Positions 1-64,000 of a stretch of DNA of 64,000 nucleotides are shown here, one piece after another (position 1 is the stretch's first letter; every line of letters starts with the position of its first letter). The position numbers and the translations under genes are program-made. Source of the stretch: Gentiana macrophylla (taxonomy: Eukaryota > Streptophyta > Magnoliopsida > Gentianales > Gentianaceae); contig CM047810.1 of assembly GCA_026214975.1 (NCBI GenBank), positions 98,968,316-99,032,315 on the forward strand. The letters run 5' to 3'. The notes under the pieces are model-generated. The model did not search any database and was not told the DNA's origin. It saw only the letters and a program-made list of their open reading frames with translations.

Positions 1-600
1 CGAAATACTTACATCTTATAATAATTGGCAGATGATGAAGATTTTATGGATGAGGAAGATTTTGTGAATGGAGGTACTACTGAGAATCAACTCGATTATC
101 GGTCTATTCCTTATGCAGGCGGGCATCTCCTAACACTTTTAAGATCGGGGATGATAAAAAGAAACCAGTGGTGATCTTGATAGATAGTGGAGCTTCACTC
201 TTTTCTTGACTACAAAGTAGCCAAGGATGCGAGGAGTGCGGTGGTGGCGATCACCTATGATAATCACGATGAGCGGATGGGAACACCCTTACGAGCGGGT
301 CTAAATGTCCAAATATGTCTTGGACAATGCAAGGCATTGAATTCAATCATGAAATAAGGTTGATCAGGCTAAGGGGGTGTGATATGGTGTTGGGGGTAGA
401 CTGGATGGGAAAGTTCAGTCCTGTCACCTTCAATTTCAGCAACATGTGTTTATCGTTTACTAAGAATGGATCACAAATTTCATTACAAGGGGGACAAGAT
501 GAAGGACAACTGAAACTCATTAGCTGCAAAAAGTTGGCCAAGTCCTTGAGGAAGGGCACATGCAATCTTATGGGATGCCTTAACATGATCCAAACCACAG
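1..600 (+). pseudogene. chromovirus gag-pol linker and aspartic protease (broken)
   Basis: A retropepsin-like region. VVILIDSGASLF around 160-200 carries the catalytic D-S-G triad, and [11 protein letters not shown] around 378-410 is the second conserved protease strand (usually …DxILGxxWL). The frame is lost between them just after 200, where SGASLFS runs into a TGA. The open frame from 315 then continues into the protease-RT linker. The first ~120 bases translate into acidic gag/protease spacer with nothing diagnostic. The product would normally mature the Gag-Pol polyprotein. Confidence 0.75.
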
Positions 601-1540
601 CCACTAGTAGTGTGCCACCTGAATTGACACCCTTATTAGAGGAGTATCAGGATGTTTTTGCAACACCTATAGGCCTTCCACCCAATAGGGGCTATGAACA
701 TCCCATTACTTTGAAGGATGGGGCTGATCCTATAAAACTTAGACCTTACAGGTATTCACATCACCAAAAGAATGACATAGAGCTACTGGTTGAGGATATG
801 TTGAAGCAGGGCATAGTACAACACAGTAACATCCATTTCTCCTCTCCAATGTTGCTGGTAAAAAAGAAGGATGGTACATGGAGAGGGTGTGTAGATTACA
901 GGAAGCTTAATGACCTCACTATTAAGGACAGGTACCCCATCCCTAGGGCTAGGGTGTTTACCAAGATAGATCTCAGATCTGGTTTCCACCAGATTCTAAT
1001 GGAAGAAAAGGATGTGCAAAAAACAGCTTTTGTAACTCACCATGGGCATTTCGAATTCCTTGTGATGCCCTTTGGTCTCACAAATGCCCCTGCCACCTTC
1101 CAAAGAAATATGAATGAGTTATTGAGGCCTTTCTTAAGGAAGTTTGTCATGGTTTTTTTTATGATATACTAGTGTACAGTGAGGATATGGACAGCCACCA
1201 GAGACATTTAAGGCAGGTCTTGGAAGTACTCAGACAGAACCAGTTCTATGCTAAGCTTTCTAAATGCTCATTTGGACAGAGGCATGTGGAATATTTGGGG
1301 CACATTATTAAGGAAGGGAGGGTGTATGCAGATCCCTCTAAAATAGAAGCAATGCAGCAGTGGCCTTTGCCCAAGGACACCACTGAACTGAAGGGGTTTT
1401 TGGGGCTAACTGGGTTTTATAGGCGGTTTGTTCCATCCTATGGCATCCTGGCAAAACCACTGAATGATATGCTCAAAAAGGAAGGGTTTTCTTGGTCACC
1501 TATTTCCATAAATGCATTTGAGGGGTTGAAGAAGGCAATG
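601..1540 (+). pseudogene. chromovirus reverse transcriptase domain
   Basis: Gypsy RT spread over two overlapping frames (315-1172 and 1172-2425). Visible blocks are [48 protein letters not shown], then KGFLGLTGFYRRF after the thumb. Between KDRYPIP and [10 protein letters not shown] about ten residues usually found in the family (a ...VIDELLDEL-like stretch) are missing. The catalytic box expected as F-F-D-D-I reads F-F-Y-D-I in the second frame, so the first Asp is lost. A run of eight T (about 1150-1157) marks the frameshift. The enzyme is therefore dead as written. Confidence 0.9.
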
Positions 1541-1960
1541 AGGCAATTCCCAGTCTTGACTCTACCAGATTTTGAAGCACCGTTTTGCATAGAAACTGAT
1601 GCTTGTGGGAAGGGTCTGGGAGCTGTCTTACAACAGAATAAGAGGCCAATTGCCTACCTCAGCAGGTCCTTTAACTCCAAGGAATTGGGGCTTTCCATTT
1701 ATGAAAAGGAGCTCGTAGCAGTATTAATGGCAGTAACAAAATGGAAGCAGTATATTCAGTGCAGACCCTTTGTAATCAAGACAGACCAGCAGAGTTCGAA
1801 ATTCCTTTTGGATCAAAGGGCCAACACTACATTACAACAGAAAGGAGTAACCAAGCTAATGGGGCTTGATTTTACCATTGAGTACAAGAGATGGGTGGAG
1901 AACATAGTGGTTGATGCCTTGTTCAGACAGTGCCATGACCAGGGTCACTTGAATCTTTTG
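1541..1960 (+). pseudogene. chromovirus RNase H domain
   Basis: RNase H follows the RT in the second frame. FCIETDACGKGLGAVLQQ carries the first catalytic Asp, YEKELVAVLMAVTKWKQY the Glu, IKTDQQS the second Asp, and VVDALFRQ corresponds to the usual V-A-D-A-L-S-R end with the last Asp kept. The spacing is normal and this stretch is uninterrupted, so it is among the better preserved parts of the element. It would remove the RNA strand during reverse transcription. Confidence 0.9.
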
Positions 1961-3132
1961 AGTACAGTGTCCCCCACTTGGTTGGAAGAGGTGTTTGCAA
2001 GTTACAAGAAAGATGTGATTGTTGAGGAAAAATTGAGGGGAATGATTATAGCTACAACCCCTGATCCCCACTATACCTTAAATCAAGGGATCCTCGGGTA
2101 TAAGGGCAGGATTTATGTGGGTTCAACCGGTGAACTGAGGTTGAAATTGTTGGAGCAGTTGCATTCAAGTCCCATGTGGGGGCATTCAGGAGTGAGAGCC
2201 TGCTATAGCAGAATTAAGAGGCTTTTTTACTGGCCTAATATGAAGAAGGAAGTGCAAGAGTTCATAAAGAAATGCCTCACTTGTCGCAGTGTAAGAGCCT
2301 TCATGACAAACCCGGGGCCTCCACAACCTCCGCCCATTTCAGAGAAGGGCATGGTCACAATTAAGTATGGATTTTATAGAAGGTCTTCCCAAATCGAGAG
2401 GGTAAAGATGTTATATTTGTGGTAGTAGGCGGAGTTCACTAAGTTTGCTCACTTTATGGCTTTAGAGAAGGATATCTGGCAGAAATTGTGGCGACAATGT
2501 TTTTTCATGAGGTTTACAGGCTGCATGGCCTCCCGCACAAAGATAGTAGCGGCAGAGACACAAGGTGTTCACTTCTGAGTTTTGGTCCAGTTTGAAACTA
2601 GCAGGGGTGAAACTGAATTACAGTACTTCCTACCATCCGTGAGAGCAGATGGTGAAACCGAAAGGTAAATCGGTGCATAGAGATGTATCTCGGTGTATGA
2701 CGTTTGAGGCCTAAGAAGTGGAAGAAGTGGTTGTCTCTCTGGTGAGCATTGGTATAACACCAATTACCACACATCAATTGGTGTTACCCCATTTGAAGCA
2801 TTATATGGGTATGCCCCCATCCCACTACCATTGGGAAGTTTTGCTAATGGGGCAGTCCCTGATGTGGAAGAATTTATGAAGCAAAAGCAGGAAATATTGA
2901 GGGATCTTAAGAACCAGCTAGAAGAGTCACAAGCCAGGATGAAATTCTACTCGGATTTGCACAGAAAGGAGAAGGAGTTCACAGTGGGTGATTATGTATT
3001 CTTAAAGCTGTAGCCCTATAGACAGAATTCAGTGGCACTAAGGAAGAACCTCAAGCTTTCTGCTAAGTTCTTTGGTCCATTTAAGATTGTGGCTAGGATC
3101 AATGAAGTGGCCTACAAATTACAACTGCCCCC
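1961..3132 (+). pseudogene. chromovirus integrase, N-terminal and core parts, interrupted at 3132
   Basis: The zinc-binding H2C2 domain is intact (HSSPMWGH … CLTC; His 331/338 and Cys 368/371 of the open frame from 1172). The core starts near 2366 as MDFIEGLPK but in a shifted frame. Further frameshifts follow before the D-R-D-T second motif (about 2545) and the G-E-T-E third motif (about 2645). Frame returns at WYNTNYHTSIGVTPFEALYG (2748-2810) and continues to 3013, where a TAG replaces the codon before [10 protein letters not shown]. The frame ends at KLQLPP where the nested element inserts. Confidence 0.88.
3128..3132. repeat. 5-bp target-site duplication, left copy (CCCCC)
   Basis: CCCCC directly precedes the left LTR of the nested element. 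The same five bases directly follow the right LTR at 14617-14621. Five bases is the normal duplication length for Ty3/gypsy integration. Confidence 0.85.
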
Positions 3133-4736
3133 TGTTCGGTAAAAACTAGTTTTAAATTTATAAACCGAAACACCCCAAGTATAAGGATCGTAGTATAGGT
3201 GTTTACGGGTCGTCCTAAGGGAGTGGAATGTTTATCGGATTCAGATAACAATTATTCTAACGATTATGTCACGATTATCTATCTAAGCGAAAGTTGAAAC
3301 TAACTAAAACCTAAACCTAAGAATTAAAATTAAAACAGAGATAAAACAAGGTGAAAAATAAGAAAAGCGAAACTGCAGACGGCGTTCACTTTGGTGAGCG
3401 GCGTCAAAACGAATCTAACGGACGGCGCGTGCGCTATTGCGGACGAGCGTCGAATCTGAATCGAGCAGAAAATTGCAGAAAAACAGCAGGAAACTAGGGT
3501 TTATCAAACTAGGACTTAACTAAACTTAATCTAAAGATTAAACTAATGATTCGATTAATAAACAATAAAGGAAAACACAGCGAGGCAACGAATCCACCCA
3601 TCAACCAACAACCCCCAACTAGATGGTGATCTAAGATGTAGTTTTTAGTGGTGATTTATTCACGAATCCAATTAAATATCTTCAATCAAATTCTAGGGTT
3701 TCGTTTATCTTTTCAAATAAACTAAACATACAATCAACACGAAATCACGAGGTTGTTTCCAAACTCTCACTCAACTAATCATGCATAATCTCTTAAAACA
3801 CAAATAATTGCATCACTTGAACGAAATAGAACTTAAACCAATATATCTTCATACATAGATCCAAGCATATAGATATAGATAAATCGTTTCATCAAATCGT
3901 TAATTCCAACAAAACATGATCAATACAAAAAACGACATCCAAAGTGATGAAAAACTATAAATTAAACTCACTAACACAAAGCATCGAACTCTCTAGTTGG
4001 TTGTGTTGATGATGGGCTTCCTCCGTCGACTCTCACTGCAGAGGTTTCTAGCCAACAATCATGTTGAAGATGATTGTTGGTTGGGAGATTTGCATCTCTG
4101 TGAAATTAGGGTTCTCTCGGCGCATGACTTTTTGGTGAATTTGCGATCTCAATTATGTGGTATATGAATTAGGGTTGGGGCTGCCGCTTTATTTATAGAG
4201 AATTTGAGTCGGTTAGGGTTAAGTCGGCAGCGGACGCTCGTGCTGGTCTTATGGGCGCCCGCCCGTCGAGAATGCCTGGACGCTGAGTAAAGCGCTTCGT
4301 TCATCCTCCGTCGAACTCTCTGAATGTAAAACACAATTCCGGACGCTCGTTCACTTTATCAAACGCCAAATCTGGAATGGACGACTGACGCTTCGTCCAA
4401 GATCTTTGAGGTCGAATTTCATCATCTTTATCCAATTTCTTCAAGCCAATTCCAACTCTATCTCTTATGATTCGACTTGAGCTTCATTTATCCACTTATA
4501 GCACTCGAAGATTAACTCTACATGATAAATAAACAATGCAAAAATGTAATAAAATCCAAATAATAATAATTCCATTAAATCAACACTTAAAAATCATCAA
4601 TTTTGCATACAACCCTCTTAAAATCATCTTTATTAAATAATTACACTTAAAACCTTAATTCTCATGTAAATTGTGCAAATGTGGGGAAAATAATAATGAA
4701 ATAACCCTTAATAATCATATAAATATGGCCTTAACA
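3133..4736 (-). repeat. Athila-like 3' LTR (left copy)
   Basis: 1604-bp direct repeat of 13024-14616. It begins TG and ends CA on the plus strand (TGTTCGGTAAAA … GGCCTTAACA). It contains several GC-rich patches with GACG/CGTTC motifs (about 3370-3460 and 4215-4400) that account for most differences from the other LTR. Confidence 0.93.
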
Positions 4737-4750
4737 ACACCCCCACACTT
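4737..4750 (-). promoter_or_regulatory. polypurine tract of the Athila-like element
   Basis: On the minus strand the sequence directly upstream of the 3' LTR reads AAGTGTGGGGGTGT, a G-rich tract of the kind that primes plus-strand DNA synthesis. A near copy with its flank is found again at about 5716. Confidence 0.75.
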
Positions 4751-6436
4751 AGCTTTTTGTACGTCCTCGGACAAAACAATCAAAACTATAGCTCAACTTT
4801 ATAAATAATCCACATCGATCTACAACTCACGTAACAAGAGATACAACAACTATAGCAAATAATACCAACACAGATAGATAGATTGGTGTAAGTGTGACAA
4901 GCCGTTCTCAAATTTAACAAGCCTTTCAAAGAAATATCCTCTCAGAAATTCCAATGACTATCCTAAGTGCAGACGATATGACTCACTCAAAGCCTTCCCA
5001 CGCACTCGGTAGGATAATCCTACTGACATATCATGCGGTTCTCTTTGAGTATAAGATCCATGATAACAAAGACTCTACTTTATTCTTAACTCATCATTTT
5101 TCAAAATTTTCAAATTTGACGCATATCAGAATAAGCTCTTACCCATCATAGTAGAATAGGATGTTTCGGGATAACACCCTACCTTACTCAAATCATAAGG
5201 TAGCTATAAACCGATCGTCGTGAGCCATTGGTCATCATAGTGGAATAGGACATACGAGGTATACCCTACCGCACTCAAATCATAAACCGACTTCCGACAA
5301 AGCGTATTTATTAATAATTGCTCACTCACTTTATGTATTCACTTTTCAAAGTCATAAGTTACATCTCACCTATCACATTCAAAGCGTTATGATATTCACA
5401 GCACACGGTCTAACTAAGGTGTAACTATACCGACCTTCCTAAGATGAATCATTAAAAATAATGAAAGGATATAATTCAAAAGTCATGCTTCAATCTCAAA
5501 GGCTTTCGTGAATGAAAAACGAAACTATCTCCATAAAAGTAAAACATGCTATAATTATCTCACTAAGTCACATACTATCATCGTTAGAAAACTACAACTA
5601 GCAAGCATCTCGTTCCAATTATATGCTCAAGATTTACAAAAAATTTTAAATTTTGCAAGAAATTTAACATTCACTCATATTTCAAAGGATATAGCATAAA
5701 AACATACCCAAACACCCCCCACACTTAAATCACATTATGTCCTCAGAATGTGCAAATATAAAAGACAAGAAAACTTAGCTGGTTTCAACAGTGGTTGTCG
5801 GATGAAAGTTGGCAGAGGTCAGGCCGGAGCATGAACATACCGCCACAACTCGAATAGACAACCTTTGGACGATAAGTAACTTCGAAAACCTGCTCAAAAG
5901 TATCTGCAACACTCGACATACCATATAATCTCGGGGTACACGGGGTATATGAGCAACACATAACACAAAACACTCACAATGACCGTAAGAGGAATAACCA
6001 ACAACACAAAATCAACTAAAGTATTATTTCTAACACAATAAAACAAAACAACCTAAGAAAAGAAACAAACAAAGAAAACTAGGCTGCCTCCTAGGAGCGC
6101 TCTTTTAATGTCAATAGCTGGACACAGAGTTCAAAAGATCAACCCGGATCGGGCCACTTTGGTTTAACAGCCGCCACCTCAGCATCAGAATCAGAATTAC
6201 TAGGGCGGAAATGATTTTCACCACAACAACAAGTCAAGTGCGCAATAAGATCATTAAACTTTTCTCGCCAAACTACTGCGACTCTCTTCTTCTTGTTCTT
6301 GCGCATGATAGGCATAGATATAGTGGTATGATCGAAGTTTCATTGAAGGTACCTCACGGGTGGAGATAAGAACGTCATCGTCATCGACTCAAAGAAATAA
6401 GATGGAATCTCCTCACAAATCAGGACATCTGTACTC
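4751..6436 (-). other. post-integrase noncoding region of the Athila-like element
   Basis: About 1.7 kb between integrase and the 3' LTR, where Athila elements may carry an envelope-like frame. I see no frame with recognisable content, only short AT-rich open stretches. It holds a second polypurine-like tract at about 5716-5731 and an imperfect tandem duplication of about 90 bp (about 5135-5290, marked by ATCATAGTNGAATAGGA and ACTCAAATCATAA). Confidence 0.7.
5716..5732 (-). promoter_or_regulatory. second polypurine-tract-like site
   Basis: ACACCCCCCACACTTAAA followed by TATGTCCTCAGA at 5716-5760 resembles the true tract plus flank at 4737-4775 (ACACCCCCACACTTAG followed by TACGTCCTCGGA). The same G-rich run and downstream words occur twice, about 980 bp apart. 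It could act as an internal plus-strand primer or be an old duplication. Confidence 0.55.
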
Positions 6437-7500
6437 TCATCTCTCGCTTTGGAAATAAAGAATCTCAGGCTTTTCCTTTGGTTGCCCAAAATATTTCTTA
6501 AGTCGATGGCCATTCACTTTAAAAGCTTGATTACCATACCCGTTCAAAGTAATTACTCCACTTGGGATTAACCTCGAGAATCTCAAAGGGACCGGACCAT
6601 CTAGACTTGAGTTTACCGGAAGCAGGTGAAGTCTAGTATTATAAAGTAAAGCCATTTCACCAACTTTGAATTCTCGGTCCTTGATCTTAGCGTCATGGAG
6701 TATCTTAGTTCTCTCCTGCTTTGAGCTTAGCATTCTCGTATGCGCGAGTGCGAATTCGTCGAGCTCGTTCAATTGTAACAATCTTTTCTCCCCCACGAGT
6801 TGGCTATCAAAATTTAAGAATTTAATTGCCCGAAAGCTCGTGTTCAAGTTCGACAGGTAAATGACAAGCTTTGCCATAGACCATTTGGAAGGGTAGCGTG
6901 CCCATCGGGGTCTTGAATGCGATCACGATAAGCCCACAGCGCGTCATCCAACTTAAGACTCAATTAGATCGATTATTGTTCACGGTCTTCTCTAAAATTC
7001 TTTTCAAGCTCTGGTTGCTTACCTCGACTTGGCCACTAGTTTGAGGATGATATGGTGTACCAATCTTATGTTTGACACCGTACTTTTCAAGGATTTTGTC
7101 AAGCGGCGCATTGCAAAAGTGAGTGCCTTCATCACTAATGAGTGCTCTCGGACAGCCGAATCTAGTAAAGATATTCTTTTGCAAGAATTTCTTTACAACC
7201 TTATGATCATTAGTTTGAGTAGCTATGGCCTCGACCCACTTGGAAACATAGTCCCATGCAGGCGAGGATATACTTATTACCACATGAGGATGGAAAGGGT
7301 CCCATAAAATCTATGCCCCATACATCGAAAACTTCGCATTCAAGAATGGGCTTAAGTGGCATTTCCATCCGACTACTCGCTGCCTTCTGTTCTCGGCACC
7401 TATCACAACCTTTACAAAAGGCACGCATCTTTAAAGCAGAGTTGGCGGTAGAATCCGGCTTGAAGAATCTTTGCAACCGTTTTGGTGTTCCATAGTGACC
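6437..7500 (-). pseudogene. Athila-like integrase
   Basis: Read on the minus strand. The zinc-finger Cys pair is in [11 protein letters not shown] (7210-7476 frame). The core has [13 protein letters not shown] (first Asp), then [26 protein letters not shown] (second Asp) and [15 protein letters not shown] (Glu) in the 6960-7283 frame. The C-terminal part (6437-6877) has ELDEFALAHTRMLSSKQERT, FKVGEMALLYNTRL and FKVNGHRLKKYFG. At least two frameshifts separate the blocks, near 7215 and 6900. The catalytic residues are still present, so the breaks rather than motif loss inactivate it. Confidence 0.9.
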
Positions 7501-7868
7501 TCGGTAGGACCACTATGGCATTGTTCTAAGATATCCCATTGATCATGCTCAGGAACACACCTTCGAAGCAACCCGTCTTTCTGGACTCACGAACAAATAA
7601 GGATCTTCCCATACGAGATATTTAAGGTCGGAAAAGAACTTTTCTTCTCACGATCGTCATGTCCTCTAAATGACCACTCGCTAAATAGTTGGCGTAGTCG
7701 ACATACCACTGCCTATCCGTTTCAAGCTTCATCAATTGCTCGGTCGGAAAATCAATGCCTATATCATTGTGATTTTACGCACCCTCATTTACTAAGCGAG
7801 ATAAATGATCACCACAATATTCTCACTACCTTTCTTATCTTTAATCACAAGGTCAAACTCTTGTAGAA

Positions 7869-8290
7869 TTAAAATCCATCTAAGTAACCTTGGTTTGGCA
7901 TCCGCTTTATCCATAAGGTAGCGTAAAGTGCATGATCTGTCCATACAATCACTTGAGACCGAGAAGATAGCTTAAACTTGTCAATGGCAAAGGCGGCGGC
8001 TAAGAATTCCTTCTCGGTCGTAGTATAATTGCATTGAGCGGGTTCAAAGTGCGACTCGCATAATAAATGGGCTAAACCTTTTATCAACTCTTTGACCTAA
8101 AGCTGCGCCTCACGGCGTAATTAGAGGCATCGCACATCAACTCGAAAGGCTTGGTCGGTCAGGTGCTACTAAAATAGGGGCAGCGATAAAGCTTATCTTT
8201 CAAACAATTGAAAGCTTCTTTGCACTTTGCATCGAACAAGAAATCTACATCTTCTTTCAAGAGATTTGATAAAGGCTTGGCAATCGTAGA
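7869..8290 (-). pseudogene. Athila-like RNase H domain
   Basis: Minus strand. The frame 7869-8087 reads NYTTTEKEFLAAAFAIDKF (catalytic Glu block) and [14 protein letters not shown] (Asp block). The upstream part to 8290, joining the RT thumb (GFLGHVGFYRRF), is in other frames and carries the first Asp region only in degraded form. This is the standard gypsy RNase H position. Confidence 0.82.
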
Positions 8291-8296
8291 AAAGTC

Positions 8297-9240
8297 TCAA
8301 TGAAAGCGCCGGTAGAAGCCAACATGTCCTAGAAAACCTCGTACCTCTTTCTTTGTCTTAGAGTACGTCATCTTTTCAATGGCTTCAACCTTAGCCTTAT
8401 CAACTTGAATACCGACATTGGACACCTTATGTCCCAAAACTATTCCTTCATCAACTAGAAAATGGCATTTTTCCCGATTAAGCACCAGATTTTCTCAACA
8501 CACCGTTGGAGTACCATATCTAGGTTCTTTAAAATTTCATCAAAGCTATCACCGTGGCGAGAAGTCGTCCATGAAGACTTCCATGCATTTCTCAACAAGT
8601 CCATCAAAAATGGCCAACATGCACCGTTGAAAAGTCGCGGGTGCATTGCATAGACCGAATGGCATTCTACGAAAAGCAAAAGTACCGGATGGACACGTAA
8701 GCGTTGTCTTCTCTTGGTCATTGGGGTCGATGGCTATCCGGAAGTAACGAGAATATCCATCGAGAAAACAATAATACTTGTGACCACTCGGTCTTTCAAT
8801 TAGTTGGTCAATGAAGGGTAAGGGAAGTGATCTTTTGCGGTGACTTCATTCAGTCTCACGATAGTCGATCTGAGACTCATGTGATCCATCCACGAGGCGT
8901 AGGGCAACTTCCTCCCTTTTTCATTCTTTTCAAGCTGTGATTCCGCCTTCTTTGGCACAACTTGAGTAGAGGTGACCCACTCGCTTATCGGCGATTGCAT
9001 AGATGATTCCCATGTCAAGCCACTTTATAACCTCCTTTTTGACAACCTCTTGCATATGCGGATTCAACCTTATTTGAGGTTGTCTCACCTTTTAGCTCCT
9101 TCCTCCGTTCGGATTTTATGCATGCATATGTGCAGGGTGATCCTCGGATATCACCCACTTGCCAACGAGCGAGGATGTTTTTCTTAAGCACTTCTATCGG
9201 TGTGCTTCTTGCTCGAGGTTGAGTTTCGAAGAAATGATCA
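8297..9240 (-). pseudogene. Athila-like reverse transcriptase
   Basis: Minus strand, at least four frames. Blocks in order are a pre-RT region near 9060 resembling RLNPHMQEVVKKEV, then WVTSTQVVPKK (8800-9018 frame), KDHFPYPSL, the F-R-R-M-P-F-G-L-x-N-A-P region near 8660 in a shifted frame, GDSFDEILKNLDMVLQRC, then NREKCHFLVDEGIVLGHKVS and KKEVRGFLGHVGFYRRF (8297-8485). Order and wording match Athila/Tat-type RT. The catalytic stretch near 8570 is disrupted, with the expected M-D-D-F seen only across a frame break. Confidence 0.88.
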
Positions 9241-9993
9241 AAGGCAATTTATCTCCATCCTTAAGGAAGATATACTTAAGGTGTTTTGGAAGCGGTTTGA
9301 GCTCTAAATCAGTAGGTGGTTGCTCAATACTAGACTTTAACGGGCCACCTTTCTCCTATGAGCTTGAAGTGGTTGTGCAGTAGAACACCTCATCTTCCCG
9401 AGGCTCAACCCCGAGAAGATCTTGGATCAAATCATCCATCGGAATCCTCCGGTCAACACTTGCTTCCTTTTTCTTGTGATCGATCATTTTCCTTAACTCT
9501 TCGTCTTTAAGCTCTTCTGCTAACTCCTCCCAATCATCTACTTCCCAATGAGTAGCTTCTCTCCAAAACTCTACCTCGTCCCAACTACCCCGTGAGCTTC
9601 TTCTTCACCACGGGATGAAGTCTTCACGACTCAGTTCCTTGAGATTATCGTTTGTTCTTTGGGTATCTCCATGCTTCTAACTCAATAATGAGGCTCGGTA
9701 TGAGCGAGTGAAGATGACTTCGTCAATGCCTACAATTTGGAAATGAATTAGAAGATGGTCCATGATCACCGGATCCTCAATGTCCATGACTTCAAAAACA
9801 CCTATCTCTATAAGCTCCATTGCATCTTCGTAATAGGCATCTCCTCCGTCCTCATATATGTAAGCCCGACAAAGCGATATTTCATCAATTACGGCTCTTT
9901 CGGGATGTGTCCCTCGTGTGAAGGTAGCAGATGTGTCACCGACTCTAAAAGTAATCTGTCGCTTTGCGAAGTCGATGAGAGCGTTAGAAGTGT
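9241..9993 (-). other. Athila-like protease-RT linker
   Basis: About 750 bp between the protease and the RT on the minus strand. It carries acidic and charged coding-like stretches but no conserved domain that I recognise. In this lineage the interval is a poorly conserved linker. Confidence 0.5.
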
Positions 9994-10480
9994 CTAAAAG
10001 GTTCGGCCTAGAATTAGAGGCATCTCCTTATCAGGTGGATAGTCTAGAATAACCCAGTCGGTAGGGAAGACTAAATGTTCAATTTGAAGGAGAACATTAG
10101 CTACACAGCCGGCTGCAGTACGACTAGATTTGTCTACCATCTGAAGAGAAATGGGGCGTTCTCGCATTCTTTTGTCTAGTCCGAGCTTTTTGCAAACATT
10201 TAATGGCATCACATTAATAGAGGCCCCTGAGTCGCATAATACATTTTCGAACAAATGGCCTTCAATCTCGCAAGATATTGAAGGTGCGCAGAATCACGCT
10301 AAACATGGCGACTTTTTGTGAAACCATTGCACAGTCTTCTCGAAATACTTCTTCAGCCATCCCCTGAAGCTTTCTCTTGCTCCCACAGAATTCTTTAAGA
10401 TACTTAGTACATTTAGGCATTTCAGTCAATACCTCGGCTAAGGGCATACTAACTTGGGTGTCTCTAAGTATCCTCCTCAC
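9994..10480 (-). pseudogene. Athila-like aspartic protease and preceding linker
   Basis: The frame 9994-10254 reads LCDSGASINVMPLNVCKKLG (catalytic D-S-G), a middle block ending WVILDYPPDKE, and MPLILGRTF (the I-L-G-R strand), which is a complete retropepsin fold. The upstream frame 10262-10480 (VLTEMPKCTKYLKEFCGSKR) is the usual Athila gag-protease linker. A frame break separates the two at about 10258. Confidence 0.9.
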
Positions 10481-12316
10481 CCCATCATACTGCTTGTCAT
10501 TAGTGAGGGCTTTCTCTTTCCTTTTTGGTGGATAAGGAAGGGCTTTATCATTCCCTGTAGCTTGATTCTTTATCGCCTCATCCTCCTTATCCTTCCATCT
10601 TACAAACTTTTCTTCCTTTTCTTAGTGAGTGGTAGTCTGACCTCGACGACTTTCCTTCCTCTCCTCATCATCGAATTATTTTCGTCCTCCAGAAGAATTG
10701 TCACTAAGCTCATCATCGTTGCTTTCTTGGCATGTGGTTTTTCGATTTCCCCCTCACGAACTCATGGCGTCGGGAGGGGCTACTCGTTCCGACATCTTGC
10801 CGGGTCCGGCCTTCTTACCACTTCTCGAGTTGCCGTTCAACTCCTCTTCTTGCCCATACTCCCATTGTGGTGTAATGGCGGTGCAAACATTCACATCGAC
10901 TTTTGGATTTCTCTCGGTATAACTCGGAAGTTTACCGTGAGGAGTGCTGCTTGCTTTGGTGCGCCATCGACCAACTTGTCTCTCAATTGCTTTAACACTA
11001 GTAAGCGAGTCTTCACCATGTCTACCGACTCATCGAATTTGTGTTGGGGACACATGAGGTGGTATGATTGTTGTTACGAGTTTGATTCCACCACCTTGAG
11101 GCTTTTGAGAGTTAGAGGCGTCCTTTGATAGTTTGAGTTGAAAGAATTGAATTTGAAGGTCAGGTGGTAACTTGGCTTGATTGAAGTTTTGTCTTTGAAA
11201 TCCTGAGTAGTTCTGGTTCTGGTTGAAGTTTCGGAAGGGTTGGTTTTGATTATCCATTAGGTTTACCTCCTCCGTCATCTCAGTCCCTGCCTGAGTTTCA
11301 AGATAATTTGAATCAGAAGGCTGCATCTGAAGATTGGCCAACTGCTTGCTTATCAATTCCATCTGAGCAACCAACAGTTGTGTATCAGGATTGCTTGCAG
11401 TACCTTCTTTCTTAACAATATTGGTCTTCTTAGGAGTCGACCACATATTGTTTTTGGCTATGGTCTCAGCCACTCTGTAGGCAGTCTCATCACCTCCCCC
11501 TAAGAAGGATCCATGAGCTGTGGAGTCAAGATAGTCTCTATTAGGTTGAGAGACACCTCTGTAAAATAGTTCCAACAACTCATGTCTATCATATCCGTGA
11601 TTGGGGCACTTCCTCATTAACAGATTTAATCTCTCCCAAGCCTTGCCAACAGTCTCATCTCTCCAATTGCTCAAGCGTAGCTATTTCCCGTTTCATTTCC
11701 ATAATCTTGCTGGTGAAACCCACTTAAAAGCGAAGGCTCTTTTGACATCATTCCATGTATGAGAGGAATGATGTGCTAACGATTTAAACCATCTGCTTGC
11801 TTCACCTTTCAAAGCAAAAGGAAATAGCTTCAACTTTACGATCTCGGAATCAACACCAGGATAATGGCACGCTTCATGATTTGTGCGAATGTGGACAAGA
11901 AGTCGTGTGGATCTTCCTGAAAGCGATACCATGGAAAGAGCTATTCGAACTAGAGCAACTACTCCGTTCTTTAGATCAAAGTTCGCTCCTCCCATGTCGG
12001 GAGGGCGAACAGTCTATGTCCTCGAGAAAATCTTGATTAAGATATGGAGTGTAGGGGTCCTGGTTCGATTGATTAAATTGGTTTTGGCGGAATTGTTGAA
12101 GTTGTTGATTTATGCCGACTTGCCGATTCATTTATTCTTGCTTGAGCTTGCATCACATTGAAGGAGTAAATTTAAGCGAGCTTGGGGATCGGGATTTGGA
12201 ATTGGTGGATCTTGATCCGCCATTTTATCCAAATCAGGGAGAAGCCTTCTTCTAAGGATAGATCGTTCGGGCTCAGGATCAAAGATGAGAGGTCCCTTCT
12301 TACTTCTCGTTTGCAT
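10481..12316 (-). pseudogene. Athila-like Gag
   Basis: The start at 12316 (MQTRSKKGPLIFDPEPERS) is typical of this lineage and lies about 680 bp after the primer site. The capsid-like domain follows with LKLFPFALKGEASRWFKSLA (11693-11995 frame) and KAWERLNLLMRKCPNHGYDR … GVSQPNRDYLDS … AETIAKNNMWS (11030-11674 frame). The C-terminal part is glutamine and asparagine rich (NQNQNYSGFQRQNFNQ). Frames shift near 12120, 11690 and 11030. Plus-strand open frames across 10454-11128 are shadows. Confidence 0.88.
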
Positions 12317-12998
12317 AAACCAGAAGAAAGGAAAAGAAAGAAATCAACCCTTTGGGGTTGATTAGAATAAGTTTAGAAAAGATTAGATGGTTTAGAGGGA
12401 GAAAAGAAAAAGAAGTGTCAATTGAAGAGAGTGAACTGGCGTTCAGTATAAGTGAACGCTCGTTCAGAGGAAATTCTGGGAGTGGACGCTCGTTCAGATC
12501 ACTGAACTGGCGTTCAGAAGACAGATTGGGGAGAAACGGGTGTTTAGAATTTGGATGAAGCGTTCGGTAGTTCAGACTTTCGTCGATCGGCTTAAACGAT
12601 GCGAGAAAGAAGATTTTAGAAACAGGACGGCGTGCGAAAGGATGGACGCCCGTTTAAAAGCGAAAAGCGAAGCAGATCTGAAAAGAATAGCAGGAAAGAA
12701 AATAAAAACCTAAAATAGTAATAGTTAAGGCAATATATTTATACGATCTAAAATCTAAGGCAAATCTAAGCTAAATCTAAGGCTTCGAAACTAATAAAAA
12801 ATCTAATCGACCAATAACATAAAATAAATAAATAAAAACTAAAATAATTAAAATCAAATTTATAAAATCGAAAATCTAAACTATGATAAAGTGAAATAAA
12901 ATAAAAATAAAAATAAAAGCGTAGCAATTAGATTATTACCTAAAAAAATAGTACCAAAATAAAAATTGCACCTAGAAGAATCCGACAACCGTTACCGA
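12317..12998 (-). other. Athila-like 5' leader
   Basis: Untranslated leader between primer site and gag. The half next to gag (12420-12680) is rich in the motif GAACGCTCGTTC / GAACTGGCGTTC, also present in the LTR patches. The half next to the LTR (12700-12960) is very AT-rich. No coding sign. Confidence 0.6.
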
Positions 12999-13017
12999 CT
13001 CCCCGGCAACGGCGCCA
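12999..13017 (-). promoter_or_regulatory. primer-binding site, tRNA-Asp type
   Basis: On the minus strand TGGCGCCGTTGCCGGGGAG starts seven bases inside the 5' LTR edge (LTR begins at 13024). This sequence is complementary to the 3' end of plant tRNA-Asp and is the primer site usual in Athila-type elements (lineage knowledge). It fixes the element's orientation. Confidence 0.85.
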
Positions 13018-13023
13018 AAAACT

Positions 13024-14616
13024 TGTTCGGTAAAAACTAGTTTTAAATTTATAAACCGAAACACCCCAAGTATAAGGATCGTAGTATAGGTGTTTACGGG
13101 TAAATCTAAGGAGTGGAATGTTTATCGGATTCAGATAACAATTATTCTAACGATTATGTCACGATTATCTATCTAAAGCGAAAGTTGAAACTAACTAAAA
13201 CCTAAACCTAAGAATTAAAAAATTAAAACAGAGATAAAACAAGCTGAAAAATAAGAAAAGCGAGAAAACCAGACGGCGTTCACTTGGTGGTGAGCGGCGT
13301 CAAAACGGAATCTAACGGACGGGCGTCTGCTATTGCGGAAGAACGTCTGAATACGAACTGGAGCAGAAAATTGCAGAAAAAACAGCAGGAAACTAGGGTT
13401 TATCAAACTAGGACTTAACTAAACTTAATCTAAAGATTAAACTAATGATTCGATTAATAAACAATAAAGGAAAACACAGTGAGGCAGCGAATCCACCCAT
13501 CAACCAACAACCCCAACTAGATGGTGATCTAAGATGTAGTTTTTAGTGGTGATTTATTCACGAATCCAATTAAATATCTTCAATCAAATTCTAGGGTTTC
13601 GTTTATCTTTTCAAATAAACTAAACATACAATCAACACGAAATCACGAGGTTGTTTCCAAACTCTCACTCAACTAATCATGCATAATATCTTAAAACACG
13701 AATAATTGCATCACTTGAACGAAATAGAACTTAAACCAATATATCTTCATACATAGATCCAAGCATATAGATATAGATAAATCGTTTCATCAAATCGTTA
13801 ATTCCAACAAAACATGATCAATACAAAACAGCATCCAAAGTGATGAAAAACTATAAATTAAACTCACTAACACAAAGCATCGAACTCTCCAGTTGGTTGT
13901 GTTGATGATGGGCTTCCTCCGTCGACTCACTGCAAGGTTTCTAGCCAACAATCATGTTGAAGATGATTGTTGGTTGGGAGATTTGCATCTCTGTGAAATT
14001 AGGGTTCTCTCGGCGCAGACTTTTGGTGAATTTGCGATCTCAATTATGTGGTATATGAATTAGGGTTGGGGCTGCCGCTTTATTTATAGAATTTGAGTCG
14101 GTTAGGGTTAAGTCGGCAACGGACGCCGCCTGGTCTTATGGGCGCCGTCCCGAATGCTGGACGCTGAGTAAACGCTTCGTTCATCCTCCGTCTGAACTCT
14201 CTCGAATGTAAAACACAATTCGGACGCTCGTTCACTTTATCAAACGCCCGCCTGGAATGGGACGCACTAACGCTTCGTCCAAGATTGAGGTCGGATTTCA
14301 TCATCTTTATCCAATTTCTTCAAGCCAATTCCAACTCTATCTCTTATGATTCGACTTGAGCTTCATTTATCCACTTATAGCACTCGAAGATTAACTCCTA
14401 CATGATAAATAAACAATGCAAAAATGTAATAAAATCCAAATAATAATAATTCCATTAAATCAACACTTAAAAATCATCAATTTTGCATACAACCCTCTTA
14501 AAATCATCTTTATTAAATAATTACACTTAAAACCTTAATTCTCATGTAAATTGTGCAAATGTGGGGAAAATAATAATGAAATAACCCTTAATAATCATAT
14601 AAATATGGCCTTAACA
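13024..14616 (-). repeat. Athila-like 5' LTR (right copy)
   Basis: 1593-bp direct repeat of 3133-4736 with the same TG/CA ends. Most of the length matches closely. Differences cluster at about 13255-13345 and 14115-14290, chiefly as 1-5 nt indels around GACG-type motifs. Confidence 0.93.
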
Positions 14617-14621
14617 CCCCC
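14617..14621. repeat. 5-bp target-site duplication, right copy (CCCCC)
   Basis: CCCCC directly follows the right LTR and matches 3128-3132. After it the chromovirus integrase resumes. Confidence 0.85.
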
Positions 14622-14905
14622 AGAGTCCAAAATACATCTAGTCTTCCATGTCTCCATGCTTAAAAGGTACATAGGAGAAGAAGTTCAACCCTCTGCCAAC
14701 CTACCAATCACTAATCAAGGAGGAGGTTGTGGTTTATCCCGAGAAGATACTAGCAATCAGTTCAGTGAAGAGGTACAACAAGGTTTGTTGTACAATGGCA
14801 GATTAAGTGGCTTAATCTGGATGAGGCTCAATCAACATGGGAAGATGTTGATTTCATTTTGTCCCATTCCTCGATTTCCTCTTCCTTGTGGACAAGAAAG
14901 ATCTT
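14622..14905 (+). pseudogene. chromovirus integrase C-terminus with chromodomain remnant
   Basis: The frame reads ESKIHLVFHVSMLKRYIGEE, the standard gypsy motif before the chromodomain, and is in register with the frame that ends at 3132. After 14700 the frame shifts, and WLNLDEAQSTWEDVDFI (about 14805-14860) gives the chromodomain core. This domain normally directs integration to marked chromatin. The reading frame ends close to the polypurine tract. Confidence 0.85.
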
Positions 14906-14919
14906 TAGGGGGAGGGTGA
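14906..14919 (+). promoter_or_regulatory. chromovirus polypurine tract
   Basis: TAGGGGGAGGGTGA lies directly before the LTR that starts at 14920, the expected plus-strand primer. Confidence 0.8.
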
Positions 14920-15139
14920 TGTTAGGAACTAAGTCATCCTGAATGGTTGTGCGTATTTCTAGGTGCTTAGTGTGTGTGTCTGACTTGTACTTGTGTCGAG
15001 CCGGGAAGTATAAGAGGGTGTGTGTGTTGTATCACAGCTCAGGTGTTTTTGTTGATAATAAAACTCTAATTCCTTTTCTGTTCTTCTTTCTTCTCTTCCT
15101 ATTTCCTCTCAGAACCCTAGTTAGGACTAGATCCTAACA
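14920..15139 (+). repeat. chromovirus 3' LTR
   Basis: 220 bp with matching inverted ends, TGTTAGGA at 14920 and TCCTAACA at 15132-15139. It sits directly after the polypurine tract. The partner LTR is outside the window, so the boundary rests on the ends and the tract alone. The final third is pyrimidine-rich (15070-15115). Confidence 0.8.
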
Positions 15140-16991
15140 AGTACCCAAAAGAAAGTCTCCTTTTTGTCTAGTCAAATTCTTTGTGTCGACGTCAAACAAC
15201 ACTGTCGAGGTGTGCTTTACCGCTCGGCCATTGACATGCTTGAAGAAATTTCCAAGCTTTTCCTTTGATCTAGGCATAAAATGACAAGGCTAGCGGAAAA
15301 TAGCTTGTCTATGCTAGCCTCGAATTGTTTTTTAGTGTGTTTTAAAAGGCATATATTGATGATTATTGTTTTGTTTGGAAGTGTTTTTGAACTATTGATT
15401 ACCTGAACCGGAAACTTTGTAAATTTTTTTTTTAAAATATGCGGCATCAAATAATGTATTTTGCAAAGATGTTTGGGTGATAAGTAAACTTGCAGACACG
15501 TTGAAGGTGTTCAATATTTGAAGAAAACGTCATATTTTGATGAAAAACGTTGATTAAGAAACGAGAATTGGCATCAAATCTTCCTTGTTTTGAATTGAGG
15601 AAGCTTCCTTAATTACAAGACAAAACTTAAAGTCAAGTCGATAAGTTGCAATCTCATACAACGAAGGCTAACAATAACTAACGACTCTAATGATTTTCTT
15701 GACAAAGGTTGTTCGATCTATTTATGTCTAAGAGAAGAAAGAAACCATCTTCAATCCTTGTGGAACCGTATCACCGCTTTTGTACTCAAGCTTGCTCCCT
15801 TGGCTTAGTTTGAAGCTTGGACATATTTAGTAAGCGTACATCGATCATGATCAAGATGAACGGACCGACTAAAGCTTTGTGTTCATCGTCTTGCGCTCTA
15901 GCGTTTCTTATTAATCAGGATGAACGGATGACTAAAGCTTTGTGTTAATCGTCTTGCGTTCTAAGCGTTTCCATAAGAAGTTAGGCTAGAATATTAATCG
16001 AGTTTTTACACTATAATTTGAAACAAAATTCATGTTGTATTGAAATGACTAATCCAAGCAACATATGATGAACTCTATTTTGTTGACGGTATATCATCTT
16101 TATCTCTTTTTTTGAACTTCATTTTTATCTTCAACTTTATCTTCTATTATAAACGAGTAATAAGACACTTCATCCGATCTTCTTAATGAATAGTATATTT
16201 TGCAGTTTTAAATATATGTTTTTATAGTTTATAAAATTTCTATCCAAGATGAAATATATCAGATTTTCCACAAAATCTTGCTAAATGCAGTAGATGTATA
16301 ATAAATTTTACATAATCTTATTTTAGTATCTGCTGCAGTGTTAAGTAAATTTTACAGAATCTGATATATGCTGCAGTGTTAGTTTTTTTTTTTATTGTGG
16401 GTGCAGTGTTAGTTTTTCTATTGAAATATCTACGATAAAGTTTTTAAATTATTTACGGTATCTACCGTTCTTGGAAAGATGTTCTCCGGTTCGTGCGAAC
16501 ATGAATTAAGATGCGTATAATTGTGAGTTTTTACGGTAGAGGTTGATCATTTTAAACTTTTGTGTTTTACGATAAGAAAAAACAATTTCACCTTTCACCA
16601 TTTCTTATCACCATAAAACATAAAAAAAATAAAAAATAAAAATATATATAAAAAATAAAAAAAAATAAAAAAGGGAAAAGGAAAGGATGTGAACAGACGC
16701 TCAGCACACGGGTATGGTAATAATTAATTTCATCAGTTTCTCCTCAACGAAGCCTGGAGTGGACTAGATTAGGGCTGCAATGGATGGAAATCACAGAGCA
16801 AATTCAATTTCTGTATGCAGCATCAATCATTAGGTATTAACTTTCTATTACTTGGCCCTTGATTTTCATTTGCAAGAGCTAGTAGGTTCAGTCGCCCCTC
16901 TTTGCCCCTGTTTTTTCTGTGCTTGATAAACGCTAGTATAAGCTATTCAAATTAGCTGAATCGGATAGGATTATTTACCGGTAGCTAACTG
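15140..16991. other. intergenic region upstream of the F-box gene
   Basis: No gene found. It contains a 64-bp-period direct duplication at about 15851-15971 (GATGAACGGA … ACTAAAGCTTTGTGTT … CGTCTTGCG), a short GCTGCAGTGTTA repeat near 16330-16420, and an A-rich low-complexity stretch at 16620-16676. The last 300 bases probably include the promoter and 5' leader of the F-box gene. Confidence 0.6.
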
Positions 16992-18866
16992 ATGGAGGGG
17001 AAAAAATTCAGAATAGACAACACCACTGATTTGATTATTGATAGGATCAGCAATCTACCGGACTCTATTTTGGGCCACATTCTATCTTTTCTTCCCACAA
17101 AGGAAGCGGTAGCTACCTCCATTCTCTCTAAAAGATGGAAATTTGCTTGGGTGACAGTTCATAATCTTGATTTCTGTTATGTTGATACTTTTGGAAGGAC
17201 GCACCGAAGATGAAAATATGAAATTCGTCCAATTTGTTGACAGAGTTTTGCTTCTCCATGATGGTGGATCGCTTAACAAGTTTAGTTTGTACTGGCATGT
17301 CTGCACTATTTCATCCCATGTCACTTCGTGGATCAATATTGTGATCACAAGAAATGTACATGAGCTTTATCTGTCTCTTGATGATGGTGAAGTATTTGAT
17401 ATACCTATAAGTGGTTTCAATTGTGACTCGCTACGATCCTTGGAGTTGAATGAGATCACTTTTGATTGTGACGCAACTGCCGTTTGCCTTCCAAGACTTG
17501 AAAGTTTGAAACTTGATCATGTTTTTTTTGTGTCTACAGAAGCTTGTGATAAACTCATAAGCGGATGCCCAATGTTGCAGTATCTGTACCTAGATATTTA
17601 CCCTTTTGATGATTGCGAAGAATTGGATATGCCTTTCAGTGTTTTTAGTTGCGACTCACTACGATCTTTGGAGTTGGAAGGAAACATTTATGTTCCTGCA
17701 GCGATTGTTGTTTGCCTCCCAAGACTTGAAAATCTAAAGCTTCATCGTGTTTATTTTGAGTCTTAAGAAGCTTGTGAAAAACTCATAAGCAGATGCCCAA
17801 TGCTACACTCTCTGTACCTAAACATTTCCTTTACAGATAATGGTGATGACGACGATGATATCTTTACGTGTATAATATCTTCGGCTTCTTTGAGACGTCT
17901 TAAGATATATTTCAAGAAGAAAAGCAGCCTGAATTTAAAGGCTTCTTCACTTGAGTACCTTGAGGTAAGTGGTGGTATATCTGAGATTTCTGTGGAAAAA
18001 AGTCTACGCTCTCTAGTTCGAGCTGACTTCAGACGTTTGGATGAACATGGTTCCCCTAACAATTCAATCGTCGAAGCCGTTCGTGCTTTTGATTGTGCAA
18101 AAGTTCTAACTTTATCAACCGATGCCATGTGGGTAAGCTACTCTATTTTCTAGGAGCATTGATGAGTTGTATATCAATATTATTCTTGTACCCTTCTGTT
18201 TGTGAATGCTGTTGCCTACATTGGATAAATGAAGCAACATGGCACTTGATAAGTAGCTCATAAAGATAACATTGTATTGTCTCCTTAAAAAAACAGTATA
18301 TTGTGAATATACATGATCACTAACATTTGATATTCTTAGGCTCTTAGCCGTGCCACAGTCAGTTTGTCGACTGAGTTTAAGAGATTGGTGGAATTTGTTG
18401 CCGGAACTTATTGTAGCTCGTTACAAGATGTCATTCAAAGCTCAAACAATTTAGAAGATCTTATAATTAATCAGGTTAGCTAAAGGCGTCTAGAAAGTTT
18501 GAGTGCGTGTATCAGAGAGAGTGAGTACACTTGTTGTTAAATAAACATTGACAAGTTGTATGATTCTGGATGTGTTTTTTGTGATGCTAGTATTCAAGTG
18601 ATCTTCATTATCACCCAAGGTGGATTACTCCGGTAGAAGTTTTGAGATGCTTGTCAAACAGCTTGAAGAAGGTTCGATTCTGTAGTTATAATGGTTCGGA
18701 AGATGAGCGTGATATGATACGTTATATGTTAGAGCATGGAAGTGTTCTTGAAGTTATGCATATATCTTGTTATAATAAGGGGGATGCTGAAAATTTAAAA
18801 TTGCTTCAAGAGATATGTGTGTTCCCAAGAAAGTCTACGGTTTGTAAAGTACATTTCTCCGTGTAG
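16992..18866 (+). pseudogene. F-box/LRR/FBD protein gene, three exons, one frameshift and one stop
   Basis: Plant F-box/RNI-like/FBD family; such proteins act as substrate receptors in SCF ubiquitin ligases. Exon 1 (16992-18132) encodes the F-box ([20 protein letters not shown] … [10 protein letters not shown]) and leucine-rich repeats with the repeated phrase CDSLRSLEL / VCLPRLESLKL. Exon 2 is 18340-18474 (ends Q before GTTAGC). Exon 3 is 18591-18866 with the FBD domain (VEVLRCLSNSLKKV … ERDMIRYMLEHGSVLEVM) and a TAG end. Splice sites are good and phases agree. Two defects: a frameshift near 17203 after the F-box, and TAA at 17764-17766 where the preceding repeat has ACA. It may be a recent pseudogene, or the defects may be assembly errors. 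Confidence 0.85.
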
Positions 18867-20957
18867 CCTTCAAAGAGAGAATTCAAGCAACTGTACTAAT
18901 TCCCCACATGGCGACATGGTGAACATTTCCTAACATCATTTCATTGGGTAAGCTAGTATAGTAAGTGTATTTCCAAGGATGATAATAACTTGTCTGTACT
19001 TGACTTATTTTGGTTGTGAACTTCATCAACTTGAAAAAAAAAAAACTACAACTCTCAAGTTGAAGTATTTTGGAATCATTGGAAATCGATGTTATTTATT
19101 TGAATCTGTTTCTTACATCATAAGCTTTTATGGATCCTTTTTTTTCACTCTATTTAATATAGAAACGAAACTACATCTGTTATGCCAGTATGTAGCATAT
19201 TACTCTAGATATTGAAAGAGATAATATTATGTCAAATAGTACGTCTTTCCTTCTGCATTGGGTAATACATGTGGGCTTCCAAACATCATTTGTTCGAAAG
19301 ATTTTTCTGCATTGGGTAATACATGTGTATAGATGTGATGCATGTTCCATGCTATATATGTTCGTTTGAGATATGTCGTGTAAATGTTCGATCAAATATA
19401 TGTGATGTGACATTCATAGCCCTCCTTACTGATAAGTAAATTTGTTGCATACACGTTACGTGCACTTAGTACGTATATCTTAGTTTATGTTACATATGAT
19501 CTAGCAGATATCAGGTATCGTGCTGCACGTAGACAAGATAGTTTTGGTTGTTAGTTTATGAAGATTTAAATGGCATTTTCTAACATAGTCAACACATGTC
19601 GGTGATTTTGGCTAGAAAAACACATTTAACTTGGTCTGTGAAACCACATGGGCATTGGGCAAAATGTACAGTATAGAGTCCTTTTAATTGGTCATGATAT
19701 ACAGCTATCGATATTTTATGCTTGAAGAAGTTGCACATTGTGCTTTAGGTGGCATATTTGAATTTTCGTTGTGAAAGTAAGTCTGTGCCTTCATCAATGC
19801 ACCATTTCTCGAGATACTTGAAAATCATCGGGTAGCATTGGTATTCCGGGTTGGCTTTGAGATGCATCCCCTATCTCAGATAGTAGATTATGTATTCCTG
19901 TAGCGTTGAGTGATACATGTGAGCTCCAAACTCTTCTCGTACATTCATTTTTTTCTTTCTAAAAACTCTCTCGTAGTGTTAGTCTTGGAATCACCGGAAC
20001 CAGTTGTAGAATCGGATTGTAGTTGCTGGAGTCGTACCTAGCAGCTTTTGATACGCCTCTTGTGGATCGCAGTTTTGACAATTACGGTTCTTCTTCGGCC
20101 ATGAATTATCTTTGTAGCTTTTCCATACTATGGTGTGTATGGAGTTGTAAGTAAAACAAGTATTTTGACAAGAAAAATTCTGTTTTGTAGTATTGACATT
20201 TTTTGGTTAAGCATTCTGAACACGGGTTTTTTTATTTCGATGTGATGAGAGGCAACTTTATGTTATATGACATTCATAGCCCTCCCTCGTAAGTGAGTTT
20301 GTTTCGTACGTTTTATATGTCAAAGTTTGTCTATGATGGTAAAAGCTCATATTCGATAAGTTTGTATCATGATTTTTCGAAAGTCGATCATCATTTACAT
20401 TGCCACTTTGATTTTGTTTCAGCCCTTTTTTGGTATAATAAGCATATAGTTATGGATTATTTGGTGTTTGTCCTGTCATTTTTGCCCTTTTTTTTAATGC
20501 AGACAGTGATAAAATTCAGTCAAGTTTAGCTTCTCCTTGAATGCTTACTTAGGTGTCTGGATTTGTTGGGTTTGTATTTGTTGTGTGAAAAAATTTACTA
20601 AGAAAACATGTTTTTCAAGAGTTAAAAGATGTTATGTTGTTGATTACTGTCTTTTACATTTAGACTTAAATTATGAAGATTGAAGATTTGGAAGCAATTT
20701 CTACCATTGTAACGATCCCTTAATGTGGCGACGAAATTCGAACAAATAACAGTACTCTTCCAATGTTGTGACTTTCCTCTCCAGTTATATCGTATGTTAT
20801 GTATAGTTATCCAACCTAATATAAAGGTCAAAACAAAATTTTTACTCGACTCGATAAAGGCTCAAAAAAAATTTGCTTTGTCTAATTCGAATCGAAAAGT
20901 ATGTAACTTTGAACTAAAAGACCTAATTCGGCGAATTGGTCTTAGGCCTAAAAAATG
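18867..20957. other. intergenic region
   Basis: AT-rich, no gene found. Small dispersed repeats occur: TCTGCATTGGGTAATACATGTG twice within 19250-19325 in slightly varied form, and GACATTCATAGCCCTCC at about 19410 and again at about 20269 followed by related sequence. Confidence 0.55.
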
Positions 20958-20972
20958 TCGGGGCCGGCCCTG
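20958..20972 (-). mobile_element. hAT-like terminal motif (single end)
   Basis: On the minus strand CAGGGCCGGCCCCGA starts at 20972. CAGGG-CCGGCC is a common terminal sequence of plant hAT transposons (family knowledge). The base after it begins F-box/FBD-like sequence, consistent with insertion into an FBD copy. I found no partner end upstream. Confidence 0.4.
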
Positions 20973-21140
20973 GCATGAAATGTTACTTTATAAGTTAGAG
21001 CATTGTGTGTCCTTGAAGTTATGTAGATATCTTGTTATTATGGTGTTAGCGTCGACGGTGAAAGGTTTGAGTTGCTTCAAAAGATACGTGAGTATGTTCT
21101 CCAAAAAAAGTCTCTGGCTTGTGAAGTCAGATTATACTTG
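20973..21140 (+). pseudogene. FBD-domain fragment
   Basis: Resembles the last exon of the F-box gene at 16992-18866: TTAGAGCATTG, GTCCTTGAAGTTATG, TTGCTTCAAAAGATACGTG, AAGTCTCTGGCTTGTGAAGT in the same order as the FBD end. It lacks the F-box and repeats. Non-functional. Confidence 0.65.
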
Positions 21141-21989
21141 TCTGACTGATCGATGATTATTGATTTATTTCGAAGCGTATTTAAACTCCACCTCGCCTAG
21201 AAAATGAATTTAGTGCTTGAGCTGGATATTGGGATTCTTTTTTTTTTTGGGGGGATGGAGGATGTTTAAAGTACCATGTGTCCTTATAGAATGGATTTTC
21301 CGTGTGGCAATAATGTATTTTGTAAAGTACCACTAAGCAGGTTTATTAATCAATTTGGTTGCATTATTGCATCCATGCACACCATGTGTTCGATAAAATG
21401 CACAACACATTTTCTTTGCATGAATTTGTTTGCCATGACGGGGACATTTATGGCCATCAAAATCTTTCAGAATTTACGGACATGATTTGCATGTTTTGTT
21501 CAAATATGATTTGACCTTGGAGTTAAGTAAATGTTGACATGAAAACTTTGTTTTAGGGTATTGGTTAAGCATATTTGAATGAAATTAAGGTGAATCTTAC
21601 AATGGATCGTGAGAAGTTAAGATATTGTAGGTTAGATGCGAAGAATAGCAATCTATGATGAAGTGTCTTTTTAAATTTGATCAGTTCATTTTTTTAGAGC
21701 ACCTTCCAAGAAGATCTGGGTTAGGGGTCAGTCTGTAAAACACGATGGCAGAGTCGGTAGTCTTCTCTACTTAACTAAGAAGAAGTTGAGTATACGAGTT
21801 TCATGTTTGCACTAGTAGCCCTTGTCCGTCTTTGATTGGGAAGTCCACGTAGAGTGACTCTCATTGCTATCAATGAGTGCCTTGAAATTATCAAATTGAA
21901 ATTAATAGCATATCGTGCAACTTACTTTAGGTCGTTGGTATTAACATCATAGTCAAGTTATTGTGACACTAGCCCTTGGGTAAAATTTG
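21141..21989. other. intergenic region
   Basis: No gene or repeat family recognised; AT-rich with short unremarkable open frames. Confidence 0.5.
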
Positions 21990-22380
21990 ATTTTACGTAG
22001 GTCAAAAATGGATATCTGACCTCTGTAAAATCAAGCTTATATTCAACTTTACAATGATCAAATGTCACTTTGATACCCCGAAATTAGATTCTCCGATGTG
22101 TCATATACAACTTCTATTACTTTATTTGTGATCGATAATTGATATTCGACATCTGCAAAATCGAGCGTATAATCAATTTACAGCGGTCCAATGTACGTCT
22201 GCTGCAATGAAAATAGTTCGTTACAGAGCCATTAACAAATCCTCTTACTTTATCTGTGATCGAAAATTGACATTCTAACCACCGAAAAATTAAACGTTAA
22301 CTATTTTCAAATTTATAATGGTCGAATGTCAATATGATGTCCCGAAAATATATTCGTTGTGGCGTTATAAAAACATCTTT
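21990..22380. repeat. three-unit degenerate tandem repeat, period about 130 bp
   Basis: Three diverged units share the order: (G)ATCGA/TAATTGATATTC-type word, TCTGYAAAATC, ATTCAA-TTTACAATGRTC, AATGTCAMTTTGAT, then CTTACTTTATYTGTGATCG. The anchor word GTGATCGAWAATTGA starts near 22128 and 22256, with a weaker copy near 21997. No coding content. Confidence 0.65.
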
Positions 22381-22515
22381 TATTTTTAATTTTTTGAGAA
22401 AAAAAATCCTTTTATTTTATCAGTATGATTATTTATTTATTTAAATTATTTTCTTTTCTTTTTTCTTTTGAGAAAGATGATTATGTTTCTCTTTTGAGAA
22501 GGATGATTATGTTTC

Positions 22516-22735
22516 CCTGGATATGGCCTAGTGGTAAGCGGTTGGGATGGTATAATGTCTGCTGGACCGAAAGCCGGAGTGTGGGGGTTCGAATCCCGTA
22601 AAGGCCGGCCTCTTTCGATAAGCGGAAAAAAATAGCAGCCTCTTCCCTGAGCTGCTAGATCCTTGATTAACCTCTCCTCGCACTTCTGTGGAATCGGGGG
22701 CGAGGGGACCCTTCCGGTTAGGTTTAACCGTTTTT
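22516..22735 (+). mobile_element. tRNA-derived SINE
   Basis: Contains an internal RNA polymerase III promoter: A box TGGCCTAGTGG at 22524-22534 and B box GGTTCGAATCC at 22586-22596, then a unique body ending near GGTTTAACCG before a T-rich tail. The head looks like a tRNA but lacks a proper cloverleaf. Duplicated GATGATTATGTTTC lies just upstream (22476 and 22502). Overlapping open frames on the minus strand are by-products. Confidence 0.75.
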
Positions 22736-23062
22736 CTTTTCTCTTTCGCTTTTTGTAACACAATAACGAGGTCATTCAGAATTAGGGCATTGCCAAAGGA
22801 AAATTGAGGATGAAAGGGATGAAAAAGTAGCAGCAGAGCAGAGTCCATTTTCCATGGTTTATCCACTAATTCTTCAGCTAAGGTCTCTTATTCCTCGTTA
22901 TTTAGCATCCATTTTCGTTTGTACAGAGCTCGGGTCACTGAATTTCTACTAGATTTTCACTTTCGGCTGCTTCCCCGACTCCCTCCGCCCAGACTCTGTT
23001 GGTACCTATTAAGCACTAGTTTAGTTTATTAAAATCAGCTATCAAATTTAATTAACCTTCAG
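22736..23062. other. upstream region of the second F-box copy
   Basis: About 330 bp, no gene. It probably contains the former promoter and leader of the F-box copy that starts at 23063. Confidence 0.45.
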
Positions 23063-24760
23063 ATGAAGGGTAGAAATTCGAGAACAACTGTAAACGGTTC
23101 TTCCGGAAGACCAAAAAGCAAGAATCTTGAATCGGTCGATAGGATCAGCGTCTTACTGGACTGCATTCTCGGTATCATTCTATCTTTTCTTCCCATTACT
23201 GAACGTCAGTATCCACACCGTTCTTTCAAAAAGATGGAAGTTGGTGTGGACAATAAGTCCATAATCTTGATTTATGTTATGAGGATAACTTGGGAAAAGC
23301 AGTTAAAAGGGATGATATGAGATTCGTAAGATTTGTTAATCGTGTTTTGCTTCTCCATGATGTTGGGTGGCTAAATAAGTTCCGTTTGGTCTCAGTACAC
23401 CTAGGTGTATTTCATCCACCAATGCAATTACAAGAAATGTTCGTGAGTTTTTTTCGGGTCTTGAGATCGAAACTTTTAGGGATGGATGAGGTCATTCTCC
23501 GGAAACATTTGTAATGCCGATATGTGTTTTCATTTGTTACACTCTACGATTTTTGGAGTTGGATGGTGGCATTTGCGTTTCGAATCAATCGTGGTTTGCC
23601 TTCCGAGACTTGAAACTCTAAGGCTTAAATCGATTTATTTTCAGTCCGAGGAAGCTTTTGTAAATCTTATAAGTTGTTGCCCGATCTTCGATTGACTGAT
23701 CATACCGATGCCCTATCAAAATTTAGACGATTTTATCCAAGATGATGATTTTACCTATAGAATATCTTCAACCTCTTTAAGACGTTTTGAGCTAAATTTC
23801 GAGTATTTCAATGATGAAGATTTTTATATCAACCTTGAGTTGAGGCTTCCTCACTTGAGTACCTCATGCTTGTTGGTTTTATACCGCTTTTCTTGTGCAA
23901 AAAGTTTAAGCTCTTTGGTTGAAGCTAAACGCCGAATTGATTTGGCTTATTGTAATTTCTCCGACACCGACATGTGCAATTCAATTGTTGAAGCGATTCG
24001 TGTGATTGATTGTGCAAAAACTTTAATCTTATCGGCCGGCGTTATCTCGGGTAAGCTATAATGTGGTTTTAGAGCATTAATGTGTTAATCCAAATATTAG
24101 ACTTGTAATATTGTGTCTATGAATGTTGTCGCCACGGGATAAAGAGGCACTTGGCAATTGTTCTTCCTTTGTTTTTGAAGATAACATTATCTGCTGGAGA
24201 TTGCACGGACACTAACATTTGATATTGTCGTCTTTTAGTTGTGCCACAATCAGCTTGTCGACTGAATTTAAGAGATTGGTGAAATTGGAGATAACAACTT
24301 TTTGTTGTGCTTGTAGCTCATTACAAGATTTCATTCGATGCTCGGACAATTTAGAAGTCCTTACAATGTATCGAGTTGGAAAATGACGCGTGTATGCGTA
24401 AGAGAGAACATTTTCTATTAATTATGAAAACTTTGACAAGTATGAATGTGGATGCATTTTCTCTAATGACAGGACCCCACAAGTCTATAGGAAAACGATC
24501 ATGATCACAGTAACTGGACACCTCTTGTACACGTTCCCAGATGCTTGTCCAACAACTTGAAGAAGGTTGTACTATATTATTACTATGCTAGAGAGGATGA
24601 ACGTGAGATGATATGTTATATGTTGAAGCATGGAAGTGCTCTTGAAGTTATGAAGATATCTTGTCATAGACAATACAACGTCGGTAAGTTGATGGTTGGT
24701 TCAAGAGATATGTGAATTCTCAAGCAAGTTTTCGGCTTGTGAAGTCAAATTCATTGGCGA
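23063..24760 (+). pseudogene. second F-box/FBD copy, heavily degraded
   Basis: A paralogue of 16992-18866 in the same orientation. The F-box remnant is SVDRISVLLDCILGIILSFLP and then the frame is lost. Later pieces match the intact gene: RFVRFVNRVLLLHDVG (23290-23514 frame), VVCLPRLETLRL (near 23600), SSTSLRRFELNF and NSIVEAIRVIDCAKTLILSAG (23708-24047). A GGTAAGC donor at about 24048, a following CAATCAGCTTGTCGACTGAATT exon-2-like stretch (24245) and an FBD end (24530-24760) preserve the three-exon layout. Multiple frameshifts and a stop after CCPIFD make it a pseudogene. Confidence 0.85.
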
Positions 24761-24912
24761 GTGGCATCAAAGTGCAACGTCAAGTCTGTTGTAATGACCA
24801 CGGCTAGCTTAATCAAATTTTACATACTGGAGTCTCTTGAACTACAACGGAACGGAACTTCATTGTTGTTTTGATTCTAAAGGAAAGCAGTAGGTCCTTT
24901 AGAATTGTAGGA

Positions 24913-26696
24913 TGTAATATCGCCGGATGGATCTAAGATCCACCCGATTACGCAGCGGAAGATATCAGATCTAGATCTAAACAAACAAAATACATGAATA
25001 ATAAATCTAACCTACGAGGGGGTTAGATTACCAACCTTTTTATGGTGCAAAACGCCAAGAACAAGGTCAATCCAAACCGAGCTAGTTGGGAGCCTAGTTG
25101 AGAAGCCAAAGTCTTCCAACGTGTGTCTCCAAGCACCACCAGGTGGATGGTGTTGCAAGCCGCCGGACCTCCTCGATATGCTACCTTAGAAAACCCGAAG
25201 TTTTCTAAAACTCGAACCCAAGTACTTAAGGCCGAAAATTCTAAGCCTTAATACTTCCTCAAAACCGAAAATTATGTCATCATAAAGGCTTGGGAGAACT
25301 CTCTTTATATAAGAGAGTAATCCTTGTCCTCCAAGGATTTAATAATTAAAAGATAATAATTAAAATAATCCTTAATTTAAATATAATAATTATCCCAAAC
25401 AAATTAGGATAAATAATATTATTATATAATATTCCATGATTTATCACTTAACAAATAAATGATTAAATCATACATTAAATAATTATCCAAGAGAACTAAT
25501 TTCCCAATAATTAAATAATACCACTAAAATGCGGCACCTAAACCCTATCATACAGGGGCCACACGCATTTTGACATATTGGGCCGAGTCCACGAAAAATG
25601 TATTTTTCATGTATTTAATTATTTAGTCCAACTAAATAATTAATCCACATATCAATTAAACAGTCCAATCCAACTATTTAATTATAAATGATGTGAAACG
25701 ACGAGAAAACGTATATGCTATATTAGGAGCCACGTCGGGGGCCATGGACACATATTCAGTAGCTACAATAAATTGAATAAAATTATTCGTCTGACCGAAT
25801 AATAATATTCAATCTATTAATTCCGGGATTACACCACCATAAACTCGAAACTGAACTCTGCCGAATATAGATATAAACTTACATTCAACCATGAGTCATA
25901 AGGTGTCCACTGATATAATCATTACATACGGATAAATCCTCCATAGACTGTTCGTTACGAATTGGGATATTTCCGTAAACCCTACTCGAAACATTTTATC
26001 CTTTTTACCATTAACCCCCTAGTGATCAATTAGTTCATAACTAATATAATATGAACTGGCGCCATCGATCAGTTTCTAAGATTAACAAATAAGGGAACTG
26101 CCTGTCTACTTTCCGAGGGAATGAGTGGATTCCATATCTGTGATAGCACAGACTACTTACTCATCCTAAAATAGAGCCAACGAGAAGTATTGGACCACAT
26201 TACGAAGTGATCCTTACTAACGCATCAAACCCTACCCTAGTCTAAGCAGTCGTCTGTGATCACCTCAGGATTGAGATTAATCCATATATGATCATCTTGT
26301 GATTCGATAAGACTTCTCGATCACGGAATTATATCGAGAACTCAAATCAAATCGGTCCAGCCCTATATGATTATCATCATATATAAATGTCCCACTAGGT
26401 ACCCTATTACCGACAGTCCGGATAAGACTGTCACACCTAAAGTGTTCTGGGCGCATTATTAGCAAATTAATCTTGAGACCCGTACTCAGATTAATAAACG
26501 CTACGGAGTAAGTTAATTTTAAGTACATCTCACTCACTCAATCCTCTTGTGTATAACCATACACTGAGTTATGTGATTACATAAACGAGGTACTTAGGGT
26601 TTTCAGTAGTGTCTTAATTATAAGCATACATGCATATAATTAGATGAATTATTAATTCTGTCATAAAAACAATTAAATAATTGTCTTTCGAGCACA
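24913..26696 (-). mobile_element. solo LTR of a Ty1/copia-like family
   Basis: 1784 bp with no internal coding. On the minus strand it starts TGTGCTCGAAAGACAATTAT at 26696 and ends GGCGATATTACA at 24913. It matches, in reverse orientation, the LTRs at 49557-52966 and 49898-51621 over several blocks, including the TATA region around 25290-25330 (TATATAAAGAGAGTTCTC on the minus strand) and AATTATATCGAGAACTC. No clear target duplication. No element body adjoins it, hence solo. Confidence 0.8.
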
Positions 26697-26910
26697 TGAA
26701 AGGTTTGGATTTGGCGACTTTCTGACATTCTTGAAGAAATTCAAGCAGTTAAACAAAGAGTCTTTAAGTAACACATGTGGTGCAAATCAAATTTATAAAG
26801 ACTACAATGAGTCTGAGGTTTTGTTAAAGCTTTCCAATCCAATACTGAGAATAAAAGTTTTCAACCTATACTGGTGTCTAACTTCAACATGTAAAGTTTT
26901 CTCATGTAAA
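26697..26910. other. short spacer between solo LTR and Mutator-like element
   Basis: About 215 bp, nothing recognised. Confidence 0.5.
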
Positions 26911-26919
26911 AATGGAATG
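26911..26919. repeat. Mutator-like element target duplication, left
   Basis: AATGGAATG, matching AATGGAATA at 38638-38646 in eight of nine bases. Eight to nine bases is the normal Mutator duplication length. Confidence 0.75.
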
Positions 26920-27245
26920 GCAGAAATTGGAAAATCAGGTCGTGTCAGACCTGACACTTGAAAATCAGGTTGTGCCTTTTCTGACATGAAAAATATGGTA
27001 AACGTAGAGATCCTTACGTTCAGACGTAGATATATCTACGTTCAGACGTAAGGAAATATAACTAACATTAAACGTTGCAGTTGATCTTTCCCTACGTTTA
27101 AACGTAGGGTTTCTACGTTTAAACGCAGGGTTTCCACGTTTAAACGTAGAAACTATACGTTTTAACGTAGAGAAATTCAAAGGCGATATTTTGCAAATTA
27201 GCTACGTCTAAACGTAATACAATCTACGTTTAAACGTAGGTTTTG
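26920..27245 (+). repeat. left terminal inverted repeat with palindrome array
   Basis: Inverse match to 38310-38637 with only about two small differences over ~320 bp. The outer 60 bp hold an inverted word (GTGTCAG … CTGACAC). From 27003 inward there are about ten copies of a 14-16-bp palindrome, best form CTACGTTTAAACGTAG, at roughly 20-25-bp spacing. Variants have TTCAGA, TCTAAA or TTTTAA centres. Confidence 0.93.
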
Positions 27246-27435
27246 TTACGTTTAAAAGTAGATTTTCTACGTTTGACAGTGGTAGATGGGTATTAATGTT
27301 GTTGTAAGGTGCTTGTTGAATATACACCACATTAACGAGATTTTTCTCATTCCTTCAAAGGCTTTGAATCTAATATCAATTTTGTGCTCACTTCTTCATC
27401 TTTCAAGTCCATTTCTTCATCATTCAAGTGCTAAA

Positions 27436-30400
27436 ATGGGTAAGTTATTGCTATCTTATTTATCTTAATTCAAGTGCTCAATGTGTGTAGGTTATTTATA
27501 TTTGTAGTAATCATACGTCTAAAACCGAAACGTGTGTTTTAAGTAGGTTGTTTATGTAATGTTCATACTTCTAAGTAGTGTATTTAATTATTTTCTTAGG
27601 GTTCAATTACTAGGTTTTAGTGTAATTAATGATATTTATTTAACCGAAATTTGTGTTTTGAGTAGTGATTATGTTATTTATATTGTAGAAATGATATGTA
27701 TTTATCTGAAATGTGTGTTTTAAGTAGGTTGTTTATGTAATTTTATACATCTACGAACGATAGTGTTATAATTTTTGATTTGATAATGTAGTGTAATTTA
27801 TGAAAATGTAATAAATACATATCATGTTTACCATTTTTTGGAAACAATCTTTTTTAAGTTGATAATGATTTAGTTGATACTGACTTGAATCATTTTTTTT
27901 TGTTTTAAACAGATAATCGCAACACTATGATTGTTGTCTCGTTCAACGGAGAATTTACGTATGATCCTATCTATAACCGGTGGAATTATGTAAATGGATC
28001 GATGTTCTCATTATTTGTCCCAAAGAAAATAGGATTGAATGCGTTATTGGATAAAGTGTATTTGAGGCTTGGTATTGATCGGTCTGATTCAAAGCTCAAC
28101 CTAAAAGCTTTGTTTACTTACGGTAGTGTGGGAAATATACCACCTGATGATATCTTAGACGACGAGACCTTAAATGGTTACATCAAGCGGCCTATGACGA
28201 AGAAGAATGTAATTTTTGTGTGAATGCGACACCAGTGGAGGCAAACAATGAACCGATAAATGAGGAGGATGATGGCATTGATTTAAATGAAGATTGCAAT
28301 GCCCCGGATGATAACAATACTCCGGATTACAGTATTGGAAATTTCCCTTCTCCGGTACAAGAACTTGCTACAGATCCAGATTTTAATCCGTTCGAGCAAC
28401 AATATGGATGTAGTGGGTATGAAAACAATGTTGCTACACAAAGGCTTGGTGAAGCTTCAGACCAACCGTTTCGGTATCAACCAGTAAGACCAAGTCATAA
28501 TCTGTCAAATCATCCTTCAAGTAGTCGTAATATTGTCATAAACACCAACCACACCATTCGCTTTGATATCCTCCTAACCAACCTTCAAGTAGTCGTGTTC
28601 CACCCATCCAATGACCATATAATATGTTTGGTGGATCAAGAACTAGTTTTTTGGCTTCTCCGTTTGCACCATATACAAACCGATCAAACCGGCAGAGATG
28701 ACAACAATAATCAGGGTGCACATGCTAGGGCAAGCGTACGAGAAGATTATTCATGGAGGATTCCCACATTTGAAGATGATGATTTACCGAGGTGTTTATC
28801 CACCGGTACGTTACATATGAATGACGTGAACGAATTGTTCATTGGGAAGAAATACAATTCAAAAGAAGATTTTAATTTGAAAATAAAATCGTATGCGATT
28901 CGCGAACAATTTTCGATGAGATTGGGTACGTCGGACACACGTTGCTTGTATTACAAATGTCTTAACGATACATGCAAATGGCATGTAAAGGCTAAACGGG
29001 TGAAGGTGAATACAGATGTCACACGTACATTTGAGATCACAACGTTGAATGATGTCCATACTTGTGCCTCTCAGAATGCGGATAATGACAATCGACAAGC
29101 AACACCTATTGTTATTGCGAGTCTGCTAAGTCAGAAAATGGAAGAACTCGGCAATGAGTATAAGCCCGCACAAATTATGGAGGACATGCTCACAACTTAC
29201 AGTGTACAATTGACTTATGACCAGGCATACCGAGCTCACGAGATGATGAGAATGATGGTGAGAGGTTCACCGACGGAGTGTTACAACGCGATACCCTCGT
29301 ACTTGTGGATGGTGCGTAAGGCCAATGAAGGACCTATATTGACTTTCACTTGATAATCCGGGAAGGTTCGACAGCTTGTTTCATGTCTTTGGGAGCAAGC
29401 CGTCGTGGGTTCAAGTATTGTCGACCTATTTTGTGTGTGGACGCAACTCATCGAAAACCCGTTTCTCGGACAACTATTTATTCTTTGTTCTTTGTAGATG
29501 CCGGTGACCACCTATTCCTCAGAGCCTTCGGTATTCTTTGAAAAAGAATGCAACGATTCATGGGGGTATTTCATGAGACATTTGAGGGTGGCCATTGGAG
29601 GTATCCATGATGAAAACTTGAGCTTTATTTCTGACAGACACCAGGCTATTAGAAATGCGGTTGGTCAAGTATTTCCCGATGCATATCATGGTGTTTGCTA
29701 TCATCATTTAAAAGGCAATCGACCAAAAATGGAAAGATCACGGTTTTGTGAAGATACATTCTATCAAACGACTTATGCATTCTCGGAGGCCGAATTTCTC
29801 GAAAGTTCGCCTGATTAAGGCACAATGTCTTGGCGCATATAAACAACTTGAAGAAATAGGTGTTGAACGGTGGGCGCGTGCCAAATTTCACGAGAAAGAT
29901 ACGCCTTAATGACAAGCAATTACACCGAAAGTTTCAACTCGTGCGATTAGAGGAGCTCGTCGTTGGCACATTCTCAGCCTCTTGGAATTCATTAGAGCTA
30001 CAACGCAGAGATGGTATAATGATAGGCAGATGAAGGCGCTTGATTGTGCGACTATGTTAGCACGGAGATCGATGAAATAGTGGCTTCGAATATTACTGCT
30101 AGAAGGAAGTTCAGGGTTAAGCCTGTTAACCCCGATGAATTTGAGATTCATGGAAATAACTTGCTTCATGGGGTGGTAAATCTACGAGAGAGGAAGTGTT
30201 ATTGTGGTTATTTCCAGAAAATGGAAATACCGTGCACGCATGCTATAGCGACCGCGAAGATCACGCAGTAATTAGTCCACCCGAACTCTGTTCACCGTAT
30301 TATAGGGCTGAATGTTTCAAAGAGATTTACATGGCTAGCATATATCCAATTCCTAACAGAGAGGATTGGATGTTCCAGAGTCGGTAAGAAACATGAAAGT

Positions 30401-30596
30401 CGGAGTGCCTAGTATGAGATATGCGCCTGATGCCAGTGGAGCACCAAGAAGAGGTAGAATTAATACCACTAGAATCCCTTCGAATGGGAATGTCCAGGCC
30501 ATCGAATGTGTGTAGTAAATGTGTAAACATCCAGGACATAACAGAGCTAGTTGCACGCAATACGGTAGGATTGTTATTAGAATGGATTGTTATTGA
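27436..30596 (+). pseudogene. Mutator-like transposase (MURA type), frameshifted
   Basis: Exon 1 is just ATGG (27436-27439). A GTAAGT…AG intron (27440-27912) restores M-D-N-R-N-T and a PB1-like N-terminus (FNGEFTYDPIYNRWNYVNG). Next come the plant MuDR DNA-binding domain (FNLKIKSYAIREQFSMRLG … CKWHVKAKR … HTC), the DDE catalytic domain (CRPILCVDATH, FISDRHQAIRNAV with H-G-V-C-Y-H-H-L, YTESFN), a SWIM zinc finger (CYCGYFQKMEIPCTH) and a C-terminal zinc knuckle (GHNRASC, about 30520-30555). It would cut and join the element's ends in the nucleus. Frame breaks lie near 28220, 29350, 29500, 29815, 30200 and 30515. All catalytic and zinc residues survive, and several breaks are single-base. Confidence 0.9.
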
Positions 30597-30874
30597 TTTT
30601 TGTTATGGTGGTATTAGAATGGATTGTTATTGATTGTTATTGATTTTTGTTATGTAGTATTTTATTAATGGATTGTAGTAATGATTGTATTCGGTTATTA
30701 ATCGGTATCAAGTTTGTCTTGCATTACACTACCTCCGTAAAACTAACAAAGAATTATTACGGGTTTTACACAAGAAAAAAGAGTAATGATACATTGAGAT
30801 AACAATAAGATGACGCTTAAATAAACTAAGGGTGATCAATAAATAGGATAGGATGACGCCTAAATAAATGATCT
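30597..30874. other. convergent gene spacer
   Basis: About 280 bp between the transposase stop (30594-30596, plus) and the B3 gene stop (30877-30875, minus), giving tail-to-tail genes. AT-rich, with a TTGTTATTGAT duplication at 30585-30650. Probably shared 3' ends. Confidence 0.6.
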
Positions 30875-31738
30875 TCAATATTTAGTAATCACCACATTAA
30901 ACACGACGTGATTTTCTATAGGTTGATCAATGACTTCAAAGTCGCATTCATCTCCCCGCATTTAGGTCATTGTCCGTAATGAAATCATACAACCCGCTTT
31001 AAACGAACTTTTTCATTTACCATATAGACAATTCTAGCAGCCATGATTCCCCTGTGGCAATTCGCAGATTCCACGGTCTTGTTTCGCAACATGTCGTTTG
31101 TTTCGCAAATGCCTTTGGAATACTTCTACAAATCACAAACAAATTTAAACTTTTGTTTCAAAATGGGGAAAATAATATCAAACAAGAAAATAACTAAAAA
31201 TATATTAAATATCTCACCACATAATAACAACCATGTGAAAATACCCGGTTTAGCGTAAATGTCGAAAATGGGGATTTCGTTTACCCGCACCGCACTCGCA
31301 CTCAGATCATCAATCGCATCATCATCTGCATCATCGGTCTCGTAAAAAGTCTTCGACAAGAAGTGTGATCATAAACAAGAGTGTCGAAAGTGAAATCCCC
31401 TCGTGTTCAAACACTATAAACTCCTCTCATTCAAGTAATGAGCCGCCACATACTCCTCCCAACCTTCCCCAAAGAAACGAAGAATGCCATTGTCTGTGGC
31501 TCCAACTACCACTTCCCATGTCCCTAATCGGCTTTTGAGAACGGCCCTATCTAGGTTCCTCAGCGTGTCGTTCAACCTATTAACGTATGCTGGAGGTAGT
31601 GTCTATGAAAAAAGAAACATTTCACGTTTGTTTGATCATAATAATACAAGTGATATAAAAGTAAATAAATTAATAATGACATACCAAACTTGTTGCGAAA
31701 CCGCCATCAAGAACTTTAAAGAAACGATCATTATCCAT
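30875..31738 (-). pseudogene. two-B3-domain (REM-like) DNA-binding protein carried by the transposon
   Basis: Three exons on the minus strand. Exon 1 (31738-31685) is MDNDRFFKVLDGGFATSL, the first B3 strand. Exon 2 (31602-31245) continues LPPAYVNRLND, TWEVVVGATDNGILRFFGEG, WEEYVAAHYLNE, then, after a 2-nt GA insertion and a G-run indel, FTFDTLVYDHTSC. An acidic linker (TDDADDDAIDD) follows. Exon 3 (31125-30875) holds a second B3 domain: IPKAFAKQ, NLRIATGES, YDFITDNDLN, then FEVIDQPIENHVVFNVVITK and TGA. Introns have GT/AG ends and exon 1 to 2 is in phase. B3 domains bind DNA; REM proteins are nuclear. Breaks are 1-2 nt and look like sequencing errors, so the gene may really be intact. Confidence 0.82.
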
Positions 31739-32172
31739 TTGAAAGAGTTTGAAGGTGAAGAAGTGTAAATTGAAAGGTGAAGAAGTGTAAATTGAAAGGT
31801 GAAGAAGTGGTTCTCTTTACACTACTTAAAAGAGTTTGAAGAAATCATTTAAAGGGCTCGTGCTTGTACAACAACAATAATTGCATGTACCACACTAGTA
31901 CTTGCATTCCTACGCTTGAACGTAGGAATGTTGCATTCCCTACGTTTGGACGTAGAGAATGTTGCAGCCATACATTTATATTTAAAGAACGATCATTATC
32001 CATTTTAAGTTGAGTTGTTTTTTAAACAAATTGAATACTCATCAAAACAACATCACCAAAAATATAAATGGCTACCAACATACAACAAAATACCAAAAAT
32101 ATAACATACACCAAAAATTCCAAAATTAACATACACCAAAACAATGTTTCTACAAATTAGTTTACAACTGTA
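31739..32172. other. spacer upstream of the B3 gene, with two palindromes
   Basis: About 430 bp between the Ulp1 gene end and the B3 gene start, both minus strand, so it should contain the B3 promoter. Two hairpin-like units lie at 31905-31930 (arms CATTCCTACG / CGTAGGAATG) and 31935-31963 (CATTCCCTACGT … ACGTAGAGAATG), the same core as the terminal arrays. A GGTGAAGAAGTGTAAATTGAAA duplication lies at 31755-31805 (in shortened form here). Confidence 0.7.
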
Positions 32173-35100
32173 CTATTTGATTAAAAAGTTGATGTAAACT
32201 TTTTTCCGGAACAACGGCATGTTCTTATGATGGAGGAGCGAAAAATCTTCCTTGTGCAACAAATGCTCAATGAATTTTACCGTGTATAACCCACAATCAC
32301 CCCTGTATAAAATGGATAGTGTCAGAATAGTGTAGATTGTATAATGTGATAAATAGTTAGAAGTTTATAACACTTACGGAATTGGCATTTGTGGTACGTC
32401 TTCTACTATTTTCACTTCCAAAGGAGGCTTCGCCGGATCAACCATTTTTGGGAGTTGACATAATCGTGCATCGGTCTCGAACACTTTCCTAAACGAAACT
32501 CCCAACCTATTGATGTTGGCTTTTACATCAGGCTTGTACTTTTGCCCGACATGCACAATCAAACAACATAACCTTCCATTGGGAATAGACACTTGCACGG
32601 CTGCCCGGTGAGATGTACTAATGGCCCAGGAGTGTATATCATGGTGTTTTCATCCCACTACGAAGGTACTTAGTCACAAACACGGAATTTCGGTATTTGT
32701 GAGTGCATCAACCGATCCATAATAATAAGCAAAACTGAGCACGCAATGGCCGAATGTGGTGTGAAGCATCTTGGATATGATTCCATTTGGCGCCTACCAA
32801 GTCCATATACGCATCCACATGCCGCACGTATTCAAAATTGAAGTTAGAGATAATGAAATAAGAAATATGCAAGTGAAGTCAAAAGAATATCTGTAGCCTC
32901 CAACTCCATAAGTGGATCATGCGGAGACGTGTCCACCAAGCCTTGGGAAGCGGTAGAGTCAAAGAAAACCGGTGACCACCCGACGGAATTTCAATTGGGG
33001 CGGATTTTCTTGATTGAACCATTTGATGAACTTGTTTTCAAACTCGTCCGAAAACTTTTTTCGCGGTGTCCACCTCACAGCGGTATCTCCGGAAAATCGA
33101 CTATGTGCGACCCATCAGTTAAATAACGTGGACGGGTCACAGTCTGACGTGTCCTCAATCTTCTATCGAAGCATCATCCGCTGCTTACCCAATTGTTTCT
33201 CACTTGGACCCCCAGCTACACAAAATTCAATAAATGATCAACTTATATAATTTTTCACATTATAATTTAAATAACTTACTATAGTTTTGAATTTTAAATT
33301 CAAATTACTTACTATACTGAAGCGTAGACGATGCCTGGTCGGTGGTCGAGTGAGCCTCTGTCATAGCCTCGTGAGAAGCGAGAGGTGTAGCCTCGTGAGG
33401 AGTAGGAGAGGTCAGAGCCTCGTGAGAGAGAGGTGTAGCCTCGTGAGGAGCAGAGTATGTAGTCTCGTGAGGAGGAGGAGAGGCCGTAGCATCGCACGCC
33501 TCTCTGATCCATATAAGGATCGTCCACCAATAAATCGTTTACGAAATCCTCCCCATGCACTCCTCTTCAACGGGCTCGGAAACTCCAAAGCAAGAATCTT
33601 ATCAAACCCGAACGTCAACGCCTGGTGCGTCAGTGCTTCTGATCATCATCACTCGACCATCTCAGAGCCCGGTAGGTATCATGTGGAGGAGATGTAGGAG
33701 GTGGAGGAGGTGGAGGAGATGGTTGCCGATGAGGGGTAGTCTGAAAAATATGTGTCTCAGTTAGTATCATAATACATATAACTAAATTTTGACAATGATA
33801 TAATTTTTTACCTGTGGAGAAGATAGAGGAGGTGGATGAGATGGATGCCGATGAGGGGTAGTCTGAAAAAAATGTGGCCCAGTTAGTATCATAATATAAA
33901 CAAATAAATTTATCGCATAAAAAATTTGACAATGATATAATTTTTTACGATCTCTGGATAACAACGCTTGCATCATCCCTTGAGTTCAAGAAGTATCGCC
34001 CCATGCTCATTCTCGACTGAGCCACCTGGCGAATTTCCTCCCCAAGCTCATTCAACCCACTATCAATCCTTCTCCTCACTGACTCTATAAAGGCAGCAGC
34101 CTTCATCCTCTTCATCGATTGGTCATCTTCCGCCTCCAGCATCCGAACGTAGGAAGTGTGCGGCACACGCCGTGAAGTGGTGGCATGTGAATGAGAGGAT
34201 CGAAGTAGGAGGTCGTGAAGTAAGGGGTGATTGTTGTGTAGCATGGGTGATTGTTGTGTAGCAGTCGTGGATCGCCGTGTGTAGTGGATGCATGTCAGGG
34301 TGTGGACGTGCAATAAGTGCGAGGCGATTGATCACACGTGGCGGCTCGTTAATCTCGGCATCCGAATGCCCCTACCTAGCATCAATCGCCTATCAACATC
34401 CCTTGCGATCCGATACCCTATCACACGACTCTGCGAACAATGTATATTTCATTACAATTAAGAATAACAAAATGTTTACCAAACCGGATATAATTAAAAG
34501 ACAATAACAATGTTTATTAAGCTTATTACCTTATTTGCCTTCGCCGATAATCCTTTCCACTGCGGAGGGTAAGTTTTGCAACTCCATCTCATCATCCGAG
34601 GAGCTGCATCAGGAGCTATGAGGGTGGCATAACGATCGGAACAAAGAATGTCGGGAGGGTCTCGTAAGCCCAAAACTGTAACGCATGTATAACCCCCTGT
34701 ACGGTCACCCTGCCCTCTGAACTTTCCTTGTATGTGTTCATCAAATAACATATCTTTCTAAAAGTCTGGTCCCACAAATAAGTGCCCCATGGATAGTCGT
34801 TTATGCTTTCTACATTCTCCACCAAATAAAAAGCAGAACGGGGTACCCTACTGGTCTCATCGTGACCCATCATTATCCCGTTAATTAGGTAGACTAAACC
34901 TACACGTTGGAGAACTTCAGGATGCTCCCGCTCATCCAATAACCACTTCTCAATATCCGGTATGGTTATCGGTTTATTGTTAGGAAAATGGATGTGGCCG
35001 TATGTCCCCTCTTCAAAACACCTTGAATAAGGTTGGGGATCTTTTCGGGAGATCACCAAACGGTAAACCGGTGATCATGCTAAACTCCTCCTACCGAACT

Positions 35101-35390
35101 TTGCAAATGTACTACCGAATCTAAACTCGCAACTCATGAGGCATATTCGGATATATGGCAATTGAAACATACATATTGGCGGACTTTGGAGGAAAAGCGC
35201 GGTGCTCGTACATTTGAATAAATTCTTTAAAAACCCAGATTTCAACGTGTCTTCAAATCCGATCCTTCTTATGTGGATCTCGAGAAGTTGCTTGAGCTTG
35301 GTCTTTTCCCCTAAAGGTCCAAGTCAAATTTTCTCTTACCTTGTATACATCAGCATTACCATGAGGGCCAACCAAGCTGTCAACATGAAC
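32173..35390 (-). pseudogene. DUF1985-Ulp1 (C48 cysteine protease) gene of the Mutator-like element
   Basis: Minus strand. The N-terminal DUF1985 domain is at about 35350-34616: RFGSTFAKFGRRS, an I-T-G-L-P-F-G-like stretch, then VGLVYLINGIMMGHDETS, FYLVENVESINDYPWGTYLW. A serine/arginine and proline-rich middle follows (33300-34300), with a helical piece (MKRMKAAAFIESVRRRIDSG). The Ulp1 fold is at the C-terminus: HVDAYMDLVGAKWN, catalytic His codon 32623-32621, Asp codon 32560-32558 (VMLFDC), then PLEVKIVEDVPQMPIP, a 32377-32303 intron, and GDCGLYTVKFIEHL with the catalytic Cys codon at 32295-32293. It ends in a TAG at 32175-32173. The family removes SUMO-like tags; its role in transposons is unknown. 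Frameshifts and a TAG just after the catalytic His (usually Trp) interrupt it. Confidence 0.85.
33330..33500 (-). repeat. short tandem repeat inside the DUF1985-Ulp1 gene
   Basis: Repeats of a GCCTCGTGAG-centred unit with GAGAGGTGTA / GAGGAGTAGG. On the minus strand one frame gives repeated S-R-G-Y-T-S. It lies in the low-complexity middle part of the protein and is likely variable in length. Confidence 0.7.
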
Positions 35391-35427
35391 ATATACATTG
35401 TAAATAGGATATGTATTTATTTTTACC

Positions 35428-35429
<2 letters not shown>

Positions 35430-35463
<34 letters not shown>

Positions 35464-35601
35464 ATATAAGTATATATATATACACATATAGATATATGTG
35501 TATATATATGTATTTATTTACTCCAATATGTATATATGTAGATATATATCTATGTATGTGTGTATATATATGTGTATATATATATACACATATAGATATA
35601 C

Positions 35602-35634
<33 letters not shown>

Positions 35635-35875
35635 ATAAGTATATATATATACACATATAGATATATGTGTATATATATGTACTTATATATGTATTTATTT
35701 ACTCCAATATGTATATGTGTAGGTATATATCTATGTATGTGTGTGTATATATATATATATATATATACACATATAGATATATGTGTATATATATATGTAT
35801 ATGTGTAGATATATATCTATGTATGTGTGTGTATATATATGTATATATATATATATACTCATATAGATATATGTG
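35430..35875. repeat. TA/TG microsatellite block with ~180-bp higher-order period
   Basis: Runs of TATATA, TGTGTG and ACACATATAGATATA arranged in about three larger units. The landmark TTATTTACTCCAATATGTATAT occurs at about 35513 and 35693. A similar block continues at 36640-36815 on the other side of the LINE-like insert. Open frames here (Ile/Tyr/Cys/Val repeats) are meaningless. Confidence 0.9.
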
Positions 35876-36600
35876 TTTTTTTTTTTTTTTTTTTTTTCAA
35901 ACCTCAGAAATTTTATTAATAAAAACTGAAGTTTTACAATGGCCAACCCCTGGCCTAACCTCCAAAAGAACATGCGTCATCAATACATGTTTATCACCTC
36001 CTTAAACCCTTAGTCCGGAAAACCCATTGTGGGGAAAACCGGGTGCTAAGGGAAGAGTATGATCTCCCATGTATTGGAAACAAAAAAAAAACTAAGGAGA
36101 GCTGATACAAGAAATCAACAAAAAAAGAAACAGCAAAAAACAAAGAAACTAAAAGCAGTCTTCATCCGTGTGCAGGCATGTCCAGCATATCCATCCACAG
36201 CATTGCCCAGGCACCTCCAGCAATAGGATTGTAGTGTCCATGCAATCATCCAAATCAAACGAATATTGCTCCAAGTACTTACAATCTGCATAGGGACAGC
36301 AAACCACAGCACCACAAAAAGGAACAGAGAAACCAAAGGAGATCTGTTAAAAGTATACAACCTGCTTGCACCCTCCATATTGATGAAGGTTGCTTCCAAG
36401 TGTGTGCAGCATTGATTAAGCCTCAACCAGCTCCAGCTCCTGTTGATGATGAAGAAGGGGGTGTACAGGATCCAAACAAGAGATAAGAGAAACCAGAAAG
36501 CAAAAATATCATTTGAGGATAGATGCAACCTGTTTGCACCCCTCAACATAGTGAAGGGTGCTTCCCAGTGGAATATGCAGTAGATTATCATTTTTTCCGT
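35876..36600 (-). mobile_element. LINE-like 3' fragment with poly(A)
   Basis: On the minus strand the fragment ends AATAAAATTTCTGAGGTTTG followed by a ~20-base A run (35877-35897 as T), with an AATAAA signal just upstream, and sits inside a microsatellite. This is the form of a 5'-truncated retroposon. The body contains an internal direct duplication of about 170 bp (GGAAGCACCCTTCACTATGTTG and GGAAGCAACCTTCATCAATATG, each shortened here). No reverse transcriptase is seen, so the LINE assignment is an inference; a processed transcript is the alternative. Confidence 0.5.
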
Positions 36601-36815
36601 CTGATAATGGGAAGTTGGAGAAAATAAATACATATGTAAGTACATATATATACACATATATCTAAATGTGTATATATATATACATATATATACACACACA
36701 TACATAGATATATATCTACATATATATGTACATATATACACACATATATAGACACATATACAGACACATAGTATACATATATATACACATATATATATAC
36801 ATATATATATACGCT

Positions 36816-37226
36816 AAAATGTCTTATCATCTCTTTTGTTTTTGGAACATCGTTGTTTTGTGTTGTGTTCTCGTTGTTTGTAACGTTAGGGGTAAAGAGA
36901 AGAAGATAATATGGTTTTTACCACGTCATAGAATACTTGATGATGACGAGGAGAACAAAGGCCGTCGGAGCCAGCGGAATGAGACCTTATATTTTCAATC
37001 TAAAGGGTGCCTCACTTTTTGGCCGAGGATTACCAGTCTTTGGGACAGGAAAAGATGCTCTGTTGAGCGAGACTTAATGAAATTTTCTACGAGCTACCTA
37101 CCAGAGCCCCAATATAAAGCCTGGATCTTAGGGCATGACACAATGGATCGAAGGAATCGAAAACACCTAGAGGGAAAGCATGCAATTCTAAGAACCTCAT
37201 CAAAGCGAGGCGCACCATGGAATTGA
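36816..37226 (+). CDS. unrecognised open frame
   Basis: The non-microsatellite part of a frame that runs on to a stop at 37224-37226. The sequence is basic and hydrophilic (RHRILDDDEENKGRRSQRNE … KHLEGKHAILRTSSKRGAPW) after a hydrophobic stretch (FWNIVVLCCVLVVC). I recognise no domain. It lies inside the Mutator-like element, upstream of the minus-strand DUF1985 gene, so it could be captured sequence or noise. Confidence 0.25.
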   Translation, partial: KMSYHLFCFWNIVVLCCVLVVCNVRGKEKKIIWFLPRHRILDDDEENKGRRSQRNETLYFQSKGCLTFWPRITSLWDRKRCSVERDLMKFSTSYLPEPQYKAWILGHDTMDRRNRKHLEGKHAILRTSSKRGAPWN

Positions 37227-37717
37227 GTCCGAGATATTGATTTTTGGATTTTCAAACAACAGTAAGTTTGTCGTTTGGTTCAATTTTTAATTAACATACA
37301 TGTTAGCCATAATTTCAAGGGCATTTTTATTGTTCCCCATGTTAGCCATACTTTCAAGGGCATAATTAGGTCATTAGCAATACTACTATCGTGCTACCTT
37401 AGAATGAAAGCAAACATAAATCACAATCAAATAACATATACATTATCAATCCCAATGTAACACCATACACATGCTTCCATTTCCCATTTTTCTATCAAAT
37501 TCAATATCATAAATTACACTACATTATCAAATCAAAAATTATAACACTATCATACATATTCTCACATATTAATAATTTTACATTAATTTACTTCTAAAAA
37601 CCTATCATACATATCATTACAGTTCATTTTAATAGAATTAGCCCCATTAATTCGAATCAAATAACAATATGAAAAACATATACATTAAATTCAATATAAA
37701 GTAGAAATCTGCAGTTT
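37227..37717. other. AT-rich interior of the Mutator-like element
   Basis: No gene. A GTTAGCCATA-TTTCAAGGGCAT duplication is present at about 37302-37364. Confidence 0.55.
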
Positions 37718-37945
37718 TCTACGTCCAAACGTAGTGTTTCTACGTCAAAACGTAGACAAATTACGTTCGCACGCGTAGAGATCTGCAGGTCTCTACGCCC
37801 AAATGTAAAACCTTACGTTCGAGGCGTAGAGAGACTGCAGATCTCTACGCCCCGAAGCTTATAATCCTACGTTCGCAGGCGTAGAGACCGCATTTCTCTA
37901 CGCCCAAACGTATAATACTTCTTCATACGCCCAAACGTATGAACC
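37718..37945. repeat. internal palindrome array of the Mutator-like element
   Basis: About eight units of the TACG…CGTA type at 22-35-bp spacing, in forms such as CTACGTCCAAACGTAG and CTACGCCCAAACGTA. Several are joined by ATCTGCAGATCTCTACG-like words that are themselves palindromic around CTGCAG. They resemble, but differ in centre from, the terminal arrays. Confidence 0.85.
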
Positions 37946-38309
37946 TTCATACAAAAACACTTCTTAAACCTAAAGCGACAAATCATACAATCAAAATCAA
38001 TATAATGATTATCAAGGACCACCACAAACCACTCTACAATAAATATTCGGAAATAACAAGCACATGCTAAAGTGAAATTAATATGATATACTATAAAAGA
38101 ATATTAGGGAAAATACATACCCTTTCGCTTTCAACCGCCATTGCACTTGAGAGATTGTGAAATTGGACTATCAGAATTTCTTGCAAATATCGCCAAAATT
38201 CGCCAATCGCCACTCAGCCACTCAGAATTTGAAATAGGATAGAAATAAAGAAGATAAAAGGGAAGGACAAGTATGTGAACCGTTAAACGTAATGAACTCT
38301 ACGTTTAAA

Positions 38310-38637
38310 CGTAGGGTTTCTACGTTTAAACGTAGATTGTATTACGTTTAGACGTAGCTAATTTGCAAAATATCGCCTTTGAATTTCTCTACGTTAAAAC
38401 GTATAGTTTCTACGTTTAAACGTGGAAACCCTGCATTGAAACGTAGAAACCCTACGTTTAAACGTAGGGAAAGATCAACTGCAACGTTTAATGTAGTTAT
38501 ATTTCCTTACGTCTGAACGTAGATATATCTACGTCTGAACGTAAGGATCTCTACGTTTACCATATTTTTCATGTCAGAAAAGGCACAACCTGATTTTCAA
38601 GTGTCAGGTCTGACACGACCTGATTTTCCAATTTCTG
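38310..38637 (-). repeat. right terminal inverted repeat with palindrome array
   Basis: Inverse match of 26920-27245. It ends CCAATTTCTG at 38637. The palindromes continue a little further inward (38290-38330) out of register with the left end, suggesting array length change. Confidence 0.93.
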
Positions 38638-38646
38638 AATGGAATA
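38638..38646. repeat. Mutator-like element target duplication, right
   Basis: AATGGAATA, matching 26911-26919 in eight of nine bases. Confidence 0.75.
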
Positions 38647-39179
38647 TTATCCTGTGAAATATTCTAACTAAAATGACATTTTTTTTCCCTTTTGTCATTC
38701 ACCATATGAAGTGTTTATTATAAAATTATTACAAATGAATTTTTTTATAACTTAGTACATTAATAATAATGACTATCAAAATGTGCTCGACATTTTCATT
38801 CAAATGTGATGGTCTTATTCTACTTTTCTTTTTTAATTCATGTAAAATCATCTAAATAAACTTAAATAGAAAATTACATTTCACTTTTTGTTTTTTGGGC
38901 TCATTTCACCTTTTGTTAGTGCCTTGGGAATCTAAAATCCAATTCAATAGTATTAGATATTTTTTTTTAGATAATGACAACTTTGGTATTTAATTAGTGC
39001 TGGAGTACACTAATGATTAATAATGATAAAATTAAAGTAGTCTTTCAATAATACCTCTATTTTTTTTTAGGGTAATAACCCTATTTTAATAGTGTGGCTT
39101 GTATTTATTTATTTATTCATTTAATTTCTATGATGGTCGGTTACAACCAAGCTTCATATCATGGTATGTATATCATTAA
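38647..39179. other. AT-rich spacer between Mutator-like element and Helitron
   Basis: About 530 bp with T-runs; nothing recognised. Confidence 0.6.
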
Positions 39180-39209
39180 CTAGTTGCTCGTGACCGTGCT
39201 CTGCACGGT
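39180..39209 (-). terminator. Helitron 3' terminus with hairpin
   Basis: On the minus strand: ACCGTGC-AGA-GCACGGT stem-loop (39209-39193), then nine bases, then CTAG and a host T (39179). Helitrons end in CTRR with a hairpin 10-12 bases upstream and insert between A and T (family knowledge). All parts are visible here. Confidence 0.9.
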
Positions 39210-40678
39210 ATTGCCCTTAGCTTGCCTGCTTGATTTGCTTTTTAAAATGTGGTATTAACCAATTTACGGCCTTGCTTATTTTCTTATTAAAAAAGAATAT
39301 ATATATACATGGAAGTAAATGAAGTTAATGCAGTTTATATGGCAGATAAATGTCGTTCAGCTTTATTTGTGTAGTTTTGTTGTACATTGAATGTTATAGG
39401 TTGGATGAAGTCAACCTGTTGCTTTTTGGGGGGAGTTTTAGCCTTGGTTTGTGTGAATTTTGAGATGAGTGAAGTGTTAGTTGTGTTATCTAATTGTTGT
39501 TATTTACTTATTTGGTAAATGAAGAATATTGCCTCTCCTAAATTGAATGGTGTGTCATCGTTTTGCTTTTTTAATAAATGTTCTAAGTATTCCTATCTAG
39601 ATTGTGTAGGATCCTTAAGTTTTTTTCCTTAAGGTGTCTTTGTGTTGGAGGAATTAGCACAAGAGAACGATGGTAACAATGTTGCTGAAGGAGTGGGAGA
39701 AGATGATAATACCGTTGTGCCTAACGGTGATGTTTTTTAATGTTTTTCCTTTGTTGTAGAAATGAAGCCATGCTATAGGATGAGTTGTGTTGTTTTTCTA
39801 GAGTGCAGTAAAGCAGCTGGTGGTGAATGTGAGAGTTGTTGTGTGTGTTTGTTTGATGTAATGTATGTTTTGTTTTTATGTAGTTTTGATTCCAGAATTA
39901 TGAGCATTGTAGTTGTTCATCGAAATAAATGGCTAAGGAGATGTTTTTGGTGGAATTGATGGTATTTTAAATGATTTATAGGGGATATAATTCAGTTAAG
40001 GTATAATAAAGTGGGAAGTTAGTTAAGGGAAATGAAATGTGATTTGAGTATGCTAAAATTTATAAGTATGATGATAACAATCTAAGCAGCCATAGATGCT
40101 GATAGATAGTGATTGAGTGGACGGAGCATACCTGATATTGTTAAGAAAATATTATTTTGCTGAAATCACTCACTTCAGTTTTAGGGCCATTATTGTAGCA
40201 TGAGGCATAAATCAGTTACCTACAGAGACAGAAATGGAATTAACTTTGTGTAGATGATACTTTGGTTGTTTTCATGGGAGTTGGATAGAGAAGTGTACCT
40301 TGTGAAATGGTAGTGGAAAGCTTCTATCTTGGTGGTACCTTACTGATGATCATTGTCGGAAGATAAATCTGAAGATTCTAATCAAATATTAAACACACTA
40401 TTGTGCATAAATTAATAGAAGAGAAACAATCCCAAAAATATAATGCTTTACAAATTGTTCAAATCTAGTTAGATAAAGGATACATCCAAGTTAATAATAA
40501 ATAGATAATTACGTAAAAAGGAAATAAACAATAGCAGAAAGTTGTCATTAACATTTGCATATGCTTAGTATGTACATACAAAAAGAAACCGAGAAAAGGG
40601 GAAAACGGGTGGACCGTTATTACGGCATATAAACAGTGCGTCTAGGGCAGTTTTTTGCAGATAGGTGGAACTTGTAAA
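39210..40678. other. Helitron 3' noncoding region
   Basis: About 1.5 kb between the RPA gene end and the terminal hairpin; AT-rich, no coding feature recognised. Confidence 0.6.
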
Positions 40679-43663
40679 CTATGTACAGGTGGAAAAAGAT
40701 GCTGGAGGCACCCTAAGCATCCAAAAGCATAAGTCTTTAGTTTTGTTTTTTGGGTGACAACGTTCAAAAATGTTAGGAAGTTCCAAAATGATTACAAAGA
40801 CAGTAGTACTGGTATGCTGTGCTATTGTTCTTTGTCTAAATGAGAGTTGTTTCGGAGATACTTTTTTGTTTTTCTGTGGAGTGGAAGAGCTTGAGGTGTT
40901 GTCTTGTTCGGTGTCGATCCTTTTGTTGTGGACTCTATCTTCTCTAGATGCTTGCCTTTGGGTGAAAGCAATGTGGTGATTCTGTGATATTATATTGTTA
41001 TTTATGTTTGGTTCGTTGCACAATTCAAAAATGGTGGAAAAATAGGGTTGTAGACATACCTGCAGAATCTCTGTAGATTGATTGCACATTTGGGCTTCTT
41101 CATCAACCGAGCGAGGACGCTTGGTTTTTCACAATCCAATCCAACACTGTGTAGCGAGTGATCTTGTCAGTGAATTTCTTTTTAGTTGCTTTTATCTCCA
41201 TTATCAGTTTTTTGGAATGAAGCTGCTCATTTATGTTGAGGAGGAGTTTTGTTGTTGCCTGCATTTGTAACATGGAACCAGATTATGTATGAAAGTATTC
41301 TTGTTTCCTAGTGTTATTGTAATATTTTGGTGGGTATGATTACCTGTTTGTCCTCTTTCTGAAGGTCTTCGGGTGATTTGCGTAGAAGCTTTGATGCGCA
41401 TTTGTCAAAGAAAGTTACGTTGATTGTACGTGACGAGTCAGTAACTTGGGCAGTGATCTTGCAGCTGTTGAGTGAAAAAAGCACACAAAGAAACAAAATG
41501 GAGATAAACAAAATGCAGTAGGATTCAACAAGGAACATACAAAGAAAAGGGCCGACTCTCAGCAATAATTTCTCAATGAATATACTGCTAAAATTCCTAA
41601 GAGATTAAAGGAAGGGCTCTTTCCACAGAAAAGGGGATTCCTGCTACTAATTAGAACATGAGAAAACCAAACCAAGTTCATTAGAAGGAAATATACCAAA
41701 TTAAAAAAGCTTAACAAATAATTGACTGCAGATTTGTTAAATAATGTTTCCTACCACAGTATTATTTAAGGTATACAGATTGTATATCAGTTGGAGATAG
41801 AGTTTTAGTGCTAAAAAAGATAAGTTGCAAACAGTAATTTGTTAAAACTGAGCCCTACAAAAACTGGGAAATCAAAAAGGACAACAAATCTGCCGCACAA
41901 AATTATACAGATTTGCAACAAAATATACAAGCCAAAATATTTAGTTTAAAGAACCATTTTAACAAAGCGCAATGTTCTCAAAACATCTGAAGGAGAATGT
42001 TCTGAAGGTCACATCTTCAAGCAATAATAGCTGATGCATAACAGTAATAGTTTTTGTCAATTTGGGAGAAGAGTTTGGTACCGTGGTAATGCGTTGAAGT
42101 CTTGTTGACAGGAACTGCAGGTGAAGAGTTCATTTGGCATTGCTTTCTGTGTTCCGAAACATTTTGGGCATACATTGTAGCACATTTTTTGATCCACATC
42201 AGTGATGGCCAGCGTGACCTCAGCGTGAATGATCTGTTACAATGTTGAAAACGCAGATTAAGTAGTATTCATGTTTGTCTAGTATTATGTAACAGGACTA
42301 TGTTGAATATTTTGCTTTAAGTACTGACCTTGCTATCTGGTTGTATCTGTGATAATGGTGTGATTTCAACGGTGCTTGTTTTATCTGAGACGGTTTCGAG
42401 ATAATTTGGCACGAAGAGCTCTCGCAGCTTTTTGATTACATCTTCATGATCTTTCACCCTTTTTATTGAGAAGAATGGCGTGGTAGTTGACATCATTAGG
42501 TGAAAACGTAAGATTATAGTTTAAGAAAAGTCTTGTCTATTTAGATACATCGCAATGATTTTTTTAACCATACGCATACCATGATCCGAGTAGCTTGGCC
42601 TCTATGATATACGGTTCAACCGCAACAAATGAGAAATGCAAAGTGGACAAAGAGATTCCTAAAATAATAAAAATGAATTAGGTTTACATTTGGGCGTAAT
42701 ATTCCTTTTTATGTATGAAGGCTTACTATATTTCGGTTACGAGGAAAATGGTGAGGCTTTTAGTCCCTTGCAAAGAACGATTGGTAGTTCGTTTCTCAAT
42801 CCGAAAAGTTCGGCTCCTGTTTATGGCCATAGTCTCCCCACAACAGAATCAAGTATTGTTTTAAGCCTATAGGTTCATACGAGGTAATGTTAGATATGTG
42901 AATATAAAATGGTATTTGAATCTTACGATAATAACAGAGTTTCTTACTCATTTTGCATAACTATGCATTCACTTAAAGGCACCAATTTTGACCTAATCGG
43001 GACATAACATGTTTCTTTTACATCAACAACAACTGACTAGTATGTCTCGCAAAACATATCGCTGTGTGTTTAGACTATTGGTAAATGTACAAATTAGGAA
43101 AGAAAGGGTTTTTTATTAGAAATGTTACGTACTCTCTTTGGGGCTCTGTGTTAACATGTGACCGAAGAGATGAGAATGGAGTGGACTGAATTGGTGGACA
43201 GGGAATCATTTGGTCATGGTTTTTTACTGCTCGTATGAAAGTAGTTCTTGACAACAGCCATTGGTATTGCTGCCCTGGGGAGTTGTGTTTGTATTCTTCT
43301 TTTATAGTATCGACATCAGCACCTCCGATGACATATGTGGAGAATGGCGTTAAATTACCATCGAGTAGTTCAATGTTAGTGTTCCAGATAACACCTTCAA
43401 TTTTCTTTCCCTATTGATTTTATATTAAGTGCAGACATTATACATATCAAATGTTAGTTTTTCCTAAGGAATATGTCAAATAATTTTGAAAGGCAAAAAG
43501 AAGAAACTGGTTGATGGTTTACCTGCTCATCTTGTAGCAACAACTTCTGTAGTCGCCTACCAGTTTCATTGGTGTATACATTGCTTTTCTGAAGAATGAA
43601 AACCTTAACTCGCCAGTTCTCCGTTTGAGGAGTAATGTCATCAATATGCAGCAGCGTTGCCAT
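40679..43663 (-). CDS. RPA1-like single-strand DNA-binding protein, about nine exons
   Basis: Start ATG 43663 (MATLLHIDDITPQTENWRVK). Exon 1 43663-43523, exon 2 43410-about 43133 (IEGVIWNTNIELLDG … FSTYVIGGADVD … SRTTFIRAV), exon 3 ending about 42748 at SPFSS, an exon near 42652-42573 (GISLSTLHFSFVAVEPYIIE), one near 42490-42331 (LRELFVPNYLETVSDKTSTV), and one near 42236-42080 with the zinc site CPKCFG … CSSCQQDFNALPRY. Then 41457-41344 (ITAQVTDSSRTINVTFFDKC), a short exon near 41098-41060 and a basic tail (about 40955-40679). The OB-fold plus four-Cys layout is that of RPA large subunits and the Helitron-borne copies. Donors and acceptors I checked are GT/AG. The start of exon 3 is unresolved. 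Confidence 0.8.
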
Positions 43664-43841
43664 TAGAATCTTAGGTTCAAACTGTTGGGAACATGCAAAA
43701 TAAAGCAGATAGTATAAGTGTAAGCTTTTGTACATTATAGGTTTAGGTATTTACACTGTTGAACCCTTTGGAGGATTTCACGGTATACTATGTTTTTAGT
43801 GGTGGATTTATTGCAATTTTCGGAAAAAGTTGGTGGCGCTA

Positions 43842-46800
43842 TTAGTACTTTAATGGCAGAAGATTTTCGGGCTCTAGAAAGGGCCACGTATAATTGCCCA
43901 TGTGAGAACACAGAGTTCGTGAATATATACCTACACGATCTAGCGTTTGACCTTGTGCTTTATTGATAGTCATGGCAAAGCACAAACAAATCGGGTATTG
44001 ATATCGCTTGAAAGGAATGGCACATTTATCTATGTTGGAATTTTGTAGAGGAATTTTGTGTAGGATTGTTTGTTTTTCCGCAAAGGGCCCGAGAGCTATT
44101 TCAAAGAATAATTGTATGCTTTTTAGTTCCTTGCATAATAAAGCGTGTGCCGTTACACAACCCCTTGCACCGGGCTCAAAGTTGCGTAGGAGCATTACGG
44201 GAGAATTTACTTTTAACATTAGTTCATGAGGAGGAAGGCTAACGGGGTAAGTGAATTAAGGAAGTCTCATAATCTGCCTGGTGAGAACGGTCGAGTGCAA
44301 CATCACTACTTGATGTATGTAATTAGTTCACCAGGCATTTGTTGTAACATCTCATCATTTATGTCTTGTACACACTCGTTGGTTGGGGCTAGTAGCGCTA
44401 TTCATAAGCAGTATGATGGTTTGTTGCGAAAGCTTCAATATCTGGATATACAAATTGAATTAAATGTCTTAATGAAGTTTCTTTATCGTGAAAAGGAATC
44501 AACATGTTTATTGGTAGCTGGACATTTCCATTATCGTCCTCAGGTTCTGTACCGTCACCTATTCGTAATAAATACTCAGTAAAGGCAGGGTCTGCAATAG
44601 CTCTCATGTTCTGCGTAAGGCGTATTTTGTGAAGTACAGGCCATAGTAGTGAGCTAATTAAGGAAGCATCTAGCTGTTCTTGTCTACTTGCGTTGGTAAC
44701 CACTGGAAGTACTTGTCGGAAATCACCACCAAAAACAACGATCTTATTTCCGAATGGGCTGTTAGTCTCGGTTATATCTTTAAGCATTTCAGAGAAAGCT
44801 TCTATTGACTCTCTATGAGCCATAGGAGCCTCATCCCATATGATTACCTTTGCTTCTCGTAGTAGTGTTCTTTGTTGTAGATTGCTTACTAACATTTGCT
44901 ATTTTTTTGTTCCTCTTGTAACGGTAGCTTGAAGCGTGAATGTGCGATCCGACCTCCGGGAAGTACACATGCTGCCACACCTGAGCTCGCTGTGGCCAAA
45001 GCGATGTGTCCTTTTGACCGAATTGTTGCCAAGATAGCTCTGTACAGGAAGGTTTTTCCTGTTCCGCCTGGACCATCTACGAAGAATGCAGTTGCTTCAC
45101 TTGACGCCACTTTGGCCATTATTTGTTCAAAAGCATACCGTTGTTGTTCATTAAAACTGTGGATATTTAATGATCGAGCCTCATCCACTGTTAGACTTTC
45201 TCAAATGCCATTTCTCTCGCACCGGGACCTTGACGAGCTATTGCTTCAGCCTCCGGCCCCAACCTATAGTCCTCAAGTTTCTTTCCCATGTCATCAAGCA
45301 TTACGGCAATGTCAACTAATGCCTTCATTTGAGCGTCAGTAATATTTGATGAGCAAAGAATTCCCTGTAGGTAGTCGTCGCATAAAGGTTCCTTGTACTT
45401 TTCCCATAGTTTCCGTGGATCCGAAGGTGAGCAAAAAACCAAAATCGACACAAAAAGATGCCGTAGTTGTCTCGGCATTTGGTACATGGAAGCTTCCTCT
45501 AGGCATTTATCAAGGTCATAATCTGTCGTTAATAGATTTCTTCGTAGAGCTGATTCTCTAAACGTACAATGCAGATAACCATCCACAGTTAGAAGATCAT
45601 CAAACGATGTTGGAGCGATAATATGGTTGAGCAACAAACGTAGATAATATCGTTCACCTTTAGTTGGACTAACAGAAACAATTCGGCCAACTACCTTACC
45701 TCGTTTACGTTCTGCCCAAGCACGTTTTGTCGAATCCCAAACAAAGTGTTTGGGGAAATCTTTGTAAAGAAGCTTCAAATTCATGGCTATAGAATTAGTT
45801 CTGTTCATTTGGAAGAATTGAGTTAGCATTGTTCGCGACAAGAAATTGTTTGTAACAATACTGTTTATGTCTTGATTAGTGGAGAAAGAAACGAGATAGT
45901 TGTTAGGGAGGTGGAGTTGCAAGGGAATTACTGCTGGATGCATTTCGAACAAGTCAAAGAAGAATAAATGCCATGCTGCCTCCGGTGGGCCAACCCATCT
46001 GCCTTTTTGGTATTCGCGAATCTCATTTTCACAATTGAACGTAGACATGTGAAAAGAAATTTTATCAGGACCTTTGTAAATGTACTTATAGATATATTTC
46101 ACAAGTTTAATTGTCGAACATATTTCTACATTGATGTGGCAATTGTACTTTTGTAGTAAGTATGGATTGTACGGAACTATCCAACGGTTGTCAATTTCAT
46201 GGCCTCGCACACGCGCATTAATGCCGTTATTACGGCGTCTATAATGTGGGTAACTGTTTGAGCCATGTGTTGTATACTGAGCAAACTCTTTAGGGTACTT
46301 GTTTTTGCACCTTTTGTCTCGCATACATGGGCATTTAGGGTTTAAGGGACCACAAGGGCCATGTACCATGTGCTTCAGAACCAGACGATGTAGGTGTGGG
46401 TATCTAAGAGGGTCAGGTAGCTCAGCGCTGATATAACGATCATAAGCATCAGGGTTCAGAGGTTTTGAGTCTCTATCAACAATTAAGAGAACATGAGCGT
46501 GAGGTAAACCCCGCTTTTGAAACTCAATTGAGTATACGAACGCAATAGGTAAGCCAAATATATGGTCCTTTAGAAGTTCAGTTTTGAGCATTTCCAACTT
46601 CGCTTTGAAAACTCGGGTAAGTAAGTCAGGCCGGTTTTGAGGTAATTCACCTGTGATTAAATGCTCTGTGATTTCAGGCCATGCGGAGTTACATGTCATA
46701 GTCAAGAAAAAATCAGGCTTTCCGAAATTTTGGACAAGACACATTGCATCCATATACCTCTTCTTCATGTCTCGTGGTCCTCCTATGAACGTAGGAGGGA

Positions 46801-48385
46801 GAATGGTCTTACGCCCAACCTCAGAAGTGGACGTATGCCCAAGCGCAATGCTATCAAGTAAACCTTGTAAACAATGCATGCACGAAATTCCCTTTGTTGC
46901 TTCTCAAGATATTCTAACCTTGACGTCTCAACTTTTACAAACATGTCCACAATGTATTCTTGCGAGTAATCTTCCGTGTGTAACAAGATTGATCGGTCAT
47001 TCGCTTCGCTTTTGTAGTTTATAACAATATATCGACGGCAAGAAAGAAATGATTTCTTTTCCTTGAACATTCACGAGCAACTGTTGCATAAAGCCAAAGT
47101 AACATGTGAAACAGAGGATGGTAGGATAGCAAGGACAAGTAAATTGATGCAAGATACCTTCTTCTTCCTCACGTATCAATTCGTCAGCATGCTGAACAGT
47201 GTTGATTAGACCTTCCAAAGGTACTTTGCATCTGTAATTCCGTTTCCTTTTATTCGGGGGAAGCTTCTGAATGCCATTGTGCCAACCGACGTCTCCACGG
47301 GGGAAAAGAAGTGGATATTGTAAACCATCATAACATCCAAAATAGTGGCGGATCTTATGGGAATGACATTTTTTTCGTAGATTTGGATATGGCGGTGGGG
47401 TTAAATTGTTCCTCACTCTCGAGAGAATATAATTGCAGAAACGTCGTTACAGGTCGGCTCATTATAAACACGTTGATCAAGTATCGGACAAGTGACAAGG
47501 CATATTTGGTAATTGTCAACAGATTCAAGATCTCTTACTTGTTTTAGGAATCTCACATATGGATTTTCAGATAGGATTTCGATCAATTTCCTCATTATGA
47601 CCTTAGAAACACGTTTTGAGAGTTTCAAACGCTCTTCAAGCTGAGTATCTTCATCGTAGAAATACAGTTGAAGAGCGGAGGGGACATCACCAGTTTTTCC
47701 AAATGAACCTAAGTAGTGATGAATCTTGCCTTGCACTTTAAATGTGTAAACGCCCATATGGTTCCTCATAAGGTCCCTATCTGTCTTGGCTGAGAATGTG
47801 GTAAACGCTAAGTTATTATTATAGCTTCTCACATATTTTTTGAAATCAACACTTTCAGGGTCTGACCCTGTAAACAGATCAACCAAGGCAGATGGCATTT
47901 CCGAGGGAGCAATACTGATTTCTCCCTCGGAGCAACAAAATCCAGGAGGTTCACGGTAGAAACGGTTGGCTGCGCAATATTTACAGTCAGGTACTGTAGG
48001 CAACATGGCAGCAAGCGGGCTATCATTGTCAGAGTTTTGATGAGACAATAAGCCATCGTTCTGCGTGGCATCATTAAACCTAGCCGAGGGATACATAGCT
48101 TCGTCTATATACGCCACGGCAAAGTGTAGCGAGATAAGATGAGGAAGCCATGCCAACCTGAGGCATAATTCCTGTTGAATTTGCATTTTGGGGTATTTCA
48201 GGGCCTATTATTTGGAAATCGAGACGTAAATTGGATAGGCCGGTATTGTTTGAAGGCTGTTCGGTTTCGAAATTACGTGAAGCAATGTTTTCATTTGGAA
48301 GTGATGTTTCGGAACTCTTGCCGGCTCTCTCAGCGTAAAGCACACGCCGACGTTCAAGGAAGGCAGCTTTCTTATCAGCGTTCAT
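43842..48385 (-). pseudogene. Helitron RepHel protein (HUH endonuclease plus PIF1-like helicase), frameshifted
   Basis: N-terminal part 48385-47413 (RRRVLYAERAGKSS; FFC-like Cys region; Helitron N-domain FTTFSAKTDRDLMRNHMGVY), 47416-46997 (YFGCYDGLQYPLLFPRGDVG) and 47070-46783 are in successive frames. The long frame 46879-45191 (562 codons) has the HUH motif KRGLPHAHVLL (His 127/129), a Cys/His block and the two-tyrosine motif KYIYKYIYKG (Tyr 262/266). The helicase follows: Walker A GPGGTGKTFLYRA (44889-45188), Walker B VIIWDEAPM and GGDFRQVLPVV (44398-44895), and FAMTINKAQGQTLDRVGIY (43842-44219). It nicks and unwinds DNA for rolling-circle transposition. At least five frame breaks, one in an A7 run near 44908; all key residues are kept. 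Confidence 0.93.
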
Positions 48386-48906
48386 TTCAAACAGACGCTT
48401 TACGCCTTCTTTTATTTTCTCATTCGTTGTTCTTCTTCCATCTAATTAGAAGCGATAGAAATCTTTATTACCCAAGTTACAATACATATGTAATAATACC
48501 AAGGAGTTTTCTCACGTAGGGGACATGGTGTTGATCTGTGACCTAACTCGAAACAAAGGCCTGTGGTGAGAAAAATTAGATAGCTAAAAGCAATGTCCCT
48601 TAGTAAAAGCGCAAAACAGCTTGGAAACATACGTGCGGCAGAATTTTCTTAGTAATTTTGCCGAAAATGTGCGGTGAATCACATGGACCTTATCACATAG
48701 CTTTGAAAAATTAAACTTCAATTGATGAGAGGGTTTTCAAATTGTAACCTACAAATGTTTCCTTTAAGGGAGGGTTTTCAGATGATAGCCTACAATAGTT
48801 TCCTTTAACGATAGGCTGCCACTTAAAAGACAGATGCTATTACACGCTAGGAACAGCCCGGTCTCAACATTAAAATACCAAAATAGATATCTAAGGTAGA
48901 AGTAGA
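48386..48906 (-). other. Helitron 5' noncoding region and predicted 5' end
   Basis: About 520 bp upstream of RepHel. A GGGAGGGTTTTCA / GAGAGGGTTTTCA duplication with TGTTTCCTTTAA at 48728-48810 is visible. The predicted TC 5' end is at 48906. Confidence 0.5.
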
Positions 48907-48908
48907 TT

Positions 48909-49008
48909 NNNNNNNNNNNNNNNNNNNNNNNNNNNNNNNNNNNNNNNNNNNNNNNNNNNNNNNNNNNNNNNNNNNNNNNNNNNNNNNNNNNNNNNNNNNN
49001 NNNNNNNN
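48909..49008. other. assembly gap (100 N)
   Basis: Exactly 100 undetermined bases, the usual placeholder for a scaffold join of unknown size. Adjacency of the Helitron and the copia element is therefore not proven. Confidence 0.99.
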
Positions 49009-49450
49009 ACTCGTTGTTTACTCATTATGGGAGTTATAAGATGGAGCAATCCAACACGCGCCATTTGACTTTGTTAGTCGAATACATAACAGTTTTCAGA
49101 GCAAAATTTAATGAGGGGCAGGTGGGCTTGATAAATTCTTTGTTGGATCTAGAAGTAATTTGTCTCGATGAGACGATATCATTTTATCAGGAAAACACGG
49201 AGAGGTGGCTCATGCAAATGATTTTCGCAGCCACAAGAGGTCGAGCATATTGAAAGTAAGTACCACCTGGTCGACAGATCGTGCAGAGAGGCCGACGCTT
49301 TGGTCCTAAAGATCGCCTGAGCCGACAAATCTAGTCGACGGGCTTACCAAGTCGCGTGGCATCTATTGTCACCATAAGCGCTAAGGTGTATGAAATTGAG
49401 AGATATGTCTCATTTGCTTTAAAGCGGAGAATGTCAGGATAGAAATAATA
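49009..49450 (+). pseudogene. copia RNase H end (degraded)
   Basis: Coding-like remains of the last copia domain. In a shifted frame KHGEVAHANDFRSHKRSSI (about 49191-49250) matches the D-N-x-G-A-x-A-x-A-x-x-P-R-S-H-K-R-S-K-H-I block, followed by KYHLVDRSCRE (about 49258-49290). Upstream TRHLTLLVEYI fits the S-T-x-E-A-E-Y block. Several frameshifts and stops. Confidence 0.65.
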
Positions 49451-49452
49451 AG

Positions 49453-49556
49453 AAGGGTGCTCTAAAAACAATTGTTGCTTGTCTTACGGGCAAGTGGAGA
49501 TTGTTAGATGTAGAGTGCTCGAAGACAATTGTTGCTTGTCTACTGCAAGTGGAGGT
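49453..49556 (+). repeat. tandemly duplicated polypurine-tract region of the copia element
   Basis: Two copies of a ~62-bp unit (GTGCTCTAAAAACAATTGTTG… and GTGCTCGAAGACAATTGTTG…), each ending in a GCAAGTGGAG-TTGTT word, the usual copia tract before the LTR. The LTR start TGTTGGAATTA follows the second copy. Confidence 0.7.
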
Positions 49557-52500
49557 TGTTGGAATTAGCGCCAAAGACAATTTGTGTAATTGTTTTTAGA
49601 TTTAATATAAGACGATTTATTCACATCTTATTATTTGCTTAGTGCTTATAAGTAATACACCGAAACCTCAAGTCAGATCATATGTAGCCATATAACTTAG
49701 TGTGTGTGTCACATATGAGGATTAAGTTTATGATGATACACTTGTACTATTAGTCTGCGGTGAACTTAATCAAAGTATGGGTCTATTGATTAAACTACCA
49801 TTAATGCGCCTGTGAACACTTTATGGTGTCACCGCCCTATCCGGACCGCCGACATTGGTTGTCCGAGGGCACATTTATATGATGATAGTAAGTTAGGTGT
49901 AATGCCCAAAGACAATTATTTAATTGTTTTATTTAATGATATTATTATTCATATTTATTATTCTCATATTCACCGATGTGACAATAGTATTTACACTACA
50001 GAAAACCCTAAAGTATATCGCTTAAGTAATCACTAAACTGTATGGGATATACACGGGAGGATTGAGTTAGTGAAGATGTACTTAAAATACAATTAGCCCG
50101 TAGTGAAGTTGATCGAGTATCGGTCTCTCATTTAACGTGCTATTAATGCGCCTGCAACACAATAGTGTGATTGTCTTATCCGACTTTCGGTTAAGAGAAC
50201 TAAAGCATTTATATATGATGTATATATCATATAGGGTCGACCGATTTGATTAGAGTTCACGATATAATTCCGTAATCGAAAAGTCTTATCGAATCAATGG
50301 ATGATCATATTTATGGATATATCTTAATCGAGGTGATCACAACAATCGCTTGAATCAGCATGAGGTTTGACTTGACGGTTGCGATTACATGAGTCTGTGG
50401 TCCGAATTACCCCATCTTGGCATTGTACGATTGAGGAGAATGTGTTATCACAAATACGAATCCATTCCTTCCATTTATGGAAGTAGATGACGCCTCTTTG
50501 TTAATCCTAAACCGATCGATCGCGCGAGTTCATATTACACCGATTAGCTACCAAAGGAGTTGTATGAATTAATTGATCACTGGGGTTAATGGTAAATAAG
50601 GATAAGAGGTTCAAAAGGGTTAACGGTAACTTCCGATTTAGAATGAATGTTTCATGAGGATTAATCCATATGTAATGATTATATCAATGGACGCTATAAT
50701 TATTCTCGCGTGAGGAGATAAATATGATCTCATAATCGGATAGATGCGCCAGATTATGGTGGCATATTCCCGTGATTGATTTATCGAATATAATTATTTT
50801 GTTCGTAAGATAATTATTTATTTGATTTATCGGAGCCACTGATTATTAGTCCATGGTCCCCGACGTGCTCCAATATAAGATAGCTATTCTCGAAGTTGAA
50901 TCCTAATAATATTAATTTAGTTCTTATTGGAATTTAATTAAAACAATATGTGAATTAATTGTTTAATAACTATTAAATTAATGGCTTAAATATTAAATAT
51001 GTAAAAAAGGTTTTTCATAATCTTGGCAAATATATTATGGTTTAAAATAATCATTGACTGTAGTCAATGACATATTTCGCCAAGAGACATGTTTTTAGGA
51101 AACAAGAAATTGTTTTAAGACATTGCACAAAATATTTATTGATAAATATTTATGGTAATAAATAAAGTTAAATATTATTCTAGATTTGTTCTAGAATATT
51201 ATGTGATTATTTTTATTTAATGGATTTATTTTATTTGCAAAATAAAATCCTTGAGGACAAGGATTACTCTCCTATATAAAGAGAGTTCTCCAAGCCTAAT
51301 ACACACATGCAAATTTTCGACTTCTCTGTAGAGAAGAGAGCAAAATTCGGCCAAGGGAATAAGGAGAAAATCTTGGTGTTTTCCGGATAGCATATCGGAA
51401 GGATTCGAGACGAGAATTTCTTCCATCGGGAGTTGCTTGATCACACGACGGAAGATCGTGGTGCTCTTCACATCTTTTTCCATTCTTCCTTTCAGCGTTC
51501 TTCAACTTGGATTTTGAGATCCAAGAGGTATGTTCTACAACCCCTGATGTAGATCTAATTATTTTATTACGTGTAATTTATAGATCTAGATCTTTAAATC
51601 ACTCCGCTTTGACGTAATACAACAGAGATTCATATAGAATGGACCGATTTAATCTGAGTTTCTCATTTAATTCGTGATTGAGAAATCTTATTAAATCACA
51701 AGTTGATCATATATGGATTAACCTTAATCTCAAGTGTTTACTGCACTCCTACTTATTTCAGGTAGGGGTTTGATGTGTTCGTAAGGATCGCTAAGAGGCG
51801 GTCCGAATCACTTTCACATTGGCACTATTCTCGAATGAGTGAGTGTGTGTCTCAAGGTATATGGAATCAATTCCTTCCATGGAAGTAAGGACAATCCTTA
51901 TTTGTTAATACTAGAAACCGATCGATCCCGGAGTTCGTATTGGTTATTAACTAATTGATCATGTTAATGGTAAGGATAAGGATGCATATTGAAGAAGGTT
52001 TATTTAAAATAATCCTACTTCAAGACGGATAGTCTATGAGGTTAGTTTATATGAAATGATTATATCAATGGACACTTATCGACGACTCGACGCTTTGAGA
52101 ATAAGTTATATCTATAATCGAGCGAGATCAGCCTGGATTTATGGTATGCACCTGGAATTAATGAGTCGAGTAGAAATATTGCCTGGCCGAATATTTCGTC
52201 CAATTTATTGTAGCCTACCTAAGTATAAAATTCACTGCCCCTGGCTGGCTCCTAACACGTAAGTGTTTTCGCTTTATGGAACACACTCGAGAATAAATTA
52301 AATAGTTAATACTATTTAACGATTACGTTAATATTATTTATATTAAGAATATCGTGTAAAATAGTTAAGACATTTTCTATTATTTTTTGCCATAGAAGAT
52401 GGCGCCACACATGTTGAGAAAATTAGGAAAAGAATTTTTAGATTTATTTCACATGTGTAATTAATTAATTATTTATTTGTTAGATAATTAATGGAAAAAT

Positions 52501-52966
52501 AAGAGATTGATTTTATAATCATTATCTAAATTTTGGAGATTATCTGCTTATCTTTTAAGCGAATATATCCTGTATGAAATGAGTAATCAGATTGTAGAAA
52601 ATGAGTAAATTTCTCTTTACTGGGGCTTGTTTTTCTATCTAAGAGTATAGCCTCCCAACACAATTACAACACACAATTGGCATCTAGCACTTAAGAAAAA
52701 AGAAGAGAAAATTAGTTTCTCGTTTCTGGCCATTAGGAGGAGAAAAATTCCAGGATTTTTCTTGGGCAGGTCTTGCAGGAGGTTCTACGCGCAGGATCGA
52801 CGATACTGCCGCCGCTAGAGACAACTGAAGACTACGGCATCTCCCTTGGTCGACTATCTTTCCTCTCCGGATAAGGTGAATCTTCAACCTTATCGTAGAT
52901 TAATTAGCTTATGCCTCATATCGTAAATTCCAGATAAGCTTCACAGTTAAGATCGAAAATCTGATC
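49557..52966 (+). repeat. outer copia LTR, split by a nested LTR
   Basis: Left part 49557-49897 (TGTTGGAATTAGCGCCAAAG … ACATTTATATGATGATAG). The right part from about 51622 begins GATTCATATAGAATGGACCG and ends near 52966. In the nested copy these two pieces are adjacent (about 50208-50250), which identifies the break point. The right end is approximate. Confidence 0.75.
49898..51621 (+). mobile_element. solo LTR nested in a related LTR
   Basis: 1724 bp from TGTAATGCCCAAAGACAATT to GACGTAATACA. It shares the TATA region (TATATAAAGAGAGTTCTC near 51272) and other blocks with 24913-26696 in reverse. Insertion is at nearly the same internal position in the older LTR. A five-base target duplication is not clear. 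Confidence 0.78.
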
Positions 52967-53649
52967 GGGTAAGCATTACTCTCAAAGCATAATCAAACCG
53001 TTGATGTGGCAACATCCGGTATGCCTATCAAACCGATTGAAGGTGTCGTGACTTAATGGTTTTCTTCATGGTTTGACGACGGGTGAGATGATATCTATAG
53101 TGTTACGGCATGGAAGTGCTCTTTGAAATTATGAAGATATCTTATGGTATAGATGTTCCGGACAAATACAAAGCTCGAGTTGTTTCAAATAATATGGGCA
53201 AGTTCCCAAGAAACCAATGGATGTCGGGAAGATTTTTTTTTACTCGCTGTGGATTCTTGTGAAGCGAGACATTAGATTGAGTCGGAAATAACAAAAAGGA
53301 AGGAGTAAGAATCAGTGATTAGAGGTCATGAAAAGTGGCAAGGCAGTGTAAAGCGAAATCAAAAAAAGCAACCGAGAAAGTTGGTCTCGACACCGGGCAC
53401 CCCATCCGATTAATCGGTGATAGGTTTTATGGATTGCGCGGTCGATTTAAGATCGTCTCTTTCGGCGATGACACGTGAGGGACACACGCTGCATCGGTTA
53501 GCCCCACCGTAATAACCGCCCTTTCCCTCTTTCCAAAGATTTCCCTTTCCCCACACTCAAAGATTACTCTACCTTCTCAATCCATCAATCACACCTCAAC
53601 CCCTCACCACCATTACTCCTCCAACCCAGTGATCAACTCAAGCTTTATG
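52967..53649. other. region with an F-box/FBD remnant and a pyrimidine-rich stretch
   Basis: Includes a degraded FBD piece (52998-53232, listed separately) and a C/T-rich stretch at 53505-53640. No gene start recognised. Confidence 0.5.
52998..53232 (+). pseudogene. FBD fragment (first of a pair)
   Basis: GTTGATGTGGCAACATCCGG … GCATGGAAGTGCTCTTTGAA … AGATATCTTATGGTATAGAT … CAAGTTCCCAAGAAA follow the FBD exon of the F-box gene at 18591-18866. The frame is broken throughout. Confidence 0.65.
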
Positions 53650-53995
53650 TTTATCAAACATTGACAAGTATAACTGAGATGTTATTTTTTTTTGTGTGAT
53701 GCCAGAGTCCAAATCAGAATCATGAACATGTTGAATGAAACTAGGTTGATGTACAACATCCGAGATGCCTATCTAACCGATTGATATGGCCATACTTAAT
53801 GGTTACGCATGGTTTGGACGATGAGTGTGGAGATGATATCTTATATGTTATGGCATGGAAGTGCTTCTGAAATTATGAAGATATCATGTGGTATAGATAT
53901 ATGTCCCTAACAAATACAAAGCCTCGAAAGTTGTTTCAAAAATATCTATGTTCCCAAGAAAATCTCTGGCTTGTCAAGTTGAATTCTTCTAGTGA
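53650..53995 (+). pseudogene. FBD fragment with intron (second of a pair)
   Basis: Begins in intron 2-like sequence (AAACATTGACAAGTATAACT, compare 18543-18560), passes the acceptor-like TGTGATGCCAG at 53697-53705, then the FBD exon: GTTGATGTACAACATCCGAG, TTATGGCATGGAAGTGC, GAAATTATGAAGATATC, TTCCCAAGAAAATCTCTGGC. It repeats the unit at 52998-53232 about 745 bp away. Keeping the intron means it arose by DNA duplication, not retroposition. Confidence 0.7.
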
Positions 53996-54593
53996 GGTAT
54001 ATGCCAAAGTGATATGGAGATCATTCTTAACATGTTTGGAGTGAAATTTCAAACAGAATTCAAGTAAATAACATGTTGCATGAATTTTCACAAAACCTAA
54101 GCAAACAATACGTGCGTGAATAATAATTACTATTTTGCTTCCTCTATTCGACGAGAGAGATATGTATAACTATTCTGCTTCTTTCCTCCATTTATACCTT
54201 TTTATTTTTATTGGCACTTCTGTTTCTTCTAGTATATATTCTTCATATTCTTAAATTTAATAGAGTTGTTGAAATACACACACACACACAATGACACATT
54301 CACTAAATTTGTAATGAATTGCATATATTTATGGAAGTGTGTAGATTGTCTTATGCTTTATAGTTTCTTCAGGGTACAGGGAGGGGATGCATGTGAGAAG
54401 AATTTGAAAGCTGTTGTGTGTGATGGATTTTAATGTGGTTAAACATACCTATATGTCTCAACAAAACTGATTTTCCACTAATACTGGATTAATGTATGTT
54501 GCAAAGATGTTGGAGTCTTAGACATTGTTCTGTAGTCCTATGATCATTGTAATGTAAAGTCTATGATTTTCTATTTGATTGATGTAAATTGAT
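53996..54593. other. intergenic, nothing recognised
   Basis: AT-rich with a short CA repeat at 54274-54290. No gene. Confidence 0.5.
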
Positions 54594-54755
54594 ACTTAGA
54601 ATATTAGATGAAATTAATTTTATCTATTGATTCAATTACAACACAATGATCTAGACTTATCTATTACACTTGGTATAGTCATAGCATACTTGGCTAATCC
54701 AACACACAGTGTCCTATCTACAACTACAAACAAGCCTAAACACTCAGACTTCAAA
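54594..54755 (-). repeat. copia 3' LTR (left)
   Basis: Shares ACTTAGAATATT, GATTCAATTACAACACAA, CTTATCTATTACACTTGG and CTAATCCAACACACA in order with the right LTR. Compared with it, internal deletions lie near 54655 and 54722. Ends approximate. Confidence 0.8.
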
Positions 54756-54930
54756 TGTACTTCTCAAACTAAATGGGAGGGTCCACATTGAGTTTGAACT
54801 CTCAAAGATGTGAATTGTGCTCCCGCAGAACTTGGTTTGGTAAGGCAATCATGAATGATCAATAGATGAAACACGTGAGACCTCAGAGTGGCCAAGAAGA
54901 ACACGGTGCTTAACAAAGTGCACATATATC

Positions 54931-55290
54931 TCAATATGTTTTGTTCTTTGCATGGAACACTGGATTTTGTGCCGTTGACTCACCCAATATTGTGCCATTG
55001 TCCTGTATACGCAATACCCAGCTACAAACTTCCTCGTCAAAGTGGATTACATCCCAACCACACTTAAAAACCTCGATTTGTAGATTACTGCATGCTTTGA
55101 ACACTGTACCAAGATGTATTGTTCCCTTGATGTACCTCAAGACTTTCGCTTTGTAGCTTTCCAGTTGTTTTGAGGTAGAGCATGCATAAACCGTGGAATG
55201 AGTGTTCAATGAGAAAGATAGGTCAGCCTCAGGAAGGTTAAATACATCGCAGCCTCCCAATAGCACTTCTATAAAGTGTTGGATTCTCGA
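54931..55290 (-). pseudogene. copia RNase H domain
   Basis: Frame 54931-55266: the LLGGCDVFNL and EADLSFSLNTHS region leading into ESYKAKVLRYIKGTIHLGTV, the standard block between copia RT and RNase H, then a degraded S-D-A-D-W-A-like stretch and NGTILGESTAQNPVF. The catalytic stretch is not intact. Confidence 0.8.
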
Positions 55291-56202
55291 GTAGCCTCTT
55301 CATCAGTCTCGAATCTTCCTGCACATCATGAGTCTGGGCTTGGTTTTAGATTTACCATGTCCATATTGTCCAAGAATCAGAAGTGTATATTGTTTTGAGA
55401 GAGATGAGTGGGCATCTCAAAGCTCTATGAACTTCCATCCCTAGAAAGTGTGAGATAGACCTAGGTCTTTAAGAGGAAACATGGAGTTCAACACCTTAAC
55501 AAACTTTTTGAATTGCATCGATGAAGTCACCCATGATTAAGAAATCATCTACATATACAGTACAAATAAAGAGACAGAGTTATCATGCTTGAAGATGAAC
55601 AAAGAGGAGTCTCGATATAGACCTGCTTAAAACCCCACTTCACCACCGGCTCTTCATTTCATCAAACCATGCCTCTGGGCTTGCTTTGAGCCTATGCTAC
55701 AATGCCTTGTTTAACTTACAAACATGGGAAGGCTTATTAGGCTTATAAATCCTCTCCTGTTGTGCTATAAAAATAGATTCATGAAGTGTGCCATTCAAGA
55801 ATGCATTGTTGATGTCTACCTGCTGATTGGCTAACGCTTCAAATGCCAGTTAGCTGACAGTAACTACCCCATTGTGATGATTTTGCCACTGGATCAAGCG
55901 TATCATTGTAGTTTACCCTGGTTGTTGATAAAACCCTTTGCAACAAGTCTTGCCTCAGGCTTCGTGACACCGCTTATCCTGGCTTAAGCTTTATCTTATA
56001 CACCCACTTGTTGCCCACTATATGTTGTGAGGGTCTGTGGCACTAAGTCCCATGCATGGTTATCACAAAGAGCCTTATATTCTTCTTTGAATTGCCTTGT
56101 TCCAATCGCACTGAAAAGAGCATCGCCTACTCTTATAGGTTCAACTTGACTTAGATAGGACCGCCTTTGAGCAAGTCCGTAAAAGGCTTGTGGAGATCCC
56201 AC
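55291..56202 (-). pseudogene. copia reverse transcriptase
   Basis: RQFKEEYKALCDNHAWDLVP (55996-56202 frame) is the start of the copia RT. VDINNAFLNGTLHE (near 55800) carries the first catalytic Asp, and VYVDDFLIMGD (near 55530-55560) the intact Y-V-D-D box in another frame. Several frameshifts between them. Confidence 0.85.
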
Positions 56203-57700
56203 TTTAGCCCTCGGGTTTGCATATGGGGATGAACATGTCCTTGTTTTGCTAACAGATTGAACAGTACATCAACATCATTAGGCCGTAAGCTAGATCCCGA
56301 GCCGCTATGACTATCAGTGACGTGGAAGTATCGTTGCTGCGACTTTGACTCGGGAACCGTGTACAAGGAGATGGATGTGGTGTTCTCATTCCTCTCACAT
56401 GTATCATCCTCCCACTGTGATAGCTCCAGATTTATTTGTATCAGATCTAAAAAGATGCCAAGACATGGAATCAAGCAAGAGTAAAGCCAGGGTTTGAATT
56501 CTCTCGTGGTTTAAAGTTCGTGTTTCTCCAGGGGAGTGTTCGGGACTTTTATGTGGGAAGACTTTTTCATTAAAGGAAACATCTCTAGATATGTAGATTC
56601 TACCAAAGAGGATCAAGACATAGATGACCCATGTGGTGTGAGCCGAGCCTAAGCAGTACACCAGTGCTGGTGTGATATTGAAACTTCGTGAGTATGATAG
56701 GGTCAAGCAGGGGGTAACAGCACAACCAAAGATTCTCGGCACTCATATAGACGGGAATCTTTTATATAGCATTTCAAAAGGACTTGTCTAGTAAAATCAG
56801 AGTAGAAGTATGTTGAGTAGTGAACAACATGTTCAAAACTGCTCCACCAATACTTCTACGCAAGGCGATTAGTACGTGCTGTGAGGACTTAGGCCTGCTT
56901 CTGTATTATGTTTGTGTTTCCGTTTCATAGCCCATTCCGGGACGTGTGTAAGGGCGCGGATGTCTCAAATGTATGCCAAACTCGACTCAGCAGAGACTCA
57001 AAAGATCTAAACTCCTCCCAATGTGATCAAGTTGTTTGATCTTTAGATTAAGTTGATTTTCAACAAGAACTTTAAACTTAAGGAAGGTTTCTGTAGCTTC
57101 TCGATTTGTACTTCAGAGATAACCAAGTAAACCCATCAAATTATCAACAAAGGATATATAGTGAGAGTATCCATTGACAGATTTGATCGAAATGGCCCCC
57201 ACAAATCAGTATGAATGAGCTCCAAAGGCATAGCTGATACAGATCGGGATGAAGTATAAGTTGCAGAACGAAGTTTACTCATTTGACAAGCTTTCACAAA
57301 AGGAAAAATTTCACTAATATCAAAACTTTGATTACAACTTTTCGTAACTTTTCAAGACCCTAATAGAAGGTGACTCTAGTCTCCTATACCAAAGCTCTAA
57401 AGACTTGGTAGTATTAGCTACAAAGACAAGACTTATTTGACTCAATCTGAGACTGTATGTGAAGAGAGGAATGATCGGCAACTTTTGAACTTGATACAAT
57501 CCATCCTGTTGCTCCTTCCAAAGCAGAGTAGCCTGGTTTCCTTTGTCCTTCACACAACATCCGTACTTAGAAAACTCAAAGATAACCATCATTATCAATA
57601 AGTAATTGGGGGATACTAAGTAAGTTCTTTGCAATTCTGTGCACACACATAACATTACTTAAAAACAAAGTGTTGTGGGTGATGCTAAGATATTAGGAAA
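56203..57700 (-). pseudogene. copia integrase
   Basis: Pre-integrase domain with LWYRRLESPSIRVLKSYEKL (57332-57655 frame; usual L-W-H-R-R-L-G-H). The core region 56880-57330 is present only as short broken pieces (for example around a G-P-F-R/SVDT-like stretch near 57190). The C-terminal part is PRIFGCAVTPCL … GRIYISRDVSFNEKVFP (56404-56742 frame). A spacer follows to the RT. Confidence 0.8.
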
Positions 57701-59001
57701 ACCAAAGTGTGTGATACGTAACTTTCACCATTACCAACAATTAGTCCATCGATCAATCATAGGGGTACTAAGGCTCAAATTGTTCAAGTCCGAGGTCATA
57801 TGATTGCTAGCTTCACTATCAAGGTACCAAGAGGGATCTGTGCACAGCTTTCGTGTAGCAAGGCAGTATTACACCTTTGGCTTATGAAAGGTGGAGTAAA
57901 AGCTACAAATTTGTATCGAATCTATGCCAAGACTCGTAACAACATGTCCAACCTTCTGCATTTTGACAAAGTTGGTCTTGGCCCTTGGTTAGCACTAGAT
58001 TGATTGGTCCTTCCATCGATCTTCCACTTACTCTACCTCCTCTATAGATCCCCTGGCCCTATTGCCTCCAACAGTGCCCCTGGTGGTCTGGGCCGATTTC
58101 TACCAAAGATTGGATCGAGTAAACACCGCATTGGCACCTGGGTTTGCAAGGTTTATCACGGAGAGTTATGTCGAGAGACGAGACGCCATGGGTGAGGAGT
58201 TGAGCTTGTACCCGGCCATGACAAACAGGTGACTCTTGAGGTGATGTTCACACAATGCATTCAGATTCCTTGGGAAGACCACCCAAAGTTGCAAGAACAA
58301 GCTCAATTAGGAACGGGAGACCCGCAGCCGCCAAATTGTTGAGTAGCTCTTCATTAGTGCAAGATAATCCGCCATACTCTTCATCGGGCCCGATTGGTCA
58401 AGGCATCCTGTATTCAAGATCCGAGCCTGGGCTTGGCTATTGAACAGAGTTTCTAAGGTTTTCATACTTTGCAGAGAGGGTGCAACCTACAATCTCCTCA
58501 GTAACGCTTTCGGTCATAGAACCAACAAGCCAACCGAGTAGAAGTTGATCGGTGTGGTGTGCCATATTTCATACAATCGGATTGATTCCAAGACCATCGC
58601 GATCAATAAGTCGTGGTTTGTATGCGAAATTCCAAACAGGTGGCCATCCAATTTATGACCACGGATAACTGTAAGAATAGAGTACTTCCATAGCAGGTAG
58701 TTCCTTCCATCCAATTTGACACCGCAGGATTGGTTCAAGGTTCCTCCAAATGGTGTAGCCGCCGTGTAGAGGAGGGAGCACACCGACAAATGGGATATGT
58801 GTGGAAATAGGATACTCGAAGGGAGAGACCCGGAAGCCGGAATGGCACTTGTATCGCTCAAGAAATGAAGTGATTCCTCTTTCAAGACATACGGTGGAGT
58901 CAGGATTGCAGAGACAAATCCAGCTGGTGGTGTTGACTCTATACGGCCGCTTCTCGTGGAGTTGATCTCCGTGACATCTTCCACCATCAAGCTCGATACC
59001 A
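57701..59001 (-). pseudogene. copia gag region
   Basis: Frame 58514-59002 contains VKLDGRNYLLWKYSILTVIR and GHKLDGHLFG, the start of the copia gag domain (L-D-x-x-N-Y-x-x-W). The N-terminal part is Ser/Pro-rich. The following zinc-knuckle region (57700-58500) is broken and I could not place a C-C-H-C motif. Confidence 0.75.
58991..59001 (-). promoter_or_regulatory. primer-binding site, initiator tRNA-Met type
   Basis: The minus strand reads TGGTATCGAGC directly after the 5' LTR, against the usual TGGTATCAGAGC of plant copia elements: one base missing in a GA-rich word. Confidence 0.75.
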
Positions 59002-59231
59002 ACTTAGAATATTGTGATGGAATTAATTTCGTGATTCATTGATTCAATTGCAACACAATTACATCATCATATCACTCTTTAGCTCCATAACAGTAATAAC
59101 AAACTAGATCTTATCTAGACTTATCTATTACACTTGGCATAATCATAGTATATCGGGCTAATCCAACACACAAGTCCTATCCACCGATATTAGGCCCCTA
59201 CAAACAAGCCCAAACACTCTATACTTCAACA
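59002..59231 (-). repeat. copia 5' LTR (right)
   Basis: About 230 bp; on the minus strand it starts TGTTGAAG at 59231 and ends next to the primer site. Partner of 54594-54755. Confidence 0.82.
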
Positions 59232-59829
59232 CCGATGTAATGCCTAGTTATATGATTCACTAGTTTATTGATTCAGAATATATCAAGAAAATATATGTCA
59301 AGTAATGAATCATGGATTCATTTCAAACAAGTAAATGTAGACTTGGCCGGGCAATGCAAGTCCTCGAGCCGCAGCTTATGTGTGCTAATGTACAAGTTAA
59401 AAACTCAAGTATAAATGTACATGTTCGTAATGTATAAGAGACTCGAGGTATTAGATCACGTGTTTATTCACAATCTTTTTTTTTTTTTTTTTTTTGTAAA
59501 GATTCCTAATTGTCTACTTTGACCTCTTTTTTTTATATATATTTAAAATGTTTCTCCTTGTTTATTTTATTTATATTCATAAAATTCAATCTTAGATTCA
59601 TAAATCAATATTTCATTCAATGTTATCGAAGTTTTAAATAAAATTATGTCATACTCTTAGTAAATGATTGATCATTATACAAGGAGTAAATAGAACTAGG
59701 CAATACTCTCGTGACATAATTAATGATTCGCTATTTTTATGATTAATAAATTAAATAAGACCATTTGTAGTTATAATAGAATGGATGTATAAAATGTATG
59801 CACTTTTAACGCATACGGCTTTTTGATGC
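59232..59829. other. AT-rich spacer
   Basis: About 600 bp with a 21-base T run near 59478. No gene recognised. Confidence 0.55.
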
Positions 59830-60742
59830 TATCTATTTGAATGATGTTATTTGATCGGGGTGACCCGAATCACCCACGCGGTCGTTGTATACAGCAATGG
59901 ATCATCGTGACATGATAGAGCCCTATCTCGACCTGAAGTCGCGACGCACCGTACGGGCCAACCAACTGGATAGATTCCCTGATCAAAGCCAGGCAGTCCC
60001 GTGATCGATAAGAAATGCATCAGATCGTGACAGTCCCCGATCAGTAGATCGTAACTGGGGCAGCCCATGATCGTAAGGCTTATCCGGGATGAAAAGCATA
60101 TGCGGTACGCGGAAGACGCATGGCTATATAACCGCCCACTAATCCTAGTATCATGGATAACCGCCCAACTACGGTTGACTTGATTCCAAATACATATTTG
60201 GATACGTGAGGCAAATTTATTCCTTAAGTTCACCCATCAAAATAACAACAATTACTTCAGACAATCCTAGAGCAAGAAAGACCCCATTGTTTACCCGCTT
60301 TCATTCTTAGTTCGATCATTGTCGCTGTAATGAGGGCCATTTTTTGTTTCTAGTGGCGATTACATGAGTAAAGAACATGAAATCTAAGAAAATCAACAAG
60401 GAAGGATCTCGCAGGTCCTCGATAATCCGTAAAATACGGATCAAGATCCGTAAAAATCCACAAAACAACCGTAAGACCAACCAAATCCTAAGGAAATGGC
60501 GAAACAACTTCTGAGTGATGCTTTAAAGACAACCCGAGATCAAGATTTTTAGGTTCTTTTTCAAAGTGTGAGAAAAGTGGAAGGAAAAGGTAGAAACTTT
60601 TGGAGAAGAAAGGCGCTTATCACCGTAAAATAGGGGTGGTCATAAGAAGTCAGCAGTAATCCAAATTGTCGAAGTTGTTAAGAGCAAAACTCGCCACGCT
60701 GATTTAGGCCGCAAGTGGCCGAATTGATGCAATGCTAAGACG
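59830..60742 (+). other. Tat-like LTR and leader region
   Basis: GC-richer than the flank. Rich in GATCG / CGATC words and short inverted words such as GGGGTGACCCGAATCACCC (59858-59876). A perfect hairpin ATCCGTA-AAA-TACGGAT is at 60425-60441, followed by a third ATCCGTA. No reliable frame: the minus-strand open frame 59847-60233 has no recognisable content. Confidence 0.5.
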
Positions 60743-61400
60743 ATGAGGATGAGTTCCATCCGCTTCACCTTTGCAGAGCATATTGAAGCATACCTCTTGT
60801 CCTGCAGAGGATTCAAGATACCCAAAATCACCCATATGATGGAACAAAAGACCCGTATGATCATATGCATCAAGATATACCAGATATGCGCTATACAACG
60901 CCTGCATTTAAATGAAATGCAAAGCTTTTCCCGCACTTATCCTGAAGGGCTAGGACCCGTTCAACAAGTTGCCGCCCGTATCTATCACCACTTTATAGCT
61001 TTAACAAAGAAATTCATGAGTATGTTTATCGCTGCAAGACCGCTTCAAAGAATGCATTTCATCCGCTTCACCATTAAGCAAAAATCCGACTAAACGGTTC
61101 TACAATTCATCAAGAGGTTTAATGCAGAGTCAACCTGTGGTCGATGTGGATGATCGATTGGTAGCATCATTCGTAAGTGTGGCTACGGTAGGGGAGATTA
61201 CATGCTAAGTTAAATGGGAAAAATCCCAAAACTACGAAGAATGCTTGGCAATCGCTTTCGGCAATCGTTAGGGTGAAGAAGCCAATCGTGCTGCGAGTTG
61301 GAAAAAGGCACAGTAAAAGGAAAAGCAGTAAGAGAAATCATAAAAAGCGTAAGTCGGTTTGGGATAGGTGCAACCTATAACCGATAGATCGGGCAAAAGA
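60743..61400 (+). pseudogene. Tat-like gag
   Basis: Frame 60743-61093 ends with MQSFSRTYPEGLGPVQQVAA … LTKKFMSMFIAAR … FTIKQKSD, matching the Tat/Athila capsid pattern (F-x-x-T-L-x-G-x-A … F-x-x-L-x-x-x-F-x-x-x-F … I-x-Q). The following FIKRFNAESTC near 61100-61130 continues it in another frame. Confidence 0.65.
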
Positions 61401-62499
61401 GGTGCTCGCAGACGTAGACTTAATCCCGCTGAATGTGTCACGAGAACAAGTTCGCCATTATGGAACGTAGCGGCATAGCGAGAACTCCATTTCCCATGAA
61501 AGGACCCAGTGGAAAAGCGAGATCGCACTCAAATTTCGTAAGTTCCACCAGGATGTTGGTCATGATACGTAGTTTTGTAGTGGAGTTGATCAGTGACACA
61601 TTGATGCAGCCGCAATGGAAGGAAGACTTGACGAGGTAATTGACCGATCTCAGAATCAAGAGCCCAGGGGCGCAGAGTTCAGAAAGGAACACATCAAAAT
61701 GATAGAAACAAGAACAATGAACAGAGGAGACCAAGGAATCCATCCTCGCATCGTGACGGTCGATCGAGCAACCGCCCAAAGAAATACTATCAATACACTA
61801 CTGAGGTCCCAGCGGACAGATCGTGAAAAAGTAGAGACAACAGCCGCATTTAGTCAGATCGCACTTTAGTAAGGGTCAAAAATATCGGGTGAGGTGAAGT
61901 ACGGACTGGAGGGATCCACTACCACAATGAAGCGGTCGGGTCACGAGGCCGTAATCAACAAGAACTCGGGTAAAAGAATTTGGCGCCGATACAAGCAGTT
62001 GTCGTTAACATCTTGTATTACTGTGGTCTTCCGTGCCATGAAGTTGAAGGACTCCGCTTAACACCGTGATTCACACTGGATTTGCAGCCCACCTATCCAT
62101 CCTATGGGCATGATCACGTTACCTACAACTTATGGTAAATTACCTAAAAAGGTGACCTCATGGTAAATTACATTGTGGTTAAAGCACCCTCACTTTATAA
62201 TGTCATCACGACTACCAACAATCATCGATCGCGAGTCATGTTATCTCCCCACCATAACAAGATGAAGTTTCCAAACCAATTGACCGGTTGAGATTAAAGG
62301 AGATGTGGAAGTAGCCAGTGAGTCGCTACACCTCTCAGAAGTTGGTGAAAAACAACTCGCTCAAAGAGGTAACTCTCGAGGAATTATTACCAGAGGAAGA
62401 AAAACTTGGGTATCGCAGATCGACCGAGGTCGTTCGATCGGGAAACAAGGAGCAGAGTCGCAGTCAAGAGATAGGTTCATGGATTCCGCACTCTATACA
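61401..62499 (+). pseudogene. Tat-like gag end and aspartic protease
   Basis: Mostly unreadable. The protease end is seen near 62165-62275: VVKAPSLYNVI followed by a damaged I-L-G-R-P, then a KMKFPNQLTG-like strand. The catalytic D-S/T-G is not seen in any frame. Confidence 0.5.
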
Positions 62500-63310
62500 A
62501 AGGCGTTAAAATGTATGTGCTCAAAGAGTACGAGGACGTTTTTGCATGGAAAACAGATGATATGCCAGGTTTATCACTGCAATTTATTGTCCATAGTTTA
62601 AACGTGGATCGAGCAGCCCTCGCTCATTAAAAAGAAGAGACATTTTGCACCGTGAGCCGATCTCACCATTGAACATGAAGTTGCAAAATTAAAGCGCATG
62701 TGAATTGTCAAGCGAGGTAGTTTACCCAGAGTGGTTAGCCAATCCGGTCTTAAGTGAAGAAGTCGACGGATCTTGGAGAATGTGTGTGATTTTACGGACT
62801 TGAATAAAGCTTGCCCTAAGTGATGCTTATACTTCACCTAATCGATAAAGCCGGGTGGATTCGACCGTGGGTTTTGGGATTTTTGCCCTGACGCGTATAA
62901 AGCGGTACCACCGCATTTTTAATGGACCCAAAAGATGCAGAGAAAATAGCCTTCATAATCGAGTTCGACATATTATTATGTAGCCATGCCGCTTGGGTCA
63001 AGAATGCAAAGCACCTACCAGAGGGCGGTGAATCGAATTTTCCATGATCGATAGGCAAGTCCATAAGTCTATGTTGATGACTTACTGATCAAAAGTTGTG
63101 TCTTTAGATCAATATTTACAAGATGTCAAAGAAGTCCAGTGAAGTACTTCAAATGCCAAAATGAAGTCAATCCCAAGAAATGCACCTTTGGTGTTAGTCC
63201 GAAAATTTCGGGTTACAAGATTTCTAAGGATGGAATCAGGCCAATCCGCATAAGTTGAATGCTCAAGACGATGCCACCACCCACCAATATTAGAGAGGTT
63301 CAAAGATTAA
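62500..63310 (+). pseudogene. Tat-like reverse transcriptase
   Basis: Blocks in order: LKEYEDVFAWKTDDMPGLS (62520-62580), HSLNVDRAA, RHFAP, EVAKLKRM, VVYPEWLANPV (about 62715-62750), WRMCVIFTDLNKACPK (about 62775-62820), MDPKDAEKIAFIIEFD (62920-62970), then a degraded M-P-x-G-x-x-N-A, YQRAVNRIFHD and VYVDDLLIKS regions (near 63020 and 63070). The order and the E-Y-x-D-V-F-A-W and Y-P-x-W-L-A-N words are specific to this clade. Confidence 0.82.
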
Positions 63311-63830
63311 CCGAAGATTAGCAAAGATTGAACATGATTTTTTCACGCTCAAAGACAAATGCGGCAATCGCTTTCTTTAAGATTTTAAGGAAAGCAACAC
63401 CATTTCATGGAGGGGCGATTGTCAAGAAGCTTTTGATGAATTGAAGAAATATTTGTTGGAATTACCAACCCCGACGCCTCCACAAGAAGCGAGAGGTGTT
63501 ATACCTCTATCTATCACCTGTGATGAGGCCATTAGTGTCGCCTTTTGGTTAGGCAACAGATTCACCTGCCGCTTTATTTCACGAGCAAATCCTTACATGG
63601 ACCTCGGCGAGGTATTCAGACGCGGAGAAATTGGTACTAGCATTGGTACATGCGCCCAGGAAATTGAGATCTTATTTTCAAAGTCACCCGGTGGTCGCCT
63701 TGACCGATCAGCCATTAAAGCAAATACTACTGGCAGCCGATACTTCAGGTCGCTTAGCCAAACGGGTCGCCGACCAAGCGTGATACGATCCGAATACGTA
63801 TCAAGAACCGTGAAGGCTCAGCTCTAGCGC
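63311..63830 (+). pseudogene. Tat-like RNase H (first)
   Basis: EAFDELKKYLLELPTPTPP (63428-63485), then the S-x-x-A-V-S-A-V-L-like strand near 63520, LVLALVHAPRKL and VVALTDQPLKQIL (63640-63730) with the D-Q-P-L-K block, and DTSGRLAKRV (63740-63770). Frames alternate. Confidence 0.8.
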
Positions 63831-63879
63831 ATTTTCCGCCGAAGAGAAATCTATTTCTATCAATCACCAGTTTAGTCCA

Positions 63880-64000
63880 AAAGAATCGTGCCGCTGGAAG
63901 TTGTTCGTTGATGGAGCATCTAGCAAGAGCGGGTCAGAGTGTGGCTCCTCCTCATAAGTCCAAAGTGGTGAAGAGTTCCCTTTATGCTTTGCACTTTAAC
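63880..64000 (+). pseudogene. Tat-like second RNase H, start only
   Basis: RWKLFVDGASSKSGSECG (about 63890-63945) matches the W-x-L-x-V-D-G-A-S-N-x-x-G-x-G start of the archaeal-type RNase H found after pol RNase H in Tat elements. It is truncated by the window end. Confidence 0.75.

Follow-up and report, generated by a model that had tools for sequence, protein, structure and literature searches.

The window, by which we mean the whole 64-kb stretch of DNA analysed, harbours a Mutator-like element of 11.7 kb (positions 26921-38637) that carries a transposase gene, a DUF1985-Ulp1 gene and a gene with two B3 domains; stop codons and shifts of frame disrupt each of the three in the window copy. 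The element is bounded by terminal inverted repeats (TIRs) of ~319 bp each, composed of two adjoining blocks with 99% (175 nt) and 100% (144 nt) complementarity, and the two repeats of the window copy differ by roughly one indel plus a few bases. The left TIR (26921..27239, plus strand), which is presumed to act as the transposase promoter as well, contains exact or near copies of a short palindrome at 27015, 27037, 27093, 27114, 27135, 27156, 27203 and 27225, with a further copy just inside at 27247, while the right TIR (38320..38637, minus strand), located upstream of the DUF1985-Ulp1 gene and its putative first exon, contains palindromes across 38321-38543 and is followed by one just inside at 38300. 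The target-site duplication of the window copy is inexact, as the left copy (26911..26919, AATGGAATG) and the right copy (38638..38645, AATGGAAT) share 8 bases and the left side has one extra base. Among 13 elements for which both ends were found, an exact 9-bp duplication was present in nine, two of which (C1b and C1d) have one common site, and the duplication was inexact in the other four, namely C598, C1c, C10c and the copy of the window. The assignment to the Mutator-like elements is based on the long TIRs, on the target-site duplication of ~9 bp and on the transposase gene region (27909..30633, plus strand), which specifies a MULE transposase with MuDR DNA-binding and SWIM domains (PF03108, 36 bits at a Pfam cut-off of 25; PF10551, 41.9 bits at 27.6; PF04434, 30.5 bits at 19.6).

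The DUF1985-Ulp1 gene (32173..38141, minus strand) comprises a putative first exon at 38141-38121, a DUF1985 region at ~35074-34619 and an Ulp1 end at 32364-32173, and the assignment of the latter two to one gene is inferred from their order and strand. The DUF1985 fragments of the window (E 3.1e-7, 30.9 bits) and of a relative, L011 (E 2.2e-5, 24.9 bits), both score below the Pfam curated cut-off of 35.1, and the Ulp1 domain (PF02902, Peptidase_C48) scores 26.8 bits in the window and 42.5 bits in relative L023 at a cut-off of 20.7. The B3 gene (30875..31738, minus strand) has exons at ~31738-31685, 31602-31245 and 31124-30875 according to the splice sites read, and about eight frame changes were apparent from reading of the sequence. 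When the broken frame was read through, PF02362 was matched in two stretches (67.2 bits, E 1.3e-18), corresponding to two B3 domains; unmended, the first B3 piece alone gave a weak match in the window (E 0.081) and 28.2 bits against a cut-off of 30.1 in relative L022. Matches of the B3 protein to solved structures, by which a placement in REM as opposed to ARF, RAV or LAV was assessed, were weak, the best being At1g16640 (E 0.019), which we take to be a REM protein, followed by the non-B3 protein SlyD (0.31) and by NGA1 and VRN1 (both 0.87), and the gene is presumably a REM-like two-B3 transcription-factor gene captured from a host. Protein searches, conducted in a database that may be thin in plant proteins, returned two Mutator proteins for the transposase and no relatives for the DUF1985 piece or the B3 read-through protein. 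The gene content that an earlier note on this DNA had proposed is recovered by Pfam matches, albeit with a DUF1985 score below the cut-off and with broken genes.

The palindrome is a 14-letter word, mostly of the form TACG-YYY-RRR-CGTA. In the window, TACGTTTAAACGTA with up to 2 mismatches was matched 21 times as compared to 0.30 times expected (100 shuffles, largest 2), and exact TACGN6CGTA occurs 19 times, in each case inside the element, in agreement with the roughly 20 or more copies which the earlier note had placed in both TIRs, in the promoter region of B3 and in an internal array. The array upstream of the B3 gene (31911..31954, minus strand) has two palindromes in the window copy and 2-7 in relatives, in units of ~31 bp, and the internal array (37720..37939, minus strand), three copies of which are looser and have longer centres, falls within the DUF1985-Ulp1 gene, in its putative first intron. 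Across the 13 elements whose two ends were both located, the window copy included, 251 sites were counted in 92,089 bp (2,500 bases masked), as compared to none in the adjoining flanks (45,428 bp) and none in the 52,283 bp of the window beyond the element (~97 kb together, 400 bp being counted in both). The coding matches for transposase, DUF1985, Ulp1 and B3 contain no site, and genome-wide CTACGTTTAAACGTAG was found 1432 times as compared to 6 times for its reversed control. The palindrome word is specific to the element.

It was further established that the B3 gene and the palindrome arrays co-occur family-wide. A 34-base word of the B3 first exon has 181 exact copies in the genome as compared to none for its control, and of 832 B3 candidates the 40 that were scored, the window's own among them, all match at 91-100%; the B3 gene is a stable component of the element family. 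It was present within 10 kb at 7 of 20 TIR-anchored loci, and of the 14 distinct B3 copies that were inspected 13 have 2-7 palindromes upstream, the single exception having a deletion at that place. Where the predicted place of the TIR was probed for 15 B3 copies, nine yielded palindrome-bearing TIR matches of more than 200 bp, one a short match and five none. Among the matches listed for contig C1 up to 88 Mb, an exact palindrome is found no more than 15 kb away from 9 of 12 B3 words, a distance at which 0.75% of the sequence qualifies, and 12 of the 21 palindrome clusters listed for C1 are farther than 15 kb from any exact B3 word. Of the 13 elements delimited at both ends, nine are without the B3 gene and have kept the TIR and right-hand arrays. 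The co-occurrence that had been anticipated holds, and the situation which the earlier note had named as fatal to its proposal, relatives with arrays and never a B3 gene, was not encountered, as relatives with the gene exist and their arrays range from 2 to 7 sites.

None of 14 B3 copies in this assembly is open from end to end, and their majority sequence keeps the reading frame inside both B3 domains and loses it in the linker. Codon changes between copies are near neutral (pN/pS 0.78; 41 synonymous and 119 nonsynonymous, 3 of the latter being stops), for which reason purifying selection on the B3 gene, initially considered, is not claimed. In the exons of seven copies, indels have a higher density close to CHG sites (16 of 122 bases at a distance of up to 2, as compared to 21 of 544 elsewhere), a pattern consistent with consensus error at methylated cytosines, and among the 14 copies the indel blocks, 35 in 672 exon bases and 6 in 200 intron bases, show no clear difference; sequencing error may be the sole cause of the B3 frameshifts.

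Among the closest known counterparts is the VANDAL/VANC system of Arabidopsis. VANC proteins are described as containing DUF1985 and as binding short, non-palindromic motifs in single-orientation arrays within non-coding regions, including the VANB and VANC introns and upstream of VANA, the bound repeats being subject to fast gain and loss (PMC5735166), while some VANC proteins carry Ulp1 and are termed KIU, and VANDALs are described as non-TIR elements (PMC13317346). The present element resembles this system in being Mutator-like, in having a putative DUF1985-type gene to which an Ulp1 domain probably belongs, as in KIU, and in bearing short-motif arrays of variable copy number in non-coding regions, namely near its ends, upstream of the transposase, ahead of B3 and inside a putative intron. 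It differs from VANDAL in its long TIRs, in the palindromic nature of its motif and in the addition of a two-B3 gene. The DUF1985-Ulp1 gene is likely a relative of the known transposon anti-silencing genes VANC and KIU, and the earlier description of the system as comparable but unrelated to VANC is not supported in that wording. Ulp1-carrying Mutator elements are also cited for melon, rice and grapevine, and share an Ulp1-domain gene with the present element; a B3 gene and palindrome arrays go unmentioned for them in the portion of the citing paper on which we draw (PMC13317346). Among the open-licence papers listed by the searches, judged by title and the start of the abstract, none joins a B3 gene to a Mutator element, and in a REM gene-family paper the sole mention of transposons that a word search turned up was in a reference title (PMC10949715).

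For the B3 gene, the counterparts are host two-B3 REM factors, which are reported to bind motif arrays and recruit Pol IV, at least 2 motif repeats being required for robust recruitment; the published motifs are direct repeats of TTTTGCTTAT and AAGCGGAT, and AlphaFold3 predicts that the N-terminal B3 domain dimerises and the C-terminal one reads DNA (PMC12270911). The element protein resembles these factors in having one B3 domain at each end and, potentially, in recruitment through motif repeats, while it differs in being element-borne, of high copy number and associated with a motif that is unrelated on its face. Contact with GDE1 and Pol IV belongs to the host REM side and is conjectural for the element B3.

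These observations suggest self-recognition by the family, with regulation of its own members. The B3, DUF1985 and transposase proteins are all candidate readers of the palindrome, and we tentatively favour B3, with a probability of roughly 45% for the following reading: in a high-copy, TIR-bearing Mutator-like family, one palindrome is arrayed in the control region of each of the three genes, and a B3 dimer would read the two half-sites of TACGYYYRRRCGTA, such that the arrays would serve as a family address tag through which B3 would act in trans on the transcription or silencing of every copy; the DUF1985-Ulp1 protein could be its partner or could effect anti-silencing. Copies that are shorter and have TIR and intron arrays and no B3 gene would then be served in trans. 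The earlier note had suggested that two B3 domains could fit the two half-sites of one palindrome, which is not the simplest geometry; if the N-terminal domain dimerises and the C-terminal domain reads DNA as predicted for a host REM, a dimer would supply the two readers. Host two-B3 REMs also offer a concrete route from B3 to epigenetic control, through array binding and Pol IV recruitment. The specificity of the arrays, the high copy number of the B3 gene and its proximity to palindromes, the reading of motif arrays by host REMs, the presence of arrays upstream of 13 of 14 B3 copies, the retention of the word in 50 of 53 flank-anchored units and the in-frame majority B3 domains all count in favour of reading by B3. 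The lack of open copies, the broken linker, the near-neutral pN/pS, the elements and listed C1 clusters that have arrays and no B3, and the dissimilarity of the published REM motifs count against it. A bolder version, which we consider unlikely, is that the family took over a host-type REM regulator, of a class known for Pol IV recruitment to repeated motifs, and grew palindromic arrays of its own for it, so that one element-encoded factor decides for each copy, depending on array size, whether RNA-directed DNA methylation is brought in or kept away; VANC-like self-recognition would then have been rebuilt on a B3 protein and would be run together with a true VANC/KIU relative. To our knowledge, self-recognition and un-silencing by transposons have been detailed mainly for VANDAL/VANC. 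Another design of this type would pair a conventional DNA-binding domain with a clean palindrome as its target, and its arrays could be counted in many copies that vary in array size and in B3 content, making target choice, the service of shorter copies in trans and competition with host REM/Pol IV silencing directly testable.

By the precedent of VANC, the DUF1985 protein would be the expected reader, and a gene that appears to combine DUF1985, as in VANC, with Ulp1, as in KIU, is an equally natural reader of arrays. The element arrays occupy the same kinds of place as the VANC arrays described in PMC5735166, one of them being the DUF1985 gene's own putative first intron, so that the DUF1985-Ulp1 protein may bind them and lift silencing as in VANDAL, with B3 as a target or co-regulator; in view of the palindromic motif, the long TIRs and the sub-threshold DUF1985 score of both matching fragments, we regard this as rather doubtful, if more plausible than the possibilities that follow. 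The location of 171 of the 251 sites within 400 bp of an element end would suit transposase binding sites, at the ends and at internal autoregulation sites, with B3 being incidental, and the long TIRs of Mutator elements are said to contain transposase sites and promoters (PMC3310237). The array beside the B3 gene, 4-5 kb from the left end, and the right-hand intron array are not obviously needed for transposition, and transposase binding seems a distinctly improbable explanation. Silencing of the family by a host factor that reads the arrays, for example a host REM with Pol IV, the element B3 being a captured competitor, is judged slightly less probable again, as it does not explain why the element amplifies and keeps the sites of its silencer, unless its B3 copy wins the competition. 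Least probable, in our estimation, is that B3 is a passenger acquired once by an ancestor and copied along, and that the arrays are readerless by-products of repeat slippage. The near-neutral codon change and the absence of an intact copy among 14 agree with a passenger, while the units themselves do not: both TACG half-sites are kept in 50 of 53, the middle is YYYRRR in all 50 of these and varies by transitions only, and the same word stands in three separate control regions in different unit contexts.

The Mutator-like element occupies positions 26921-38637 of the window (11.7 kb). Its terminal inverted repeats (TIRs) pair in two blocks, one of 175 nt at 99% and the other of 144 nt at 100%. 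The transposase lies on the plus strand, and its MuDR DNA-binding, MULE and SWIM domains all exceed their own Pfam cut-offs; the three domain pieces share one frame, yet are separated by stops, with coding-like stretches in different frames between them. The minus strand carries a DUF1985-Ulp1 gene and also a two-B3 gene (E 1.3e-18, reading through about eight frame changes), which sits between the DUF1985-Ulp1 gene and the transposase. The earlier note gave the coordinates and gene inventory correctly. A genome search with the TIR returned 1235 candidates, the best 40 of which were scored and are full or near-full length at 91-100% identity. From 20 of these loci 10 kb was read inward, which with the window copy gave 21 elements; both ends were found in 13, and nine of the 13 have exact 9-bp target duplications. 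Two short copies of about 2.4 kb (L014 and L018, at 21.89 and 22.37 Mb of contig C1) are identical in target duplication and in the few flanking bases compared, so that one probably stems from segmental duplication rather than transposition.

In the sequence compared, the palindrome TACGN6CGTA is specific to the element. All 19 exact copies in the 64-kb window lie within the element, and near matches in the window number 21 against 0.30 expected. The 13 two-ended elements together contain 251 sites over 92,089 bp (2,500 bp of these masked). Their flanks (45,428 bp) and the part of the window outside the element (52,283 bp) contain none, 400 bp being counted in both totals. Genome-wide, CTACGTTTAAACGTAG occurs 1432 times as compared to 6 for its reversed control. 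A YYYRRR middle is present in 221 of the 251 sites, namely 154/171 within 400 bp of an element end, 53/66 in the right-hand array and 14/14 upstream of B3. Transitions make up much of the variation in the central six bases, which could reflect either methyl-cytosine deamination or reading of purine/pyrimidine shape.

The B3 gene is itself high copy, as all 40 scored hits among 832 genome candidates match (the window's own among them) and a 34-base word from its first exon has 181 exact genome copies (control, 0). On contig C1, as far as the listing extends (88 Mb), nine of the 12 such words have an exact palindrome no farther than 15 kb away, a condition for which 0.75% of the sequence qualifies, and nine of 21 palindrome clusters have a B3 word equally close. 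B3 was present in 7/20 TIR-anchored loci within the 10 kb read, and at two further loci a copy that may belong to the same element lies about 15 kb inward. Four of the 13 two-ended elements (the window copy, C11, C6b and C10b) carry B3 with its upstream array, while the other nine are shorter, lack B3 and retain the end and right-hand arrays; this count understates B3, since it excludes the eight elements for which no second end was found, four of which (C1a, C5, C13 and C2) carry the gene. When 15 B3 copies with no listed TIR were probed with 800 bases where the layout of the window copy would put one, nine gave a palindrome-bearing TIR match of more than 200 bp, one a 57-base match and five none. 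Among 14 distinct B3 copies, a non-random sample that was TIR-anchored or best-scoring, 13 have two to seven exact palindromes about 160-380 bp upstream, in units of about 31 bp; L020, masked there, and the duplicates L034, L036 and L043 were left out. In the sole exception, L041, DUF1985-gene sequence follows close on the B3 start, the mark of a deletion that removed the array. Of the units anchored on their flanks rather than on the core, 50/53 keep both half-sites, and the six-base middles of these 50 vary only C/T in the left half and only A/G in the right.

Just inside the right TIR lies the putative first exon of the DUF1985-Ulp1 gene, ATGGCGGTTGAAAGCGAAAG with a GTATGT splice site after it, which was found in 12/21 elements by fuzzy search and in 13/13 two-ended elements, including the right ends of C6b and C10b with one mismatch each. 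The right-hand array is downstream of it, within the would-be first intron. A TA/TG/CA-rich short-repeat block at 35400-36830, within the same putative intron, seems to be common to the family and not a nested insertion, as similar low-complexity frames occur in L011, L013, L015-L017, L021, L027 and L028. In VANDAL elements, DUF1985 is present in VANC proteins, the anti-silencing factors of those elements, and the motif arrays that these proteins bind are found 5' of VANA and within VANB and VANC introns, with rapid gain and loss of the repeats (PMC5735166, PMC10398659). VANC genes bearing an Ulp1 domain are termed KIU (PMC13317346). The earlier note had set its self-recognition system apart from VANC as unrelated, a contrast that needs correction on these domains and array positions, as a VANC-like gene seems to be present beside B3, albeit with DUF1985 matches below the Pfam cut-off. 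By the features tested the element is not a VANDAL member, since its TIRs are long and its motif is palindromic. Its anatomy is that of a VANC-like self-recognition system to which a REM-like B3 gene has been added; no B3 gene joined to a Mutator element was found among the titles and abstract openings listed from the open-licence literature. The DUF1985 region (34619-35074; 2956-3327 in L011) also matches the Pfam Plant mobile domain (PF10536) at E 2.5e-6 and 1.1e-5, respectively, both below cut-off, which suggests that the two domains are linked.

Which of the three proteins reads the palindrome was weighed, and B3 ranks first, at a probability that we place below one half. It has a sequence-specific DNA-binding fold, the palindrome suits a dimer, the gene has an array upstream of its own start and many copies carry it. 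Reading by the DUF1985-Ulp1 protein, a less probable alternative, has the VANC precedent and the array within its putative intron in its favour, while for the transposase, likewise placed behind B3, it is the position of 171/251 sites near element ends that speaks. As regards B3, the host two-B3 REMs VDD, VAL, REM12 and REM13 read motifs that occur as repeats and act with GDE1 to bring in CLSY3/4-Pol IV, leading to siRNA production and methylation, and robust recruitment requires double or triple motif repeats (PMC12270911). An element-encoded REM-like protein could thus plausibly act at the arrays, where it might recruit the CLSY3/4-Pol IV machinery or compete with it.

Every one of the 14 B3 copies has an interruption at some point: exon 2 is open through its first-B3 part in four, exon 3 is open in four, and no copy is open through both. 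The majority are in frame within each B3 domain and broken in the intervening linker, which makes an intact B3 ancestor likely, and recent codon change among the copies is near neutral. Exon indels among seven copies (30875-31738 and relatives) are denser close to CHG sites and may be assembly consensus errors at methylated cytosines, in which case other transposon genes in this assembly would be affected as well. Elsewhere in the window, at 43845-48204 and 273-2422, long frames resemble, as judged from the letters, pieces of Helitron helicase and retrotransposon polymerase.
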